From assembly GCF_000455125.1 (NCBI RefSeq), contig NZ_AUWR01000055.1, positions 62,001-126,000 on the forward strand: 64,000 bases of DNA. The letters run 5' to 3'. Positions 1 to 64,000 of the stretch are shown piece after piece. A model generated the notes under the pieces. The model saw only the letters and a program-made list of their open reading frames with translations. It was not told the DNA's origin and ran no database searches. How positions within the stretch are numbered: position 1 is the stretch's first letter; the number at the start of each line of letters is the position of its first letter. The DNA comes from Mycobacterium sp. UM_WGJ (lineage in GTDB: Bacteria; Actinomycetota; Actinomycetes; Mycobacteriales; Mycobacteriaceae). A program made the translations under genes and the position numbers.

Positions 1-262
1 ACTCTCGCTGGCCGATGCGCGCCTGGCCTGGGCTCTCGGTCTGGCACTGGTGGCGCTGGTGGTGGCGTTCGCCGCCCTGCTGCGCAACTCCGGCCGCCTG
101 CTGCTGGGCACCCCGGACGTCGGCGCCCCGGCGATCCGGGTACCGGTGACGGTTGCGGGCGCGCTGGTGGCCGGGGTGCTGCTCTCGCTCGCCCTCGGAG
201 TGACTGCGGGCCCGCTGACCGACTTGTTCACAACCGCCGCAAGCCAACTCGGAGTCCGCTGA
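1..262 (+). CDS. C-terminal end of a HycQ/HyfB-like (complex I ND5-like) membrane subunit, partial
   Basis: The reading frame is open from the window edge to a TGA at 260-262, giving about 86 residues of an incomplete protein. The residues form two hydrophobic membrane segments, one near the window edge and one rich in Ala/Val/Leu ending just before the stop. There are no catalytic motifs in this fragment. The assignment is mainly from context: the next gene overlaps it (TGATG) and is HycE-like, and in mycobacteria hycE follows the antiporter-like membrane subunits of the hycP-hycQ-hycE cluster (Rv0085-Rv0087 type). The family name is therefore inference. Confidence 0.6.
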   Translation, partial: LSLADARLAWALGLALVALVVAFAALLRNSGRLLLGTPDVGAPAIRVPVTVAGALVAGVLLSLALGVTAGPLTDLFTTAASQLGVR

Positions 263-1740
263 TGGAGCCGATCACCAGCACGCAGCCGGTCACCGACGAT
301 GAGTTGATCGATGCGGCCACGGCTCTGCTCGCCGACGGGTTCCGGCTGGCACTGATGGCCGCTCACGATGACGGCGACACCCTGCGGGTGGTGTACCTGT
401 TCCTCGCCGGCCGCCCGGATCGCCGCCGGGAGCTGACCCTGACCGTTCCGGCGGACGCCCCGACGATCCCCTCGCTGGCCCGGCTGTCTTTTCAGGCCGG
501 GCGATTCGAGCGCGAGATGCTCGATCTGTACGGGATCATCCCGGTCGATCATCCGCAGCCGCGCCGCCTGGTACTGCATGCGCATTGGCCGCAGGGTTGG
601 CATCCGATGCGCAACAATGCCGGACCACCCGGCGACTTCGTTGCGGCGGACCACTTCCCCTTCCTGACCGTGGACGGCGCCGGGGTCTATGAGATCCCGG
701 TCGGCCCGGTACACGCCGGTCTGATCGAGCCGGGCCACTTCCGGTTCTCGGTCGTCGGCGAATCGGTGTTGCGCCTCAAGGCACGACTGTGGTTCGTTCA
801 CCGCGGGATCGAGCGACTCTTTCAGGGCCGGGCGGCGCTCGCGGCGGTGGACCTGGCCGAACGGATCAGCGGTGACACCTCAGCCGGTCACGCACTCGCG
901 CACAGCCTGGCCGTAGAGGACGCGCTCGGTGTCGTGCTGCCCGATCCGGCACATCGGTTGCGCGCACTGCTCGTCGAGCTCGAGCGCCTCTACAACCACG
1001 CCGCCGATCTGGGTGCCCTCGCCAATGATGTGGGCTTCGGCCTGGCCAACGCCCACGCCCAGCGCGTCCGCGAACTTGTGCTGCGCATCAACGCGCAGGT
1101 GACCGGGCACCGACTCTTGCGCGGGGCGATCAGCCCCGGAGGTGTGGTGCTGCAAACACTTCCGGACCCGAGCCGGCTACAAGAGCTGGCTGATGACATC
1201 GCCGAGATCGCCGAGCTGACGTTGGGCAACTCGGTGATCTATGACCGGTTCGCCGGCACCTCGGTATTGCACCGCGACGACGCCGTGGCGATGGGCACCC
1301 TGGGCTACGTGGCTCGGGCCAGCGGGATTGTCACCGACGCCCGCCTCGACCACCCGACCACCGTGCTGCCGGTGACCGAGGTGACTGCGAGCGCCGGGGA
1401 TGTACTGGCCCGTTACACCGTTCGACGCGACGAATTCGCGGCCTCAGTGGCTCTGTGCCGCAGCCTGATCGACAATCACGAGGGCCCGCTCGATATCCGG
1501 GAGTCCGTTCCGGCGACGACCGGCCCGGGTAGCGGGGTCGGCATCGTCGAAGGCTGGCGCGGAAGCATCGTGCATCGGGTGGAGATCGGAGCCGACGGCG
1601 TCATCGGGCGCGCGAAGATCGTCGACCCGTCCTGGTTCAACTGGCCCGCGCTGCCGGTGTCGATGACCGACACCATTGTTCCGGATTTCCCGCTGACGAA
1701 TAAGAGCTTCAACCTGTCCTACGCGGGAAACGATCTATAG
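262..1740 (+). CDS. hycE: HycE-like large subunit (NuoC-NuoD-type fusion) of a formate-hydrogenlyase/complex I-related complex
   Basis: 492 residues. The ATG overlaps the stop of the upstream membrane subunit, so the two are probably co-translated. The N-terminal part is NuoC-like (30 kDa subunit), with the FEREMLDLYGI stretch at residues 82-92. From about residue 140 it is NuoD/HycE-like. In catalytic group 4 NiFe hydrogenases the metal is held by two CxxC motifs. Here the first site reads RISGDTSAGH (about 201-210) and the C-terminal one DPSWFNW (455-461), so all four cysteines are missing. The protein has only one cysteine (SVALCRSL). By homology it resembles Rv0087. It is unlikely to carry a NiFe centre; a redox or ion-translocation role is inference. 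Confidence 0.88.
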   Translation: MEPITSTQPVTDDELIDAATALLADGFRLALMAAHDDGDTLRVVYLFLAGRPDRRRELTLTVPADAPTIPSLARLSFQAGRFEREMLDLYGIIPVDHPQPRRLVLHAHWPQGWHPMRNNAGPPGDFVAADHFPFLTVDGAGVYEIPVGPVHAGLIEPGHFRFSVVGESVLRLKARLWFVHRGIERLFQGRAALAAVDLAERISGDTSAGHALAHSLAVEDALGVVLPDPAHRLRALLVELERLYNHAADLGALANDVGFGLANAHAQRVRELVLRINAQVTGHRLLRGAISPGGVVLQTLPDPSRLQELADDIAEIAELTLGNSVIYDRFAGTSVLHRDDAVAMGTLGYVARASGIVTDARLDHPTTVLPVTEVTASAGDVLARYTVRRDEFAASVALCRSLIDNHEGPLDIRESVPATTGPGSGVGIVEGWRGSIVHRVEIGADGVIGRAKIVDPSWFNWPALPVSMTDTIVPDFPLTNKSFNLSYAGNDL

Positions 1741-1760
1741 CGGCTCAGCGCAAACCTGGT

Positions 1761-1779
1761 ATGTCAGGATATTTGACAT
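1761..1779. promoter_or_regulatory. Inverted repeat overlapping the MarR start codon, probable autoregulatory operator
   Basis: ATGTCA at 1761-1766 and TGACAT at 1774-1779 form a perfect 6-base inverted repeat with a 7-base spacer. The right arm runs into the ATG at 1778. MarR regulators commonly bind such dyads at their own promoters, and a leaderless or very short leader transcript would put the operator over the start region. The binding itself is inference. Confidence 0.5.
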
Positions 1780-2197
1780 GGATGACGTGGACGTTGCTCC
1801 GCTGGGCTATCTGCTGTACCGGGTCAGCTCGGCGCTGCGCCCGCAGGTGACCGCGGTACTCGGGCCGCTGGGGCTGGCCTTGCCCGAATTCGTCTGCATG
1901 CGAGTCCTGTCGCTGCGCCCGGGACTGTCCAGCGCCGAACTGGCCCGCCACACCGGCGTCACCCCGCAGGCGATGAACACCGTGCTGCACCGACTGGAGA
2001 ACCGCGGCGCGGTCAGCCGCCCAGACTCGGTGCCGTCCGGGCGGGCACTGCCGGCGAACTTGACCGACGCCGGGCGGGAGCTACTGAAGCAGGCCGAAGA
2101 TGCCGTACACGTCGCCGACGGTCGGGTGCTGGCTGCGCTGAGCCCAGCCGAGCAACACCGGCTGCGACAGATGTTGGAGCGAATCGGCGCGGAGTGA
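1778..2197 (+). CDS. MarR family transcriptional regulator (Rv2887-type)
   Basis: 139 residues, the usual MarR length. The centre carries a winged helix-turn-helix (LSSAELARHTGVTPQAMNTV at about 49-68) followed by the wing. The N- and C-terminal helices would form the dimer interface. It sits immediately before the convergent amiC gene, the same order as Rv2887-Rv2888c in M. tuberculosis. Rv2887 represses a methyltransferase gene and influences drug susceptibility there; whether the target is conserved here cannot be seen. A dyad lies over the start codon. The alternative is a generic MarR member with an unknown ligand. Confidence 0.85.
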   Translation: MDDVDVAPLGYLLYRVSSALRPQVTAVLGPLGLALPEFVCMRVLSLRPGLSSAELARHTGVTPQAMNTVLHRLENRGAVSRPDSVPSGRALPANLTDAGRELLKQAEDAVHVADGRVLAALSPAEQHRLRQMLERIGAE

Positions 2198-2222
2198 CCG
2201 CTAGGTCCAGGGCAGCGACCCG

Positions 2223-3650
2223 TCAGGCCCGGGCGGCGATGGTCGGCCAGGGCTTGGCGGCCTCCAGTTCGTAGGCCAACTCCAACAGTCGGGCGTCGCG
2301 CCCGATGGGGGCACTGAACATCATGCCCACCGGCAACCCGGCCGCGGATTCGGCCAGCGGCAGCGAGATCGCCGGTTCACCGGTGGCATTCTGCAGCGGC
2401 GTGAACGCCACCCAGTCCATCAGCCGGTCGATGATCTGCTCGTAGCCGGCGGTGGGGTCCAGGTGGCCCACCCGCGGCGTCTCGTGGGCCAGCGTCGGCG
2501 TGAGCGCGACGTCATAGTCGCCATACAGCCGCGCGGTGTGCCGGCGGCGCACCGCCGCCAGGCGCGCAACCGCCAGCGGAAGCCGGTGAAGATGACGGGT
2601 GGCATGACGATCCAGCCCCAGCGTCAGGTTGTCCAGCCGGGTTCGATCGAAGGTGGGACCGAACATCCGCTTGCCGCCCTTGACCAATGCGGTCGCCAAA
2701 AACGCCCAGTAGAGCAGGAAGTCGTCGGCGAAATGCGCGGGCACCGGTGGCCCGTCGAGGTACTCGACGTGGTGCCCCAGTTCCTCGAGCAGCGCGGCGG
2801 TCTTCAAGGTCAGCTCGCGCATCTCCGCCGCCGTCTCGCGCGCGATCGATTGGGTGACCACCGCGATCCGCAGACGCTGGGCACCAGGTGCCCGGATGTC
2901 ACCGATCGGCGGCAGCTTGGTGTTGCGCGAGATCCGTTCTGCTGCTGCGTAAAAGGCGGCAGTGTCGCGCACCGAGCGGGTCACCACCCCATTGAAGACG
3001 ATCCGCACCGGCATGGCACGCAAATCCTTGTCCAACGGCAGCCGGCCCCGCGACGGTTTGAGCCCGACCAGGCCGTTGCAGGCCGCGGGGATACGGATGG
3101 ACCCGCCGCCGTCGTTGGCATGCGCGATCGGCACCACCCCGGCAGCCACGAACGCCGCCGATCCCGACGACGACGCCGCCGCGGTGTAATCGGTGTTCCA
3201 CGGGTTGCGCACCGCGCCGATCCGCGGATGCTCGGCCGAAGCGCTGAAGCCGAACTCGCTCAGCTGGGTTTTGCCCAGCGCGATCAGCCCGGTGTTCAGG
3301 TAGAGCTTGGCGAAAGCGCCGTCGGCCGCGGCTGGGTGCGGCTGCCAGGCATCGGTGCCCTGCATGGTCGGCATCCCGGCGACGTCGACATTGTCTTTGA
3401 TGAACGTCGGGACGCCCTGAAAGAACCCGGGATGCCCGGTGCCGCCGCCGCTGTGCCGGGCGGTCTCCCGCGCGCGGTCGAATGCCCGGTAGGCCAGGCC
3501 ATTCAACTGCGGGTTGACCGCTTCGGTGCGCGCGATCGCGGCGTCGACCAGGTCGGCGGGCGTCACCTCGCCGGATCGGAGCCGTTCAACCAGGCCAACC
3601 GCGTCGGAATCACCGAGCGCATCGTCGCCGAAAGCGTGCACATGTTGCAT
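2223..3650 (-). CDS. amiC: Amidase (amidase signature family)
   Basis: 475 residues from the ATG at 3648-3650. This start is preferred over an in-frame start further upstream because the protein then begins MQHVHAFGDDALGD, as in mycobacterial AmiC (Rv2888c), and avoids reading through the terminator-like hairpin. The amidase-signature Ser-Ser-Lys triad is visible: Lys85 in TFIKDN, the Ser cluster near 160-162 (AAASSSGS) and Ser184 in DGGGSIR. It hydrolyses amides to carboxylate and ammonia; the substrate is unknown. Convergent with the MarR gene. Confidence 0.9.
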   Translation of the reverse strand: MQHVHAFGDDALGDSDAVGLVERLRSGEVTPADLVDAAIARTEAVNPQLNGLAYRAFDRARETARHSGGGTGHPGFFQGVPTFIKDNVDVAGMPTMQGTDAWQPHPAAADGAFAKLYLNTGLIALGKTQLSEFGFSASAEHPRIGAVRNPWNTDYTAAASSSGSAAFVAAGVVPIAHANDGGGSIRIPAACNGLVGLKPSRGRLPLDKDLRAMPVRIVFNGVVTRSVRDTAAFYAAAERISRNTKLPPIGDIRAPGAQRLRIAVVTQSIARETAAEMRELTLKTAALLEELGHHVEYLDGPPVPAHFADDFLLYWAFLATALVKGGKRMFGPTFDRTRLDNLTLGLDRHATRHLHRLPLAVARLAAVRRRHTARLYGDYDVALTPTLAHETPRVGHLDPTAGYEQIIDRLMDWVAFTPLQNATGEPAISLPLAESAAGLPVGMMFSAPIGRDARLLELAYELEAAKPWPTIAARA

Positions 3651-3696
3651 GCCGGTGACATTAGCCGACCGGCCAGTACAGCCTGTGACGCCCGAA

Positions 3697-3744
3697 CGAA
3701 AATCACCGCCAGGCCCGAGCACCGGGCGCTGGCGGTGATTTTCG
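3697..3744 (-). terminator. Strong hairpin between tsf and amiC
   Basis: A perfect 16-base inverted repeat (3697-3712 with 3729-3744) starts CGAAAATCACC and encloses a second short stem, GCCCG/CGGGC. Its edge is 10 bases past the tsf stop, so it would end the rpsB-tsf transcript and insulate amiC. The U-run lies within the stem rather than after it. Confidence 0.75.
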
Positions 3745-3754
3745 TAGCAGGTGA

Positions 3755-4570
3755 CTAGGCCTGTCCGACCTCGAACCGCGCGAAGCGGGTCACGGTAACG
3801 CCGGCCTCGTCGAGCAGCGCCTTGACGCTCTTCTTCGAGTCCGAAACCGACGACTGGTCCAGCAGCACCACGTCCTTGAAGAAGCCGGTGACCCGGCCTT
3901 CGACGATCTTGGGCAGGGCAGCCTCGGGCTTGCCCTCCTCCTTGGCCGTCTCTTCGGCGATGCGGCGCTCGTTGGCCACCAGGTCGGCGGGCACGTCGTC
4001 GCGGCTCAGGTACTTGGCCTTGAGCGCGGCGATCTGCAGCGCCACCGCGTGGGCCGCCTCTGTATCCGAACCGGTGTACTCGACCAGCACACCCACCGCC
4101 GGCGGCAGGTCGGAGGCCCGCTTGTGCAGGTAGGTCTCCACGGTGCCGTCGAAGTAGGCGACCCGGCGCAGTTCGAGCTTCTCGCCGATCTTGGCCGACA
4201 GCGCCTCGATGGCCTCACCAACGGTGCGGTCACCGATATTGGCGCCCTTGAGCTCCTCGACATCGGAGGTCTTGGCCGCCGCGGCGGCGGTGACAACCTC
4301 TTCTGCGAGGGCCTTGAACTCGTCGTTCTTGGCGACGAAGTCGGTCTCGGAGTTCAGCTCGATCAGCGCGCCACCCTTGGCAGCGACCAGACCTTCGGCG
4401 GTGGCACGCTCGGCGCGCTTGCCGACGTCCTTGGCGCCCTTGATGCGCAGCACCTCGACGGCCTTGTCGAAGTCGCCGTCGCTCTCGGCCAGCGCGTTCT
4501 TGCAGTCCATCATGCCTGAGCCGGTGAGCTCCCGAAGCCGCTTAACGTCGGCAGCGGTGTAGTTCGCCAC
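3755..4570 (-). CDS. tsf: Elongation factor Ts
   Basis: 271 residues, identical in length to mycobacterial EF-Ts. The N-terminal UBA-like module contains [14 protein letters not shown], followed by the conserved [12 protein letters not shown] segment of the core that contacts EF-Tu and promotes GDP release. It recycles EF-Tu in translation elongation. It lies 15 bases downstream of rpsB in the usual rpsB-tsf operon and is followed by a strong hairpin. Confidence 0.98.
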
Positions 4571-4585
4571 TGTTGTGTGCCTTTC

Positions 4586-5422
4586 CTACGATGCGTCGGT
4601 GGTGGTTTCGGCGCCGGCAGCTGCGGCGTCGGCGTCGGGCGCGGAGGTGGTGGCGCCCGCCAGCAACTCCTGCTCCCACTCGGCCAGCGGCTCAACCGCT
4701 TCGGCCGCAGCCTTGCCCTCGCCGTTGCCCTGACCTGCCCGGGCCTGCAGCCCCTCAGCCACCGCAGAGGCGATGACCTTGGTCAGCAGAGCCGCAGAGC
4801 GGATCGCGTCGTCATTGCCCGGGATCGGGTAGTCGACCAGGTCGGGGTCGCAGTTGGTGTCCAGGATCGCGATGACCGGGATGCCCAGCTTGCGGGCCTC
4901 GCCGACGGCGATGTGCTCCTTGTTGGTGTCGACGACCCAGACAGCCGACGGCACCTTGGCCATGTCGCGGATACCGCCGAGGCTGCGCTCCAGCTTGTTC
5001 TTCTCGCGGGTCAGCATCAAGATTTCCTTCTTGGTGCGCCCCTCGAAGCCGCCGGTCTGCTCCATGGCCTCGAGTTCCTTGAGGCGCTGCAGACGCTTGT
5101 GCACGGTGGAGAAGTTGGTGAGCATGCCGCCCAGCCAGCGCTGGTTGACATACGGCATCCCGACCCGGGTGGCCTCGGCCGCGACCGATTCCTGTGCCTG
5201 CTTCTTGGTGCCGACGAACATGATGGAGCCACCGTGCGCGACGGTCTCCTTGACGAATTCGTACGCCTTGTCGATGAAGGTCAGCGTCTGCTGCAAGTCG
5301 ATGATGTAGATGCCGTTGCGGTCGGTGAAGATGAACCGCTTCATCTTGGGATTCCAACGACGGGTCTGATGCCCGAAGTGAGCGCCGCTGTCCAGCAGCT
5401 GCTTCATGGTTACGACAGCCAT
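4586..5422 (-). CDS. rpsB: 30S ribosomal protein S2
   Basis: 278 residues from the ATG at 5420-5422 ([19 protein letters not shown]), preceded by a GGAAG ribosome-binding site about 10 bases upstream. A 40-codon in-frame extension upstream has no S2 homology and is leader sequence. The N-terminal S2 signature and the [19 protein letters not shown] segment are present. The Ala/Glu-rich C-terminal tail (about residue 230 on) is typical of actinobacteria. First gene of the rpsB-tsf operon. Confidence 0.98.
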
Positions 5423-5712
5423 GAGTGCATGCTTCCTTTTTTGTCGGTTGTCGCCCGGCGACGGGTGAGGCCGGGCCCTGGTGTCTGCTGAGATGCCGGA
5501 CCCCTGTTGGGGACCACCCGACATCCGGTTGTGTGCAGACACGCGAAGTCAGCCCGCATAAGCGAACTGCGCAAATGAGTTTACACGGTTCGAGCGGGTG
5601 GTTTAGCAAGCCTCGAGGAACGAGAGACGAAGCTGGAACCACCCCATGAACCAGGTGCTTTGTCCACAGCGGTGACTGGCCCGATTCGGGGCCGCCGAGG
5701 TGAACTGGGCGG
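5423..5712 (-). promoter_or_regulatory. rpsB leader and divergent promoter region with a stem-loop
   Basis: This 290-base gap separates rpsB from the M23 peptidase gene. On the minus strand it contains a stem-loop at 5492-5525: an outer stem pairs 5492-5499 with 5518-5525 (one G-U pair) and an inner CCCC/GGGG stem has a 4-base loop. A TAAACT hexamer at 5583-5578 (minus strand) could be the -10 box of rpsB. S2 leaders are often autoregulatory; that role here is inference. Confidence 0.45.
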
Positions 5713-6252
5713 ATGAGATGCGTGGCGTTGTTGCTGGTCGGAGGCCTTCTGCTGGCGGCGCCGGCGCATGGCGACTCGGTTCGGCTGGACTGGCCGCTGC
5801 GGCCACGGCCGGCGGTGATGCGGCGATTCGACGCCCCGCGCCCGGATTGGCAGCGCGGCCACCGAGGTGTGGACCTGGCCGGAGAACCGGGCCGGCCGGT
5901 GTACGCCGCAGGTGCGGGCACGGTGGTGTTCGCCGGACGTTCCGGTGGACAACCGGTGGTGTCCCTGGCCCACCCCGGCGGGCTGCGCACCAGCTACCAG
6001 CCGGTGTCAGCGGCAGTCCGGATCGGTCAGCTGGTGGCCGCGGGATCGGTGATCGGTGTCTTGGAGCCCGGCCATCCGGGCTGTGCGGTTTGCCTGCACT
6101 GGGGCGCGATGTGGGGACCGGCGTCGCGAGCCGACTACCTCGACCCGTTGGGGTTGCTGGCCTCGACGCCGATCCGGCTCAAGCCGGTGTCGGGCCGAAC
6201 TTCGGCTAGCGCGGAGGCAGTCGACGCAGGAAGTCCAGCATGGCAGCGATGA
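5713..6252 (+). CDS. Secreted M23-family (LytM) peptidase-like protein (Rv2891-type)
   Basis: 179 residues. A hydrophobic N-terminal signal sequence (about residues 1-20) ends at AHG. A peptidase M23 domain fills most of the rest: HRGVDLA supplies the first His/Asp zinc ligands and CLHWG near residue 122 the later His. M23 enzymes cut peptidoglycan cross-bridges. The last 15 codons overlap the 3' end of the convergent hydrolase gene. Position next to rpsB matches Rv2891. Confidence 0.85.
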   Translation: MRCVALLLVGGLLLAAPAHGDSVRLDWPLRPRPAVMRRFDAPRPDWQRGHRGVDLAGEPGRPVYAAGAGTVVFAGRSGGQPVVSLAHPGGLRTSYQPVSAAVRIGQLVAAGSVIGVLEPGHPGCAVCLHWGAMWGPASRADYLDPLGLLASTPIRLKPVSGRTSASAEAVDAGSPAWQR

Positions 6253-7081
6253 CGACATCGGGCTGGTCTCGTTGGACCCAATGCCCAGCGCCGGCAATGA
6301 CTTTCAGTTCGGCGTGCGGGATCAGCGCGGCGGCCGCTCGGGCACGGGCGATAGGCACGCCGGTATCCCGGTCGCCGTGGATGATCAGCGCCGGAGCCGG
6401 TAATGACGCCAGCTGCGCCGTGTAGTCGGTTTTCAGCCTGTTCCAGCGCATCTCGTCGTGCTGCCATTGCTCGAAAGCGGCAAAACCGGGATGCTGTGCG
6501 GCAGCGATGATCTGCGCGATCAGCTCGGGAGTGCGTTGCGCTGGATCACGGATCAGCGATTTGAGGCTCCACGTCAGCGCGGCGCGGTTCGTGGCCATCC
6601 AGCGAGTGGCGAGATCCAGCGCACCGCTACGTTGCAACGCCCACGCCAGCAGGTGTCTGCCGCCGGCCAGCCGCGGCATCAGGCCGTAGCTGTCCAACAG
6701 CAGCGCCCCGGTGACCCGTTCGGGCCGGTCCAGCACGTGCCCGATTGTCAGTGCCCCGCCCAGCGACAACCCGCCGATGGCGTAGTGCTCCAGTCCGAGG
6801 GCGTCAACGAATTCCCGCACGTAGGCGACGAGCCGCTGCTGGGTCACCCGCCAGGTGGGCAGCGGGCTCTCACCGCAGCCGGGGTGATCGGGAGCGACGA
6901 CACGGAAGCCGCCGGCAGCCAGGCGTGGTCCGACCTCTCCCCAGGACAACTCGGCGCTGTCCGTACCTCCGCCGTGCAACAGCACCACGGCTCCCCCAGA
7001 CCGGAAATCGGGATTGTCGGGACGAAAGTCGAGGTAGGAGACCAGTCCGGACGGCAGTTCGACAGTTGACCGCACCGTCAC
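6206..7081 (-). CDS. Alpha/beta hydrolase
   Basis: 291 residues from a GTG whose last bases overlap the xerC stop (GTGA), implying translational coupling. It has the alpha/beta hydrolase fold: oxyanion loop VVLLHGGG, nucleophile elbow GGLSLGG, acid region HGDRDTGVP and catalytic His in [11 protein letters not shown]. It resembles meta-cleavage-product and epoxide-type hydrolases, but the substrate cannot be assigned. In M. tuberculosis this slot holds PPE45/Rv2893, so this gene is a lineage-specific occupant. Its 3' end overlaps the M23 gene by 47 bases. Confidence 0.85.
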
Positions 7082-7986
7082 GCCCGCGGGTGCGCCTGAT
7101 CGTGCACGGCACGCAACCGGGCGACGGTCACATGGGTGTAGAGCTGCGTGGTGGCCAGGCTGGAGTGGCCGAGCAACTCCTGCACGATCCGCAGGTCTGC
7201 CCCACCCTCCAACAGGTGCGTGGCCGCCGTGTGGCGCAGCCCGTGCGGCCCCATATCCGGCGCTCCCCCGACCGCGGCGACGGTCTGGTGCACCACGGTG
7301 CGCGCCTGGCGCGGGTCGAGGCGCCCGCCGCGGGCCCCGAGCAGCAACGCCGGGCCGGACTCCAGCGTCGCCAGCGGCGGCCTCCCCCTGGCGAGCCATG
7401 CCTGCAGTGCGTCGGCGGCGGGCTCCCCGAACGGCACCGTGCGTTGCTTGTTGCCCTTGCCCACCACCCGCACCACTCGGCGCGTACTGTCCACGTCGTC
7501 GATGTCCAGGCCGCACAGTTCGCTGACCCGCACGGCGGTGGCGTAGAGCAACTCGGCGATCAGCCTGTCCCGCAGTGCCAGCGGATCATCTTGCTGGGCA
7601 CCGGATTTGGCGGCCGTCATCGCGTCTTGCGCCTGGTCACGGCGCAGAACCGCCGGCAGCGTCCGGCGCGCCTTCGGCAGCTGCAGGCGCGCACCGGGAT
7701 CCGATGCCAGCAGCCCGCGCCGCGCCGCCCACGCGGTGAAGGTCTTGACCGTCGAGGTGCGGCGCGCCAGTGTGCTGCGCGCGGCACCGGCGCCGGCCTG
7801 CGCGGCCAGCCAACTGCGCAGCAGCGGAAGGCTCAGGCCTTCGATGCCGGCGTGCCCCTGCTCGGCGAGGAACGCGAACAGCGATCGCAGGTCACCGAGG
7901 TAGGCGCGCCGGGTGTGATCGGAACGGCCCCGCTCCAAGGCGAGGTGCTCGTCGAACTCCTCGAGAATCGCGTCCACGTCGACCAC
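7078..7986 (-). CDS. xerC: Site-specific tyrosine recombinase XerC
   Basis: 302 residues from a GTG at 7986; the in-frame sequence upstream is not Xer-like. The N-terminal SAM-like DNA-binding domain spans about 5-90. The catalytic residues are all present: Arg153 (AVRVSEL), Lys177 (GKGNK), His248 and Arg251 (HGLRH), His274 (LLGHS) and Tyr283 (TQLYTH). It resolves chromosome dimers at dif with XerD. Genomic position (Rv2894c) supports XerC rather than a phage integrase. Confidence 0.95.
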
Positions 7987-8011
7987 GGTCTCAGACGGCG
8001 CGCCCGAGCAC

Positions 8012-9172
8012 TCAGGTGACGCGCCGCAGCGTTTCCGGGGTGAGATCAACCCGTGACGGATAGCCGTCCACGGCCATGATGAGGTCGGCTTCGGCCAGCA
8101 GCGAGCGCAGCACATGCACGATCCCGGCGGTGCCGCCCAGAGCCAGGCCATACGCGTACGGCCGCCCGATGCCCACCGCGGTGGCGCCCAAGGCAAGAGC
8201 CTTGATGATGTCGGCGCCGGTGCGGATACCCGAGTCGAAGAGCACCGGCATCCCGTCGGCTGCCGCCACCACGTCTGGCAGGCAGTCCAGTGCGGGCAGT
8301 CCGCCGTTGGCCTGGCGGCCGCCGTGCGTGGAGCAGTAGATGCCGTCCACTCCGCCGTCCCGAGCCCGCCGCACGTCGTCGGGGTGACAGATGCCTTTGA
8401 CGATCAGCGGCAGGTCTGTCAACGACCGCAGCCACGGCAGATCATCCCAGGTCAACGGGTTTCCGAAGGTCTGGACCCAGGACAAGATGGCGGCTTGTGG
8501 ATTCTCCTCGGGCGGCTGGGCCAGGCCGGCCCTGAACACCGGGTCGGACCAGTAGTTAGACAGGCAGTGCCCGCGCAACTGGGGGAAGTTCGACGTGGAC
8601 AGGTCCCTGGGACGCCAGCCCGGAACCCAGGTGTCGAGGGTGACGACGATCGCCTTGTAACCGGCAGCCTCCGCGCGATGCACCAGGCTGGCGGCCAGCT
8701 CGCGGTCTTTGGGCGTGTACAGCTGGAAAAAGCCTGGGGTGTCGCCGAATTCCGCAGCGACGTCCTCGAGCGGGTCGGCGGTCAGGGTGGACACCATCAT
8801 CGGAACGCCAGTGGCCGCCGCGGCACGCGCGCTGGCCAGATCCCCGTGGCCGTCCTGGGCGCAGATGCCGATGACACCGATCGGCGCCATGAAGACCGGC
8901 GAGGGCAGCCGCAACCCGAACATCTCGATCGACAGGTCGCGCTCGGCGGCGCCGACGAACATCCTCGGGATCAGCCCCCACCCGTCGAAGGCGGTGACGT
9001 TGGCCCGCTGAGTGCGCTCGTCACCGGCACCGCCGGCCACATAGGACCACACCGAGGGAGAAAGCGCCGCAGCGGCTTTGGTCTCCAATTCGGTGTAGGT
9101 CATCGGCAGCGCGGGCATCACCCCGGCCAGGCCCTGCAGGTAGATCTCGAACTGGTAGTCCCCGAAAGCCAT
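8012..9172 (-). CDS. L-lactate 2-monooxygenase (FMN-dependent alpha-hydroxy-acid oxidase family)
   Basis: 386 residues from the ATG at 9170-9172. It closely resembles the M. smegmatis lactate 2-monooxygenase, which converts L-lactate and O2 to acetate, CO2 and water. FMN-site features include Tyr44 in SYVAGG, Lys259 in IVKG, and the catalytic His283 with Arg286 in [11 protein letters not shown]. The DSGIRTGAD phosphate-binding stretch is near the C-terminus. It starts 4 bases after the viuB stop, so the two are probably co-transcribed. The gene is not at this position in M. tuberculosis, suggesting insertion or loss. Confidence 0.92.
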
Positions 9173-9176
9173 CGCG

Positions 9177-10034
9177 TTAGCCTGTCTGTTCTTCGGCTGA
9201 TTCTTTAGCGGCGAGTTCCTTCTTCCACTGCCGGAAGGTCTCTTCGGTGCGCCCGCGCCGCCAGTACCCCGAGATCGACGCCCACTTGGCGTCAACGCCG
9301 CGCTCCTTGCGGACATACGGCCGCAGATTGTGCATGACGGCCTGGGCCTCGCCGTGGATGAAAACCTGAACCTGGCCCGGCAGCCACGCGGCGGTGGTGA
9401 CCGCCTCGATCAGCGGGGCGTTGTCCCCGGCCCGCTCCTGCCCCACCAGATCAGCACGTCCCCCGCGGTGCAGCCAGCTCAGCTCGACCCCGTCCGGCAC
9501 GTCCAGCGCGATCTCGTCGTCGGGCCCGGCGACTTCGATGAATGCCTTGCCCACTGCGTCGGCCGGTAGGGCTTCCAGCGAGGCAGCGATCGCCGGCAAC
9601 GCGCTCTCATCACCGGCCAGCAGGTGCCAGTCGGCGTCGGGGTCCGGCGCGTAGGCACCGGAAGGACCCATCAGGTAGACCGAATCCCCGGGCGCAGCGC
9701 TGGCCGCCCACGGCCCGACAACGCCGTGGTCGCCGTGCACGGAGACATCGATGGCGATCTCTCTGGCGAGCGGATCGGCGCGGCGCACCGTCAGGGTGCG
9801 GACCACCGGACGCTGCTCGTCGGGCAGGGCCGCGAAGCTGTCCAGGGTCAACGGCTGCGGTAGCGCTGCGACATCGACGTCATAACGCACAAAGATCACC
9901 TTGACGTACGAATCGGTGAAATCGCTGGGCTTGAATGTGTCGAACCCGTTGCCGCCCAACACCACTCGAATCATGTGCGCCGAAGCCTGCTCAGTACGGA
10001 CAACTTCGAAGGTGTGAACCGGTCGTCCCGCCAC
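9177..10034 (-). CDS. viuB: Siderophore-interacting protein / ferric-siderophore reductase (ViuB-like)
   Basis: 285 residues, like Rv2895c. The N-terminal FAD-binding barrel contains the RTLTVRR motif at about 77-83 and the [11 protein letters not shown] segment. The C-terminal NAD(P)H-binding half contains [12 protein letters not shown] and [10 protein letters not shown]. The family reduces ferric siderophores in the cytosol to release iron. It lies between dprA and the lactate monooxygenase. Confidence 0.92.
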
Positions 10035-10074
10035 GCTGTCTCCCCTCTTCGCCCTGCCCAGCCGACTATACGAG

Positions 10075-11214
10075 CTACCGATTCGGGCGGGCTATCCCCC
10101 AGCTCCCTTCCCGCCGCGCCACCAGGCCGGCGACCTCCAGCATCGCCAGCGGCCCGAACACCTGTGCCGGCGCCAACCCGGAGGCCACCGCGATCTGATC
10201 GACGGTGACCACGCCGCGCCCGGGCAGCGCTTCGTAGACCTGGCGTTCGGCGACGGTGAGCCCGTCCAGCGGTGTGGCCGGCCGCGGCGGATCGGCTGCC
10301 AGTTCACCCACACGACCCGCGAGCTCGATCACTTCGTCCACCCGGGTCACCAACTCGGCGCCGCCGCGCAGCAGCACGTGGCAGCCGGCCGAGGCCGCGC
10401 TTGTGACCGGCCCGGGAACCGCCGCCACCGGCCGGCCCAGCAGCCGGGCCCACGCAGCGGTGTTGGCCGCTCCGCTGCGCAGTCCCGCCTCCACCACCAC
10501 CGTGACCCCTGCCAGCGCCGCCACCAGCCGGTTGCGGGTCAGGAACCGATAGCGGGCCGGACGTACTCCGGGCGGATACTCCGTTACCAGCAGGCCGCTG
10601 GCGCCGATGCGATGCAGCAGCGCGGAATGGCCTGCCGGGTAAGCGATGTCGATGCCGCCGGCCAGGACCGCCACGGTGGTCCCGTCTGCGGCCAGTGCCG
10701 CACGGTGGGCCGCGCCGTCGATTCCGTAGGCGCCGCCGGAAACCACTGCCACGTCGCGTTCGGCTAATCCGGCGGCCAGGTCCGCAGTCACCAGCTCGCC
10801 GTAGGCGGTTGCTGCCCGGGTCCCGACGATCGCGGTGGCTCGCTCGGAGACCTCGTCGAGGCGTGCCGGCCCCACCGCCCAAAGCACGAGCGGTGGCCGA
10901 CAATCCGGCTTGCCCACGGCATCAGCGCCCCCGAACGCGGCGAACGCCAGCACCGGCCACTCGTCGTCATCGGGAGTGATCAGGCGGCCGCCGCGGCGGT
11001 CGAGGATCTCCAGATCCTCAGCGGCGAGATCGATCTCGCGTCGGACTTCGGTGTGGCGGGCCAGCTCCGGACCGACTGCACCGCACCGAATCCGTTGCGC
11101 TGCCTCCACCGGGCCGATCCGATCGACCAGCGCGGCCAGCTCCGGGCGTGGCGGCTCGGCGACCCGGGACAGGAAGGCCCACGCCCGCATCGTGGTGGTG
11201 TCTGCGGCGGTCAT
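10075..11214 (-). CDS. dprA: DNA-processing protein DprA (Smf)
   Basis: 379 residues. The ATG at 11212-11214 overlaps the comM stop (ATGA). The central Rossmann-type DprA domain (about 105-300) contains VGTRAATAYG, VSGGAYGIDGAAHRAAL, AVLAGGID and RNRLVAAL. A C-terminal winged-helix (about 315-375) follows. DprA binds single-stranded DNA and loads RecA. Competence is not established in mycobacteria, so its cellular role there is open. Corresponds to Rv2896c. Confidence 0.95.
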   Translation of the reverse strand: MTAADTTTMRAWAFLSRVAEPPRPELAALVDRIGPVEAAQRIRCGAVGPELARHTEVRREIDLAAEDLEILDRRGGRLITPDDDEWPVLAFAAFGGADAVGKPDCRPPLVLWAVGPARLDEVSERATAIVGTRAATAYGELVTADLAAGLAERDVAVVSGGAYGIDGAAHRAALAADGTTVAVLAGGIDIAYPAGHSALLHRIGASGLLVTEYPPGVRPARYRFLTRNRLVAALAGVTVVVEAGLRSGAANTAAWARLLGRPVAAVPGPVTSAASAGCHVLLRGGAELVTRVDEVIELAGRVGELAADPPRPATPLDGLTVAERQVYEALPGRGVVTVDQIAVASGLAPAQVFGPLAMLEVAGLVARREGSWGIARPNR

Positions 11215-12722
11215 CGGGCCGCACCTGCCTGGCGGAAGCTCAGGGCTGCGGCGACCTCGTCCAGTCCCGGTGACGCCCGCCCGGCCAGATCGCTCAGGGT
11301 CCAGGCGACCCGCAGGGTGCGATTGGCGCCCCGGATCGACAGCAGACCGCGGTCCAGCGCGGTGCGCAACGGAGCCATCGCCGCGGTACTGAGCCGAAAC
11401 CTGCGGCGCAGCAACGCCCCGCTGACCTCGGCATTGGTGTGAAAGCCGTGTGGTGCCCACCGGTGTGCTGCGGCGGCGCGGGCGTGCGCGACCCGGGTAC
11501 GGACCGCGGCGGTCGACTCGCCGTCCGCCGCCGAGAACGCACCGGCGCGCACCGGATGCATCTCCACCCGCAGGTCCACCCGGTCCAGCAGCGGACCGGA
11601 CAACCGGCCCAGGTAGCGCCGCTTCTCCATCGGTTTGCAGGTGCAGTCTCTGGGGTCGGCCGGCGCGCACGGGCAGGGGTTGGCCGCCATGACCAGCTGG
11701 AAGCGGGCCGGATAGCAGGCCACCCCGTCGCGCCGCGCCAGCCGGATCTCGCCGTCTTCCAGCGGTGTACGTAGCGCCTCTAGCGCACTGACCCGGATCT
11801 CGGCGCACTCGTCGAGAAACAGCACGCCCCGGTGGGCACGGCTCACCGCACCGGGCCGGGCCATTCCGGACCCGCCGCCGACCAGCGCCGCGACACTCGA
11901 GCTGTGATGCGGTGCGATGAAAGGCGGCCGGGTGATCAGCGGCGCGCTGCCCGACAGCAGCCCCGCGACCGAGTGGATGGCGGTGACCTCCAACGACTCG
12001 CTTTCGGTGAGTGCCGGCAGTAGTCCGGGAAGGCGTTGGGCCAGCATGGTTTTGCCGATTCCGGGTGGGCCGGTCAGCATCAGATGATGGGAACCGGCGG
12101 CAGCCACCTCGACAGCGAATCGGGCCTGCGCCTGGCCGACCACCTCGGCGAGGTCCGCGATCGGCTCGGCAGCCGGAGCCGCGGTGGTGATCCGGTCCTG
12201 CAGCCGTGCAGCCCTCTCCAGCCAACCGTGCAACCGGCCCAGCGTTGCCACACCGTAAACGTCGATGCCGTCCACCAAGCTGGCTTCGGCGAGGTTGTCC
12301 ACGGGGACCACCACCGCAGCCCAGCCGCCCTTCTTGGCCGCCAACACCGCCGGCAGCACCCCGTGGACCGGCCGCACCCGCCCGTCGAGTGCGAGCTCCC
12401 CGAGCAGCACCGTCTTCTCCAACCGCGACCACGGTGCTTTGCGGTCTGCCGAGAGCACCGCGGCGGCCAGCGCCAGGTCATATACCGAGCCCATCTTCGG
12501 CAGCGTCGCCGGCGACAGCGCCAGCGTCAGTCGGGCTGCGGGCCAACGCTGCCCAATGTTGGTGATCGCCGCGCGCACACGATCCCGCGACTCCTGGAGC
12601 GCGGCGTCGGGCAGCCCCACCAGATGCACTCCAGGAAGCCCTGAGCTGATGTCGGCTTCGATCTCCACGATCAAGCCGTCAAGGCCGCGCACCGCGACCG
12701 AGAACGCCCGACCCAGTGCCAT
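11211..12722 (-). CDS. comM: Mg-chelatase-like AAA ATPase ComM/YifB
   Basis: 503 residues. An N-terminal Lon-like S5 fold domain (to about residue 175) is followed by an AAA+ core with Walker A GPPGIGKT, Walker B VLFLDECAE and an arginine-finger region (RTPLEDGEIRLAR). A C-terminal Mg-chelatase domain carries CPCAPADPRDCTC, a cysteine-rich insert typical of the family. In other bacteria ComM is a branch-migration helicase in transformation. It directly abuts yraN upstream and overlaps dprA downstream. Confidence 0.95.
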   Translation of the reverse strand: MALGRAFSVAVRGLDGLIVEIEADISSGLPGVHLVGLPDAALQESRDRVRAAITNIGQRWPAARLTLALSPATLPKMGSVYDLALAAAVLSADRKAPWSRLEKTVLLGELALDGRVRPVHGVLPAVLAAKKGGWAAVVVPVDNLAEASLVDGIDVYGVATLGRLHGWLERAARLQDRITTAAPAAEPIADLAEVVGQAQARFAVEVAAAGSHHLMLTGPPGIGKTMLAQRLPGLLPALTESESLEVTAIHSVAGLLSGSAPLITRPPFIAPHHSSSVAALVGGGSGMARPGAVSRAHRGVLFLDECAEIRVSALEALRTPLEDGEIRLARRDGVACYPARFQLVMAANPCPCAPADPRDCTCKPMEKRRYLGRLSGPLLDRVDLRVEMHPVRAGAFSAADGESTAAVRTRVAHARAAAAHRWAPHGFHTNAEVSGALLRRRFRLSTAAMAPLRTALDRGLLSIRGANRTLRVAWTLSDLAGRASPGLDEVAAALSFRQAGAAR

Positions 12723-13091
12723 TCAGCCCACCCCCTGCAGATGGGTGATCTCCGGGGTGCGACTGCGCCCGATCCGCACCCCGATCACGTCGAGACGGAC
12801 CCCTTCCCAGCGCGATTGCTGGCCCGCCAGCCACACCCCGGCCAGCCGCCGCAGCCTGCGCACCTTCGCTGGCCCCACCGCGTACGCCAGCCCGCCGAAG
12901 CCGTCACCGCTGCGGGTCTTCACCTCGACGAACACCACGGTGCACGTGAGCCGCTCCGCGGCGATCACATCCAGTTCGCCGTACCGGCAGCGCCAGTTGC
13001 GGGCCAGAATTGCCCACCCGTGCCCGACCAGATGGTCGACGGCCACTTGCTCGCCGAAGGCCCCCAGCTCGGTGCGAGACATGGTTGTCAT
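12723..13091 (-). CDS. YraN family (UPF0102) endonuclease-like protein
   Basis: 122 residues, the usual size. It has the family's nuclease-like fold with GELDVIA (Asp of the putative active site) and VFVEVKTRS (Glu-x-Lys of a PD-(D/E)XK motif). Its TGA is immediately followed by the comM ATG, so the two genes are tightly coupled. Corresponds to Rv2898c; a Holliday-junction-related role is suggested for some homologues but is not proven. Confidence 0.92.
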   Translation of the reverse strand: MTTMSRTELGAFGEQVAVDHLVGHGWAILARNWRCRYGELDVIAAERLTCTVVFVEVKTRSGDGFGGLAYAVGPAKVRRLRRLAGVWLAGQQSRWEGVRLDVIGVRIGRSRTPEITHLQGVG

Positions 13092-13351
13092 GCCGGTCAG
13101 CGTCGGTCAACACTCCGACAGCGTCGAGCCGACACGATCCGAAACCAGCTGCCGGGCACGAAGTTGTCCCCAGTACAGCGTTCATCCACAGCTGCAGATG
13201 CGGCCGGTCCGGCCCGCTCGCTGCGACCGTGAACCCGTCACCGCCGGCCCACATAGGCTTCGTCGTGCACCCGTTGCGCCATATGGGGGTAATGCAATTC
13301 GAAAGCCAAGATCGCCTGACGTGTCACCGATCGCAAGCGCGACGAACCGGT

Positions 13352-14017
13352 TCAGCCGGCGTGCGCACCCGGCGCGCGAACGATCAACGGCACACCGGGA
13401 AAGTAGGCCGCCATCTCAGCGCGGGCACGGCGCAACGCGGCGGTGCCGTAGCCCTTCTTGCGGTGGTCGGGGTGAATCCAGATCCGCACGTTGACCTCGC
13501 CGTGGTTGAGGTCGCCGAAGACCATCCCCACCTTGTCCCCGCCGTCAATGGCGACGAACAGTGCCGCGTCCTCGTCGTCGACGCGCGCCAGCGCCGAGCT
13601 GATCTCGTCGCCGATGTCGTCGGCCGGCCGACCGGACCCGTCGGCGCTTGCGCCGACGTCGGTGGTTCGGTCCGCCAAGATGTCTCGGTCCTGCTCACCG
13701 GAGAACACCCGCAGCACCAGAGTCTCGCCGGAACTGGCCGGCCGGTCACCGAGGGTGAATGTCAGCTCGTTGTTCAGGTCGTTGAGCTCGTCGGCGATCT
13801 TGTCACGCGACTCTTTGGTGAGCTGATCCAGCGACATTCCGATCACCGCTTCGCAGCCCAGCGGCGAGACGCCGAGCAGGTCCGCGATCGCCTGCACGGC
13901 CGACGCGCGGTCGGTGGAATCGACGATCACGTCGAGCACCTCATGACGGCGCTCCATGGCCTTGAGCAGGGCATTTGTGATTTCACGGCGGGAGACGGCA
14001 CGGTCGACAGCGGTCAT
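13352..14017 (-). CDS. Fusion of a GyrA-like coiled-coil segment with a GNAT acetyltransferase
   Basis: 221 residues. Residues 8-85 (SRREITNALLKAMERRHEVL, then QAIADLLGVSPL, AVIGMSLDQL and DKIADELNDL) follow the GyrA/ParC segment between the DNA-gate domain and the C-terminal beta-propeller, where RR..L..A..R.H.LE.. and A.AIL.M.L..L occur. Residues 100-221 are a GNAT fold with the acetyl-CoA loop HPDHRKKGYGTAAL at 182-195. It has no gyrase catalytic Tyr. It occupies the slot where M. tuberculosis has fdhD/fdhF. The acetylated substrate is unknown; gyrase or DNA is a guess. Confidence 0.8.
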   Translation of the reverse strand: MTAVDRAVSRREITNALLKAMERRHEVLDVIVDSTDRASAVQAIADLLGVSPLGCEAVIGMSLDQLTKESRDKIADELNDLNNELTFTLGDRPASSGETLVLRVFSGEQDRDILADRTTDVGASADGSGRPADDIGDEISSALARVDDEDAALFVAIDGGDKVGMVFGDLNHGEVNVRIWIHPDHRKKGYGTAALRRARAEMAAYFPGVPLIVRAPGAHAG

Positions 14018-14074
14018 AGGTGTCAGCCTAGACCCAAGTGTGCGCCGACGCGGGGGTGTTCATATGCGGGCCCA

Positions 14075-14175
14075 TCAGCCCGCGAATTGTTCGCGCCGGA
14101 CCCGCTTGAGGATCTTGCCGGCCGGGTTGCGGCCAAAGGTGTCGTCGGGCAGTTTTATCCGCGCCGGCGCCTCAG
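14075..14175 (-). pseudogene. Remnant of an acyl-CoA ligase (ANL family) C-terminus
   Basis: Read on the minus strand, about 33 codons ending in TGA at 14077-14075 encode a peptide with LPDDTFGRNPAGKILKR, which is the A10 region of acyl-CoA synthetases (P-x4-GK, catalytic Lys). An in-frame stop lies just upstream and no adenylation domain precedes it. It is therefore a leftover 3' end of a fadD-type gene between the GNAT fusion and DUF2469 genes. The identity of the parent gene is not recoverable. Confidence 0.7.
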
Positions 14176-14205
14176 GTCAGTGGGTGCACCTAGGCGTCTC
14201 GGGCG

Positions 14206-14511
14206 CTACTCCGGCAGCCGCAGCTCGGGCTTCTCGACCTCTTCGATGTTGACGTCTTTGAAGGTGACCACCCGCACCTGCTTGACGAATCGGGCCGGGC
14301 GGTACATGTCCCACACCCAGGCATCTGCCAGCCGAAGCTCGAAATACACCTCGCCGTCGGCGTTGCGGGGCACCATCTCCACGCTGTTGGCGAGGTAGAA
14401 GCGCCGTTCGGTCTCCACCACGTAACTGAACTGGCCCACGATGTCCTTGTATTCGCGGTATAGCGAGAGTTCCATCTCGGTTTCGTACTTCTCGAGATCC
14501 TCGGCACTCAT
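14206..14511 (-). CDS. DUF2469 protein (Rv2901c-type)
   Basis: 101 residues, the same length as Rv2901c. The ATG overlaps the rnhB stop (ATGA), giving an rnhB-DUF2469 pair as in other actinobacteria. It is acidic and starts [20 protein letters not shown], followed by a beta-rich core ending in PELRLPE. No catalytic motif is recognisable and the function is unknown. Confidence 0.93.
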
Positions 14512-15230
14512 CTGCTCAGCCGTCCTTCTGCTCGGTTCGTCCCCATTGTCCCAGTCGCCGCGCCAGTCCCGGCCAAGGCGAGTGCCACGTTGCGCACATT
14601 GATAAACGAGAAGCGATGCTGGCTGCACGGTCCTAGCGCAGACAGTGCCGCGGTGTGCGCCGCGGTGGAGTAGCCCTTGTGCACCGCGAAGCCATAGCCG
14701 GGGTGGTCGACGTCCAGCGTCGCCATGTAGCGGTCCCGACTGACCTTGGCCAGCACGCTCGCCGCGGCAATGCACGCCGCCGCCCCGTCACCGCCGATCA
14801 CCGGAAGCGAGGGCATCGGCAGGCCCGGGACACGGAACCCGTCGGACAGCACATAACCGGGCCGCAGCGGCAGGCCAGCCACCGCGCGCCGCATGCCCTC
14901 GATATTGGCCACGTGCACACCGCGCGCATCGACGTCGGCGGGCTCGATGAACACCACGTGGTAGCCCAGCGCGTACCGGCAGATCAACGGGAACAGCTGC
15001 TCGCGGACCTTCTCGGTGAGCTTCTTGGAGTCGTCGAGCGCAGCCAGGGCCGCGGGTTTGCCCGGCCCGAGCACACAGGCGGCCACCACCAGCGGTCCGG
15101 CGCAAGCCCCGCGGCCGACCTCGTCGACCCCGGCGACCGGGCCGAGCCCACTGCGGTACAGCGCCGACTCCAGAGTGCGCAGCCCCGGTGAACGACGAAT
15201 CACCGTGCGCGGCGGCCAGGCCGGAGCCAT
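14508..15230 (-). CDS. rnhB: Ribonuclease HII
   Basis: 240 residues from the ATG at 15228-15230, 2 bases after the lepB stop codon. The Asp36-Glu37 pair in [21 protein letters not shown], and the later Asp in a [12 protein letters not shown] context are the family's active-site signatures. It removes ribonucleotides from RNA-DNA hybrids. The C-terminal 30 residues are Gly/Ala/Thr-rich and less conserved. It is part of the lepB-rnhB-DUF2469 string. Confidence 0.95.
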
Positions 15231-15232
15231 CG

Positions 15233-16060
15233 TTACGGGCCCTGCTCGGCCATCTTCTGGGGATTTACCGATTTTACCGGCCCCCAGCGCGACGGCGGCC
15301 AGGCGATGAACCGGGTCTTGCCGATCACGTTGGCCACCGGCACGGTGCCGGCGTCCAGATCTTCTCCGGTGCACAGGATCCGGCGCTGCAGATCGGGCTG
15401 GGCCTGGACCGAGTCGCAGTGCGCCCGCGAGTCCGACGAATGGGTGCGGTTGTCACCCATCACCCACAGCCGCCCCTCGGGCACGGTCACCGGACCGAAC
15501 TCGTTGCCGAGGCAGGGATAGACGAACGGGTCGACCATCAGGGTGGACGGGTTCAGGTAGGGCTCGTGCAGCAGCTTGCCGTCGACGGTCAGGCCGGTGT
15601 CGTTACGGCACTGAACCGTCTGGCCGCCTACCGCGATGACGCGCTTGACCAAGTCGTTCTCGTCCGGCGGGACGAACCCGATGAACGACAGCGCGTTCTG
15701 CACCCAGCGCACCGGTGTGTTGGTGGACCGGATCGACTTGTAGCCGACATTCCACGACGGGGGGCCGCGGAAGACCACGACGTCACCGGGCTGCGGTGCG
15801 CCGAAGCGGTAGGTGACCTTGTCCACCATGATGCGGTCGCCGACGCAGCCGTGGCAGCCGTGCAGCGTCGGCTCCATCGACTCCGACGGAATGAGGTACG
15901 GGCGGGCCACGAACGTCAGCACCAGGTAGTACAACACCAGCGCGATCGTCACCAGCACGACCGACTCGCGCAGGGTGCTGTGCTTGCCGTCCTCGGGCAC
16001 CTCGGCGGCCTCGGCAGCCTCGGGGGAACTTTCGGGTGATGAGCCCGTGGTTTCGGTCAC
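15233..16060 (-). CDS. lepB: Signal peptidase I
   Basis: 275 residues. An acidic cytosolic N-terminus is followed by one membrane segment (about 33-52). The catalytic Ser61 lies in [10 protein letters not shown] and the general base Lys139 in [11 protein letters not shown]. The [12 protein letters not shown] box near residue 210 closes the active site. It cleaves Sec and Tat signal peptides outside the membrane, relevant to the many exported proteins in this window. Corresponds to Rv2903c. Confidence 0.96.
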
Positions 16061-16107
16061 GAGATCAGGGTAATGACCGCGTCAGCGGTACCGGGGACCG
16101 ACCGGAG

Positions 16108-16123
16108 AAAGCCCGGCTCGGGC
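16108..16123 (-). terminator. Probable rplS terminator
   Basis: On the minus strand GCCCG-AGC-CGGGC is followed directly by TTT. It sits 5 bases past the rplS stop and before lepB. It is a short but well-placed intrinsic-type hairpin. Confidence 0.55.
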
Positions 16124-16127
16124 AAGA

Positions 16128-16469
16128 TCAGCGCTTTTCCTTGATCTTGGCCTTCTTGCCGCGCAGCTCACGCAGGTAGTACAGCTTGGCGCGCCGAACG
16201 TCACCACGCACCACGACGTCGATGTGGTCGACGTTGGGCGAGTGCACCGGGAAGGTCCGCTCCACGCCGACGCCGTAGCTCTCCTTGCGGACGGTGAACG
16301 TCTCGCGAACGCCGCCACCCTGCCGACGGATGACCACACCCTTGAACACCTGGATGCGCTCCTTGGAGCCCTCGATCACCTTCACGTGCACGTTGACCGT
16401 GTCGCCGGGGGCGAAGGCCGGGATGTCGTCGCGCAGCGACGCCTTGTCGACGATGTCCAGCGTGTTCAT
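16128..16469 (-). CDS. rplS: 50S ribosomal protein L19
   Basis: 113 residues from the ATG at 16467-16469 ([15 protein letters not shown]). Sequence in frame upstream is not L19 and belongs to the leader. The conserved [15 protein letters not shown] and [17 protein letters not shown] segments are present. L19 sits at the 30S-50S interface. It is followed by a hairpin and then lepB, and precedes a long structured leader. Confidence 0.98.
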
Positions 16470-16854
16470 TGCGGAAACACTTCCTCGCGGGTCGCGGCTC
16501 CGGACCGGCCGACACGCGTTGTGAGCATGCAGACGGTTACCGAGCCGATGGGGTTCGGGCATGTTGTCGCGCTGTGCGGTGACTGGGACGTCAGGACTCC
16601 GCTGCAGATCAACCGCAGGCGACAACTGCTCAATTGTGCCAGACGCAGCGCAACCAGTGAAATCGCGCAAATCGCCGCTGGTCGTTCCACACCGAACCTC
16701 GCCGCCGTGATAATTCTGGAGGCGACCGAACTGCGCGATCCGCACGCCCACGCGGTAACCTAACCGGCGGGCCGGTGGCAGCAGTGTGGCGAGCCCGTAA
16801 ACCCGACGTCGGCGCAACTACGCGACTGATTAGCTGTTGAGGAGGCCTTCCGCC
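16470..16854 (-). promoter_or_regulatory. rplS leader / divergent promoter region with long inverted repeat
   Basis: 385 bases between divergent rplS and lppW with no credible gene. GTTGTCGC at 16563-16570 pairs with GCGACAAC at 16619-16626, and GCGGT/ACCGC continues the stem inside. This predicts a bulged stem of about 64 bases about 95 bases upstream of the rplS start. A GAGGAGG ribosome-binding site at 16839-16845 serves the lppW GTG. Confidence 0.45.
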
Positions 16855-17763
16855 GTGCGGCCATCGATGCTTGTGTTGACCATCGTCATGGTGATCTCCA
16901 CAGTGGTGTTCGGCTGCGACGAGAAAGTCTATGGCGCCGACGCCCAACGGCCGACGCCGTACCGCACGCCCGAGGTGACGCCGGTGGCCACCGCGATCGA
17001 AGCTCCCCGGGCGCCTGCGATTCAGCCCGCCGCGGTGGTCGATGGCCTGGCGGCACGCATGCAGGAAGCCACCGACGATGCCGCCAAGGTCGGCGCGAAT
17101 ATCTCGGTGGCGGTGCTGGACCGGATCTCGCATCAGTTGATCACCAACGGCAACACCAGGCCGATCGCCACCGCCTCGGTCGCCAAGCTGTTCATCGCCG
17201 ACGACCTGCTGCTCCGCAAGCCCGAAGCCGGCCTGTCGGCCGACGACCGGGCCGCACTGGATTCCATGCTGCGTGCGTCCGACGACGGAGCCGCCGAGAC
17301 GTTCTGGAGCCAGAACGGCGGCAACGCGATCATCACCCGGGTGGCCGGCCGCTACGGCCTGGCCGGGACCTCGCCGCCGTCGAACGGTGCCTGGTGGAAC
17401 ACCATCAGCACCGCACCCGACCTGGCGCGTTACTACGACATGCTGCTCAACGGTTCCGGCGGTCTGCCGCCGGCTCAGGCCAGCATCATCATGAACGACC
17501 TCGCAATGTCCACCCCGAGCGGCCTCGACGGCTACCCGCAGCGCTTCGGGATCCCGGAGGGCTTGTACGACGAGCCGGTGGCGGTGAAGCAGGGCTGGAT
17601 GTGCTGCATCGGCAACAACTGGATGCACCTGTCGACCGGTGTGGTCGGGGCGGATCGCCGCTACATCGTGGTGATCGAGTCGCTGCAGCCCAGCGACGAC
17701 GCCACCGCCCGTACCACCATCACCGAGGCCGTCAAGACCATCTTCCCCGGCGGCCGGATCTAG
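16855..17763 (+). CDS. lppW: Lipoprotein LppW, beta-lactamase-like
   Basis: 302 residues from the GTG at 16855, chosen for the GAGGAGG 9 bases upstream. The signal peptide ends in a lipobox, VVFGC, so the protein is probably lipid-anchored outside the membrane. The rest is a class A beta-lactamase-type fold with SxxK as SVAK and an SDD in the SDN position. The KTG box appears as VKQGWMCC, which is degenerate. It probably binds a penicillin-like or peptidoglycan ligand rather than acting as an efficient beta-lactamase; this is inference. Matches Rv2905. Confidence 0.85.
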   Translation: MRPSMLVLTIVMVISTVVFGCDEKVYGADAQRPTPYRTPEVTPVATAIEAPRAPAIQPAAVVDGLAARMQEATDDAAKVGANISVAVLDRISHQLITNGNTRPIATASVAKLFIADDLLLRKPEAGLSADDRAALDSMLRASDDGAAETFWSQNGGNAIITRVAGRYGLAGTSPPSNGAWWNTISTAPDLARYYDMLLNGSGGLPPAQASIIMNDLAMSTPSGLDGYPQRFGIPEGLYDEPVAVKQGWMCCIGNNWMHLSTGVVGADRRYIVVIESLQPSDDATARTTITEAVKTIFPGGRI

Positions 17764-17776
17764 GCGGGTTGCCGCC
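17763..17776. terminator. Short GC hairpin between convergent lppW and trmD
   Basis: GGCGG-GTTG-CCGCC lies in the 21-base gap between the two convergent stops. It may terminate both transcripts, but it is short and lacks a U-run. Confidence 0.3.
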
Positions 17777-17784
17777 GTAACGGC

Positions 17785-18474
17785 TTAGGGCTCCAGTAGA
17801 TCCGGACGGCGTTCGCGGGTCCGCTCCAGGGCGGCCTCGTGGCGCCAGGCGTTGATCCGGGCGTGGTCACCGGAGAGCAGCACGTCAGGCACGTCCAGGC
17901 CGCGCCAGCTCGGCGGACGGGTGTAGCTCGGCCCCTCCAGCAGGCCGTCGCGGTCCGGCGAATGCGAATCGTCACGTTGGGACGCCGGATTGCCGAGCAC
18001 GCCGGGCATGAGCCGCAGCACCGCCTCCAGCATCACCAGCACTGCGGGCTCCCCGCCGGCCAGCACATAGTCACCGATCGACACCTCTTCGACCCGCATC
18101 CGCCGAGCGGCGTCGTCGGCGACCCGCTGATCGATGCCCTCGTAACGGCCGCAGGCGAACACCAGATGCTCTTCATGGCTCCAGCGCTGCGCGGTGGCCT
18201 GGTCGAACAGTGTTCCCGCCGGGGTCGGGACGATGAGAACAGTCTGCTCCGAACAGATTTCGTCCAGCGCTTCACCCCAGACCGGCGCCTTCATCACCAT
18301 CCCGGGGCCGCCCCCGTAGGGCGAGTCATCCACGGAGCGATGCACATCGTGAGTCCAGCGCCGCAAGTCGTGAACCTCGAACGCGACCATCCCGGATTCG
18401 ATCGCCTTGCCGGGCAGTGATTGACGGATCGGGGCCAGGTAGTCGGGGAAGATCGTGACGACATCGATTCGCAT
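17785..18474 (-). CDS. trmD: tRNA (guanine-N1)-methyltransferase TrmD
   Basis: 229 residues. It has the SPOUT-class trefoil-knot SAM site with [11 protein letters not shown] and [14 protein letters not shown], and the C-terminal domain that binds the anticodon arm. It methylates G37 of tRNAs, preventing frameshifting. It follows rimM by 8 bases in the rpsP-KH-rimM-trmD operon. Confidence 0.97.
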
Positions 18475-18482
18475 GCCGCGCT

Positions 18483-19004
18483 TTACCCGTCCAGCTCCAG
18501 CAGCCCGTCGGGCGGTTCGATCACCACAGTGTTGTCGGCCAGCGACACCGACGGCACGAACGCGGCGATGAACGGCACCAACAGTTCCCGGCCGTCAGTC
18601 CGCTTGATCGCCAGCAGCTCGCCGGCAGCCGTGTGCAGCACCTCGGTCACGGAGCCGATCTCCTCCCCCGCCACGGTGCGCACCTGCAGACCCTCGAGCT
18701 GATGGTCGTAGTAGGTGTCCGGCTCGGTGATCGGCGGAAGGTCGGCGGAGTCGACGACGAAAATGCTGCCGCGCAACGCGTCGGCACCGTCGCGGTCGCC
18801 GATCCCGGCCAACCGCACCAACAGACGTGCGCCATGAGGGCGAGCCGCCTCGACCACGTAGTCGCGTTGCGGCGCACCGGATTTACGGGCGTGCAACGTC
18901 GCACCCGGCGCGAACCTGAGCTCCGGATCGTCGGTTCGGACATCGACGACGATTTCGCCGCCGATGCCGTGGGCTTTGACCACCCGCCCGACCGTCAGCT
19001 CCAT
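18483..19004 (-). CDS. rimM: 16S rRNA processing protein RimM
   Basis: 173 residues. The N-terminal RimM barrel begins [19 protein letters not shown], and a C-terminal PRC-barrel holds YYDHQLEGL and [13 protein letters not shown]. It binds S19 and assists 30S head maturation. It lies between the KH protein and trmD in the same operon. Confidence 0.97.
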
Positions 19005-19015
19005 GAGCCGGCCGA

Positions 19016-19258
19016 CTACCGGTCGGTGTCCACCACGTCCACGCGGATGCCGCGTCCACCGATACCGGCGACGAGGGTGCGCAACGCAGTGGCGGTGCGA
19101 CCGCCGCGACCGATTACCTTGCCCAGGTCGTCGGGGTGCACGTGCACCTCGACGGTGCGGCCGCGGCGGTTGGTCACCATGTCGACTCGTACGTCATCGG
19201 GGTTGTCGACGATGCCGCGCACCAGGTGCTCGACGGCGTCTGCCACTACGGCACTCAT
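19016..19258 (-). CDS. KH-domain RNA-binding protein (KhpA-like)
   Basis: 80 residues. A single type II KH domain with the GxxG loop in [17 protein letters not shown] near residues 43-59. It usually pairs with a Jag/KhpB partner to bind RNA. It lies 8 bases after rpsP in the same operon, as in Rv2908c. Confidence 0.95.
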
Positions 19259-19266
19259 GGCCGCGG

Positions 19267-19767
19267 TCAGCTCTCGCTGGCCGACTCGGCGGCCTCAGCA
19301 GCGGGAGCCTCGGCGGCCTCGGCGGAAGCCTCAGCCTTCTCGTCAGCCTTGTCAGCCGCCTTCTCAGTCTTCTTGGCCGGCGCCTTCTTCTTCTTGGCGG
19401 TGGTGGCCTCGGTGGTCGGGCCACCCTCGGCCTCGGCCAGCGCAGCGTTGAACAGCTCCAGCTTGCTCGGCTTGGCCGGCTTGACCTTCAGGCGGCCCTC
19501 GGCGCCGGGCAGGCCCTTGAACTTCTGCCAGTCACCGGTGATCTTCAGCAGCTTGAGCACCGGCTCGGTGGGCTGGGCACCGACCGACAGCCAGTACTGG
19601 GCGCGCTCCGAGTCGATCTCGATCAGGCTCGGCTCTTCCTTCGGGTGGTAGCGACCGATGACCTCGATGGCGCGGCCGTCCCGGCGGGAGCGCGCGTCGG
19701 CAATCGCGATGCGGTACTGCGGATTGCGGATCTTACCGAGGCGGGTGAGCTTGATCTTGACAGCCAT
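19267..19767 (-). CDS. rpsP: 30S ribosomal protein S16 with long Ala/Lys/Glu tail
   Basis: 166 residues from the ATG at 19765-19767 ([19 protein letters not shown]). Residues 1-90 are S16 proper. The remaining 70 or so are a low-complexity Ala/Glu/Lys tail typical of mycobacterial S16. It is the first gene of the rpsP-khpA-rimM-trmD operon. An in-frame extension upstream has no S16 homology. Confidence 0.97.
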
Positions 19768-19935
19768 GAATACTCCTGCGATATCACGCTGCAATTCAGC
19801 GATGTGGGCGGGATTGCCCACATCCGGTTTTGCCTCGCGTGGTTGTGTCACCCCGCGCGGAGCCCCAACAGGGTCGCGTCACACGGCGGACAGCCGCCCA
19901 TTGTGCCAGAAGCAGGCCGGTCAGCAGAAATCGCC

Positions 19936-20355
19936 TCAGGGCATCTTCTGGAAGCACTTGGTCTCGGAGCGCCGGCTCATCCGCCAACCGTCGGCGGTGC
20001 GGACGAACTCGTCGTCGTACCACAGCCCCACCAGCATCATCGGGTCATTCTCCCCGCTGAACACCATGGGATTGAAGCAGAAGGTGCGCGCGGTGGCGCC
20101 GTCGCCGTCGACGCGGATCGCCGGTAGCCCCAGCATGTGAGAGTAGGTGGCGAAATTGGGCAGCACCTCGGCCAGCCACGCCTTCACCTCCGGGAAGCGC
20201 CCATCGATGCCGCCCAAGGCGCGGTAGTCGATGTAGGCATCGGGGGTGAACACCGCGTCCAGACCGTCGAAGTTTCGGGTGTCGATCGCGGTCGAGTAGT
20301 CGACCAGCAGCTGCTGGATCTCCCAGCGGTCCAAAATTTCTTGTTGGCTCAGCAT
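19936..20355 (-). CDS. SnoaL-like / nuclear transport factor 2 fold protein (Rv2910c-type)
   Basis: 139 residues from the ATG at 20353-20355. It opens MLSQQEILDRWEIQQLLVDY and has the NTF2-like cone fold pattern: an N-terminal helix pair, YIDYRALGG, and beta strands with TARTFCFNPMVF and FVRTADGWRMSRR. Members include dehydratases, isomerases and hydrolases. The substrate is unknown. It is divergent from dacB2 with a 37-base gap, so the two share a promoter region. Confidence 0.85.
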   Translation of the reverse strand: MLSQQEILDRWEIQQLLVDYSTAIDTRNFDGLDAVFTPDAYIDYRALGGIDGRFPEVKAWLAEVLPNFATYSHMLGLPAIRVDGDGATARTFCFNPMVFSGENDPMMLVGLWYDDEFVRTADGWRMSRRSETKCFQKMP

Positions 20356-20392
20356 TCCTCGATTGAACACCACAGCGGTAAGGTAGGCCGCC

Positions 20393-21262
20393 ATGCGGAA
20401 AATCTTGGCCGCAATCGCGGCTCTCGCAACAGTGTTCGCCTCTCCCGCCGTGGCGGCCCACGCCGATGCTGCGCAGCCGCTCGGCTCGGCGCCGGTGCCG
20501 GTCGGCCCCGCCCCGAACTGGCTCATCGCTGACCTGGATTCCGGGCAGGTGCTCGCCGAGCAGAACGGCTACGCCGCGACTCCCCCGGCCAGCACGATCA
20601 AGGTCCTGCTGGCATTGGTGGTGCTCGACGAACTGAACCTCGAGGACACCATGGTCGCCACCCCGGCCGACACCCACGTGGAGTGCAATTGTGTCGGGGT
20701 CAAGGCCGACCACAGTTACACCGCGCGGCAGCTGCTGGAAGGCCTGCTGCTGGTTTCGGGCAACGACGCCGCCAACGCGCTGGCGGACATGCTCGGCGGG
20801 CCCGAGTTGGCGGTGGCGAAGATGAACGCCAAGGCCGCTGCGGTCGGCGCGACCGCCACCCACGCCAGTACCCCGTCCGGGCTAGACGGCCCCGGCGGTC
20901 CGGGCGCCAGCACCCCGCACGACCTGGCGGCCATCTTCCGGGCGGCGATGGCCAACCCGGTGTTCGCCGAGATCACCGCGCAGCCCGCCGCGACGTTCCC
21001 GACCGATTCCGGGGAGCGTCCGATCGTGAATATGAACGAGCTGCTGGCCCGGTATCCGGGGGCGTTCGGCGGCAAGACCGGCTTCACCGATGCTGCCCGC
21101 AAGACCTATGTCGGCGGAGCGTCCCGCGACGGCCGGCGGCTGGTGGTCGCGATGATGTACGGGCTGATCCATGAGGGCGGGCCGACCTATTGGGACCAGG
21201 CGGCGGCCCTACTGGACTGGGGTTTCGCACAGTCTCCGATGTCGAGTGTCGGCTCGCTCTAG
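20393..21262 (+). CDS. dacB2: D-alanyl-D-alanine carboxypeptidase (penicillin-binding protein)
   Basis: 289 residues. A Sec signal peptide (residues 1-25, ending AHA) is followed by an S11 peptidase domain. The active site shows Ser67-x-x-Lys70 (STIK), the SGN motif in LLVSGNDAAN and KTG in FGGKTGFT. It trims the terminal D-Ala of peptidoglycan pentapeptides outside the membrane. There is no long C-terminal anchor. Matches Rv2911. Confidence 0.95.
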   Translation: MRKILAAIAALATVFASPAVAAHADAAQPLGSAPVPVGPAPNWLIADLDSGQVLAEQNGYAATPPASTIKVLLALVVLDELNLEDTMVATPADTHVECNCVGVKADHSYTARQLLEGLLLVSGNDAANALADMLGGPELAVAKMNAKAAAVGATATHASTPSGLDGPGGPGASTPHDLAAIFRAAMANPVFAEITAQPAATFPTDSGERPIVNMNELLARYPGAFGGKTGFTDAARKTYVGGASRDGRRLVVAMMYGLIHEGGPTYWDQAAALLDWGFAQSPMSSVGSL

Positions 21263-21330
21263 ACCCGCGACTGGGCAGGGTTGTCCGGCATCCCCAGTTC
21301 GGGCCGAATAACTCTGCACGCTCAGCGGAG

Positions 21331-22398
21331 TCAATACACCCGGCCGCGCAGCATCACCAGGTCGGGACGCCCGAGCACCTCGGGGCCGCTGCGCGGGTCG
21401 TCGGCGAAACACACCAGGTCGGCCGAAGCGCCATGCTCCAGCACCGGTGCCCCCAGCCAGCGCCGGGCATCCCAGCAGGCCGCGCCCAGTGCCTCAGTGC
21501 GACTGAGGCCCACCTGGGACAGCGCGTCCACCTCATCGGCGATCCGGCCGTGGGCCACCATGCCGCCCGCGTCGGTACCGGCGTAGATCGGCACCCCGGC
21601 TTCGCGGGCCGCACCGATCCGTGATCGGCAGGTGGCGTGCAGCGCGCGCATGTGTGCGGCGTAGGTCGGGTACTTGGCCGCCGAGTCGGCGATCCCGGGG
21701 AAGTTGTCGATATTGATCAGCGTCGGCACCAGGGCGGTGCCGTTGGCCAGCATCATCGCGATGATGTCGTCGGTGATGCCGGTGCCGTGCTCGATGCAGT
21801 CGATGCCGGCGTTGATCAGGCCGGGCAGCGCCTCCTCGCCGAAGACGTGCGCGGTGACCCGGGCGCCGTTGGCGTGCGCGGCATCGATGGCCGACTTCAA
21901 CACGTCGTCGGACCACAGCGGCGCAAGATCACCCACACCCCGGTCGATCCAGTCCCCTACCAGCTTCACCCAGCCGTCGCCCCGAACCGCTTGGGCAGCA
22001 ACGGCTTCCGGAAGCCGATCCTCGTCATCGACGTTGATCGGCAGCCCGGGAATATAGCGCTTGGTCCGGGCGAGGTGCTGCCCGGCGCGGATGATGCGCG
22101 GCAGGTCGGCACGGTCGTCGAATGCGCGGGTGTCGACCGGTGAGCCCGCGTCACGGATCAGCAGGACCCCGGCGCGGCGTTCGGTCTCCGCTTGGCGCAC
22201 CGCCTCGTCGACGTCCACCGGACCACCGGGCCCGATCCCGACGTGACAGTGCGCGTCGACCAGGCCCGGGATGATCCAGCCGTCGGAGAAGACGGTGTCG
22301 GCGCCATCGACCGGCTCGAGGCTGATCGCGCCGTCGACGATCCAGTATTCGACAAGCTGTTCGTCGGGCAGCCCGCGACCGGAAACGTGGAGCGCCAA
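21331..22398 (-). CDS. Amidohydrolase family protein (Rv2915c-type)
   Basis: 355 residues from a TTG at 22398, two bases after the ffh stop. The TIM-barrel metal site shows HCHVG after GLVDA, THVFGEEA, EHGTG and AGTDAGGM, all typical of imidazolonepropionase/prolidase-like amidohydrolases. It hydrolyses an amide or cyclic amide with a metal centre; the substrate is unknown. The intervening pknI and Rv2912c-2913c genes of M. tuberculosis are absent here. Confidence 0.88.
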   Translation of the reverse strand: MALHVSGRGLPDEQLVEYWIVDGAISLEPVDGADTVFSDGWIIPGLVDAHCHVGIGPGGPVDVDEAVRQAETERRAGVLLIRDAGSPVDTRAFDDRADLPRIIRAGQHLARTKRYIPGLPINVDDEDRLPEAVAAQAVRGDGWVKLVGDWIDRGVGDLAPLWSDDVLKSAIDAAHANGARVTAHVFGEEALPGLINAGIDCIEHGTGITDDIIAMMLANGTALVPTLINIDNFPGIADSAAKYPTYAAHMRALHATCRSRIGAAREAGVPIYAGTDAGGMVAHGRIADEVDALSQVGLSRTEALGAACWDARRWLGAPVLEHGASADLVCFADDPRSGPEVLGRPDLVMLRGRVY

Positions 22399-22399
22399 A

Positions 22400-23950
22400 T
22401 TACTTCTGGCCCGGGAAGTTCAGCTTGGACAGGTCGAAGTCGGCCAGCCCGGGAGGCAGCTCGTTGAGGCCTTCGGGCATCTGCGACAGGTCGGGGAAAC
22501 CGGCGGGCATGCCGGGGCCGAACAGCCCCCTCGACTTCGGTGGGGTCGGGCCGCGGCCCTTGCCCTTCTTGCCGGCCTTACCCTTGGCTTTGCGGTTGGA
22601 GCTCTTGCGGCCCAGCCCGGGCAGGCCCATCCCGCCCATCATCGACGACATCATTTTGCGGGCCTCAAAGAACCGGTCGACGAGCTGGTTGACCTCCGAG
22701 ACGCTGACGCCCGAGCCGTTGGCGATCCGCAGCCGCCGGGAGGCGTTGATGATCTTCGGGTCAGCCCGCTCGGCCGGTGTCATGCCGCGGATGATGGCCT
22801 GCAGACGGTCCAGCTGGCTGTCGTCGACGGCGGCCAGCGCGTCCTTCATCTGGCCGGCTCCGGGCAGCATGCCCAGCAGGTTGCCGATCGGGCCCATCTT
22901 GCGGATCGCCAGCATCTGCTCGAGGAAGTCTTCCAGCGTGAGCTCGCCGGAACCGATCTTGGCTGCTGCCTCTTCGGCCTTGCGGGCGTCGAAGACCTGT
23001 TCGGCCTGCTCGATCAAGCTGAGCACGTCGCCCATGCCCAGGATGCGGCTGGCCATCCGGTCGGGGTGGAAGACGTCGAAGTCTTCCAGCTTCTCGCCGG
23101 TGGAGGCGAACAGGATGGGCGCGCCGGTGACTTCCCGGACCGACAGTGCGGCACCACCTCGGGCGTCTCCGTCGAGCTTGGTGAGTACCACCCCGGTGAA
23201 GCCCACGCCCTCGCGGAATGCATCGGCGGTGGTGACGGCGTCCTGGCCGATCATGGCGTCTAGGACGAACAACACCTCGTCGGGCTGCACCGCATCGCGG
23301 ATGGCCGCGGCCTGGGCCATCATCTCCTCATCGATGCCCAGGCGCCCGGCGGTGTCGACGACGACGACGTCGAAGTGCTTGGCCTCGGCTTCGGCCAGGC
23401 CGGCTGCGGCCACGGCGACCGGGTCGCCGGGGGTGCCGGTATCGCCGGCGACCGAAGTCCCGGGGTGCGGGGCGAACACCGTGACTCCGGCGCGCTCCCC
23501 GACGACCTGCAACTGGTTGACCGCTCCCGGGCGTTGCAGGTCGCAGGCCACCAGCAGCGGGGTGTGGCCCTGGCCGCGCAGCCAGGTGGCCAGCTTGCCG
23601 GCGAGCGTGGTCTTTCCCGCGCCCTGCAGACCGGCCAGCATGATCACCGTGGGCGGGGTCTTGGCGAACACCAGCTGCCGGGTCTGTCCGCCGAGGATGC
23701 CGATGAGCTCCTCATTGACGATCTTGACGACCTGCTGAGCCGGGTTGAGCGCACCAGAGACCTCGGCGCCCTTGGCCCGGTCCTTGACCCGGCCGATGAA
23801 CGCGCGCACCACCGGCAACGAGACATCGGCCTCCAGCAGGGCCAGCCGGATCTCGCGGGCAGTGGCGTCGATATCGGCGTCCGTGAGACGGCCCTTGCTA
23901 CGCAGCCCCTGCAGGGCCCCGGTCAACCGGTCGGAGAGGGATTCAAACAC
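22400..23950 (-). CDS. ffh: Signal recognition particle protein Ffh
   Basis: 516 residues. N domain, then a G domain with GLQGAGKTTLAGKLA, DTAGRLGID and TKLDGDARGG. The Met-rich M domain contains GMTPAERADPKIINASRRLR and FEARKMMSSMMGG, which binds 4.5S RNA and signal sequences. It targets membrane proteins with FtsY, which is also in this window. The C-terminus is Lys/Gly-rich. Confidence 0.98.
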   Translation of the reverse strand: MFESLSDRLTGALQGLRSKGRLTDADIDATAREIRLALLEADVSLPVVRAFIGRVKDRAKGAEVSGALNPAQQVVKIVNEELIGILGGQTRQLVFAKTPPTVIMLAGLQGAGKTTLAGKLATWLRGQGHTPLLVACDLQRPGAVNQLQVVGERAGVTVFAPHPGTSVAGDTGTPGDPVAVAAAGLAEAEAKHFDVVVVDTAGRLGIDEEMMAQAAAIRDAVQPDEVLFVLDAMIGQDAVTTADAFREGVGFTGVVLTKLDGDARGGAALSVREVTGAPILFASTGEKLEDFDVFHPDRMASRILGMGDVLSLIEQAEQVFDARKAEEAAAKIGSGELTLEDFLEQMLAIRKMGPIGNLLGMLPGAGQMKDALAAVDDSQLDRLQAIIRGMTPAERADPKIINASRRLRIANGSGVSVSEVNQLVDRFFEARKMMSSMMGGMGLPGLGRKSSNRKAKGKAGKKGKGRGPTPPKSRGLFGPGMPAGFPDLSQMPEGLNELPPGLADFDLSKLNFPGQK

Positions 23951-24289
23951 GCCGCCAGCCTATATCTGCTCACGACGGGCGCGGGCGGGCCAACGTGACA
24001 TCGGGTGATCCAAGCGGGCGGCTGGCCGCCGCCACGAGCGACAACCGCGGCTCGCGAATTGTAACCGCAGCGTTAGATAAATTGCACAGTTAATGCCGCA
24101 ATTCTCATCCGTTAAACGGCCGTTTCAGAGCTTTCACAACCCGCCTATTTCCGTTAAGGATTCGCACTCGGCCGCTAAGAAAAAGTTACCGATCTACTTA
24201 GACTCTCCGATTCCTGCAATGCTTCAGGACATCGAAGACCGGCCCGTCGGACCATCCCATTGTGGCCCGATTTTCTGCGAGGAGGATGC
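23951..24289. promoter_or_regulatory. AT-richer intergenic region upstream of the PE/PPE pair
   Basis: 339 bases between ffh and the PE gene, with no credible coding region. Composition falls: 24061-24120 has 27 G+C of 60. A perfect palindrome AAACGGCCGTTT lies at 24114-24125 and a TAGACT hexamer at 24199-24204 could be a -10 box. A GAGGAGG ribosome-binding site precedes the PE ATG. Confidence 0.4.
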
Positions 24290-25105
24290 ATGTCATTTGT
24301 GAAAACACTCCCTGAAGCAATGACGCATGCGGCGGGCCAACTCGCAGGTATCGGAGAAGCATTGTCCGCCGAAAGCGGCGCGGCGGCGATCCCGACCACC
24401 GTCATCGCGCCCGCTGGCACCGACCCGGTCTCTGCGCTGCAGGCCGCGCTCTTCGCGACCTACGGGAACCTCTATCAGTCGATCAGCGAACAGGCGGCAG
24501 CCGTTCACCAGCAGTTGGTGCAGGTCCTGGGACAGAATGCTGCGGCCTACGGCACCGCAGAGGCAACCAATCAGGCGACGTCCTCGATGGACTCGGGGCT
24601 CCAGTGGTTCTTGACCAACATCCTGGGTGTGCCGTCGAGCGGCAGTTCTTCGGTGTTGTCCAGCAACCTGGCCAACATCGGCAACGTGGGGTTGGGCAAC
24701 TGGGCTTCGGCCGGCTCGGCCGTGCTTGGTCTGGCCGGTGGTGGTCTTCTCGACTTCCCCGAAGAGATCGCCGCCGAGGGAGCCGCCGGCCTTATGGGCT
24801 ACGAGGCACCTGCGACCATGGCCGGCGTCGGCGCGATGCCGGTGGCGGCCGGGATGGCCCAGGCCACCACGGTCGGCTCATTGTCTGCACCGCCCAGCTG
24901 GGGCACCGAGCCGGTGGCGGCCGCTGCCCCCGCCCGATTGGCGGCGGCGACTACCAGCATGGCCACCCCGCATTCCGTGCCCACCATGGCCGCCGTGCCG
25001 GCAGCCATGGCCGCAGCCGGTGCCGGCGATCGCGGCGTCGGGAGATTCGGCGCACCGCGGTATGGGGTCAAGCGCACTGTCATGCCCAAGCCGACGGCCG
25101 TTTAG
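24290..25105 (+). CDS. PE family protein with a PPE-SVP-like C-terminal tail
   Basis: 271 residues from the ATG after GAGGAGG. The N-terminal PE domain (about 1-95) has Pro8-Glu9 and the export signal Y-x3-E at Tyr87/Glu91 (YGTAE), which directs ESX (type VII) secretion. After a Gly/Ser linker, residues 195-204 read VGSLSAPPSW and 256-266 PRYGVKRTVMP, which are hallmarks of the C-termini of PPE-SVP proteins. It precedes a PPE gene by 35 bases, the classic PE-PPE pair arrangement. Confidence 0.85.
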   Translation: MSFVKTLPEAMTHAAGQLAGIGEALSAESGAAAIPTTVIAPAGTDPVSALQAALFATYGNLYQSISEQAAAVHQQLVQVLGQNAAAYGTAEATNQATSSMDSGLQWFLTNILGVPSSGSSSVLSSNLANIGNVGLGNWASAGSAVLGLAGGGLLDFPEEIAAEGAAGLMGYEAPATMAGVGAMPVAAGMAQATTVGSLSAPPSWGTEPVAAAAPARLAAATTSMATPHSVPTMAAVPAAMAAAGAGDRGVGRFGAPRYGVKRTVMPKPTAV

Positions 25106-25140
25106 CAACCCGCCCCACCAACGAGAAGGGGAATACAGAT

Positions 25141-26325
25141 ATGTCGTTCGATTTTGGAGCACTACCCCCGGAGATCGTGTCCGCGTGGATGTACAGCGGA
25201 GCCGGTTCCGGTCCGCTGATGTCAGCCGCCTCGGCATGGGGCGGCCTGGCCGCGGAGCTGGAGGCATCGGCGGCGGCGGCGCAGTTGGTGATCTCCGAGC
25301 TGGCCGGCGAAGAGTGGACAGGGCCGGCGTCAGCGGCAATGACCAGCGCCGTCACTCCCTATCTCACGTGGCTACACGCCACCTCGACAGCCGCCTACCA
25401 GGCCAGTTCGCAGGCAATGGCCTCGGCAGGAGCATTCGAGGCCGCCCGCGCGGCCGTGGTGTCTCCCGCGATCATCGCCGCCAACCGGGCGCTGCTGGCG
25501 ACCCTGGTCGCGTCGAATTTCCTGGGAGTGAACACCCCGGCGATATTGGCCACCGAGGCGCACTACATGGAGATGTGGGCCCAGGACACCTTGGCCATGT
25601 TCGGCTACAGCACCGCGTCGTCCAGCGCTGCCGCGCTGACCCCGATGACTCCGGCGCCGCAGACCACCAATCCGATCGGGGCGGCGGTCGCCACGGCCGG
25701 CAGTGCCACCGGTGGGCTCCAGCAGGAGCTGGCCCAAACGCTTGCCTCGCTACAGGGCGCAGTGCAGGGGCTCCTGTCGCCTTTCGTAGCAGCGGATGGG
25801 TCGCTCGGCCCCGTCGCAAACGCGGTCGACCTGTTTCTCGGAACACCGCTGTTCGCCAATGCCATTAACGGCGGTGTGAACACAGCGGCCTGGTTTGTCG
25901 CCACCGCCATACCGACGGCGGTATCGCTGGGCCACACGCTCGCGCTCGCGGGTCCGGCCAGCCTGGCATCCGACGTCTCGGGCATGGACGGCCTTGCGGC
26001 GGGACTGGGCTCGGGAGTCTTGGCGGGCATGACTCCACCGGTGGGGGCGCTGACTGCGGCCGGAACGCCGGTGCTGGCAGGACTGGGCCAGGCGTCCACG
26101 ATGGGCGGGATGTCAGTGCCGGCCGGCTGGTCGGCCACGGCAGGCACGCAGCTCGCCGCATCGACGGGGTCCGGCTGGACGGTTGCCGCGGAAGAGACTG
26201 CAGGCATGCACGCCGTGCCGGCAGGAATGGCTCCGATGGGCGCCGGCGGACGTGGCGGCCTCGGGTCGGGCGGCCCCCGTTACGGCTTCAAACCTACGGT
26301 GATGCCAAAACAGGTGCTGGTATGA
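25141..26325 (+). CDS. PPE family protein, SVP subgroup
   Basis: 394 residues. The N-terminal PPE domain (1-180) has Pro9-Pro10-Glu11 and the W-T-G turn at 59-61. The C-terminal part carries GGMSVPAGW near residue 325, the SVP motif, and ends with RYGFKPTVMPK. It should pair with the upstream PE protein as a helical heterodimer exported by an ESX system; no ESX genes lie in this window. The real start is the ATG at 25141; upstream in-frame sequence is out-of-frame PE coding. Confidence 0.92.
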   Translation: MSFDFGALPPEIVSAWMYSGAGSGPLMSAASAWGGLAAELEASAAAAQLVISELAGEEWTGPASAAMTSAVTPYLTWLHATSTAAYQASSQAMASAGAFEAARAAVVSPAIIAANRALLATLVASNFLGVNTPAILATEAHYMEMWAQDTLAMFGYSTASSSAAALTPMTPAPQTTNPIGAAVATAGSATGGLQQELAQTLASLQGAVQGLLSPFVAADGSLGPVANAVDLFLGTPLFANAINGGVNTAAWFVATAIPTAVSLGHTLALAGPASLASDVSGMDGLAAGLGSGVLAGMTPPVGALTAAGTPVLAGLGQASTMGGMSVPAGWSATAGTQLAASTGSGWTVAAEETAGMHAVPAGMAPMGAGGRGGLGSGGPRYGFKPTVMPKQVLV

Positions 26326-26629
26326 GGCCGGGTGCGCTCTCTTGATCGCCGGCGATGGCGGGAGCCCCGTCGAGCCGCGCCTCAGGAGGGCGCACCGCGT
26401 GCTTCCGACGGTCACCGGGGCAGGTACGTCCGCGGATGCAGCCGCAGTTGAGGCCGATGATGCAGGCCTGGGGGCAGGCCGCGGTCACACCCGAAGGGGG
26501 GGCAACACCACTAATAGGGGCAGGCGACGCCTGCGCGATGCCGGTTGCTCCGGCTCCGGTAAACCCGACTACCAAAGCTGCGCCTGCTGCACCCAGTAAC
26601 GTGGCCGCCATCCTGCCGAAGCGTCTCAT
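26294..26629 (-). CDS. Small secreted cysteine-rich protein, unknown
   Basis: 111 residues from the ATG at 26627-26629, preceded by AGGGA at a good distance. Residues 1-34 are a clear signal peptide (Arg-rich start, long Ala/Gly/Val core, ending AQA). The mature part has five cysteines at 52, 56, 62, 64 and 70, then a Pro/Ala-rich tail. It overlaps the end of the PPE gene by 32 bases on the opposite strand. I do not recognise a family. The ORF could be spurious, but the signal peptide and ribosome-binding site support it. Confidence 0.5.
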   Translation of the reverse strand: MRRFGRMAATLLGAAGAALVVGFTGAGATGIAQASPAPISGVAPPSGVTAACPQACIIGLNCGCIRGRTCPGDRRKHAVRPPEARLDGAPAIAGDQESAPGLIPAPVLASP

Positions 26630-26974
26630 CGCAATCCCTATGTTTCGTCCGTGTTTCACCCCCTTCACACAACGTACTTATCGTTCCTGACATACATCTG
26701 AATCTTCCTGGCATGCGCCTGAGTCTCTGCAGCCCGCTTGCCCCCCGCCGTCCGCCGCCGGCGGACGAAACCGACCCTTGGCGTGACCATCGATAATCGC
26801 CACTGAATTCCGCAACCGTATTCCCGGCAATAACTCGACTTATAATTTACCCAAGGGAAAATTTTGATCGAATGGCAGGGATATAGGCGCCTCGACAAGA
26901 TCAGAATTCAGCACGCGAGAAGGGCTAGACCAAACGCGACAGGGCTGGCGCAAAGATTGGCTTCCTCGAGGGCG
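26630..26974. other. AT-richer intergenic region between the small secreted protein and truncated glnD
   Basis: 345 bases. Composition drops locally: 26821-26880 has 24 G+C of 60. The hairpin GTCCGCC-GCC-GGCGGAC occupies 26750-26766. No homology to the missing GlnD C-terminus could be recognised in any frame. The deletion breakpoint of glnD is presumably here. Confidence 0.4.
26750..26766. terminator. GC-rich hairpin
   Basis: GTCCGCC-GCC-GGCGGAC is a perfect 7-base stem. It could terminate the truncated glnD transcript, which ends about 210 bases away, or be regulatory for the small secreted protein. Confidence 0.3.
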
Positions 26975-27892
26975 TTACGCCCGCACAGCCAACTTCCCGC
27001 GATGACCCAATGCGTTGAATTCGGCATCGACGCATCGGTTGATCGTGTGCGCGGCATCAAGCACCGTGGCGGCCAGGTCGTACCTGTCGCTCAGGTCCAG
27101 CGCGGCGCTGACCTCATTGGTGTACTGGCCCGACAACAGGTCCTGGCCCCGCCCGCAGGCCCGGTGAAGTTCGGTACGGACGTCCAGCATCGTGCGGTGA
27201 GCACCGCGCAACGCACCCCCGCGCTGATACGGCGGCCTGGTCGAGCGGCCGGAAGCATGTGCCACCGTCAGCGCATCGAGCAGTTGAACATCGCGTAAGC
27301 CGCCGCGGCCACATTTCAGATCGGGTTCGGCGCTGCCGGCTATGGCTCCACTGCGCTGCCAGCGAGCGTGTGTCACGTCGATGAGTTCGCCGTAACGGGT
27401 GCTGATGCCGTGGCGCCATTGCTGGCGGACGCTGGCGATCAGGCCTGCCGACAACCGCTCATCGCCGGCGATATGGCGGGCGTCCAGCATCGCCAGTGCG
27501 GCGAGGATATCGGAGGTGGCGACCCGCAGCGCCTGCGGAATCGTGCGAACGCTGTGATCGAGGCGAACATTGGCGTCCCACAACGGATACCAGAGCAGTT
27601 CCGCCGTTCGCCCCACGACATCGGCAGGCATGTCGTCGTGCACCAGCAGCAGGTCCAGATCGGAGTGCGGAAGCAACTCACGCCGGCCAAGCGAGCCGGT
27701 TGCCACTAGCGCAAAACCGCTGCCGGGCACAACACCGATCTCAGTCGCCTTGGTAACCAGCCAGGACTCGTGCGCCTCACGCCACACCGTGCGCAGCGCG
27801 ACCGAGTCCCATTGCGCGGATGTCGCACACCGCAATGTGGCTCGAACAGCCGCCAAGTCAGCTGCCGGGCAACTCGCCCCCCTGCGGCTCAT
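26975..27892 (-). CDS. glnD: Truncated PII uridylyltransferase GlnD (nucleotidyltransferase half only)
   Basis: 305 residues against roughly 800 for full GlnD. The nucleotidyltransferase domain is intact, with GSLGRRELLPHSDLDLLL at 66-83 (metal Asp78, Asp80) and CGRGGLRDVQLLDAL. The frame ends at TAA just past the helical region. The HD domain (uridylyl-removal) and both ACT domains (glutamine sensing) are gone. The gene is downstream of amt-glnB, as in M. tuberculosis. In mycobacteria GlnD adenylylates PII. If expressed, it could modify GlnB without removing the group or sensing glutamine; that is inference. It may also be a decaying pseudogene. Confidence 0.85.
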   Translation of the reverse strand: MSRRGASCPAADLAAVRATLRCATSAQWDSVALRTVWREAHESWLVTKATEIGVVPGSGFALVATGSLGRRELLPHSDLDLLLVHDDMPADVVGRTAELLWYPLWDANVRLDHSVRTIPQALRVATSDILAALAMLDARHIAGDERLSAGLIASVRQQWRHGISTRYGELIDVTHARWQRSGAIAGSAEPDLKCGRGGLRDVQLLDALTVAHASGRSTRPPYQRGGALRGAHRTMLDVRTELHRACGRGQDLLSGQYTNEVSAALDLSDRYDLAATVLDAAHTINRCVDAEFNALGHRGKLAVRA

Positions 27893-27926
27893 GACCGTCT
27901 ACATCGGCTCGGATCGCGCTACAGAC

Positions 27927-29649
<1,723 letters not shown>

Positions 29650-29718
29650 GCACCAAACCTCCTCTGCCGCGGCCGGTTGCCAGATGAACCCGGCTGGTCA
29701 TAACCATGCGCAACAGTT

Positions 29719-29756
29719 GTTTCGGCTCTAGCGCCGCTCCGTTGCAGATGTGTGAC
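29719..29756 (-). promoter_or_regulatory. GlnR-type nitrogen-control box upstream of amt
   Basis: On the minus strand GTCAC (29756-29752), 6 bases, GCAAC (29745-29741), 6 bases, a degenerate GCGCT, 6 bases, then GAAAC (29723-29719). This matches three of four boxes of the actinobacterial GlnR pattern gTnAC-n6-GnAAC repeated at 11-base spacing. It lies 70-107 bases upstream of the amt ATG, suggesting induction of amt-glnB under nitrogen limitation. Confidence 0.6.
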
Positions 29757-29866
29757 CACCTGCTCACAGCGGTGAGCCGGGAAGACGGCAGGAAAAGGCC
29801 CGACTGGGCCCTCGCGCGCGGAAATCGGCGCGGGACCCGGGTTCGCTGACGGGTTATGCGGCCGTG

Positions 29867-31384
29867 TTAGGGACGTACGCCGGGCGCACCGCCGACGCCT
29901 CCGGCGCCACCGGTGCCGTCGACGTTGGGCTCGCCGGGCTTGCCCAGTCCGCCGGGGGTACTTCCGGCGGAACCCCCGTTGCCGCCGTCGCCGCCGTCGC
30001 CGCCGGCACCGAGCGAACCGTTGCCGCCAGCACCACCGTTACCGCCGCGGCCACCAGAACTACCGGTCTGATCGGCCGCGGCACCGCCGTTTCCACCGTC
30101 ACCGCCATTGGCGCCGACCCGGCCGCTGCCGCCGGCACCACCGACTCCCCCGGCACCGCCGTTCCCACCGGTCGTACCGAACCCGCCGGCCCCTCCCGCG
30201 CCGCCGTTGCCACCGTGACCGCCGGTGCCGAACGGGTTGGTCAGACCTGCGCCACCCGCGCCACCGGCGCCGCCGTCACCGTCGTCGCCGGCCTGGCCGA
30301 CCGCGCCGAGCCAGCCGACGCCAGCGCCCGCAGCACCACCACGGCCGCCGTCACCGCCGTCACCGCCGTTACCACCGTTGGGCTGGCTGGCGGTGCCGAC
30401 GCCGCCGGCCGCCCCCACTCCGCCGACCCCACCGGCGCCGCCGTTACCGCTGAAGCCCAAGAGCCACCCGGCATTACCGCCCACGCCGCCGTTACCGCCG
30501 GCGCCGCCGTTCAAAGCGGTCACATCGGGACCGTTGACACCGGCCCAGCCGGCGCCGCCGCGGCCACCGGTTCCGCCGAATCCCCAACCGGCCAGGGCGT
30601 CACCCCCCGCCCCACCGGTACCCCCGGCGTGCGTCACCAACGACGTGCCGTCGAAGGTGTCATGGAAGCCGGTACCGCCACGTCCGCCGACACCACCGTC
30701 GCCGAACCACATTCCGCCGGTACCGCCTTGGCCACCCGCACCGGCCTCGATGACCACGCCGCCCGGACCGACGTAGGCCGCGGCGCCCTGACCGCCCGCA
30801 CCACCGTTGCCGAACAAACCGGCGTCGCCGCCGTCACCGCCCACGCCGCCGTTGACCCCGGCGACGCCGGCCGCACCGTCGCCGCCGTCACCGAATAGGA
30901 ACCCGCCGTCGCCAAGGTTTCCCAGACCGAGCCACCCGAACAACGAAATGTTGGCACCGTTGAAGCCGTCAATGCCGTCACCGATCAGATACCGGCCGAA
31001 CGTGAGCACGAACGGTGTGTTGATCAGGTCGATCAGGAGCTGGTTTCCGGCGTTGTGCAGGAAGCCCTCAAGGGCGTCGTGGACCGGGAGATAGAAGCTG
31101 TCCTGATAGAGCTGAGCCCAGTCAGCGGGTACGAACGGGTCGAAGTCGGCGCCCCCCGGGTCGAAGCTGGCAATGCCGATGTCTGCGAGATCGACGCCGA
31201 CCGGGTTGACATCGGCCGTGTCGAACCAGGTTCCCGGGTCGAAGAAGTCGAAATCCGCCTGCGCCGACGGAGGTGTCGCCATGGGCGCCAGGGCGAGCGT
31301 CAAGGCCGCCGCGATACCGCCTGTCGCGCGACTCATCCGACCAGTTGCGCTGCGACCCGCACTGCGGCGTAGACGACGATTCAT
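29867..31384 (-). CDS. PGRS-domain protein with a Sec signal peptide and no PE domain
   Basis: 505 residues. The N-terminus is a Sec-type signal (Arg-rich start, hydrophobic core, ending AQA at residue 43), not a PE helical pair. A spacer includes [16 protein letters not shown] at about 122-137, matching the GRPLI-type junction of PE_PGRS proteins. Residues about 155-505 are Gly-Gly-Ala/Gly-Gly-Asn repeats of the PGRS type. The next gene upstream also uses a Sec signal with a PE-linked domain. It is probably surface-exposed or secreted; its function is unknown. Confidence 0.82.
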
Positions 31385-31434
31385 TGCGATTGACCTTTCT
31401 ACGGCTAACCCGAACCAACGGGCCGAAGCTGAAA

Positions 31435-32787
31435 TTAGGCGGGGATAGTCGTGTCGAGGCCGAAGAAATCGCCGATCCAGGACAAATCAGGATTCCCGTC
31501 AAAAAGGGACCCGAGGGAGCTCAGGAAATCCGGCGGGTCCCCGGCGTCGGTCGCCATCGCCGAACCGCCGAAAAGGCCGCCGAACAGCGGGGTGGGGTTC
31601 TGGATATCAAGAAACACGCGCTGGGCCGCGTTCCACAGCGTCGAGAACGGTTCCTGCTCCATAAACGAACCCCAGACGTAATTCGCCGGGTCTTGCAGGG
31701 CACGAAATGCCGCCTGGACACCTTCCGACCAGGCACCACTCAGAGCGGCGTTGACCTCGGCCCAGCTGATGTTGCTCGGCAACAGGTCGAAACTGAACGA
31801 CGTGAGCTCGTTGGCCGGCCCCTGGTTCCAGCCTTCGGTCAAGCTGCCGTAGCCCAAATTCACCAGGATGCGCAAGCTCGGTTCCAACAGGTCTGCCAGG
31901 GGGTTCCCCCAGACGGGATTCACCCGTAGCAGATCTAGCAACGGCAGCGAATCAGCGGGGATCACATAGTAATTGGTGAGACTGTCCCCGGTGGTCTCCA
32001 ACTGAATTGCGTTGGCGATATCGTCGGCACCGACTCCGAAATAGCCGATATGTGTAGAGAACATGCCGACGACGGCATTGAGTGACGATATCAGGTTCAG
32101 CGGGTAACGGGGAAAGTCGGCGTAACCGTCATATTCCATCGTATAGACATCGGTGGTGAAGTAGTCCGGGGTCGGATGCCCAAGAGTCATCCCGTTCCAG
32201 AAGGTAAGGTCCCCGCCCCAGAAGTTCAGCAGCTGGAGCAGACCGCCGTTCGGGTTCGCGGAATTCCCCACGAGCACGAAATGAACATCCTCGGGCGCTA
32301 CGCCCTCTTGGCGAAGCTGTTCCATCGTCATCGACGACATTGCCGAACTCTGCGAGTAGCCGAACACATACACCGGGTTGTCGGCGTTCACCTGCCCGGT
32401 GGCGATCTCCTTGTTGATTGCCTCAGCGAGGATCTGGGCGCCCTGGACCATCGAGATGTTGCCCGGAAAGTACAGCTGGGGGGTGAAGAGCGATTCCGCG
32501 GTTCCGGTAAAGCCATGCGACTGCAGGTACAGCAGGTTGGCAGCGTTGACGTAGCCATCCGACGGCAGCGGAATCCCGCTGCCGCCCATGACGAACCCGA
32601 TGTCACCCGCGGTCAGCGTTACGTCCTGTGACACAGCGGCCGACGACCGGGCGGACAACGGCGACGCCGTGACAAGCCCTGCCATGCCGGCGAAGACGGC
32701 GAGAACGCTTACGACAGCGAGAACTACGCGACCACGGCGGAGCGAACGCCCCCCCTGCGGACCGGTCATCGCGACGACACCAGCCAT
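31435..32787 (-). CDS. PE-PPE domain (alpha/beta hydrolase) protein with Sec signal peptide
   Basis: 450 residues. A hydrophobic N-terminal segment (about 20-45) serves as signal or anchor. The PE-PPE domain follows with the serine-hydrolase elbow VFGYSQSS, Ser145 being the likely nucleophile, and an upstream [16 protein letters not shown] segment. Family members act as esterases or lipases, some on trehalose esters. There is no PE or PPE domain, so export is likely Sec-dependent. It is 50 bases upstream of the PGRS gene on the same strand. Confidence 0.87.
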
Positions 32788-32895
32788 GGAAACCCCTTGA
32801 AATGCCCTTCAACGCACCGCGGAACGCGGAACCCCACCCGAAATTAGATCACCCGCAACAGTTTTAGTCAGTAGTTCGGTAGAAAGCCAGCCAGA

Positions 32896-32925
32896 TTGAC
32901 ATAACTGTGCTTATTGGGGCATGAT
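32896..32925 (+). promoter_or_regulatory. Candidate promoter for the SDR gene
   Basis: TTGACA at 32896-32901, an 18-base spacer and CATGAT at 32920-32925 match a sigma-70-type promoter in an AT-rich stretch, about 55 bases before the GTG start at 32981. Confidence 0.5.
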
Positions 32926-32980
32926 AAAAAATCGGCCTTTCGGCTTCCCGAATCGTAGCGCGGAACACCGTCCAAGTAGG

Positions 32981-33766
32981 GTGTCATTCGTGGATATTAA
33001 TGGAGCAAGCGCGATCGTCACCGGTGGCGCATCAGGAATCGGCGCGGCCACTGCCCGCCAGTTGGCCGACAGGGGCGCACGGGTCGTCGTCGCCGACCTG
33101 CAGGCGGACAAGGGCGAGGCGCTGGCCCACGAGATCGGCGGCGTGTTCGTGTCCGTCGACGTGACCAGCACCGAGCAGATCATCGACGCGGTCAACACCG
33201 CGACCGACCTGGGTCCCCTGCGGGCGCTGGTGAACTCGGCCGGTATCGGCTGGGCTCAGCGCACCATCGGCAAGGACGGCGAGTTCGAGTCGGCGCACAA
33301 CCTCGACGCCTACAAGAAGGTTCTCGCCATCAACCTGGTCGGCACCTTCGACTGCATCCGGATCGCGGCCACCGCGATGAGCCGCAACGAGTTCACCGAC
33401 ACCGGCGAGCGGGGCGCAATCGTCAACATGACCAGTGTTGCGGCTTTTGACGGCCAGATCGGCCAGGCCGCTTACTCGTCGTCGAAGGGCGGCGTCGTGG
33501 GCCTGACCCTGCCGGTCGCCCGGGACCTGTCAGCGGCGGGCATCCGTGTCAACACCGTGGCCCCCGGTCTCATCGACACCCCGATTTACGGCGAGGGCGA
33601 GGCCTCGGAGGCCTTCAAGGCCAAGCTCGGTGAGTCCGTACTGTTCCCGCACCGGCTCGGCAAGCCCGAGGAGTTGGCGTCGATGGTGGTGGAACTGCTC
33701 ACCAACTCCTACATGAACGCCGAGGTCGTCCGCGTGGACGGCGGCATTCGGATGCCACCGAAGTAG
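32981..33766 (+). CDS. Short-chain dehydrogenase/reductase (type 2 hydroxyacyl-CoA dehydrogenase-like)
   Basis: 261 residues from a GTG ([13 protein letters not shown]). The classical SDR pattern is present: TGGASGIG cofactor loop, DVTS acid, NSAGIG, and the catalytic Ser/Tyr/Lys with YSSSK, followed by [13 protein letters not shown]. The sequence most resembles mycobacterial proteins of the Rv1144/HSD17B10 type that oxidise 3-hydroxyacyl-CoA or steroid alcohols. The substrate is inferred. Confidence 0.85.
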
Positions 33767-33782
33767 TTTTCGTCCCCGAGGT

Positions 33783-33840
33783 TGAGATTGCGTCCAGGGT
33801 CGCGGATACCGCGGAATGTACAGCCCTGGGCGCAATCTCA
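33783..33840. repeat. Two-tier inverted repeat downstream of the SDR gene
   Basis: TGAGATTGCG at 33783-33792 pairs with CGCAATCTCA at 33831-33840, and CCAGGG pairs with CCCTGG just inside, with one T-G position: a 17-base near-perfect stem. The 24-base loop contains a second hairpin CGCGG-ATA-CCGCG. It lies between convergent genes, so it may terminate both, or be a dispersed palindromic element. Confidence 0.65.
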
Positions 33841-33866
33841 GCACCAAAGCGGACGCCCGGCACCAT

Positions 33867-34250
33867 CTAGGGGTGTGCCGTAGCGGGTCGGCGCGTGGCA
33901 CCCCAGAGCCCGACGCCGATGCCGACGATCGCTCCACCGAGGCCGATGATCTGCTGGCCGCGCTTGAGGTCGGCGTGCACGCTCATCCCGCCCAGCAGGT
34001 CGGCCGCGTCAGCACCACCGGACGCCAGAAACCAGCCGCGGGTGTCCCGGCCACACGCCGCCGCGTACAGCAACAGCCCCCCGATCAGAGCATCGCGGTA
34101 GCCCATCGACCGAAGCAGTAGGCGCGCGGACGGCCCCGGATCATCCGGCTCTCCCCACAGCCGGTTCGCCCGCAGCGGATCGACCAGAAACGAGATACCC
34201 GACGCCAGCCGGATACTGCCCGCGACCACTGCCGCACGGTCTTTGATCAT
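33867..34250 (-). CDS. Small membrane protein, DUF4267-like
   Basis: 127 residues with about three to four hydrophobic segments (about 8-24, 52-66, 75-88, 100-118). It has Arg/Asp in loops and no catalytic motif. The RLASGISFLVDP start and GYRDALIGGLLLYAA segment resemble the DUF4267 family. Function unknown. It is convergent with the SDR gene across the inverted repeat. Confidence 0.7.
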   Translation of the reverse strand: MIKDRAAVVAGSIRLASGISFLVDPLRANRLWGEPDDPGPSARLLLRSMGYRDALIGGLLLYAAACGRDTRGWFLASGGADAADLLGGMSVHADLKRGQQIIGLGGAIVGIGVGLWGATRRPATAHP

Positions 34251-34286
34251 GCAGCGCAGCCTAGGGCCCGGCGCCTGCGCCGGAAC

Positions 34287-35006
34287 CTATTTCCAGGCGA
34301 ATACCGGTTGCTCCAACTCGTCGACCCGGTCGCCTCGGCCTTCCAGGCACAACCATCGCAGTTGTAACAGCACCGCCCCGGTCGGCGCGTGGATGAGGTC
34401 ATTGCCCAGCGGGATCTGCACGACCGGACGGGGACTCTGGGGAATGCTGACGAATCGCGGCGAGTCATCGCGCTGCAGCTGATGTAGCCCTACGCGGTAG
34501 ACCGCCACCACCTCGGCCGGCGCGGGACGGAGATCGAGCCGCCCCCCGCCCCAGATCACCACCGGGCTGATGACGTATCCCGAGCGGGTCGGATAGTCGT
34601 CGAGCAGACCCAGCACGGCGGAGTCGGGCAGCCTGATGCCGACCTCCTCGTCCAGCTCGCGCAGTGCCGCGTCGACCGCGGTTTCACCGGGATCCAGGCG
34701 GCCACCGGGCAGCGCCCACTGCGCGGCATGCGAGGTGAGTCGAGAGGCTCTGCGACACAAGAGGAATGCAGCACCCCCGGATACGTCGACCATGCGACCG
34801 TCAAGACCAGCCTCGGGCATGGGCCGACCGGCGATCCAGTCGTCCACCGGCGCGGGGTCGGCCCGGTCTTCGCCGACTTCGGAGTCCACGATCACCACCG
34901 CGACCGCCGCGTTCCGCTTCGACGGGTCGGTCACGGTCCGGCGGGCGTGCCCGCCCAGATGCGTCCGGATCCGTTCGCGCAGCGTCTCGTCATAGCTGAT
35001 CGTCAC
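34287..35006 (-). CDS. NUDIX hydrolase
   Basis: 239 residues. The NUDIX box runs GRLDPGETAVDAALRELDEE at 102-121 followed by VGI, matching Gx5Ex7REUxEExGU. The region around it (LLCRRASRL, PGGRLDPGE, LLDDYPTRSGYVISPVV) resembles CoA pyrophosphatase-type members. It hydrolyses a nucleoside diphosphate linked to another group; the substrate is unconfirmed. Confidence 0.88.
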   Translation of the reverse strand: MTISYDETLRERIRTHLGGHARRTVTDPSKRNAAVAVVIVDSEVGEDRADPAPVDDWIAGRPMPEAGLDGRMVDVSGGAAFLLCRRASRLTSHAAQWALPGGRLDPGETAVDAALRELDEEVGIRLPDSAVLGLLDDYPTRSGYVISPVVIWGGGRLDLRPAPAEVVAVYRVGLHQLQRDDSPRFVSIPQSPRPVVQIPLGNDLIHAPTGAVLLQLRWLCLEGRGDRVDELEQPVFAWK

Positions 35007-35053
35007 CGCTTGACCATACGACCGGGGCGTTGCCGTCGACGGTCACCCGCCGC

Positions 35054-35425
35054 TCAGCCGGCGGCCCATTCCTTGGCACGTTCGACGTCATCGAGACCGA
35101 ACACCTTGAGCTCGCCGGGGATCATCCACTCCAGCGCATGCAGGACGTGGGCAACCCACTCCTTGTCGGAGACGATCGCGATGCGTTTGAACGCCGAGTG
35201 ATGCGGCAGTACGGCGCCGAGACCGAGCTTGATGTCCTCGAGCAGCCCGCCGGGCCCGAATCCCTCGTAGTCGGAGTCGATGACCTCCACGATCCTGACA
35301 TCGCCGCCGTCGCGCAGCAGGTCGTGCAGCGAGGGCTTGATCTCACGCAGTTCGTCGCCGCGCAGGCGCCCCGAAACACGAATTCCGGTCACTCCCTGCG
35401 GCATGTCCGGCAGCAGCTCGATCAT
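35054..35425 (-). CDS. SpoIIAA-like (STAS-related) protein
   Basis: 123 residues. The start MIELLPDMPQGVTGIRVSGRL and later DIKLGLGAVLPHHSAFKRIAIVSD match the SpoIIAA-like family found widely in proteobacteria and actinobacteria. Members are small soluble proteins with an anti-sigma-antagonist-like fold. Function unknown. It ends 48 bases from the NUDIX gene on the same strand. Confidence 0.8.
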   Translation of the reverse strand: MIELLPDMPQGVTGIRVSGRLRGDELREIKPSLHDLLRDGGDVRIVEVIDSDYEGFGPGGLLEDIKLGLGAVLPHHSAFKRIAIVSDKEWVAHVLHALEWMIPGELKVFGLDDVERAKEWAAG

Positions 35426-35533
35426 GGGAAGACTCCCCTCTAGCCGATGCCGCCACTGTAGTCCGGCCTCGACCGACTATTCGAAGTCGTTGCCGTGGGA
35501 CTGCTGTTCGCGAAGCCGGGTCGAGAAGGCCAT

Positions 35534-35551
35534 CGAAGTACTACTACTTCG
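35534..35551. terminator. Small hairpin between the GH6 and SpoIIAA-like genes
   Basis: CGAAGTA-CTAC-TACTTCG is a perfect 7-base stem with a 4-base loop, about 25 bases past the GH6 stop on the minus strand. It has no U-run. Confidence 0.35.
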
Positions 35552-35575
35552 CGACCGGACGCTAGTTCTGCCCGG

Positions 35576-36553
35576 TCAGCCCGCGTTGCGCGCCAGGTTG
35601 ATGGCGTACTCGCTGACGAAATGTCCCGCGGCGGGTTCGCCGGAGCCGCAGCTGCCGTCGGACTCCCCGACCCGCTTGACCCACAGGTAGGCGTCGGCGT
35701 GCTGCCCGGCGGTGTTGGCGGTCGGCGGCGTGCCCAGCGCCCGTCCACTGGGGTTGCACCAGTAGAAGGGATCGCCTTCGGCCGGGCCGGCACCGTTACG
35801 GGAGGTGTCGATGACGTAGTGCGCGCCGCCGGTCATCCCCGAGATCTCTTCGCCGTAGCCGATTTCCTCTTCGGTGGTGAAGTAGTTCGTGGAGTTCAGG
35901 GCGAAACCGCGCGCACGCCCCACACCGGCCTGGTTGAGCCGGTTGGCCATCTCTCCGGCGCTCACCCATCGCGAGTGCCCGGCATCGACGTAGACGGCCG
36001 TGGCCGGGTTGCGGCCCAGCGTGTCGACGGCGTAGCTGATCAGGTCGAAGCGCTCCTGACGTGCATCACCGGAGAGGCAGTCGGCCATTGCGAGCGCGTC
36101 GGGCTCGAGGACGATCGCGGCCGGGTTGCCGCCGATCCCGTCGGCGACGCTGTCGATCCAGGCCCGGTAGGACGAGCCGGAGGAGAATCCGCCCGCGGCG
36201 TAGCTGCCGCAGTCACGGTGCGGGATGGCGTAGAGCACCAGCACCGGCATTGCACCGGCCGCGGCGGCCGCGCCGGTGTGCCGGGCCACCGTGGAGCCGA
36301 CAGATCCCACCCCGAACGCCTGGTCCAGCCAGTACGCCTGAGGGGTGTTGGCCACCCGCGCCAGCTCGGCGCTGTCCGGCTGTGCGTTGGAGGCATGCAT
36401 CGCCTTGGAGATGGGGTCGACATAGAAGGGCATGCCGCCCAGCGGGTTGTCACCGTCGGCCTGGGCGACGCCCGCGCCGGCCAGGGCCGCAACGGCAAGG
36501 AGGGGGGTGAGACAGCGCGCGACCGCGCCAAACGCTGAGGGGATCACAGGCAA
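35576..36553 (-). CDS. Secreted glycoside hydrolase family 6 protein (cellulase-like)
   Basis: 325 residues. The signal peptide ends near AQA-DG (31-34). The GH6 signature VLYAIPHRDCGSYAAGG is at 106-122 (Asp114) and EPDAL, with the catalytic acid Asp152, follows. VYVDAGHSRW and YVIDTSRNG complete the barrel. There is no carbohydrate-binding module. It is similar in size and sequence to Rv0062 (CelA1), which cleaves beta-1,4-glucans. Two Cys pairs probably form disulfides. Confidence 0.9.
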   Translation of the reverse strand: MPVIPSAFGAVARCLTPLLAVAALAGAGVAQADGDNPLGGMPFYVDPISKAMHASNAQPDSAELARVANTPQAYWLDQAFGVGSVGSTVARHTGAAAAAGAMPVLVLYAIPHRDCGSYAAGGFSSGSSYRAWIDSVADGIGGNPAAIVLEPDALAMADCLSGDARQERFDLISYAVDTLGRNPATAVYVDAGHSRWVSAGEMANRLNQAGVGRARGFALNSTNYFTTEEEIGYGEEISGMTGGAHYVIDTSRNGAGPAEGDPFYWCNPSGRALGTPPTANTAGQHADAYLWVKRVGESDGSCGSGEPAAGHFVSEYAINLARNAG

Positions 36554-36610
36554 AAATTACCTTATGGCCGAGCCGAGGTCACAAGACGGTCACGATCAAG
36601 GCCGGAGCGC

Positions 36611-37873
36611 TCAACCGAGCAGCGCGTCGACGAACGCGCCCGGCTCGAAGGGGGCCAGATCATCGGGCCCCTCCCCCAGCCCCACCAGCTTGACCGGTAC
36701 CCCCAGCTCCTGCTGCACCCGGAACACGATCCCCCCTTTGGCGGTTCCATCCAGCTTGGTCAGCACCACCCCGGTGATATCGACGACGTCGGCGAACACC
36801 CGGGCCTGGGCCAGGCCGTTCTGCCCGATGGTGGCGTCCAGGACCAGCAGCACCTCGTCGACGGCGGCGCGGCGCTCCACCACCCGCTTGACCTTGCCGA
36901 GCTCATCCATCAGACCGGTCTTGGTGTGCAGCCGTCCCGCGGTGTCGATCACCACCACATCGACGCCGTCGGCGATGCCCTTGTCGACAGCGTCGAACGC
37001 CACCGAGGCCGGGTCCGCGCCTTCGGCGCCGCGCACCACCTCCGCTCCCACCCGCGCCGCCCAGGTCTGCAGCTGGTCGGCCGCTGCGGCGCGGAACGTG
37101 TCCGCCGCGCCCAGCACCACTCGGCGCCCGTCCGCCACCAGCACCCGTGCCAACTTGCCTACCGTGGTGGTCTTGCCGGTGCCGTTGACACCCACCACCA
37201 GCAGCACCGAGGGGTGGTCGTCGTGTGGCAGTGCCCGAATGGACCGCTCCAGTGCCGGCTGCAGCTCGCCGATCAGCACGTCGCGCAGGACCGCACGCGC
37301 CTGCGCTTCGGTGTGCACCTGGCCGCCGGCCAGCCGCTCGCGCAGCTGAGTCACCACCGACTCGGTGACCACCGGACCCAGATCAGCGACCAGCAGGGTG
37401 TCCTCGACGTCCTGCCAGGAGTCATCGTCGAGATCCCCGCCGCCGAGCAGCCCGAGCACACTGCGCCCCAACGCGTTCTGCGACTTGGCCAGCCGGCCAC
37501 GCAGTCTGTCCATCCGGCCTGCGACGGGCTCGATGTCCGGCTCGACGGCCTCGGGCGCCGGCGCCGCCTGGGGTTCGGGAAGTACTTCGACCGGCGCGTC
37601 GGGCAGGTCGACGTCGGTGATGGTGCGCCGCGGAGCGTCACGAGGAACAGTCGCATCGTCGCCGATGATGGGGGCTGGCGGCTCCGCTGTGTCCGTGCGA
37701 CTGAAGGTGATACCCGAGGAGGCGGTGTAGCCGCCGGAACGGTCCAGACTCTCGCGTTGCGGCGCGGACAGGCTGATACGCCGCCGGCGGTGGCGCACCA
37801 AGCCGAAGACCAGTGCGGCGATGACGACGAGCGCGGCAGCGACCGCTAGGGCGATCCAGAGACCTTCAGACAC
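36611..37873 (-). CDS. ftsY: Signal recognition particle receptor FtsY
   Basis: 420 residues. A single N-terminal membrane segment (about 5-26) is followed by an acidic linker and the NG domain with GVNGTGKTTTVGKLA, DTAGRLHTK and TKLDGTAKGG. It docks Ffh-ribosome complexes at the membrane. The order smc then ftsY (minus strand) matches M. tuberculosis. Confidence 0.98.
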   Translation of the reverse strand: MSEGLWIALAVAAALVVIAALVFGLVRHRRRRISLSAPQRESLDRSGGYTASSGITFSRTDTAEPPAPIIGDDATVPRDAPRRTITDVDLPDAPVEVLPEPQAAPAPEAVEPDIEPVAGRMDRLRGRLAKSQNALGRSVLGLLGGGDLDDDSWQDVEDTLLVADLGPVVTESVVTQLRERLAGGQVHTEAQARAVLRDVLIGELQPALERSIRALPHDDHPSVLLVVGVNGTGKTTTVGKLARVLVADGRRVVLGAADTFRAAAADQLQTWAARVGAEVVRGAEGADPASVAFDAVDKGIADGVDVVVIDTAGRLHTKTGLMDELGKVKRVVERRAAVDEVLLVLDATIGQNGLAQARVFADVVDITGVVLTKLDGTAKGGIVFRVQQELGVPVKLVGLGEGPDDLAPFEPGAFVDALLG

Positions 37874-37915
37874 CGCGCCATTGTTTCAGGGTCTTGGCGG
37901 GCCGAGGCGGACAGG

Positions 37916-40900
37916 CTAGCCCGGGCTGGAAACGAGCTCTTCGCCCCGGATGCGTTGGGAGATCACCGCGGTGATCCCGTCACCTTGCATGGTCACCCCG
38001 TACAGCGCGTCGGCGACTTCCATCGTCGGCTTCTGGTGGGTGATCACGATGAGCTGGGAGCGGGCCCGCAGCATCTCGAACAGCGCCAGCAGCCGGCGCA
38101 GGTTGGTGTCGTCGAGCGCGGCCTCGACCTCGTCCATGATGTAGAACGGCGACGGGCGGGCCCGGAAGATCGCCACCAGCATGGCGATGGCCGTCAGGGA
38201 CTTCTCCCCGCCGGACAGCAGCGACAGTCGCTTGACCTTCTTGCCGGGCGGACGGGCCTCGACGTCAACCCCGGTGGTCAGCATGTCGCTGGGGTCGGTC
38301 AGCAGCAGGCGGCCTTCGCCTCCGGGGAACAGCGCCGCGAACACCTCGGTGAACTCGCGCTCCACGTCGGCGTAGGCGTCGGTGAAGACCTGCAGGATGC
38401 GCGCGTCAACGTCGGAGACCACATCGAGGAGGTCTTTGCGGGCCGCCTTGACGTCCTCGAGCTGGGTGGACAAGAAGTTGTAGCGCTCCTCGAGCGCCGC
38501 GAACTCCTCAAGCGCCAGGGGGTTGACCCGGCCCAGTTCGGCCAGTTCGCGTTCGGCGCGTTTGGCCCGGCGCTCCTGGGTGGCGCGGTCGAAGGGCATC
38601 GGGGCGGGAGCCATCACCAGTTCGCCGCGGTCCCGGGCCTGCTCGTACTCGGCCATCTCCAGTTCGGTCGGTGGCAGCGCGACGTCCGGTCCATACTCGG
38701 CGATCAGATCTGCCGAACTCATGCCGAACTGCTCGAGCACGGTCTGCTCGAGTTGTTCGATGCGCAACGCGGCCTGCGCCTTGGCGACTTCGTCGCGGTG
38801 CAGTGCCTCGGTGAGTGCGGTCAGCCGGGTGCTCAGGGAGTTCACCTCGTCACGGACGGCGACCATCGCGGCGGCCCGCTGCTGACGTTCACTGGCCAGC
38901 CCGTCACGGATCCGCGCTGCCGCGATCACCACATGCTGCAGGCGCTGGGCCAGTGCACTGCCGGCATCGGCCACCGCTGCGGCCGTCGTCGCCGCGCGTG
39001 CGCGCGCGGCGCGGGCCTGCTCGGCGCGGACCCGCGCCTCGCGTTCAGCCGCAGCCGCCCGACGCAGCGAATCCGCCTTGCCGCGTACCGCATTGGCGCG
39101 TTCCTCGGCGGTACGCACCGCCAGCCTGGCCTCCACCTCGACGCTGCGCGCCGCCTCCGCTGCGGCCGCGATCTGCTGGCGATCCACCGGCTCGACGGCG
39201 GCCGTCGGCTGATCTTCTTCGGCGTTACGCAGCCGGGTTTCCAGCTCGCTCAGCTCGGTGACGGTCTGCGCCCGGCCGGCCTCGAGCTCGTCACGCTCAC
39301 GCAGCCGCCGGCGCCACTCGGTCTCGGCGGCGCGCGCCTCTTGCCCCAGCCGGCCCAGCTGCTCGTGGGTGGCAGCGATAGCGGCGTCGGACTCGTTGAG
39401 GGCGGCCAGTGCCTGCTCGGCGGCGTCCCGGCGCGCGGACTGCTCGGCCAGCGCTCCGGCGAGAGCCGCGCCGAGTTCGCCAACCTGTGTCTCGGCGGCG
39501 GCCAGTTCAGCGCGGGCCTTGTCGATCTCGCTGTTGATCTCCAGGGTGGACGGCTTGCGATCCGATCCACCGCTGACCCAGCCCGCACCGACCAGATCAC
39601 CGTCTAGCGTCACCGCGCGCACCCTGGGGCGTGCGGCCACCAGCTCCAGCGCCTTGGGCAGGTCGTCGACCACCACCACCGCCGACAGCATGGCCGTCAG
39701 CGCACCGCGCAACTTCTCGGGGGCCTCGATCAGCTCCACTGCCCACAGCGCTCCGTCCGGCAGTTCTGCGCGCTGTCCGGTGGCCGGCAGTGGCCAGTCC
39801 CCCAGCACGATCGCCGCCCGCCCGCCGTCAGCGGTCTTGAGCGCGTGCAGCGCCGAGCGGGCCGCGCCGGCGTCCTCCGCGGCCAGCGCATCGGCGGCAG
39901 ATCCGAGCACCGCAGCCAGTGCCGCCTCGTACCCGGCGCGGACCTTGACCAGCTTCGCGATCGACCCGAACAGCCCGGGGCCAGTGTGGTTCGCCGTGAG
40001 CCAGGCGGCGCCGTCCCGGCGTTCCAGCCCCATCGACAACGCCTCGATACGAGCGTGCAGCGAAGCGACCTGGCGCTCGGCGGCGCGTTCGGCGGCCTGC
40101 AGTTCGGTGACGCGCTCATCTGCCAGCTGCAAGGTGGCCACGGTCCGCTCGTGGTGCTCGTCCAAACCGACTTCGCCCTGATCGAGCTCGGAGACCCGGC
40201 CCTGAACCGTCTCGAACTCCGCCTGGGCGGCCTGAGCCCGCCCGGCGGCCTCCTCGATACGCGTCGACAGTTGCCCGACGTGAGTGTCGATCGACTCGAC
40301 GCGAGCCCGAATCGTCTCCACCTGACCGGTCAACCGGGCCAGGCCCTCACGCCGGTCGGCTTCGGCACGAACGGCAGCCAGATGCGCCTTCTCCGCCTCG
40401 GTGCTGCGGCGCTCCCGTTCGGCCAACTCGGCGCGGGCCGCCTCCAGCCGGATGCCGGCCTCGGCCAGTTCGGCCAGCAGCTGCTGCTCGGCCGCGGCCA
40501 CCTGCTCGGCCTCGGCCTCCAGCGCGTCGGGGTCGACGCCGGCGGTGGTGATCGGCTCGTCGTCGAGATGGTGTGCGCGTTCGGTGGCGATACGCACGGT
40601 GGCGCTGACCCGCTCGGCCAGCGCGGACAGCGAGAACCAGGTCTGCTGGGCACCCTCGGCGCGCTGGGTCAAGCTGGCGACCGCGGACTCGTGGGCGGTC
40701 AGTTCGTCGGCAGCCACCGCCAGACGCTCGGTGATCTGGTCGTGCTCGCGGCGCAGCGTGGCCTCGGCGTCGGTGGTTCCGGCGAACTCGGCCTGCCGCG
40801 ACACCAGGTCGTCTGCGGTCAGCCGCAGCTTGGCGTCGCGCAGGTCGGCTTGGATGGTGGCCGCACGCCGGGCGACCTCGGCTTGGCGGCCCAGTGGTTT

Positions 40901-41506
40901 GAGCTGGCGGCGCAACTCGGTGGTCAGGTCGGTCAGGCGGGCGAGGTTGGCCGCCATCGCGTCCAGTTTGCGGACCGCCTTTTCTTTGCGCTTGCGGTGC
41001 TTGAGCACCCCGGCGGCCTCTTCGATGAAGGCCCGGCGGTCCTCGGGGCGAGACTCCAGGATCTGCGCCAGCCGGCCCTGACCCACGATGACGTGCATCT
41101 CACGGCCGATGCCGGAGTCGCTGAGCAGTTCCTGGACGTCCATCAGCCGGCAGCTGGCACCGTTGATCTCGTACTCGCTGGCGCCGTCGCGGAACATCCG
41201 CCGGGTGATCGAGACCTCGGCGTACTCGATCGGTAGCGCGTTGTCGGAGTTGTCGATGGTGACGGTGACCTCGGCGCGACCGAGCGGGGCGCGCGAGGAG
41301 GTACCGGCGAAGATGACGTCTTCCATCTTGCCGCCGCGCAGGGTCTTGGCGCTGTGTTCCCCCATCACCCAGGCCAGCGCGTCGACCACGTTGGACTTGC
41401 CCGAACCGTTGGGTCCGACCACCGCGGTGATGCCCGGTTCGAAGCGCAGAGTCGTCGGCGCGGCGAAGGACTTGAAGCCCTTCAGCGTCAGACTCTTGAG
41501 GTGCAC
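37916..41506 (-). CDS. smc: Chromosome partition protein SMC
   Basis: 1196 residues from a GTG ([14 protein letters not shown]). Walker [15 protein letters not shown] is near residue 32, and the hinge lies near the middle within two long coiled-coil arms. The C-terminal signature [14 protein letters not shown] and Walker [14 protein letters not shown] complete the ATPase head. It organises and segregates chromosomes with ScpA/ScpB, which are not here. Confidence 0.98.
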
Positions 41507-41525
41507 GGGGTGTGAGACTACCGGT

Positions 41526-41807
41526 CTAGCGTTCGGCGAATCCGTCGATCGGGTCCCCGACGTCCGTCCAGTCGACGACGACCGTGTCCACCCGGCCCGG
41601 CGTGGTGCCACCCTGCAGCAGCTCCAGCAGGCGCTGGCAGTCCGCGCGGGGGCCCTGAGCGACGACGTGTACGCGGCCGCCGGGCCGGTTGGCGGCGTAG
41701 CCCGTCAGGCCCAGCTCCAGTGCCCGCGAACGCGTCCACCACCGAAAGCCGACGCCCTGGACGTGGCCGTGCACCCAGGCGGACAGGCGGACGTCAGGAC
41801 CGGTCAC
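41526..41807 (-). CDS. acyP: Acylphosphatase
   Basis: 93 residues from a GTG at 41807, which gives the same length as the M. tuberculosis protein; an upstream TTG at 41822 is a less likely start. The acylphosphatase signature VQGVGFRWW holds the catalytic Arg and the later [12 protein letters not shown] holds the Asn. It hydrolyses acyl phosphates. It overlaps the osmC stop by 14 bases and precedes smc. Confidence 0.94.
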
Positions 41808-42210
41808 CGGAGTCGATCGCAAGGCGCACCTCAGTACCGGATCTCAGTGTGCGGCCCACCGTGCAGACCTGATCGATCGCCCGGTACACGACGGTCAGCA
41901 GCCGATCCCGCTCCGCATCGTCCAGACCCGAGAGGTCCAGCTTCAGGACTTCTTCCAGCAGCGGATAGCGCTCCTGCTCCCGATCGGCGGGGCCGGAGAC
42001 TTCGATGGTGGCCTGGTAGTCGTCGCCGAGCCGGCGGGCCAGCGGGGCGTCACTGGACATTCCGCTGCATGCCGCCAACGCGATCTTGAGCAACTCCCCG
42101 GGGGTGAAGACGCCGGCGACGTCCTCACTGCCGATCAGCACCTGCGCGCCCCGCGAACTGCGTCCGGTATAGCGGCGGGTCCCGGTGCGCTCCACCCATA
42201 AATCCGTCAT
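41794..42210 (-). CDS. OsmC/Ohr-family peroxiredoxin-like protein (Rv2923c-type)
   Basis: 138 residues. The two family cysteines are Cys48 (ALAACSGMSS) and Cys116 (QVCTVGRTL), with Arg and Glu positions that form the organic-peroxide site. It reduces organic hydroperoxides using a dithiol donor. It overlaps acyP in an osmC-acyP-smc string. Confidence 0.9.
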   Translation of the reverse strand: MTDLWVERTGTRRYTGRSSRGAQVLIGSEDVAGVFTPGELLKIALAACSGMSSDAPLARRLGDDYQATIEVSGPADREQERYPLLEEVLKLDLSGLDDAERDRLLTVVYRAIDQVCTVGRTLRSGTEVRLAIDSGDRS

Positions 42211-42398
42211 GGGGACATCTTTGCAGCCGTGACGGCGCCGAACCTGCGCTAGGCCGACGGCGGTGACCCGCTAAGTTTCTCATTCCGCATCTGCAAGAAG
42301 CGCTGCGTATCCCGTCGAAACGAATTCTTTTGCGCCGCTTCACGTTATTGTCGGGCTTTCCCCGCAACACCATTCGCCGAACAGCCGAGGGGACATCC

Positions 42399-43028
42399 GT
42401 GCAGGTAGCGATCCCGCTCTTCCCGCGATTCACCGCTCTGGACGCCATCGGGCCATACGAGGTGCTGCAACGGCTCCCGGACGTCGAGGTGATTTTCGTC
42501 GGGCACCGCCGCGGCGAGGTCCGCAGCGATAACGGGATGCTCGGAATCGTCTGCGATGCCCGATTCGACGAGCTGACCGCACCGGAGGTCGTGGTCGTCC
42601 CCGGCGGTGTCGGGACGCGGGTCTTGCTCGACGACACGGAGTTGCTCTACTGGGTGCGCACGACGCACACCCACACCAGGTTCACCGCCTCGGTGTGCAC
42701 CGGCTCCCTGCTGCTGGCCGCCGCCGGGCTGTTGGACGGGCTGACCGCGACCACCCATTGGAGCGCCGTCGAACTGCTGGAACACCTGGGCGCCCGCTAC
42801 GTGGAGCAACGGGTGGTCGAGCATCTGCCGCAGCGGCTGGTCACTTCGGCAGGGGTCTCCAGCGGCATCGACATGGCGCTGCGGCTGGCCGAGTTGCTGG
42901 CCGACGCCGAAACGGCCTGCGCCATTCAGCTCCTGATCGAGTACGACCCCCAACCGCCGTTCGACTGCGGTTCACTGATCAAGGCCGGCGAGGACGTTCG
43001 ACGGCGCGTCGCGCAGCTGCGGCGCTGA
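42399..43028 (+). CDS. DJ-1/PfpI family protein, isonitrile hydratase-like
   Basis: 209 residues from a GTG preceded by GAGGGGAC. The catalytic Cys100-Thr101 lies in SVCTGSLLLAAAG, with Asp15 in LDAIGPYE and THW downstream. This pattern matches isonitrile hydratase (InhA of Pseudomonas putida, catalytic Cys101), which turns isonitriles into N-formamides. It lacks an AraC-type C-terminal HTH. It is divergent from osmC. Confidence 0.82.
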   Translation: MQVAIPLFPRFTALDAIGPYEVLQRLPDVEVIFVGHRRGEVRSDNGMLGIVCDARFDELTAPEVVVVPGGVGTRVLLDDTELLYWVRTTHTHTRFTASVCTGSLLLAAAGLLDGLTATTHWSAVELLEHLGARYVEQRVVEHLPQRLVTSAGVSSGIDMALRLAELLADAETACAIQLLIEYDPQPPFDCGSLIKAGEDVRRRVAQLRR

Positions 43029-43061
43029 CCCAGCGGGCCACCGCGGGCATACTCGATATTT

Positions 43062-43835
43062 ATGGCGACAGTGGTCGCATTCCACGCCCATCCCGACGAC
43101 GAGGCGATTCTGACCGGGGGAACTCTGGCGCGGGCGGCGGCCGGGGGGCATCGCGTCGTGGTGGTGGTGGCGACCGATGGCCGCGTCAATGACGGCGACG
43201 ACGATCGGCTGGCCGAATTGCACGCGAGCGCAACGACCCTCGGCGCACACCGAGTCGAATGTCTGGGCTACGCCGACAGTGGGTTCGGCGCGGAGTTCTA
43301 TCCCGATCCGCCGGGGCGAGTCAGGTTCGCCCGCGCCGACATCGAGGAGGCGGCGCAGCGACTGGCGGCCATCCTGCGTGACGAAGACGCTGATCTGCTC
43401 CTGAGCTATCAGTCCAATGGCGGCTACGGCCACCGTGATCACGTGCGCGTCCATCATGTCGGTAAGCGGGCTGCGCAGATCGCCGCGACGCCGCGTGTGC
43501 TCGAGGCGACGATGCCCCGCGAGATGCTGACCCGGGTCGAGCATGGCGCTCGCCTACTGCATCTGCCGGCGCCTTACGGACGTGAGGTGGTACGCACCGC
43601 CTACGCACCGGCATCCAGCATCACGCACCGCATCAATGTGTTTCGGTTCGCCCGGCAGAAGCGGGATGCCTTCGCCGCGCATCGCTCTCAGATCGGCGCG
43701 AGCGCGGCCGCGGCACGTCTGTTCGCGGTGCTGATGCGCCTTCCCCCGCAAGTGGCCGGCGTCGCATTCGGTCGCGAGTGGTTCGTCGATCCGAATCTGC
43801 CTCCGGGCCGGGTCTATCGTGACATCTTCGAGTGA
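43062..43835 (+). CDS. PIG-L family deacetylase
   Basis: 257 residues. The zinc site shows AHPDDEAIL at the N-terminus and GHRDHVRVHH near residue 125. Family members deacetylate N-acetylglucosamine conjugates, including MshB (mycothiol) and Mca. This copy is not the canonical mshB by context and its substrate is unknown. It is 33 bases downstream of the isonitrile-hydratase-like gene on the same strand. Confidence 0.85.
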   Translation: MATVVAFHAHPDDEAILTGGTLARAAAGGHRVVVVVATDGRVNDGDDDRLAELHASATTLGAHRVECLGYADSGFGAEFYPDPPGRVRFARADIEEAAQRLAAILRDEDADLLLSYQSNGGYGHRDHVRVHHVGKRAAQIAATPRVLEATMPREMLTRVEHGARLLHLPAPYGREVVRTAYAPASSITHRINVFRFARQKRDAFAAHRSQIGASAAAARLFAVLMRLPPQVAGVAFGREWFVDPNLPPGRVYRDIFE

Positions 43836-43854
43836 CCCCGATCGACTTCCCGTG

Positions 43855-44700
43855 TCAGCGTTGGCAGTTCGGGCAGAAGTACGACGATCGATTCATGAAC
43901 TTCGCCCGGCGAATCGGAGTCCCGCAACGCCGGCACGGCTCGTCTTCACGGCCGTAGGCGTCCAGTGACCGGCTGAAGTAGCCGGATTCACCGTTGACGT
44001 TGACGTACAGCGAGTCGAACGAGGTGCCGCCGGCGGCGAGCGCGTCGTTCATCACCTCTGCCGCGGCAGCCAGCAGTGCCCGCAGCCGCGGCCGGGACAG
44101 TCGGTCGGCCGTTCGGGTGCCGCGAATCCCAGCTCGCCACAGTGCTTCGTCGGCGTAGATGTTGCCGATTCCCGACACCACGGTCTGGTCGAGAAGTTGG
44201 CGTTTGATCTCGGAGTGCTTGCGCCGCAGCACTTCAACCACCGATTCGGCATCAAAGCGCGGGTCCAGCGGGTCGCGGGCGAGGTGGGCGACCGGTACCG
44301 GCAACACACTGCCGTCCACCGCGACCAGATCGGTGAGCTGCCACCCGCCGAAGGTGCGCTGGTCGACGAAGCTGACTTTCGTCCCGTCGTCGAGCACGGC
44401 GGCGATCCGCAGGTGCCTGGTGTCGGGCAGCTCCCCCAGCAGCATCTGACCGCTCATACCCAGGTGCACCACCAGGGCCTCGTCGGCCGCCGCACCGCTC
44501 AGCAGCAGCCACAGGTATTTGCCCCGCCGGTCGGTGCCGGTGATCCGGGCGCCCAGCAGCCGGCCGGTCAGATCGGCGGGACCGGCCTCGTGGCGGCGCA
44601 CCGCCCGTGGATGGTGCACCCGCACCCCGGTGATCGTGCGCCCGACCAGGTGCGCGTTCAGGCCACGCCGAACCACCTCGACCTCGGGAAGTTCGGGCAT
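43855..44700 (-). CDS. fpg: Formamidopyrimidine-DNA glycosylase
   Basis: 281 residues from the ATG at 44698-44700 ([14 protein letters not shown]), with Pro2 as the Schiff-base nucleophile and Glu3. RRGKYLWL and the H2TH region ([13 protein letters not shown]) bind DNA. A zinc finger CRRCG...CPNC ends the protein. It excises oxidised purines such as 8-oxoguanine. It follows rnc by two bases, as in Rv2924c-Rv2925c. Confidence 0.97.
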
Positions 44701-44702
44701 TC

Positions 44703-45416
44703 TCAGGCCTGCTGTGGGTCGTTGACCGCACCATCCAAGGCCTGCCAGGCCGCGGCCGCGGCCTTCTGCTCGGCTTCCTTCTTGGTGCGCCCGACGCCGG
44801 TGCCGTACGCGGTGTCCGATATGACAGCGGCCGCGGTGAACTCGCGGTCGTGATCGGGTCCGGTGGAGGTGACCTGATAGGACGGTACGCCCAGGCCGCG
44901 CGCGGCGGTCAGTTCCTGCAGGCTGGTCTTCCAATCCAGACCGGCACCCAGGGTGGCCGCGGTATCGAGCAGCGGACCGAACAGGCGCAGGATCACCTCG
45001 CGGGCGGTGTCGATTCCGTGCTGGAGGTACACCGCCCCCAGCAAAGACTCCATGCCGTCGGCCAGGATGCTGGATTTGTCGGCGCCGCCTGTGTTCTCCT
45101 CGCCCCGGCCGAGCAGCAGATGAGCCCCTAGCCCGTCCTCGGTCAGGCGGCGCGCCACATCGGCCAGAGCAGAGGTGTTGACCACGCTGGAGCGCAGCTT
45201 GGCCAGATCTCCTTCGGGCCGGTCGGGATGGCGGTGGAACAGCTCGTCGGTGATGATCAGTCCGAGCACCGCATCGCCCAGGAACTCCAAGCGCTCATTG
45301 GTGGGCAGGCCACCGTGCTCGTAGGCGTAACTGCGGTGCGTGACGGCCAGCGTGAGCAGGTCGTCGGCGAGGTCGACGCCGAGTGCATCCAGCACCGCTT
45401 GCCGGGGACGGCTCAC
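44703..45416 (-). CDS. rnc: Ribonuclease III
   Basis: 237 residues from a GTG that overlaps the yceD stop (GTGA). The catalytic box [15 protein letters not shown] is near residue 40, followed by a second acidic cluster ([13 protein letters not shown]) and a C-terminal double-stranded RNA-binding domain. It processes rRNA precursors and dsRNA. Confidence 0.97.
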
Positions 45417-46021
45417 CGCTCACCGTCATCGCTCGGCCCGCCGCCGTCCTGCGGTTCCAGCATTCCGGCCAGTTTCGCCCAGCGCGGATCGATCTTGTCG
45501 TGGTGATGGCCGGGCTCGGCGCTGGACAGCACCACCCCGCAGTCGGGGCACAGTCCCGGACAGTCCGGGACGCAGAGCGGGGACAGCGGCAGAGCCAGGC
45601 CGACCGCGTCGACGATGGCCTGTTCGAGGTCCACCGCGTCATCGACGACCCGGCCCATTTCGTCGTCGTCGGTGGTGGCGTCGGTGGTGCTGTCGGGGTA
45701 GGCGTACAACTCAGTCAACTCGACCTCGACATCGCCGGTCAGCGGCTGCAGGCACCGCGCGCACTCGCCCGTGGTGCGCGCTGAGACCACGCCACTGACC
45801 AGAACCCCCTCCGAGACCGACTCCACCCGCAGATCCAGATCGACTGCGCCATCCGCAGGAATCGCCACCAGATCCAGCCCGATGCGGGTGGGGCTGATCC
45901 GCTGCTCCTGCAGCGGCATCAATGCACCGGGGCGCCGTCCCAACCGGGAGACATCGACCACGAACGGCGCAGGCAGCTGCCGCCGTGCTGCCTTCATACC
46001 TGCGCCAGGGTGCCTCGCCAT
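45413..46021 (-). CDS. YceD family (DUF177) protein (Rv2926c-type)
   Basis: 202 residues; the ATG at 46019-46021 is the longest start, with an alternative in-frame ATG 8 codons in. It contains a CARCL motif and a Cys-rich [13 protein letters not shown] near residue 160, typical of metal-binding DUF177 proteins linked to ribosome biogenesis. It overlaps rnc (GTGA). Confidence 0.92.
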
Positions 46022-46060
46022 GCCGCGATTCTACGCAGCGCGTTACTTGGCGTTCTCGGG

Positions 46061-46798
46061 TCAGCGAGTCGCGTAGTCGTGAGTGCCCGCGGCGGTACGC
46101 AGTTGGTGACGACCACGGTTGATCGAACGCAGCGTGCCGTTGAGGAAGTCCTCGAATTCGGCCAGCTTGGCGTCGACGTAGATGTCGCATTCGCCGCGCA
46201 TCCGGTCGGCCTCGGCGTGCGCCGAATCGATCAGCCGGGTGGATTCGGCACGGGCCGAGGTCACCACCTCGTTCTGCGAAACCAGCCGCTGCTGTTCCTT
46301 GATGCCTTCCTGCACGGCCTTCTCGTAGGCGGCGTTGCCGTTCTCGACCAGCCGATCGCATTCCGCCTGGGCGCGGCTGGTGGCGGTCTCGAACTCGCGC
46401 TTGGCGGTTGCGCTGAGCCGGGCCGCTTCCTCGCGGGCTTCGCCGAGCATCCGCTCGCTGTGTCCGCGGGCCTCGGCCACCATCCGGTCAGCCTGCCCCT
46501 TGGCGTCGGCCAGCAACCGGTCGGCTTCCGCGCGCGCATGGCTGACCAGCGAGTCGGCTTCGGCCGTAGCCGAGCTGACCATCGATTCCGCGTGCTCCTT
46601 GGCCTCGTTGAGGACCGAGTCGCGGGCGTCAAGGACGTCTTGAGCGTCGTCCAGTTCTCCGGGGATGGCGTCGCGGATGTCGTCGATCAGTTCCAGGACG
46701 TCACCGCGGGGTACCACGCAGCCTGCCGTCATCGGCACGCCACGGGCCTCTTCGACGATGGAGCCCAGTTCATCAAGGGCTTCGAACACTCGGTACAC
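46061..46798 (-). CDS. sepIVA: Septation protein SepIVA (DivIVA-domain, coiled coil)
   Basis: 245 residues from a GTG with GGAGGG upstream. The N-terminus MYRVFEALDELGSIVEEARG is DivIVA-like, followed by a long heptad coiled coil rich in Ala, Glu, Arg (about 60-220). Matches Rv2927c, an essential factor of mycobacterial septation and cell elongation. Divergent from purU. Confidence 0.93.
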   Translation of the reverse strand: MYRVFEALDELGSIVEEARGVPMTAGCVVPRGDVLELIDDIRDAIPGELDDAQDVLDARDSVLNEAKEHAESMVSSATAEADSLVSHARAEADRLLADAKGQADRMVAEARGHSERMLGEAREEAARLSATAKREFETATSRAQAECDRLVENGNAAYEKAVQEGIKEQQRLVSQNEVVTSARAESTRLIDSAHAEADRMRGECDIYVDAKLAEFEDFLNGTLRSINRGRHQLRTAAGTHDYATR

Positions 46799-46941
46799 GG
46801 CAGCACCCTCCAGGCATAGTTGTTGTTACTAGTGTGCCCTGTGTTACGCGTGTGACTGTGTTAGTCGCCCGGTGTGTCGGATTCTCGTCCACTCCCCCGG
46901 TAGCCTGACCCGTTGAAGTCGGAGATCGACGAAGGGCGGCC

Positions 46942-47883
46942 ATGACGAACGGTTCTGGGGGCCACGGGGGCACCGCGACGCCAGGGCAGGCTCAACAGCG
47001 CTATCCGCAACAGTCCGGCGCCCAGGCGACCACCGATATCGGCCGACTGCTGCTGAACTGCCGAGACAGCCACGGGATCATCGCCGCGGTCAGCGCCTTC
47101 CTGGCCGACGCCGGCGCGAACATCATCTCGCTCGATCAGCACTCGACCGCTCCCGAAGACGGGACCTTTGTGCAGCGGGCGATCTTTCACCTGCCCGGCC
47201 TGCCGGCGGCCCTGGACGGGCTCCAGGAGCGGTTCGGCGCCACGGTGGCCCAACGGTTCTCGATGGACTACCGGTTCACCGAGGCCGCCAAGCCCAAGCG
47301 GGTGGCGATCATGGCATCCAAGACCGACCATTGCCTGCTGGATCTGTTGTGGCGCAACCGCCGCGGCGAGCTGGAGATGAACGTGGCGATGGTGATCTCC
47401 AACCACCCGGAGCTCGCAGAGCAGGTACGCCCGTTCGGGGTGCCGTTCTTCCATGTCCCCGCGACCCGCGACATCCGTGCCGAGGCCGAACAGCGTCAGC
47501 TGCAGTTGCTCTGCGGCAACGTGGACCTGGTGGTGCTGGCCCGCTACATGCAGATCATCACCGGCGACTTCATTGAGGCGGTGGGCTGTCCGCTGATCAA
47601 CATCCACCATTCGTTCCTGCCGGCGTTCATCGGCGCGGCGCCCTATCAGCGAGCTCGGGAGCGCGGCGTGAAACTGATCGGCGCCACCGCGCACTACGTC
47701 ACCGAGGTGCTCGACGAGGGTCCGATCATCGAACAGGACGTCGTGCGGGTGGACCACACCCACAGCGTCACCGATCTGGTGCGGTTGGGTGCCGACGTGG
47801 AGCGGGCGGTGTTGTCGCGTGCGGTGCAATGGCACTGCCAGGACCGGGTGATCCGGGTGGGCAACGAGACGGTGGTGCTCTGA
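46942..47883 (+). CDS. purU: Formyltetrahydrofolate deformylase
   Basis: 313 residues. An N-terminal ACT domain (about 30-110) is followed by a formyltransferase-fold domain with NIHHSFLPAFIG, the catalytic Asn-His, and an Asp later. It hydrolyses 10-formyl-THF to formate and THF. Matches Rv2964. Its placement directly after sepIVA marks the absence of the PDIM locus. Confidence 0.95.
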   Translation: MTNGSGGHGGTATPGQAQQRYPQQSGAQATTDIGRLLLNCRDSHGIIAAVSAFLADAGANIISLDQHSTAPEDGTFVQRAIFHLPGLPAALDGLQERFGATVAQRFSMDYRFTEAAKPKRVAIMASKTDHCLLDLLWRNRRGELEMNVAMVISNHPELAEQVRPFGVPFFHVPATRDIRAEAEQRQLQLLCGNVDLVVLARYMQIITGDFIEAVGCPLINIHHSFLPAFIGAAPYQRARERGVKLIGATAHYVTEVLDEGPIIEQDVVRVDHTHSVTDLVRLGADVERAVLSRAVQWHCQDRVIRVGNETVVL

Positions 47884-47893
47884 GATTTCGCAG

Positions 47894-47907
47894 TTGACAT
47901 CTGTCAA
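47894..47907. promoter_or_regulatory. Palindrome TTGACA-TC-TGTCAA before the DUF4334 gene
   Basis: A perfect 6-base inverted repeat with a 2-base centre, 15 bases before the DUF4334 ATG. The left arm also reads as a -35 hexamer. The form suggests an operator for a TetR-type repressor. Confidence 0.55.
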
Positions 47908-47921
47908 GTACGGTGTTGGGC

Positions 47922-48476
47922 ATGGCTGTCCAGGACTTGTTTTCGCACGTACCGACGTCCACTGCCGAGGCCTGCGAGATCTTCGACGCCGCCGAGGCCG
48001 TCGACCCCGATTTCATGGTCGGCACCTGGCATGGGTCCGAGCTGACGACCGGCCACCCGCTGGATGGGCTGCTGGCGGCCACCGGTTGGTGGGGCAAGCA
48101 GTTCATCGATGCCGAGACGGTCCATCCGCTGTTGTTCCCCACCCGCGACGGGGCCGCACTGTGGGCGTTCAACCCGGTGCTGGCGTTCAGCGTTCTGGGA
48201 CTCGCCACGAAGCTGCCGGCCCTGAAGAACCGCTCATTCCTCGGTCAGATCAACGCGTTGCAGCCGCTGCTGCGGACCCGTTCGCCCCGGGCTCGGCTCC
48301 GCACCACCCGGTTCCGCGGAGTCGACAGCGCCACGATGCTCTACGACCAAGCACCGGTCAACGATGTATTCCGCCGGCTCTCTGATGACGCGGTGATCGG
48401 CGCGATGGACCTGCGGGGCTCGCCGCGGCCCTACTTCTTCGTGTTGCGCCGCGACGACTCGCTCAAATTGGTCTAA
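47922..48476 (+). CDS. DUF4334 / GXWXG domain protein
   Basis: 184 residues. The GXWXG domain shows VGTWHGSEL near residue 36 and ATGWWGKQF, and the C-terminal DUF4334 region has FFVLRRDDSLKL. The function of the family is unknown; it may bind lipids or polyketides. It is convergent with the carboxyltransferase gene, overlapping it by 4 bases, and is preceded by a palindrome. Confidence 0.82.
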   Translation: MAVQDLFSHVPTSTAEACEIFDAAEAVDPDFMVGTWHGSELTTGHPLDGLLAATGWWGKQFIDAETVHPLLFPTRDGAALWAFNPVLAFSVLGLATKLPALKNRSFLGQINALQPLLRTRSPRARLRTTRFRGVDSATMLYDQAPVNDVFRRLSDDAVIGAMDLRGSPRPYFFVLRRDDSLKLV

Positions 48477-50458
48477 GCACGGGCGATTTCGCCGGCGTCG
48501 TGCCACGCATTGCGCTCCGCGTTGAACGCGGCTACCTGTTGGTCGCGGAATCCGGCGATGCTCTCGGTGTTGTCGGCCAGAAATCGGCGGTAGTCCGCCA
48601 GTGCGAACTCACCGTCGGCGATCTCTACCCGGCCACGCCCGGCCGCCATGTCGGCGCGCAACTCCAGCAGCTCCTCGGCCCGCACCGGGTAGAAGCTGAT
48701 GCGGTCGAAGTAGCGCAGCAGCCAAGGGGTTTCGGGATCGAACAGCCCTGCCGTGGCGTGCCGGTGGTTCCACACCTGGGTGGTGCGTCCGACGAACTGG
48801 TAACCGCCGGGCCCCTCGATACCGTAGATACACAGGTAGGCGCCGCCGATCCCGACGGCGTTCTCCGGGGTCCAGGTGCGGGCGGGGTTGTACTTGGTGG
48901 TCACCAGCCGGTGTCTGGGATCCAGCGGGGTAGCCACCGGCGCTCCGAGGTAGATGTCGCCCAGACCCAGCACCAGATACTGCGCGTCGAACACGATGTC
49001 GTGCACCTGCGCGAGGTCATCGAGACCGTTGATACGCCGGATGAACTCGATGTTGGACGGGCACCACGGCGCGTCGGGCCGAACGCCGTACATGTAGCGG
49101 CGAATGGCCTCGTGGGTCGCGGGGTCGTCCCAACTGAGCGGCAGTCGCACCGAGCGGCTCGGCACCACCAGTTCCTCGCAGGGCGGCAGCGCATCGTCGA
49201 TGGCGGCGACCTCGTCGATCACCTCGGCGCACGAGAACCGCTCTAGGTCGAATTGGATCTGCAGTGATCGCACCCCGGGCGTCAGTTCGGCCAGCCCTGG
49301 CAGCCCCCGTTGGCGGAGCTGCTCGTAGAGCACCTGTACCCGCGCCCGCAACGCCAAATCCAGGGTCATCGGCCCGTATTCCAGCAGAACTCCACTGTCG
49401 CCGGCGCGGCGTAACGTAACCGCCGTGCCGTCGCGCCCGGTGTAGCGCTGCAGCACTCCGTCGTCGCCGTCGCCGGAGCGGGAGACCACGACCGGCAGTG
49501 CCGCACGCCGCTGCACACCCAGCGCTGCAGTCGGTGGGGCATGGTCGGCACGGATCGGCACCAGTCGCACGGTATCGCCGGGCGAGAGCTGGCCGAGTTT
49601 CCATCGGTCGCCGCCTACCACCGTCACCGGACAGACGAACCCGCCCAGGCTGGGCCCGTCGGGGCCGAGCAGGATCGGGGTATCACCGGTGAAGTCCAAT
49701 GCCCCGATGCTGTAGGCGGTGTCATGAATGTTGGACGGGTGCAGTCCGGCGTCCCCGCCGTCGGTACGGGCCCACCGTGGCTTCGGCCCGACAAGCCGCA
49801 CGCCGGTGCGGTCGGAGTTGAAGTGCACGGTGTAGTCGGTGGTGGTCAGAGTGGCCATGTCGGCGCGGGTCATGAACTCCGGCGCGGCGTGCGGTCCTTC
49901 GGTCACCGCGAGTTGCCAGTGCCGCCCGATGCTGGGCTGCATCTGACTGGGCGCACGGGTGAGTTTCGGTGGGGCACCGCCTCGGCCGACGGCGCTGAGG
50001 CGATCCGATTCACGCAGCGCCCGGCCGTGGTGGCCGCCGAACACACCTTGGGTGAAGGTCGCTGCGCTGCCGAGGAATTCCGGCGCGGTGATGCCGCCCT
50101 CGACCAAGACGTAGCAGCGCATCCCAGGCCCGGGAATAACCCCGATCTCAAGCAGGCCACCAGCGGGTATCCGAAGTGACTGCCAAGGCGGAACCAGGAC
50201 ACCGTCCAGCCTGACCGGCACCGCGGCACCGGTGACGCACACCCAGGCCGGGTTCGAAAAACGCAGCGCAGGGCCGGCTTTGGTGCATTCCAAACCGGCC
50301 GCACCTTCGGGGTTGCCCAAAACCTGGTTGCCGATCCGAAACGACAGGTCGTCCATCGGACCGGACGGCGGCACCCCGACATGCCAGTAGCCGACGCGAC
50401 CGGGCCAGTCCTGCACCGTGGTGAACATGCCCGGGGAGATCACCTCGATGCCGATCAT
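48473..50458 (-). CDS. Urea/guanidine carboxylase-like carboxyltransferase half (AHS2-AHS1) without biotin carboxylase or biotin carrier
   Basis: 661 residues from the ATG overlapping the UAAP2 stop (ATGA). Residues 1 to about 310 are the AHS2 (KipA-like) domain starting MIGIEVISPGMFTTVQDWPG. About 335-570 is the AHS1 (KipI-like) domain with LLEYGPMTLDLALRARVQVL and GIGGAYLCIYGIEGPGGYQF. The C-terminal region to 661 matches the linker before the biotin carrier in urea carboxylase (IAGFRDQQVAAFNAERNAW). The carrier with its AMKM motif is absent, and so is the N-terminal biotin carboxylase. The window's other biotin enzyme is pyc. Function: probably a biotin-independent or trans-acting carboxyltransferase; inference. 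Confidence 0.86.
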   Translation of the reverse strand: MIGIEVISPGMFTTVQDWPGRVGYWHVGVPPSGPMDDLSFRIGNQVLGNPEGAAGLECTKAGPALRFSNPAWVCVTGAAVPVRLDGVLVPPWQSLRIPAGGLLEIGVIPGPGMRCYVLVEGGITAPEFLGSAATFTQGVFGGHHGRALRESDRLSAVGRGGAPPKLTRAPSQMQPSIGRHWQLAVTEGPHAAPEFMTRADMATLTTTDYTVHFNSDRTGVRLVGPKPRWARTDGGDAGLHPSNIHDTAYSIGALDFTGDTPILLGPDGPSLGGFVCPVTVVGGDRWKLGQLSPGDTVRLVPIRADHAPPTAALGVQRRAALPVVVSRSGDGDDGVLQRYTGRDGTAVTLRRAGDSGVLLEYGPMTLDLALRARVQVLYEQLRQRGLPGLAELTPGVRSLQIQFDLERFSCAEVIDEVAAIDDALPPCEELVVPSRSVRLPLSWDDPATHEAIRRYMYGVRPDAPWCPSNIEFIRRINGLDDLAQVHDIVFDAQYLVLGLGDIYLGAPVATPLDPRHRLVTTKYNPARTWTPENAVGIGGAYLCIYGIEGPGGYQFVGRTTQVWNHRHATAGLFDPETPWLLRYFDRISFYPVRAEELLELRADMAAGRGRVEIADGEFALADYRRFLADNTESIAGFRDQQVAAFNAERNAWHDAGEIARA

Positions 50459-51072
50459 GGTCGGCTGATCACCATCCGCACCGGCGTTGGGTCGAAGCCG
50501 TTGCACGGGTTGTTGATCTGCGGGCAGTTCGACACCAGGACCAGAGTGTCGGTCTCCGCGCGCAGAGTCAGACTCTTGCCCGGGGCCGAGAGGCCGTCGA
50601 CGATACCCAGCGTGCCGTCGGCTTCCACGGGCACGTTCATGAACCAGTTGATGTTGGAGACGATGTCGCGTTTGTCCAGACCCCACCGGGCCCCCTCGGC
50701 GAGGAAGTTCTCCACGCAGGCGTGCTGGTGGGCCGTGTGGTGCCCGTAGCGCAGCGTGTTGGATTCCTGCGAGCAGGCCCCGGCAATGGTGTCGTGGTTG
50801 CCGACGTCGTCGGCGATGACGGTCATCAGGGCGGCGCCATCGGCGCTGCGCAGCACCGAGCCGGTGCTCAAGAAGATGTTGCGCTGGGCGAGCACCGTGG
50901 CCTGGGCGCTGTATCGGCGAGCGTGATCGGCGGCGTCGTAGAGCAGGCAGTCCACCGCCTGGTTGCCGTGCAGATCGATGATCTGCAGCAGATCGCCGGC
51001 ACGCACCACCGCCGACCAAGGCGACCGTGCCGCCACCACCGCGTCGGAGATGACGTGCGATGGATTCGTCAT
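50455..51072 (-). CDS. DUF1989 urea-amidolyase-associated protein, UAAP2/CgdB-like
   Basis: 205 residues from the ATG that overlaps the UAAP1 stop (ATGA). The DUF1989 features are VVRAGDLLQIIDLHGNQAVD, DVGNHDTIAGACS and a conserved Cys in HACVENFLAE. Homologues (CgdB) form a two-protein nickel-dependent carboxyguanidine deiminase with UAAP1/CgdA. The pair is next to a carboxyltransferase gene, as in guanidine-carboxylase clusters. Substrate here is inferred. Confidence 0.88.
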   Translation of the reverse strand: MTNPSHVISDAVVAARSPWSAVVRAGDLLQIIDLHGNQAVDCLLYDAADHARRYSAQATVLAQRNIFLSTGSVLRSADGAALMTVIADDVGNHDTIAGACSQESNTLRYGHHTAHQHACVENFLAEGARWGLDKRDIVSNINWFMNVPVEADGTLGIVDGLSAPGKSLTLRAETDTLVLVSNCPQINNPCNGFDPTPVRMVISRP

Positions 51073-51827
51073 GAGCACTCCCCCGATGCGGCGACCCAGG
51101 CCGCCTCCGTGTTCTGCACCGCGCGAAGGTATTCCGGATCCCGATTGGTCAGTTCGGCCAGCTGTTCGCCGGCCCGCCAGCCAAGGACGTCCAATGCCGT
51201 TGCAGGCGGGTCGGGGTCCAGCGGGTGCGCGGCATTGGCGACCACCAGCACCACCGGAAGGTGGATCAGCAGGTCGACCGCCGCGCCGGGTCCCGCGGAT
51301 CCGGTGAATTCCAGTGCCCCGCTGACGGGGTCGACACGGACTCCGCGGAACAGCGACACCGACGGTGCCACGTCGCGACTGCCCAGGCCGTGCTTGATCG
51401 CGCCCAGCAGCAGCAGTTGCCGCCCGGTGGCGTCCGGACCGCAGAGCAGGTCGTGGTGCCCCGAGGAGTCGGCGACGACGGTGGCCAGCACGCGCCCCTG
51501 ATCGGACAACAGCGGATGACCGACTCCGAGGTAGGCCTGCCACGGCACCTTCATGGTGTCGGCGACATTGAGCCGTTCCCAGGGTGCCTCAGCGCGGTAC
51601 AGCAGCAGATTCGCGCAGGCGCCACCCTCGACGTCGGTCATCCGAACCCGGGTGCCGCGAGCCAGCACCTTGGTGGCGTAGCCGTTGGCCGGGATGGACT
51701 CGGCCCAGATCATCGACGCCGCGTCGACGCCTTCCGGGGCCGCCGGGATGTGCATCGACGCGTGCTGCGCCTGAGCGCGCGCATGCCGGCGTGCGCCGTC
51801 GGTGGAATCGGTGCGCGGGTTGTCCAT
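51069..51827 (-). CDS. DUF1989 urea-amidolyase-associated protein, UAAP1/CgdA-like
   Basis: 252 residues, first gene of the minus-strand unit, divergent from the TetR gene. It has the DUF1989 pattern with VRMTDVEGGACANLLLYRAE, SSGHHDLLCGPD and NAAHPLDPDP. The Gly/His cluster fits the carboxyguanidine-deiminase partner CgdA. The two overlapping genes downstream suggest a single operon. Confidence 0.88.
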   Translation of the reverse strand: MDNPRTDSTDGARRHARAQAQHASMHIPAAPEGVDAASMIWAESIPANGYATKVLARGTRVRMTDVEGGACANLLLYRAEAPWERLNVADTMKVPWQAYLGVGHPLLSDQGRVLATVVADSSGHHDLLCGPDATGRQLLLLGAIKHGLGSRDVAPSVSLFRGVRVDPVSGALEFTGSAGPGAAVDLLIHLPVVLVVANAAHPLDPDPPATALDVLGWRAGEQLAELTNRDPEYLRAVQNTEAAWVAASGECS

Positions 51828-51849
51828 GACCAGGAAGCTAACACATTTC

Positions 51850-51863
51850 CTATCATTTGATAG
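51850..51863. promoter_or_regulatory. Palindrome CTATCA-TT-TGATAG between TetR and UAAP1
   Basis: A perfect 14-base palindrome in the 79-base divergent region. A half site TGATAG is repeated at 51891-51896. Likely operator for the adjacent TetR regulator controlling both directions; the binding is inference. Confidence 0.6.
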
Positions 51864-51906
51864 TTTTTAGCGAGCCCAGGCCGCGGCGCGTGATAGGCAG
51901 TAAGGC

Positions 51907-52566
51907 GTGCAGAGCGATCGACGAGGACGTCCCCGGCTGGTGGCGTCCAGCAGGCCGGGCAGCAGCGCGCGCGATGAGATCCTCGACGCCGCGGCGGAGC
52001 TGTTCACCACCGTCGGCTACGCCGCCACCTCGACCCGGCGCATCGCCGAGAACGTCGGCATTCGGCAGGCCTCGCTGTATCACCACTTCGCCGCCAAGGA
52101 CGACATCCTCGACGCCCTACTGGCCGACACCGTCGAAACCTCCGTACAGCTGGCCGCCGAGCTGCTGGCTGAGGCAGGACCGAGCGCTCCCCGGCTGCAC
52201 GCGCTCGTCGTCGCCGATACCGCGCAATTGTGCGGCGGTACCTGGAATCTGGGCACGCTGTATCTGCTTCCAGAACTTCGTCTCGAGCGCTTCGCCCGCT
52301 TCCGCCGGCGCCGTGGCGAGTTACGCAGCCACTATCGAGAGCTGTCGCGCGCGGTGATCGCCGACCATGACGGTCCCGCGAGCGCCGACGATGTGCCGTT
52401 CCGGTTGGTGGAGACGGTGATCAACCGGCGCTCCGACGACGGCTCCTGCCCGCCGGATTATCCGTGGACCATAGCCGAAGCGGCGCTACGGGTATTGGGC
52501 TGCGGGAGTGGCTTCGCCCGGATGCGCAAGACGACCGATCAGCGCTTGGGTTGGCAGCCGCGGTAG
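51907..52566 (+). CDS. TetR family transcriptional regulator
   Basis: 219 residues from a GTG at 51907. The N-terminal TetR HTH is clear: ARDEILDAAAELFTTVGYAA followed by TSTRRIAENVGIRQASLYHH. The C-terminal ligand-binding part carries no recognised motif. It is divergent from the DUF1989-carboxyltransferase operon, so it probably controls it; the ligand may be an early substrate such as a urea or guanidine derivative. Inference. Confidence 0.88.
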   Translation: MQSDRRGRPRLVASSRPGSSARDEILDAAAELFTTVGYAATSTRRIAENVGIRQASLYHHFAAKDDILDALLADTVETSVQLAAELLAEAGPSAPRLHALVVADTAQLCGGTWNLGTLYLLPELRLERFARFRRRRGELRSHYRELSRAVIADHDGPASADDVPFRLVETVINRRSDDGSCPPDYPWTIAEAALRVLGCGSGFARMRKTTDQRLGWQPR

Positions 52567-52578
52567 ACCGCAGCCTGC

Positions 52579-53058
52579 TCAGCGACCGGCCAGCTTGGCA
52601 GCCAGCCTGCGGTTCACCGGCTCGGGCAACAGGTCGGAGACATCGCCGCCCATCGCCGCAACTTCCTTTGCCAACGAAGACGATACGAACGAATACCGCG
52701 GTGTGGTCGCCACGAAAAACGTGTCGACACCGGCGATGTGCTTGTTCATCTGAGCCATCTGCAGCTCGTACTCGAAGTCGGTGCCGGTGCGCAGGCCCTT
52801 GATGATCGCGGTGAGCCCCCGCTCCCGGACGAAGTCGACCACCAAGCCCTGGCCCGACTCCGCGCGCACGTTGGGCAGATGCGCGGTGGCTTCGGCGATC
52901 ATCTCAAGGCGCTCGTCGAGAGTGAACATGCCCTTTTTAGACGGGTTGACCAGTACGGCGGCCACCACCTCATCGAACTGAGCGGCCGCGCGCTCCAGGA
53001 TGTCGACATGTCCCAGCGTCACCGGGTCGAAGGAACCGGGGCATACCGCACCACTCAT
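52579..53058 (-). CDS. coaD: Phosphopantetheine adenylyltransferase
   Basis: 159 residues from the ATG at 53056-53058. The nucleotidyltransferase motif [12 protein letters not shown] is at the start and SFVSSS near the end. It makes dephospho-CoA from 4'-phosphopantetheine and ATP. It follows rsmD, as Rv2965c does Rv2966c. Confidence 0.97.
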
Positions 53059-53120
53059 AGTGCTCGACGCTAGCAGCAGGCTGAACTGATAGCGGTGACC
53101 CACTGCGCGCGGCCTCGCCG

Positions 53121-53675
53121 CTACTCGAGCTCGGCCAGCTCCAGGCGGGTGTCGCCGTACCGGCGCGAGGGCCAGGCTTCCCAGCCCTGCGGCCACCCCA
53201 CCGCCGGACTGGAGGTGGCCCGTTCGATCACCACGACGGTGCCCGGGCCCGCCCAACCCCCGGCGGTCAACAATCCCGGCAGCGCGTCGATCGCGGCGGC
53301 ATCGACCTCGTAGGGTGGATCGGCCAGCACCAGATCCACTGGAGTTTCGGTTCCCCCGGCCAGCACTGCGGCCACCGTGCCGCGGCGCAATACGGCACCG
53401 GCCAGCCCCAACGCGGCGATATTGGCGGCCAGCACCTCTGCGGCGCGACGGTCCGATTCGACGAACAGTGCCGACGCGGCGCCGCGAGACAACGCTTCCA
53501 AGCCGAGCGCCCCCGACCCCGCATACAGGTCCAACACCGACATTCCGGTCAGGTCCATTCGGGAATCGAGCACATTGAACAGCGCCTCGCGCACCCGATC
53601 TGTGGTTGGCCGGGTGCGGCGCGGCGGCACGGCGAGGCGTCGCCCCCCGGCTGCGCCCCCGACGATGCGAGTCAG
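53121..53675 (-). CDS. rsmD: 16S rRNA (guanine-N2)-methyltransferase RsmD, apparent CTG start
   Basis: 184 residues if translation starts at a CTG at 53675-53673. The codons after it read [17 protein letters not shown], the conserved RsmD N-terminus. The nearest ATG/GTG start in frame is GTG 53630, which removes this conserved part. The CTG overlaps the pyc TGA (CTGA). The SAM site [14 protein letters not shown] and the catalytic ADPPYEVD are present. It methylates G966 of 16S rRNA. Length then matches the 188-residue M. tuberculosis protein. Confidence 0.87.
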
Positions 53676-56600
53676 CTCAGCACCACCAGCAGGTCTCCGC
53701 CTTCGACCTGTGCGGTCTCGGCAACAGCCACCCGCGCGACGGTGCCGTCGGCCGGCGCGGTGATGGCCGCCTCCATCTTCATCGCCTCGATGGTGGCCAG
53801 GGTCTGTCCGGCGGTGACCTGCTCTCCCTCGGCGACTCCGATGGTGACCACACCGGCAAACGGTGCCGCGACATGGCCCGGTTTGGTTCTGTCGGCCTTT
53901 TCGGCGACCGGTACTTCGCTGGCGATGCTGCGGTCACGCACTTCGACCGGCCGCAGCTGACCGTTGATGATGCACATCACGGTCCGCATGCCGCGTTCGT
54001 CCGGCTCGGAGATGGCCTCGAGCCCGATCAGCAGCTCCACCCCGCGCTCCAGCTTGACCCGATGCTCCTCGCCCTGACGCAGCCCGTAGAAGAACTGGTT
54101 GGCCGACAACCGCGAGATGTCGCCATAGAGTTCCCGATGCGACTCGAATTCCTTTGTGGGGCCAGGGAACAGCAGGTGGTTAAGGCGAGCCTGGCGTTGC
54201 GGTCCAGATTTTGCCAACACCGCCTCGTCATCGGCCGAGAGCTGCTGCATCTCCCGTGCCGGGCCGCGACCCTCCAGCGCCTTGGTCCGCAACGGCTCCG
54301 GCCAGCCACCCGCCGGGTCGCCCAGCTCACCGCGCAGGAAGCCGATCACCGAGTCCGGTATGTCGACTCGGGACGGGTCGGCGGCGAACTCGTCGGCGCT
54401 CACGCCGGCACCGACCAGGGCCAGCGCGAGATCGCCGACCACCTTCGAGCTCGGAGTCACCTTGATCAGCCGACCGAGTACGGCATCGGCGGCGGCATAG
54501 TTGTTCTCCACGTCCTCGAACCGGTCCGCCAACCCCAGCGCCTTGGCCTGCTGGTGCAGGTTGGACAGCTGGCCACCGGGAATCTCGTGGCGGTATACCC
54601 GCCCTGTCGGCGCTGCCAGCCCGGATTCGAACGGCGCGTAAACCTTTCGCAGTGCCTCCCAGTACGGCTCCAGGTCGCCCACCGCGTCCAGCGAGATCCC
54701 GGTGTCGTAGTCGGTCTGGGCCGCCGCGGCGATGATCGAGCTGAGCGCCGGTTGACTGGTGGTGCCCGCCATGGGCGCTGCCGCGCCGTCGACGGCGTCC
54801 GCCCCGGCCTGCCAGGCAGCGACATAGCTGGCCAGCTGACCACCCGCGGTGTCGTGCGTGTGGACATGGATGGGCAGGTCGAAGCGACTGCGCAGTGCGC
54901 TCACCAACGTCGTTGCCGCGGCAGGGCGCAGCAGCCCCGCCATGTCCTTGATCGCCAGCACATGGGCACCGGCGTTCACGACCTGCTCGGCGAGCCGCAG
55001 GTAGTAATCCAGCGTGTAGAGCGTTTCGCTCGGACTGCTCAGATCGCCGGTGTAGCACATGGCGACTTCGGCTACCGCACTGCCGGTTTCGCGCACCGCA
55101 TCAATGGCCGGAAGCATCGAGTCCACGTTGTTGAGCGCATCGAAGATCCGAAAAATGTCAATACCGGTCTCGGTGGCCTCCTGGACGAACGCCGAGGTCA
55201 CCAACTCCGGATACGGGGTATACCCGACTGTGTTGCGCCCGCGCAGCAGCATCTGCAAGCAGATGTTGGGCAGCGTCTCGCGCAGCGCGGCCAGTCGCTC
55301 CCAGGGGTCTTCCTTCAGAAACCGCAGCGCCACATCGTAAGTCGCGCCGCCCCAGCATTCGACCGACAGCAGTTGCGACATGGTGTGGGCCACGTACGGC
55401 GCCACCCTGACCAACCCGCTGGTGCGCACCCGGGTGGCCAACAGCGACTGGTGGGCGTCCCGGAAGGTGGTGTCGGTGACCCCCACGGCGCGCGATTCCC
55501 GCAGCCAGCGGGCAAACCCTTCTGGCCCCAGCTCGACCAGCCGTTGCTTGGAACCCGCCGGCGGCGGCGCCGACAGGTCCAGCTCGGGCAGCTTGTCTCG
55601 CGGGTACACCGCCGACCGCCGGGTGCCGTGCGGACTGTTGACGGTGACATCCGCCAGGTAATTCAAGATCTTGGTGCCGCGGTCGGCCGACGAACGCGCG
55701 GTCAGCAGCTGCGGGCGCTCGTCGATGAACGAGGTCGTGATGCGCCCGGCGGAGAAGTCCGGGTCATCGAGCACGGCCTGCAGGAACGGGATGTTGGTGG
55801 CGACCCCACGGATCCGGAATTCCGCGATCGCCCGGCGCGCCCGCTTCACCGCGGTGGGGAAATCCTTGCCGCGACAGGTCAGCTTGACCAGCATCGAGTC
55901 GAAGTGGGCGCTGATCTCCGCGCCCAGGTTCGTGCCGCCATCCAGCCGGATCCCCGCCCCGCCAGGGCTGCGGTAAGCGCTGATCCGTCCGGTGTCGGGC
56001 CGGAATCCGTTGGCCGGGTCCTCGGTGGTGATCCGGCATTGCAGCGCAGCGCCGCGCAGCGTGATCGAATCCTGCGAGAGGCCCAGGTCCGCCAGCCACT
56101 CACCGGCGGCGATCCGCAGCTGCGACGACACCAGGTCGACGTCGGTGATCTCCTCGGTGACGGTGTGCTCCACCTGGATGCGCGGATTCATCTCGATGAA
56201 CACGTGGTGGCCGCGCTCGTCGACCAGAAACTCCACGGTGCCCGCGCAGGTGTAGCCGATATGGCTCGCGAATGCCACGGCGTCCGCACAGATCTTCTCG
56301 CGCAGAGCCGGATCGAGATTCGGTGCCGGCGCCAACTCGACGACTTTCTGATGCCGGCGCTGCACACTGCAGTCACGCTCGTAGAGGTGAATCACGTTGC
56401 CGTGGTTATCGGCCAGGATCTGCACCTCGATGTGGCGCGGGTTGAGTACCGCCTGCTCGAGGTAGACGTGTGGATCGCCGAACGCCGAATCCGCTTCCCG
56501 GCTGGCCGCTTCCACCGCGTCGGCCAGCCCGTCGATGTCGGCGACCCGGCGCATCCCGCGCCCACCGCCACCGGCGACCGCCTTGACGAACAGCGGGAAC

Positions 56601-57055
56601 GTCATGTCCTGGGCTGCGGCGAGCAGTTCCTCCACCGAGGACGACGGGGCCGATGACGCCAGCACAGGCAGGCCCGCCTCCCGCGCGGCCGCCACCGCGC
56701 GAGACTTGTTGCCGGCCAGGGCCAGCACCGCCGCGCTGGGACCGACGAAGGTGATGCCCGCAGCCGCACAGGCCTGCGCCAGTTGAGGATTCTCCGAAAG
56801 AAAACCGTAGCCGGGGTAAACGGCGTCGGCTCCGCATCGCACTGCGGTGCCGACGATCTCGTCGACTGACAGGTACGCGCGTACCGGATGGCCCTCTTCG
56901 CCGATCTGGTAGGACTCGTCCGCCTTGAGCCGGTGCAGCGAGTTGCGATCCTCGTACGGGTAGACCGCCACTGTGCCGACCCCGAGTTCCACAGCGGCCC
57001 GGAACGCGCGGACAGCGATCTCCCCGCGGTTGGCCACCAGCACTTTGGAGATCAC
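53672..57055 (-). CDS. pyc: Pyruvate carboxylase
   Basis: 1127 residues from a GTG at 57055 ([19 protein letters not shown]). Biotin carboxylase domain first, with the ATP-grasp region and [15 protein letters not shown]. The carboxyltransferase TIM barrel follows ([17 protein letters not shown]). The C-terminal biotin carrier ends with [10 protein letters not shown] (biotinyl Lys). It makes oxaloacetate from pyruvate, feeding the TCA cycle. Matches Rv2967c in length. Confidence 0.98.
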
Positions 57056-57063
57056 ATCCACCC

Positions 57064-57675
57064 CTACAGCAGCGTTATCCAGTAATCCTGAAACCGAATA
57101 AATATCAGCAGAAATAACGCGATAAACCATAACGCAGCGATGGTCCAACGCCATCGGTGCAAATGCTGCAAAGTTTTGCGTATACCACCCTGCTCAGATG
57201 CTAGGGCTGCGAATATCACTAGCAGGCACAGCGTGACCGCCCACACCACCATGCAATACGGGCACAGCGCCCCGATCCGGTACAGGCTCTGGAAGATCAG
57301 CCAGTGCACGAAGCCGGCGCCGGCCAGCGTCCCGAGCGTCAACCCGGTCCAATACCACTGCGGCAATGGCACTTTCGCGACAGCCAGGACGCCGGTGACA
57401 ACCACCACGGTGAAGGCGACGATCCCCATCAGGGGGTTGGGGAAGCCCAGCACCGACGCCTGCGGGGTGACCATCACCGATCCGCAGGACAGCACCGGGT
57501 TGAGGTTGCACGACGGTACGTAGCCGGAGTCCGTGAGCAGCTTGATCTTCTCGACGGTCAGGGTGACCGAGGCGAGCAGTCCGATGACCCCGCCGATCAG
57601 CACCGCCCAGGCCCGGGATGCCGCGACCGGCACCGCCTGGGCGGGCGATTCGACCGCCGGAGCCGTGATGGTCAC
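57064..57675 (-). CDS. Vitamin K epoxide reductase family protein (VKOR)
   Basis: 203 residues with four to five membrane segments. The redox pair CPYC sits in ALCPYCMVVW, with a second Cys pair in SCNLNPVLSCGS. Bacterial VKOR reoxidises DsbA-like thiol oxidases in the periplasm-like space. It overlaps the DsbA-like gene by 4 bases and lies next to pyc. Matches Rv2968c. Confidence 0.93.
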   Translation of the reverse strand: MTITAPAVESPAQAVPVAASRAWAVLIGGVIGLLASVTLTVEKIKLLTDSGYVPSCNLNPVLSCGSVMVTPQASVLGFPNPLMGIVAFTVVVVTGVLAVAKVPLPQWYWTGLTLGTLAGAGFVHWLIFQSLYRIGALCPYCMVVWAVTLCLLVIFAALASEQGGIRKTLQHLHRWRWTIAALWFIALFLLIFIRFQDYWITLL

Positions 57676-58427
57676 GACTCCTGAGCCGGTACGGCCATAC
57701 CGGGCACGTCACCGACGATCTCGCGGATCTTGGAGACCAGGGCTTCCGGAGTGGAGGGGCGGTAGTCCTCGCCGTTGATGCGCAACGTGGGAGTGGCGTG
57801 AATGCCCCCAGCGGCGGCCATACCGCCGACCATCTTGAGGTACTTGCCGCTGTTGATGCACGCCGGAACACTGCCGGCAGCGCCGGCTTGGCGGGCCAAC
57901 TCGATCAGGCGCTTGTCGTCGGGGAACTCCGTGCCGATCTCCGACGGCTGCAGCTGCTCGGTGTAGAGCGCGGTGTGGAATCGGCGGAAGGCATCGTTGT
58001 TCTCGTCAGCGACGCAGTAGGCGGCGGCTCCGGCGCGCGAGGAGTAGTTGTCGTTCTGCGGCCGATCCAGGATCGCGACCATGTGGTAGTCGGCGGCGAT
58101 CGCCCCGCTGTCGATCAGCCGGGACACCGTCGGGCCGAAGGCTCGCTCGAGGTTGCCGCAGGCCGGGCAGAGGAAGTCCTCGTAGAACGTCAGCACAGCC
58201 TTGGGCTCGTCGGTCCCGTCCTTGGTGATCAGCTTGCTCGAGGTGACCCGGATCGCCTCACCGGCGCCGACGCCCTTTTTGTGCCCGTTGGACATCACGA
58301 TGTAGCCGATCAGTCCCACCGCGAAGACCACCACGATGGCGACGAGCCCGATCTGCATTGCGAGGTTGCGCTTCTGGTCGCCGGCCCTCAAGCCGGAGGC
58401 GGCGGGGCGTTTGGGTTTGCTGGCCAC
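57672..58427 (-). CDS. Membrane-anchored DsbA-like thiol-disulfide oxidoreductase
   Basis: 251 residues. One N-terminal membrane segment (about 24-46) and an extracytoplasmic DsbA fold with the active site CPAC in EDFLCPACGNLERAFG. It introduces disulfides into exported proteins and is recycled by the overlapping VKOR. Two exported proteins in this window (GH6, small Cys-rich) have paired cysteines. Matches Rv2969c. Confidence 0.94.
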   Translation of the reverse strand: MASKPKRPAASGLRAGDQKRNLAMQIGLVAIVVVFAVGLIGYIVMSNGHKKGVGAGEAIRVTSSKLITKDGTDEPKAVLTFYEDFLCPACGNLERAFGPTVSRLIDSGAIAADYHMVAILDRPQNDNYSSRAGAAAYCVADENNDAFRRFHTALYTEQLQPSEIGTEFPDDKRLIELARQAGAAGSVPACINSGKYLKMVGGMAAAGGIHATPTLRINGEDYRPSTPEALVSKIREIVGDVPGMAVPAQES

Positions 58428-58492
58428 AGTCGGTCGGTCCTCGTGTTCGGTGGTCGGTTTACGGTTCAGCGTACCGGCGTGAGCCCCGGACC

Positions 58493-59596
58493 TCAGCCGC
58501 GGCTGAGGTGCGCGCGCAGCGCCGAGATCAACTCACTGGTCGCGGTGGCGCTGCCGCCCCCCAGCGGAAACAGGTTGATGAAGGCATGCGTCAACGACGG
58601 CATCTGCCGCAGGTCCACCACAACGCCGGCCTCGCGCAGTGCCGCCGCGAAGGCTTCGCCTTCGTCGTGCAGCGGGTCGAATCCGGCGACGGCCACCAGC
58701 GCCGGAGGTAATCCGGACAGGTCGCCGGCCAGCAGCGGCGATACCAGCGGGTCGGTCGGAGCCAGCTGTGAGCGGCCCACGTATTGGTCGGTGAACCAGT
58801 CGATGTCGTGTTTGGTCAGCAGAAAGCCGTCGCCGTAGAGGGTGCGCGAACGGGTCTGGGCGGTGCAGTCGGTGACCGGATAGATCAGCCACTGCAGAAC
58901 GGGTGCTGGTCCCCCTTCATCGCGTGCCCGCAGCGCGACCGCGGCGGCCAGGTTGCCACCGGCGCTGTCACCACCGACTGCGACCCGCCCGGCGATCCCA
59001 CCCAGCTCCGCGGCGTGGTCATGAGCCCAGCGGAACGCCGCGAGGGCATCGTCGAGTGCGGCCGGTGCGGGGTGCTCAGGCGCCAGCCGGTAGTCGACCG
59101 ACAGCACCGCGATGTCACCGTCTCGGCAGGTCAGGCGGCAGATCGCGTCGTGGCTGTCCAGGTCGCCGATCACGAATCCGCCGCCGTGGTAGAAGACCAG
59201 CAGCGGCTTGTCGCCCCCACCGACGGGGCGGTAGTGCCGAGCGGCGATGTCGCCGGCCGGGCCGGGCAGCACGATGTCGCGAACGTCGACGTGGATATCA
59301 CCGCCGCCCAGTCCGGTGGCCGTTTCGCGCAGCTGGGCGCGGGAGGCGACCGCGTCGTCGCCGACAACTAACCCGTTGATGCCCATCGCGCGCTGTGCGG
59401 CCAGGGTCAGCCGCAGGGTGGGGTCCAAGGTCTTACCGTCGATGGTGACCGCGCGCCCGCCGGTCATGATCCGCTGGAGGCCGATCGGCAACATCGGCAT
59501 CAGCTTCATACCGGCCGTCATCAGCGTGCTCTGCAGCTGATCGGTCCATCGCACGCCGCGGCTGGAACCGGAGTTGCCTGGCAGACTTCGTGTCAT
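58493..59596 (-). CDS. lipN: Lipase/esterase LipN (alpha/beta hydrolase, HSL family)
   Basis: 367 residues from the ATG at 59594-59596 (MTRSLPG, as in M. tuberculosis LipN). The HSL-type fold shows HGGGF, the nucleophile GDSAGGN with Ser, and DRISF-equivalent acid and His regions later (ALVAVAGFDPLHDEG, LTHAF). It hydrolyses short-chain esters. The start codon abuts that of the divergent aldo-keto reductase. Confidence 0.93.
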   Translation of the reverse strand: MTRSLPGNSGSSRGVRWTDQLQSTLMTAGMKLMPMLPIGLQRIMTGGRAVTIDGKTLDPTLRLTLAAQRAMGINGLVVGDDAVASRAQLRETATGLGGGDIHVDVRDIVLPGPAGDIAARHYRPVGGGDKPLLVFYHGGGFVIGDLDSHDAICRLTCRDGDIAVLSVDYRLAPEHPAPAALDDALAAFRWAHDHAAELGGIAGRVAVGGDSAGGNLAAAVALRARDEGGPAPVLQWLIYPVTDCTAQTRSRTLYGDGFLLTKHDIDWFTDQYVGRSQLAPTDPLVSPLLAGDLSGLPPALVAVAGFDPLHDEGEAFAAALREAGVVVDLRQMPSLTHAFINLFPLGGGSATATSELISALRAHLSRG

Positions 59597-60440
59597 GGCT
59601 GCTGAAGATAACTTGCGTTCAGTCACGCTCAACGACGGTAATTCCATCCCCAGCGTCGGTTTCGGGGTTTACAAGATTTCGCCCGCCGAAACCGAGCAGG
59701 CGGTACGCACCGCACTTGCAGCCGGATACCGCCATATCGACACCGCAGCCCTGTACGGCAACGAGCGGGAGGTCGGCCGCGCCGTCGCGGCATCCGGCCT
59801 CCCGCGCGACGAGGTGTTTGTGGTGACCAAGGTGTGGAACTCCGACCAGGGCTATGACTCCACGCTGTCGGCATTCGACACGAGCATGGAGCGCCTCGGC
59901 CTGGATTTTCTGGACCTGTACCTGATCCACTGGCCGCTGCCGTCCGCCGGCAAATTCGTCGAGACCTTCCGGGCGCTGGCCCACCTGCGCGACCAGGGCC
60001 GGATCCGCTCGATCGGGGTGAGCAACTTCGCGCCCGAGCACCTCAAGATGCTCATCGACGGAACCGGGATCGTGCCCGTCGTCAACCAGGTCGAGCTGCA
60101 TCCGCGCTTCAGCCAGCCCGAACTGCGGGCAACGCATGCCCGCCTCGGGATCGCCACCGAAGCCTGGGCACCCCTGGGGCGGGGTTCCCTGCTGGCTCAT
60201 CCGGTGGTGACCGAGGTGGCGCGGCGTTGCGGAAAGACACCGGCGCAGGTGCTGATCCGCTGGCATATCCAACTGGGTAATATTGTGATTCCGAAATCGG
60301 TGCACCCAGAGCGCATCGTCGGCAACTTCGACGTCTTCGACTTCGGACTCGGCACGGCGGAGATGGCCGAGATATCCTCGCTCGACGACGGCGCCCGCTT
60401 GGGACCCGATCCGCGAACATTCGATTACACAGGTAGGTGA
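59595..60440 (+). CDS. Aldo-keto reductase (first of two)
   Basis: 281 residues from the ATG at 59595, whose CATG is shared with the divergent lipN start. The catalytic tetrad is Asp49, Tyr54, Lys79 and His112, in [15 protein letters not shown] and LIHWP. It reduces aldehydes/ketones with NADPH. It is 53% by eye similar in layout to the next gene and is probably its tandem duplicate. Confidence 0.9.
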
Positions 60441-60441
60441 A

Positions 60442-61281
60442 ATGACGTCGGGCACTGCGATCCCCTCGGTCACCCTCAACGACGACCGCACGATGCCGAC
60501 TCTGGGCATCGGAGTGGCTGAGTTGTCCGAAGCCGAAACCGAGCGCGCGGTCTCGACGGCGCTCGAGCTGGGCTGTCGGTTGATCGACACCGCCAAGGTG
60601 TACGGCAACGAGGCCGCGGTGGGCCGGGCTATCGCCGCGTCGGGAATCCCGCGCGAGGAGGTGTTCGTCACCACCAAGCTGGCCAACGCCGACCAGGGAC
60701 TGACCGCCGCCATCGAAGCCTGCAAGGCCAGCCTGGAACGGCTCGGAATGGACTACGTGGACCTGTACCTGGTCCACTGGCCGGCGCCGTCGCTGGGCAT
60801 GTACGTCGACAGCTTCGGTGGACTCATTCAGACCCGGGAGCTGGGACTGGCCCGGTCCATCGGGGTGTGCAACTTCACCGCGAATCACCTCGACGACGTG
60901 ATCGACCTGGCGTTCGAGACGCCGTCGGTCAATCAGATCGAGCTGCACCCGCTGCTCAACCAGGCTGAGCTGCGTGCCGCCAACGCCGAGCGCGGCATCA
61001 TCACTGAGGCCTACAGCCCGCTGGCGGTGGGCCGGTTGCTCGAGCACCCGACCGTGACGGCCATCGCCGGCGAGTACGGCAAGACCCCGGCACAGGTGCT
61101 GATCCGGTGGAGCCTGCAACTGGGCAATGTGGTGATCCCCCGGTCGGCTCAGCCCGAGCGCATCGCGGCCAACCTGGACGTGTTCGGCTTTGAGCTCGCC
61201 GACGAGCACATGGCGAGCCTGGGCGGTCTCAACGACGGCACCCGGGTGCGGGAAGACCCGCTCACCTATACCGGTCTCTGA
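60442..61281 (+). CDS. Aldo-keto reductase (Rv2971-type)
   Basis: 279 residues, one base after the previous gene's stop. Same tetrad: Asp49, Tyr54, Lys79, His112. The N-terminus [20 protein letters not shown] is closer to Rv2971 than is the first copy. Both genes should be co-transcribed and divergent from lipN. The substrate is unknown; homologues reduce reactive aldehydes such as methylglyoxal. Confidence 0.92.
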
Positions 61282-61313
61282 TCCCCAGCCGAGTGTGACT
61301 CCCACGACGACGC

Positions 61314-61330
61314 CGCGGCGTGTCGCCGCG
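61314..61330. terminator. Hairpin between convergent AKR and HNH genes
   Basis: CGCGGCG-TGT-CGCCGCG is a perfect 7-base stem with a 3-base loop in the 86-base convergent gap. Suitable to terminate both transcripts. Confidence 0.45.
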
Positions 61331-61367
61331 TCCTGAGATGCGCAGTCGGCGCCGACAGAACCTTCGC

Positions 61368-62081
61368 CTACCCGGTCGGGCAGGTGGCCGCTGACTCACG
61401 CAGCACGTCGGCTGACGGCTGGTCGAGGCGCAGCGCATAGCCCCGCAGGACCGCGATGTAGGCGATGGCGTACTGGCACGCGAACGCCGTGTTCGGCGGC
61501 ATCCACTGCCCGGGACCCGCATCGCCCTTGTCCTGGTTGCCCTGCCCGGCGACCGCAAGAAGGTTGGCCGGGTCGTTGGCGAAGCGCAACCGTTGCCGGT
61601 ACGGCCAGGCCGACGCTCCCATGTCCCAGGCGTAGGCCAGCGGCACAATGTGGTCGACCTGCACCGATTCGCCGGTCTTCGCGCCGCGGGTGAAGGCCAC
61701 GACGGCGTTGGTGTAGGGGTCGTGCAGGGTTCCAGTGGCCACCGCGTTGGCGCAACGCTTGGTCGACACGTGCGTGATGTCCACCAGGTCCCGGTTGAGG
61801 ATGTCGTTGCGGGTGTCGCAGCCGTTGTGACCGCCCGGCGCATCGTTGTCGTCATCCCAGGCGTCGCCGAACAGCGGACGGCGGTAGTCGTAGCGGTGGG
61901 TGCGGGCCGGAACGACCGTGATGCCGGCCAGGACGTCGGTGCCGGCCGCCACCGTGGGCATACCGGCCTGCGCCGCCAGTGCACGACTGCGATGGCCCAC
62001 GGCCGACACCGTCTGGTAGGCCACCAGCACGGCCAGCGCGGCCGCCACGGCCAGCCACAGCAGGGTTTTTCGACTGGTCAT
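61368..62081 (-). CDS. Secreted HNH (DUF1524-type) endonuclease (Rv2972c-type)
   Basis: 237 residues. A signal-like hydrophobic N-terminus (about 6-26) precedes a domain with the HNH/DUF1524 motif VQVDHIVPLAYAWDMGA and the Asn/His region NDPANLLAV with NQDKG. Such proteins are exported or membrane-linked nucleases. The ATG overlaps the recG stop (ATGA), so they are coupled. Confidence 0.9.
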   Translation of the reverse strand: MTSRKTLLWLAVAAALAVLVAYQTVSAVGHRSRALAAQAGMPTVAAGTDVLAGITVVPARTHRYDYRRPLFGDAWDDDNDAPGGHNGCDTRNDILNRDLVDITHVSTKRCANAVATGTLHDPYTNAVVAFTRGAKTGESVQVDHIVPLAYAWDMGASAWPYRQRLRFANDPANLLAVAGQGNQDKGDAGPGQWMPPNTAFACQYAIAYIAVLRGYALRLDQPSADVLRESAATCPTG

Positions 62082-64000
62082 GATTTGTCCAGGTAGGCGA
62101 TGTCGGTGAAAGGCGCGGCAAGGGTGGCCAACCCGGGATCATTCGGGTTGTCTTCCCAGGCCTGCAGGCAGTACGTGCGGGCCGCCTCGATCACTTCGCC
62201 GTGGTCGGCCAGCGACAGCAGCTTGAGGCCGCCTTGCCAGCCGGACTGGTTGCGGCCCAATACATCTCCCTCACCACGTTCGGCCAGATCCAGATCGGCC
62301 AAGACGAATCCATCCAAGGTGCCTGCGACGGCTTTCAGGCGCTGTCCCGCCTTGGATCCAGGACCGCTGGAGGTCACCAGCAGGCAGAGGCTGGCATGCT
62401 CGCCGCGGCCGATCCGGCCGCGAAGCTGGTGCAATTGGCTGATGCCGAACCAGTCCGCGTCGGCGATCAGCATGACGGTGGCATTGGGTACGTCGACACC
62501 GACCTCGATGACCGTGGTGCAGACCAGCACATCGACGCCGCCGGTGCGGAACGCCGTCATCACCGCGTCCTTCTCGTCCCCGGTCAGCCGCCCGTGCATC
62601 AAGCCCAGTCGCAACCCCGATAGCGGCCCGGCTCGCAACTGATCGAACAGCCCGACCGCGGTGGCCGAGGTTCTGCCGCCCGCATCGTCCGAGCCGGTCG
62701 TGCTTGGCTCGTCGGTCTCGTCGATGCGGGGTGCCACCACGTAGGCCTGTCGGCCGGCCGCCACCTCCTCGCGGATCCGCTCCCAGGCCCGATCCAGCCA
62801 GGTCGGCTTCTCCTTGACGAAGATCACCGAACTCGTGATCGGCTGGCGACCACGGGGCAGCTCGCGCAACGTGGAGGTCTCCAGATCGCCGTATACGGTG
62901 AGCGCCACTGTGCGCGGAATCGGAGTGGCGGTCATCACCAGCAGGTGCGGCGTGATGCCGTCGGGAGCTTTGGCGCGCAACCGATCTCGCTGCTCGACGC
63001 CGAATCGATGTTGTTCGTCGACGACCACCATGCCCAGGTTGTCGAATTCGACCGCGTCGACCAGCAGGGCGTGAGTGCCCACAACGATGCCGGCCCGGCC
63101 ACTGGAGATCTCGGCGCGCGCCTGCTTCTTGGCGGCCGCGGACATCGAGCCGGTGAGCAGCGCCACCGCGGTGGCATTGTCGGCCCCGCCCAGCTGACCG
63201 CCGAGTGCCAGCGGCCCCAGCATGTCCCGTATCGATCGGGCGTGTTGGGCGGCAAGGACTTCGGTGGGCGCCAACAGGGCGCACTGATAGCCGGCATCAA
63301 CGAGCTGCAGCATCGCCAGCAGGGCGACGATCGTCTTGCCCGAGCCGACCTCGCCCTGTAGCAGCCGATTCATCGGACGGCTGGTGGCCAGTTCGCCTTC
63401 GAGCACGCCGAGCACCTCGCGTTGTCCGGTGGTCAGCTCGAACGGCAACCGCCGCAACAGTTCTGCGACCATCCCGTTATCACGGCGCGGTGCCGGTAAA
63501 CCGGATTCGGACAATTCACCGTTCCGACGCATCGCCAACGCCCACTGCAAGCCGAACGCCTCATCGACGGCCAGCCGGGCACGGGCGCGGTCCCGCTCGG
63601 CGGCATTCTCCGACAGGTGAATCGCGCGCAGCGCTTCGTCTTCGCCGAGCAGACCCCGTTCGGTGCGCACCGCGGCCGGCAGCGGGTCCGGAACCGGATC
63701 GAGGACGTCGAGCACCTGCCGCACACAGTTGAAGATGTCCCAGCTCTGCAGTTTCGCGGTCGCCGGGTAGATCGGGTAGCAGCTGCGCTCGAAGTCCGCC
63801 TGGTTGACCTGCCCGCTGACCTTCTGCGATGCGTCGGCGATGTTGCGCAGCGAACTGCTGCCGAAGTTGCGCTCGTTGGCCGCACCGTCGGCTTCCTTGA
63901 GTACCAGGAAGTCCGGATGGGTCAGTTGGATCGCACCCCGAAACAGCTTGACCTCACCGGACAGCATCACCCGGGTGCCGGGGGTCAACCGCCAACGCAG
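62078..64000 (-). CDS. recG: ATP-dependent DNA helicase RecG, partial (start beyond window)
   Basis: The frame is open to the window edge, giving about 640 residues of the roughly 737-residue protein; the N-terminal wedge domain is truncated. Walker A GEVGSGKTIVALL, DEQHRFGVEQRD (DExH) and QLRGRIGRGEH (motif VI) are visible. RecG remodels stalled forks and Holliday junctions. It overlaps the HNH gene. Confidence 0.97.
   Translation of the reverse strand: MRWRLTPGTRVMLSGEVKLFRGAIQLTHPDFLVLKEADGAANERNFGSSSLRNIADASQKVSGQVNQADFERSCYPIYPATAKLQSWDIFNCVRQVLDVLDPVPDPLPAAVRTERGLLGEDEALRAIHLSENAAERDRARARLAVDEAFGLQWALAMRRNGELSESGLPAPRRDNGMVAELLRRLPFELTTGQREVLGVLEGELATSRPMNRLLQGEVGSGKTIVALLAMLQLVDAGYQCALLAPTEVLAAQHARSIRDMLGPLALGGQLGGADNATAVALLTGSMSAAAKKQARAEISSGRAGIVVGTHALLVDAVEFDNLGMVVVDEQHRFGVEQRDRLRAKAPDGITPHLLVMTATPIPRTVALTVYGDLETSTLRELPRGRQPITSSVIFVKEKPTWLDRAWERIREEVAAGRQAYVVAPRIDETDEPSTTGSDDAGGRTSATAVGLFDQLRAGPLSGLRLGLMHGRLTGDEKDAVMTAFRTGGVDVLVCTTVIEVGVDVPNATVMLIADADWFGISQLHQLRGRIGRGEHASLCLLVTSSGPGSKAGQRLKAVAGTLDGFVLADLDLAERGEGDVLGRNQSGWQGGLKLLSLADHGEVIEAARTYCLQAWEDNPNDPGLATLAAPFTDIAYLDKS

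Follow-up and report, generated by a model that had tools for sequence, protein, structure and literature searches.

A carboxyltransferase-only relative of guanidine carboxylase beside a DUF1989 pair and an AmtR gene in Mycobacterium sp. UM_WGJ

The window, that is, the whole 64 kb stretch of DNA analysed here, contains an operon of three genes with ATGA overlaps at both junctions (UAAP1/UAAP2 and UAAP2/CT gene) and a divergent gene of the TetR family (Table 1). The gap of 79 bp between UAAP1 and the divergent gene includes the palindrome CTATCATTTGATAG; the promoter scan found nothing. This arrangement of three overlapping genes facing a TetR gene across a palindrome had been given in the preliminary description, and all of its features were found in place.

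Table 1. Features of the operon and its regulator in the window.
Feature	Position	Strand	Evidence
UAAP1	51069-51827	minus	TIGR03425, PF09347
UAAP2	50455-51072	minus	TIGR03424, PF09347
CT protein, 661 aa	48473-50458	minus	TIGR02712, Pfam CT_A_B + CT_C_D
AmtR (TetR family, 219 aa)	51907-52566	plus	structure match 5e57, TetR_N
Predicted AmtR box CTATCATTTGATAG	51850-51863	no strand	exact CTATN6ATAG match

The top solved-structure match of the TetR protein is 5e57, 'Transcription regulator AmtR' (E 1.1e-86), followed by other AmtR entries, and by this similarity the protein is the nitrogen regulator AmtR. The consensus of the AmtR box is tttCTATN6AtAGat/aA (PMC2723105), and the palindrome is the single exact match to CTATN6ATAG in the window, where 0.02 would be expected. 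A relaxed AmtR box occurs upstream of UAAP1 in 80 of the 88 loci of clade I, the clade of the window.

UAAP1 and UAAP2 form the DUF1989 pair (PF09347) already recognized beside the CT protein, and both subunits score above their own NCBIfam cut-offs: 224.1 bits for UAAP1 with TIGR03425 (cut-off 205.95) and 332 bits for UAAP2 with TIGR03424 (cut-off 284.7). Structural relatives of UAAP2 are the TMAO demethylase and the DUF1989 protein 3oru. The two proteins are predicted to be of the carboxyguanidine deiminase type, as the CgdAB pair.

The carboxyltransferase (CT) gene encodes a protein with the Pfam domains CT_A_B (PF02626, residues 27-300) and CT_C_D (PF02682, 348-569), and no further Pfam domain at E 0.001. 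Its match to the urea/guanidine carboxylase family TIGR02712 (937.5 bits, cut-off 1303.85) is limited to positions 449-1111 of 1201, therefore the biotin carboxylase (BC) part and the biotin carrier (BCCP) end are absent. Among the domains that define a guanidine carboxylase, both CT domains (A/B and C/D) are present; no BC domain was found in the CT gene or fused to it, and a BCCP with biotinyl Lys is missing, the TIGR02712 match stopping short of it. The large protein is, as first proposed, a CT-only relative of guanidine carboxylase without BC. An assembly error as the cause of the truncation was ruled out, since 98 other loci, with 96 distinct proteins, have this architecture too. When tested with the 5-oxoprolinase families (NF045499/TIGR00370), the protein scored 112 bits for PxpC (cut-off 500) and 31.9 bits for PxpB (cut-off 145.55).

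The CT-only form is widespread in Mycobacterium, Nocardia and relatives. In 140 loci compared (138 distinct CTs), BC and BCCP are both present in 41 and both absent from 99. The pattern is all-or-none: the 41 have at least 443 aa before the CT and at least 87 aa after it, and in 86 clade I loci the protein stops -2 to +9 aa from the CT end. Frames of CT-only size occur in 148 of the best 150 family matches listed. Alignment and trees left out 11 of 151 loci: L081 and L175, with broken CT frames; L085, L086, L087 and L162, cut at a contig end; L073 and L084, with open frames but with a best tblastn piece that does not span the whole CT; L093 and L094, of Pxp type; and L101, with DNA identical to L046. 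The duplicate pairs L047/L173 and L051/L141 are still inside the counts of 140, 99, 86 and 88. The tree favours two separate CT-only clades; a single origin has a log-likelihood 20.9 lower and is disfavoured but not rejected (p-AU 0.097), so that two origins are favoured only. Genes for allophanate hydrolase and a permease still adjoin the CT gene in many other loci, and the window's lineage is therefore a more reduced form.

Guanidine carboxylases are further marked by Asp at the positions 1584 and 1330 of the K. lactis urea carboxylase (PMC11410670), in which Lys 1605 is catalytic (PMC5770610). In the alignment to this enzyme (3va7, 5i8i), D255, D501 and K522 of the window CT correspond to 1330, 1584 and 1605, respectively. 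All 86 clade I loci, which include the window and represent 84 distinct CTs, retain Lys 1605, Asp 1584 and, as guanidine marker, Asp 1330. The Asp marker is also present in 35/35 full-length enzymes with a UAAP pair; five full-length enzymes with Asn as the marker have no UAAP pair on their stretch, and one Asp enzyme lies on a short contig. In clade II, the Lys is kept in 12/12 loci and Asp 1584 is kept as well; instead of Asp 1330, ten loci have Met and two have Ile. For the three catalytic residues, L199, a lone locus, shows Ala/Glu/Arg, and the Pxp-like pair of the window's own genome presents a gap, Gly and Ile. From 26 other full-length enzymes, 204 near-invariant positions were defined, of which 97.7% on average are kept in clade I and 99.3% in 15 full-length sisters of this clade; from the clade I value, the carboxybiotin-accepting site is probably intact. 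Positions 370, 376, 391 and 573 are altered in both CT-only clades.

Of 16 clade II loci, 10 have guanidine-I riboswitches above the gathering score; one more riboswitch, in L079, falls below this score. Their presence over the second CT-only clade ties BC-less operons to guanidine. The eight clade I loci scanned, the window among them, yielded no guanidine riboswitch, and the full-length loci scanned yielded none at gathering score. Between four permeases of clade II and five of clade I, the identity is 56-62%. The link to guanidine, as judged from sequence features, is thus supported by the Asp marker for the window CT and by the riboswitches for the second clade.

The window's genome has four BC genes, encoding pyruvate carboxylase and three BC-BCCP proteins, which we take to be AccA1, AccA2 and AccA3 from the gene order of M. 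tuberculosis. The BC parts of these three are 44-51% identical to the BC of a full guanidine carboxylase. By identity and motif all four are housekeeping genes; the free BC-BCCP proteins suggested earlier do exist, but the genome has no BC of guanidine-carboxylase type. BC genes are present in all 54 genomes searched. Within the genus, seven CT-only genomes of the window's subclade have 4-6 and 14 genomes without the cluster have 4-5; relatives with extra BC genes include G273, which has six. Across 20 kb surrounding the operon, the biotinylation pattern searched occurs only in pyruvate carboxylase, the gene of which ends ~3 kb from the CT gene. An adjacent BC or BCCP module had been named in the preliminary description as a ground for refutation, and a complete pyruvate carboxylase does lie nearby, but trivially: none of the 107 CT-only stretches shows this apart from the window and six close relatives (four Mycolicibacter loci and two same-genus genomes), and pyruvate carboxylase was rejected as a cluster partner. 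The reported absence of allophanate hydrolase holds for the whole genome, with no match at the cut-off, none at E 1e-80 and 7 weaker amidase-like matches. Neither urease nor a close permease was found in this genome at the thresholds used, and other genomes of the window's lineage likewise gave none of the three.

For the window's subclade (11 loci, all with an AmtR box), the median dN/dS is 0.16-0.21 across the four genes and 0.169 for the CT gene (55 pairs). The neighbours purU (0.107) and coaD (0.048) are under stronger selection.

The reading to which we give about an even chance is that the operon specifies a unit of nitrogen metabolism that attacks guanidine under AmtR control, in which the CT works with carboxybiotin borrowed from an AccA-type BC-BCCP subunit. 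The 661-aa protein would be the CT of a guanidine carboxylase after loss of the BC and BCCP domains, and would make carboxyguanidine with carboxybiotin most likely from the BC-BCCP of AccA1, AccA2 or AccA3, and less likely from pyruvate carboxylase. Hydrolysis of carboxyguanidine by UAAP1/UAAP2 would follow and release allophanate and ammonia. In many relatives the allophanate hydrolase beside the CT would complete the breakdown; as this enzyme, urease and a close permease were not found in the window's genome, allophanate there probably decays to urea and CO2. The output may be one ammonia per guanidine, or the detoxification of guanidine formed in the cell; given the same absences, the nitrogen gain should be small or the role of the unit different. 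The all-or-none loss of domains, the retained catalytic and marker residues and near-invariant positions of clade I, the clade II riboswitches, the similarity of the permeases of both clades, the four BC genes of the window's genome and the low dN/dS count for this reading. Against it count the clade I loci without riboswitch, the Met or Ile of clade II at the marker position despite its guanidine riboswitches, the broken CT frames of L175 and L081, and the stronger selection on the neighbours. The proposed delivery of carboxybiotin by an AccA protein is a further weak point: the CT partners of acyl-CoA carboxylases have a different fold, so that docking to a CT of the window's type would need to be new.

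On the other hand, the CT may act without biotin or ATP, binding guanidine and CO2 with the conserved Lys as base and CO2 as a recycled cofactor, while the unfavourable carboxylation is drawn forward by the hydrolytic activity of CgdAB and, in loci that have it, of allophanate hydrolase. The clean joint loss of BC and BCCP, the failure to find a dedicated donor near CT-only genes or in the window's genome, and the Lys retained in both clades favour this alternative, and the four positions changed in both clades fit the loss of a shared contact. We consider it unlikely, since clade I keeps more near-invariant positions than expected for an unused biotin pocket, every genome searched has BC genes, and we know of no precedent for unactivated guanidine carboxylation. 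The wider proposal that Actinobacteria evolved, possibly twice, a biotin- and ATP-free guanidine carboxylation, in which a lone CT adds CO2 and the DUF1989 pair drives the step, is likewise unlikely.

It is also unlikely that the CT is no longer a carboxylase and serves as a PxpBC-like hydrolase/ligase partner or a DUF1989 scaffold for another nitrogen compound. PxpB/PxpC of the CT fold do function without biotin, the guanidine/urea marker residue is missing from clade II, and L199 has diverged at the catalytic positions, but riboswitches for guanidine stand above clade II. A 5-oxoprolinase-like role was set aside because clade I keeps the carboxylase Lys and both Asp, in which the genome's Pxp-like pair differs, and the scores are far below the PxpB and PxpC cut-offs. 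Of the earlier proposal, biotin parts in trans or a biotin-free enzyme, both alternatives stand, and its 5-oxoprolinase-like ligase/hydrolase form is less likely. The operon of the window's lineage could also be a decaying remnant, after losing BC, BCCP, allophanate hydrolase and permease. The partner genes not found in genomes of this lineage, the dN/dS above that of two neighbours and the broken frame of L175 agree with decay, which is nevertheless very improbable given the low median dN/dS of all four genes, the AmtR box in 11/11 subclade loci and the CT-only-size frames among the best matches.

Compared with the system of Gca (TIGR02712, Asp 1330), CgdAB and AtzF, the window unit has in common the CT domain, the catalytic Lys, both marker Asp and an operon with the DUF1989 pair, and many CT-only relatives likewise have allophanate hydrolase and permease; the window unit differs by lacking these two, BC and BCCP. 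PxpB/PxpC (KipI/KipA) of 5-oxoprolinase also have the CT fold and no biotin, whereas the window CT keeps the carboxylase Lys and Asp and scores far lower. Acyl-CoA carboxylases, in which a shared AccA, the BC-BCCP subunit, serves several transferase partners, are a model for supply in trans, but their transferase half is of another fold. The guanidine carboxylase pathway starts with a biotin-containing, ATP-dependent carboxylase (PMC11410670), and urea carboxylase has BC, BCCP and CT in a single protein (PMC5770610); our literature search, of partial coverage, found no paper on a BC-less urea or guanidine carboxylase. Either unrelated carboxylases share biotin carriers, or the step runs without biotin. 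In M. smegmatis, msmeg_2184-2189, with published regulation by AmtR and GlnR, comprises a permease, two unknown frames, a 'urea carboxylase' and an amidase, with the annotations 'urea amidolyase' and 'allophanate hydrolase' (PMC4222082, PMC3662644, PMC4617892); the window operon lacks the permease and the amidase. In the available text of these accounts domain loss and guanidine are absent, 'guanidin' occurring 0 times in that of PMC4222082. If the 'urea amidolyase' gene is of the CT-only kind, this nitrogen regulon would act on guanidine and not on urea; this would agree with the report that M. smegmatis does not grow on urea (PMC4222082).

The genome from which the window derives comprises 4.47 Mb in 116 contigs, the window being on contig 55. 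Its operon consists of the DUF1989 pair UAAP1 and UAAP2 and a 661-aa carboxyltransferase (CT) protein, all on the minus strand with ATGA overlaps and facing the TetR gene, as the preliminary description had proposed; the palindrome that it placed between the divergent genes is CTATCATTTGATAG, within the 79-bp gap separating the TetR gene from UAAP1. Family scans likewise confirmed the proposed DUF1989 pair, each member exceeding its family cut-off (UAAP1 or UAAP2), and the claimed loss of the biotin carboxylase (BC): the 661-aa protein spans positions 449–1111 of the 1201 of the urea/guanidine carboxylase family TIGR02712, with the BC and the biotin carrier (BCCP) missing. Among named relatives, the one closest to the CT protein comes from Mycolicibacter heraklionensis (94% identity). 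The sole other CT_A_B match of the window's genome is a KipI/KipA (PxpB/PxpC-like) pair on contig 16 (L002).

Coordinates of the operon, its neighbours and features of compared loci
Feature	Stretch	Coordinates	Strand	Remark
UAAP1	window	51069-51827	minus	
UAAP2	window	50455-51072	minus	
CT protein	window	48473-50458	minus	
TetR/AmtR	window	51907-52566	plus	
Pyruvate carboxylase	window	53672-57154	minus (operon's strand)	complete; upstream of operon
Pxp-type CT pair	L093	5948-9256		BC match nearby, same strand
Pxp-type CT pair	L094	16301-18999		BC match nearby, same strand
c-di-GMP-II-GAG riboswitch match	L074	6982-7095	opposite strand	just behind allophanate hydrolase gene
Odd CT-only relative	L199	6905-9049		same phylum as window; no UAAP match

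The CT-only state, in which BC and BCCP are lacking, is a conserved architecture. By tblastn with BC, CT, BCCP, allophanate hydrolase, UAAP1, UAAP2 and AmtR queries, 151 loci were typed and 140 retained after removal of 11 (138 distinct CTs). BC and BCCP were both present in 41 of these and both absent in 99 (97 distinct), and no locus had one without the other; the BC or BCCP matches within CT-only stretches were nearby pyruvate carboxylases only. In a sample of 401 genomes of the family, 265 matched with E values of 1e-100 or lower; of the best 150 matches listed, 148 had open frames no longer than 1,055 aa, which cannot accommodate the full enzyme (about 1,190–1,220 aa). This share is biased because the CT-only query favours CT-only matches. 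The full enzyme was found in all five proteobacterial loci examined (L215–L218 and L220). The CT gene is split into more than one frame in M. heraklionensis strain Davo (L175) and in L081, and a single TAG lies within the match of two further family genomes (G831 and G840). At L093 and L094 the arrangement resembles a different kind of carboxylase, split into separate proteins.

Residues were mapped by alignment with the K. lactis urea carboxylase (3va7, 5i8i), in which Lys 1605 probably acts as the general base (PMC5770610); guanidine carboxylases are recognised by the criteria Asp 1584 and Asp 1330 (PMC11410670). The window equivalents are K522, D501 and D255, respectively. Lys 1605 and Asp 1584 are both kept in all 41 full-length enzymes, in 86/86 proteins of clade I, the window's CT-only clade (84/84 distinct), and in 12/12 of clade II, the second one. 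Position 1330 is Asp in 36 and Asn in 5 full-length enzymes, Asp in 86/86 of clade I, and Met (10) or Ile (2) in clade II. As a control, Asp 1330 occurs in 35/35 full-length enzymes with a UAAP pair, and the remaining Asp-1330 enzyme is on a short contig; the five with Asn (L069, L070, L212, L213 and L214) lack a UAAP pair on their stretches and are probably genuine urea carboxylases, occurring alongside the guanidine type within the same order. Of 204 positions that hardly vary among 26 other full-length enzymes, full-length sisters (n=15) keep 99.3%, clade I 97.7% on average, the window 95.6% and clade II 90.0%; positions 370, 376, 391 and 573 are altered in both clades. The lone relative L199 has Ala at 1330, Glu at 1584 and Arg at 1605, the gene after it encodes a product that is RpoB-like by its start, and its CT possibly has a different function.

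The 72-row tree required three changes between full and CT-only states, at least two being forced by starred branches. A carefully built tree of 40 rows gave clade I (the window, Mycobacterium, Nocardia, Skermania and others) a support of 100/99 and nested it among full-length enzymes at 100/98; clade II had 81/98. Constraining both CT-only clades together cost 20.9 log-likelihood units (p-AU 0.097), so that two losses are favoured, a single origin being less likely. Clade II comprises 16 loci, of which L073, L084, L085 and L087 were assigned by similarity and not by the tree. Allophanate hydrolase and UAAP2 are each present in 15/16 of them, the exceptions being L085 and L087, cut by the contig end; at L075, UAAP1, UAAP2 and allophanate hydrolase exceed the cut-offs and the CT spans TIGR02712 448–1106. 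Among clade I loci, allophanate hydrolase was on the fetched stretch in 32/86 and absent in 54/86, some stretches ending at contig ends. A Nocardia farcinica strain (L159) is one of the CT-only loci with allophanate hydrolase. Permeases of clade II L075, L077, L079 and L083 share 56–62% identity with those of clade I L049, L050, L054, L056 and L066; those of L200 and L201 share about 30% only.

The window's lineage is more reduced. The lack of allophanate hydrolase noted earlier extends to the whole genome, in which none was found at E 1e-80, nor in six other genomes (G226, G273, G195, G148, G095 and G007). Urease alpha over the cut-off was absent from the window's genome, G226, G273, G195 and G148, and present in G095 and G007; the clade I permease found matches of 27–33% only in the window's genome. 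In four genomes of one other genus of the family (G214, G021, G234 and G254), no allophanate hydrolase lies beside the CT-only gene; it adjoins a second enzyme of full-length size, which could in principle lend parts to the CT-only protein. The window's genome has no such second enzyme. The operon and regulator genes are under purifying selection, with median dN/dS of 0.169 for CT, 0.161 for UAAP2, 0.185 for UAAP1 and 0.208 for AmtR (55 pairwise comparisons among 11 loci in the window's subclade), as compared with 0.107 for purU and 0.048 for coaD (the latter from 15 pairs of 6 loci).

By sequence similarity the TetR-family regulator is identified as AmtR, the solved structure that it matches best being 5e57, 'Transcription regulator AmtR' (E 1.1e-86), with further AmtR structures next in rank. 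A relaxed box, CT[AG]TC-N4-GA[CT]AG, was designed after the window's site was seen and from an M. smegmatis motif. Of the 88 clade I loci with a UAAP1 match (three of the 88 being duplicates of others), 80 have it in the 2.6 kb upstream of that gene, as do 18/35 such full-length loci; 107 of its 109 matches in 1.45 Mb are inside this 2.6-kb stretch, and first-order shuffles gave 6 in all. The C. glutamicum box has been published as tttCTATN6AtAGat/aA (PMC2723105), and exact CTATN6ATAG is rarer than the relaxed box (19/88 in clade I and 2/35 in full-length loci).

A link to guanidine is provided by the Rfam guanidine-I riboswitch, above the gathering score in 10/16 clade II loci (L071, L073, L074, L075, L076, L077, L078, L083, L084 and L085, the last with its CT cut by the contig end), and in 7/12 of those present in the alignment. 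It is below that score at L079 (50.6 vs 63 bits), absent at E 0.1 from L072, whose stretch is short or cut, L200 and L201, and absent at the gathering score from L080 and L087, also short or cut. At this score none was found in eight clade I loci (the window, L047, L050, L054, L056, L057, L064 and L066), in L199, or in ten full-length loci (L053, L059, L062, L063, L065, L082, L092, L202, L203 and L215).

The data show the parts and how well they are conserved, the residues, the selection, the box of the regulator and the link to the riboswitch; beyond this we propose, with middling confidence, that the CT would carboxylate guanidine with carboxybiotin supplied by an AccA-type subunit. The suggested search for a free BC found four BC domains in the window's genome, none of the guanidine carboxylase type: the pyruvate carboxylase and L088–L090, 598–663-aa proteins with an EAMKM motif (genes picked by script), whose neighbouring genes were matched to the surroundings of AccA1, AccA3 and AccA2 by M. 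tuberculosis gene order. Their BC parts are 44–51% identical to that of a full guanidine carboxylase, about their mutual distance. In the window's subclade, the BC counts of seven CT-only genomes from the same genus are 4, 5, 6, 4, 5, 4 and 4; 14 same-genus genomes without the cluster have 4 or 5, and 6/11 clade II genomes only two. Among 29 of the best-scoring BC genes of other genomes, none exceeds 49% identity to the guanidine carboxylase BC. Across 107 CT-only stretches, the biotin motif E[AVSP]MK[MLTNAV] occurs nowhere outside the pyruvate carboxylase of the window and those of six near relatives, which alone share the closeness of this gene to the operon.

That the CT carboxylates guanidine without biotin seems improbable to us. 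Some other role for the CT we regard as similarly unlikely. The DUF1989 pair would yield allophanate, which in the window's lineage is probably left to decay, as allophanate does.

Our search, with partial literature coverage and hence weak evidence of absence, found no paper on a urea/guanidine carboxylase lacking BC. PMC4222082 names msmeg_2187 of M. smegmatis a urea amidolyase or urea carboxylase, reports no growth of this species on urea and includes N. farcinica in its Table 3; the string 'guanidin' is absent from its text. The cluster to which this gene belongs, msmeg_2184-2189, is induced by nitrogen starvation under the control of GlnR and AmtR (PMC4222082, PMC3662644, PMC4617892).
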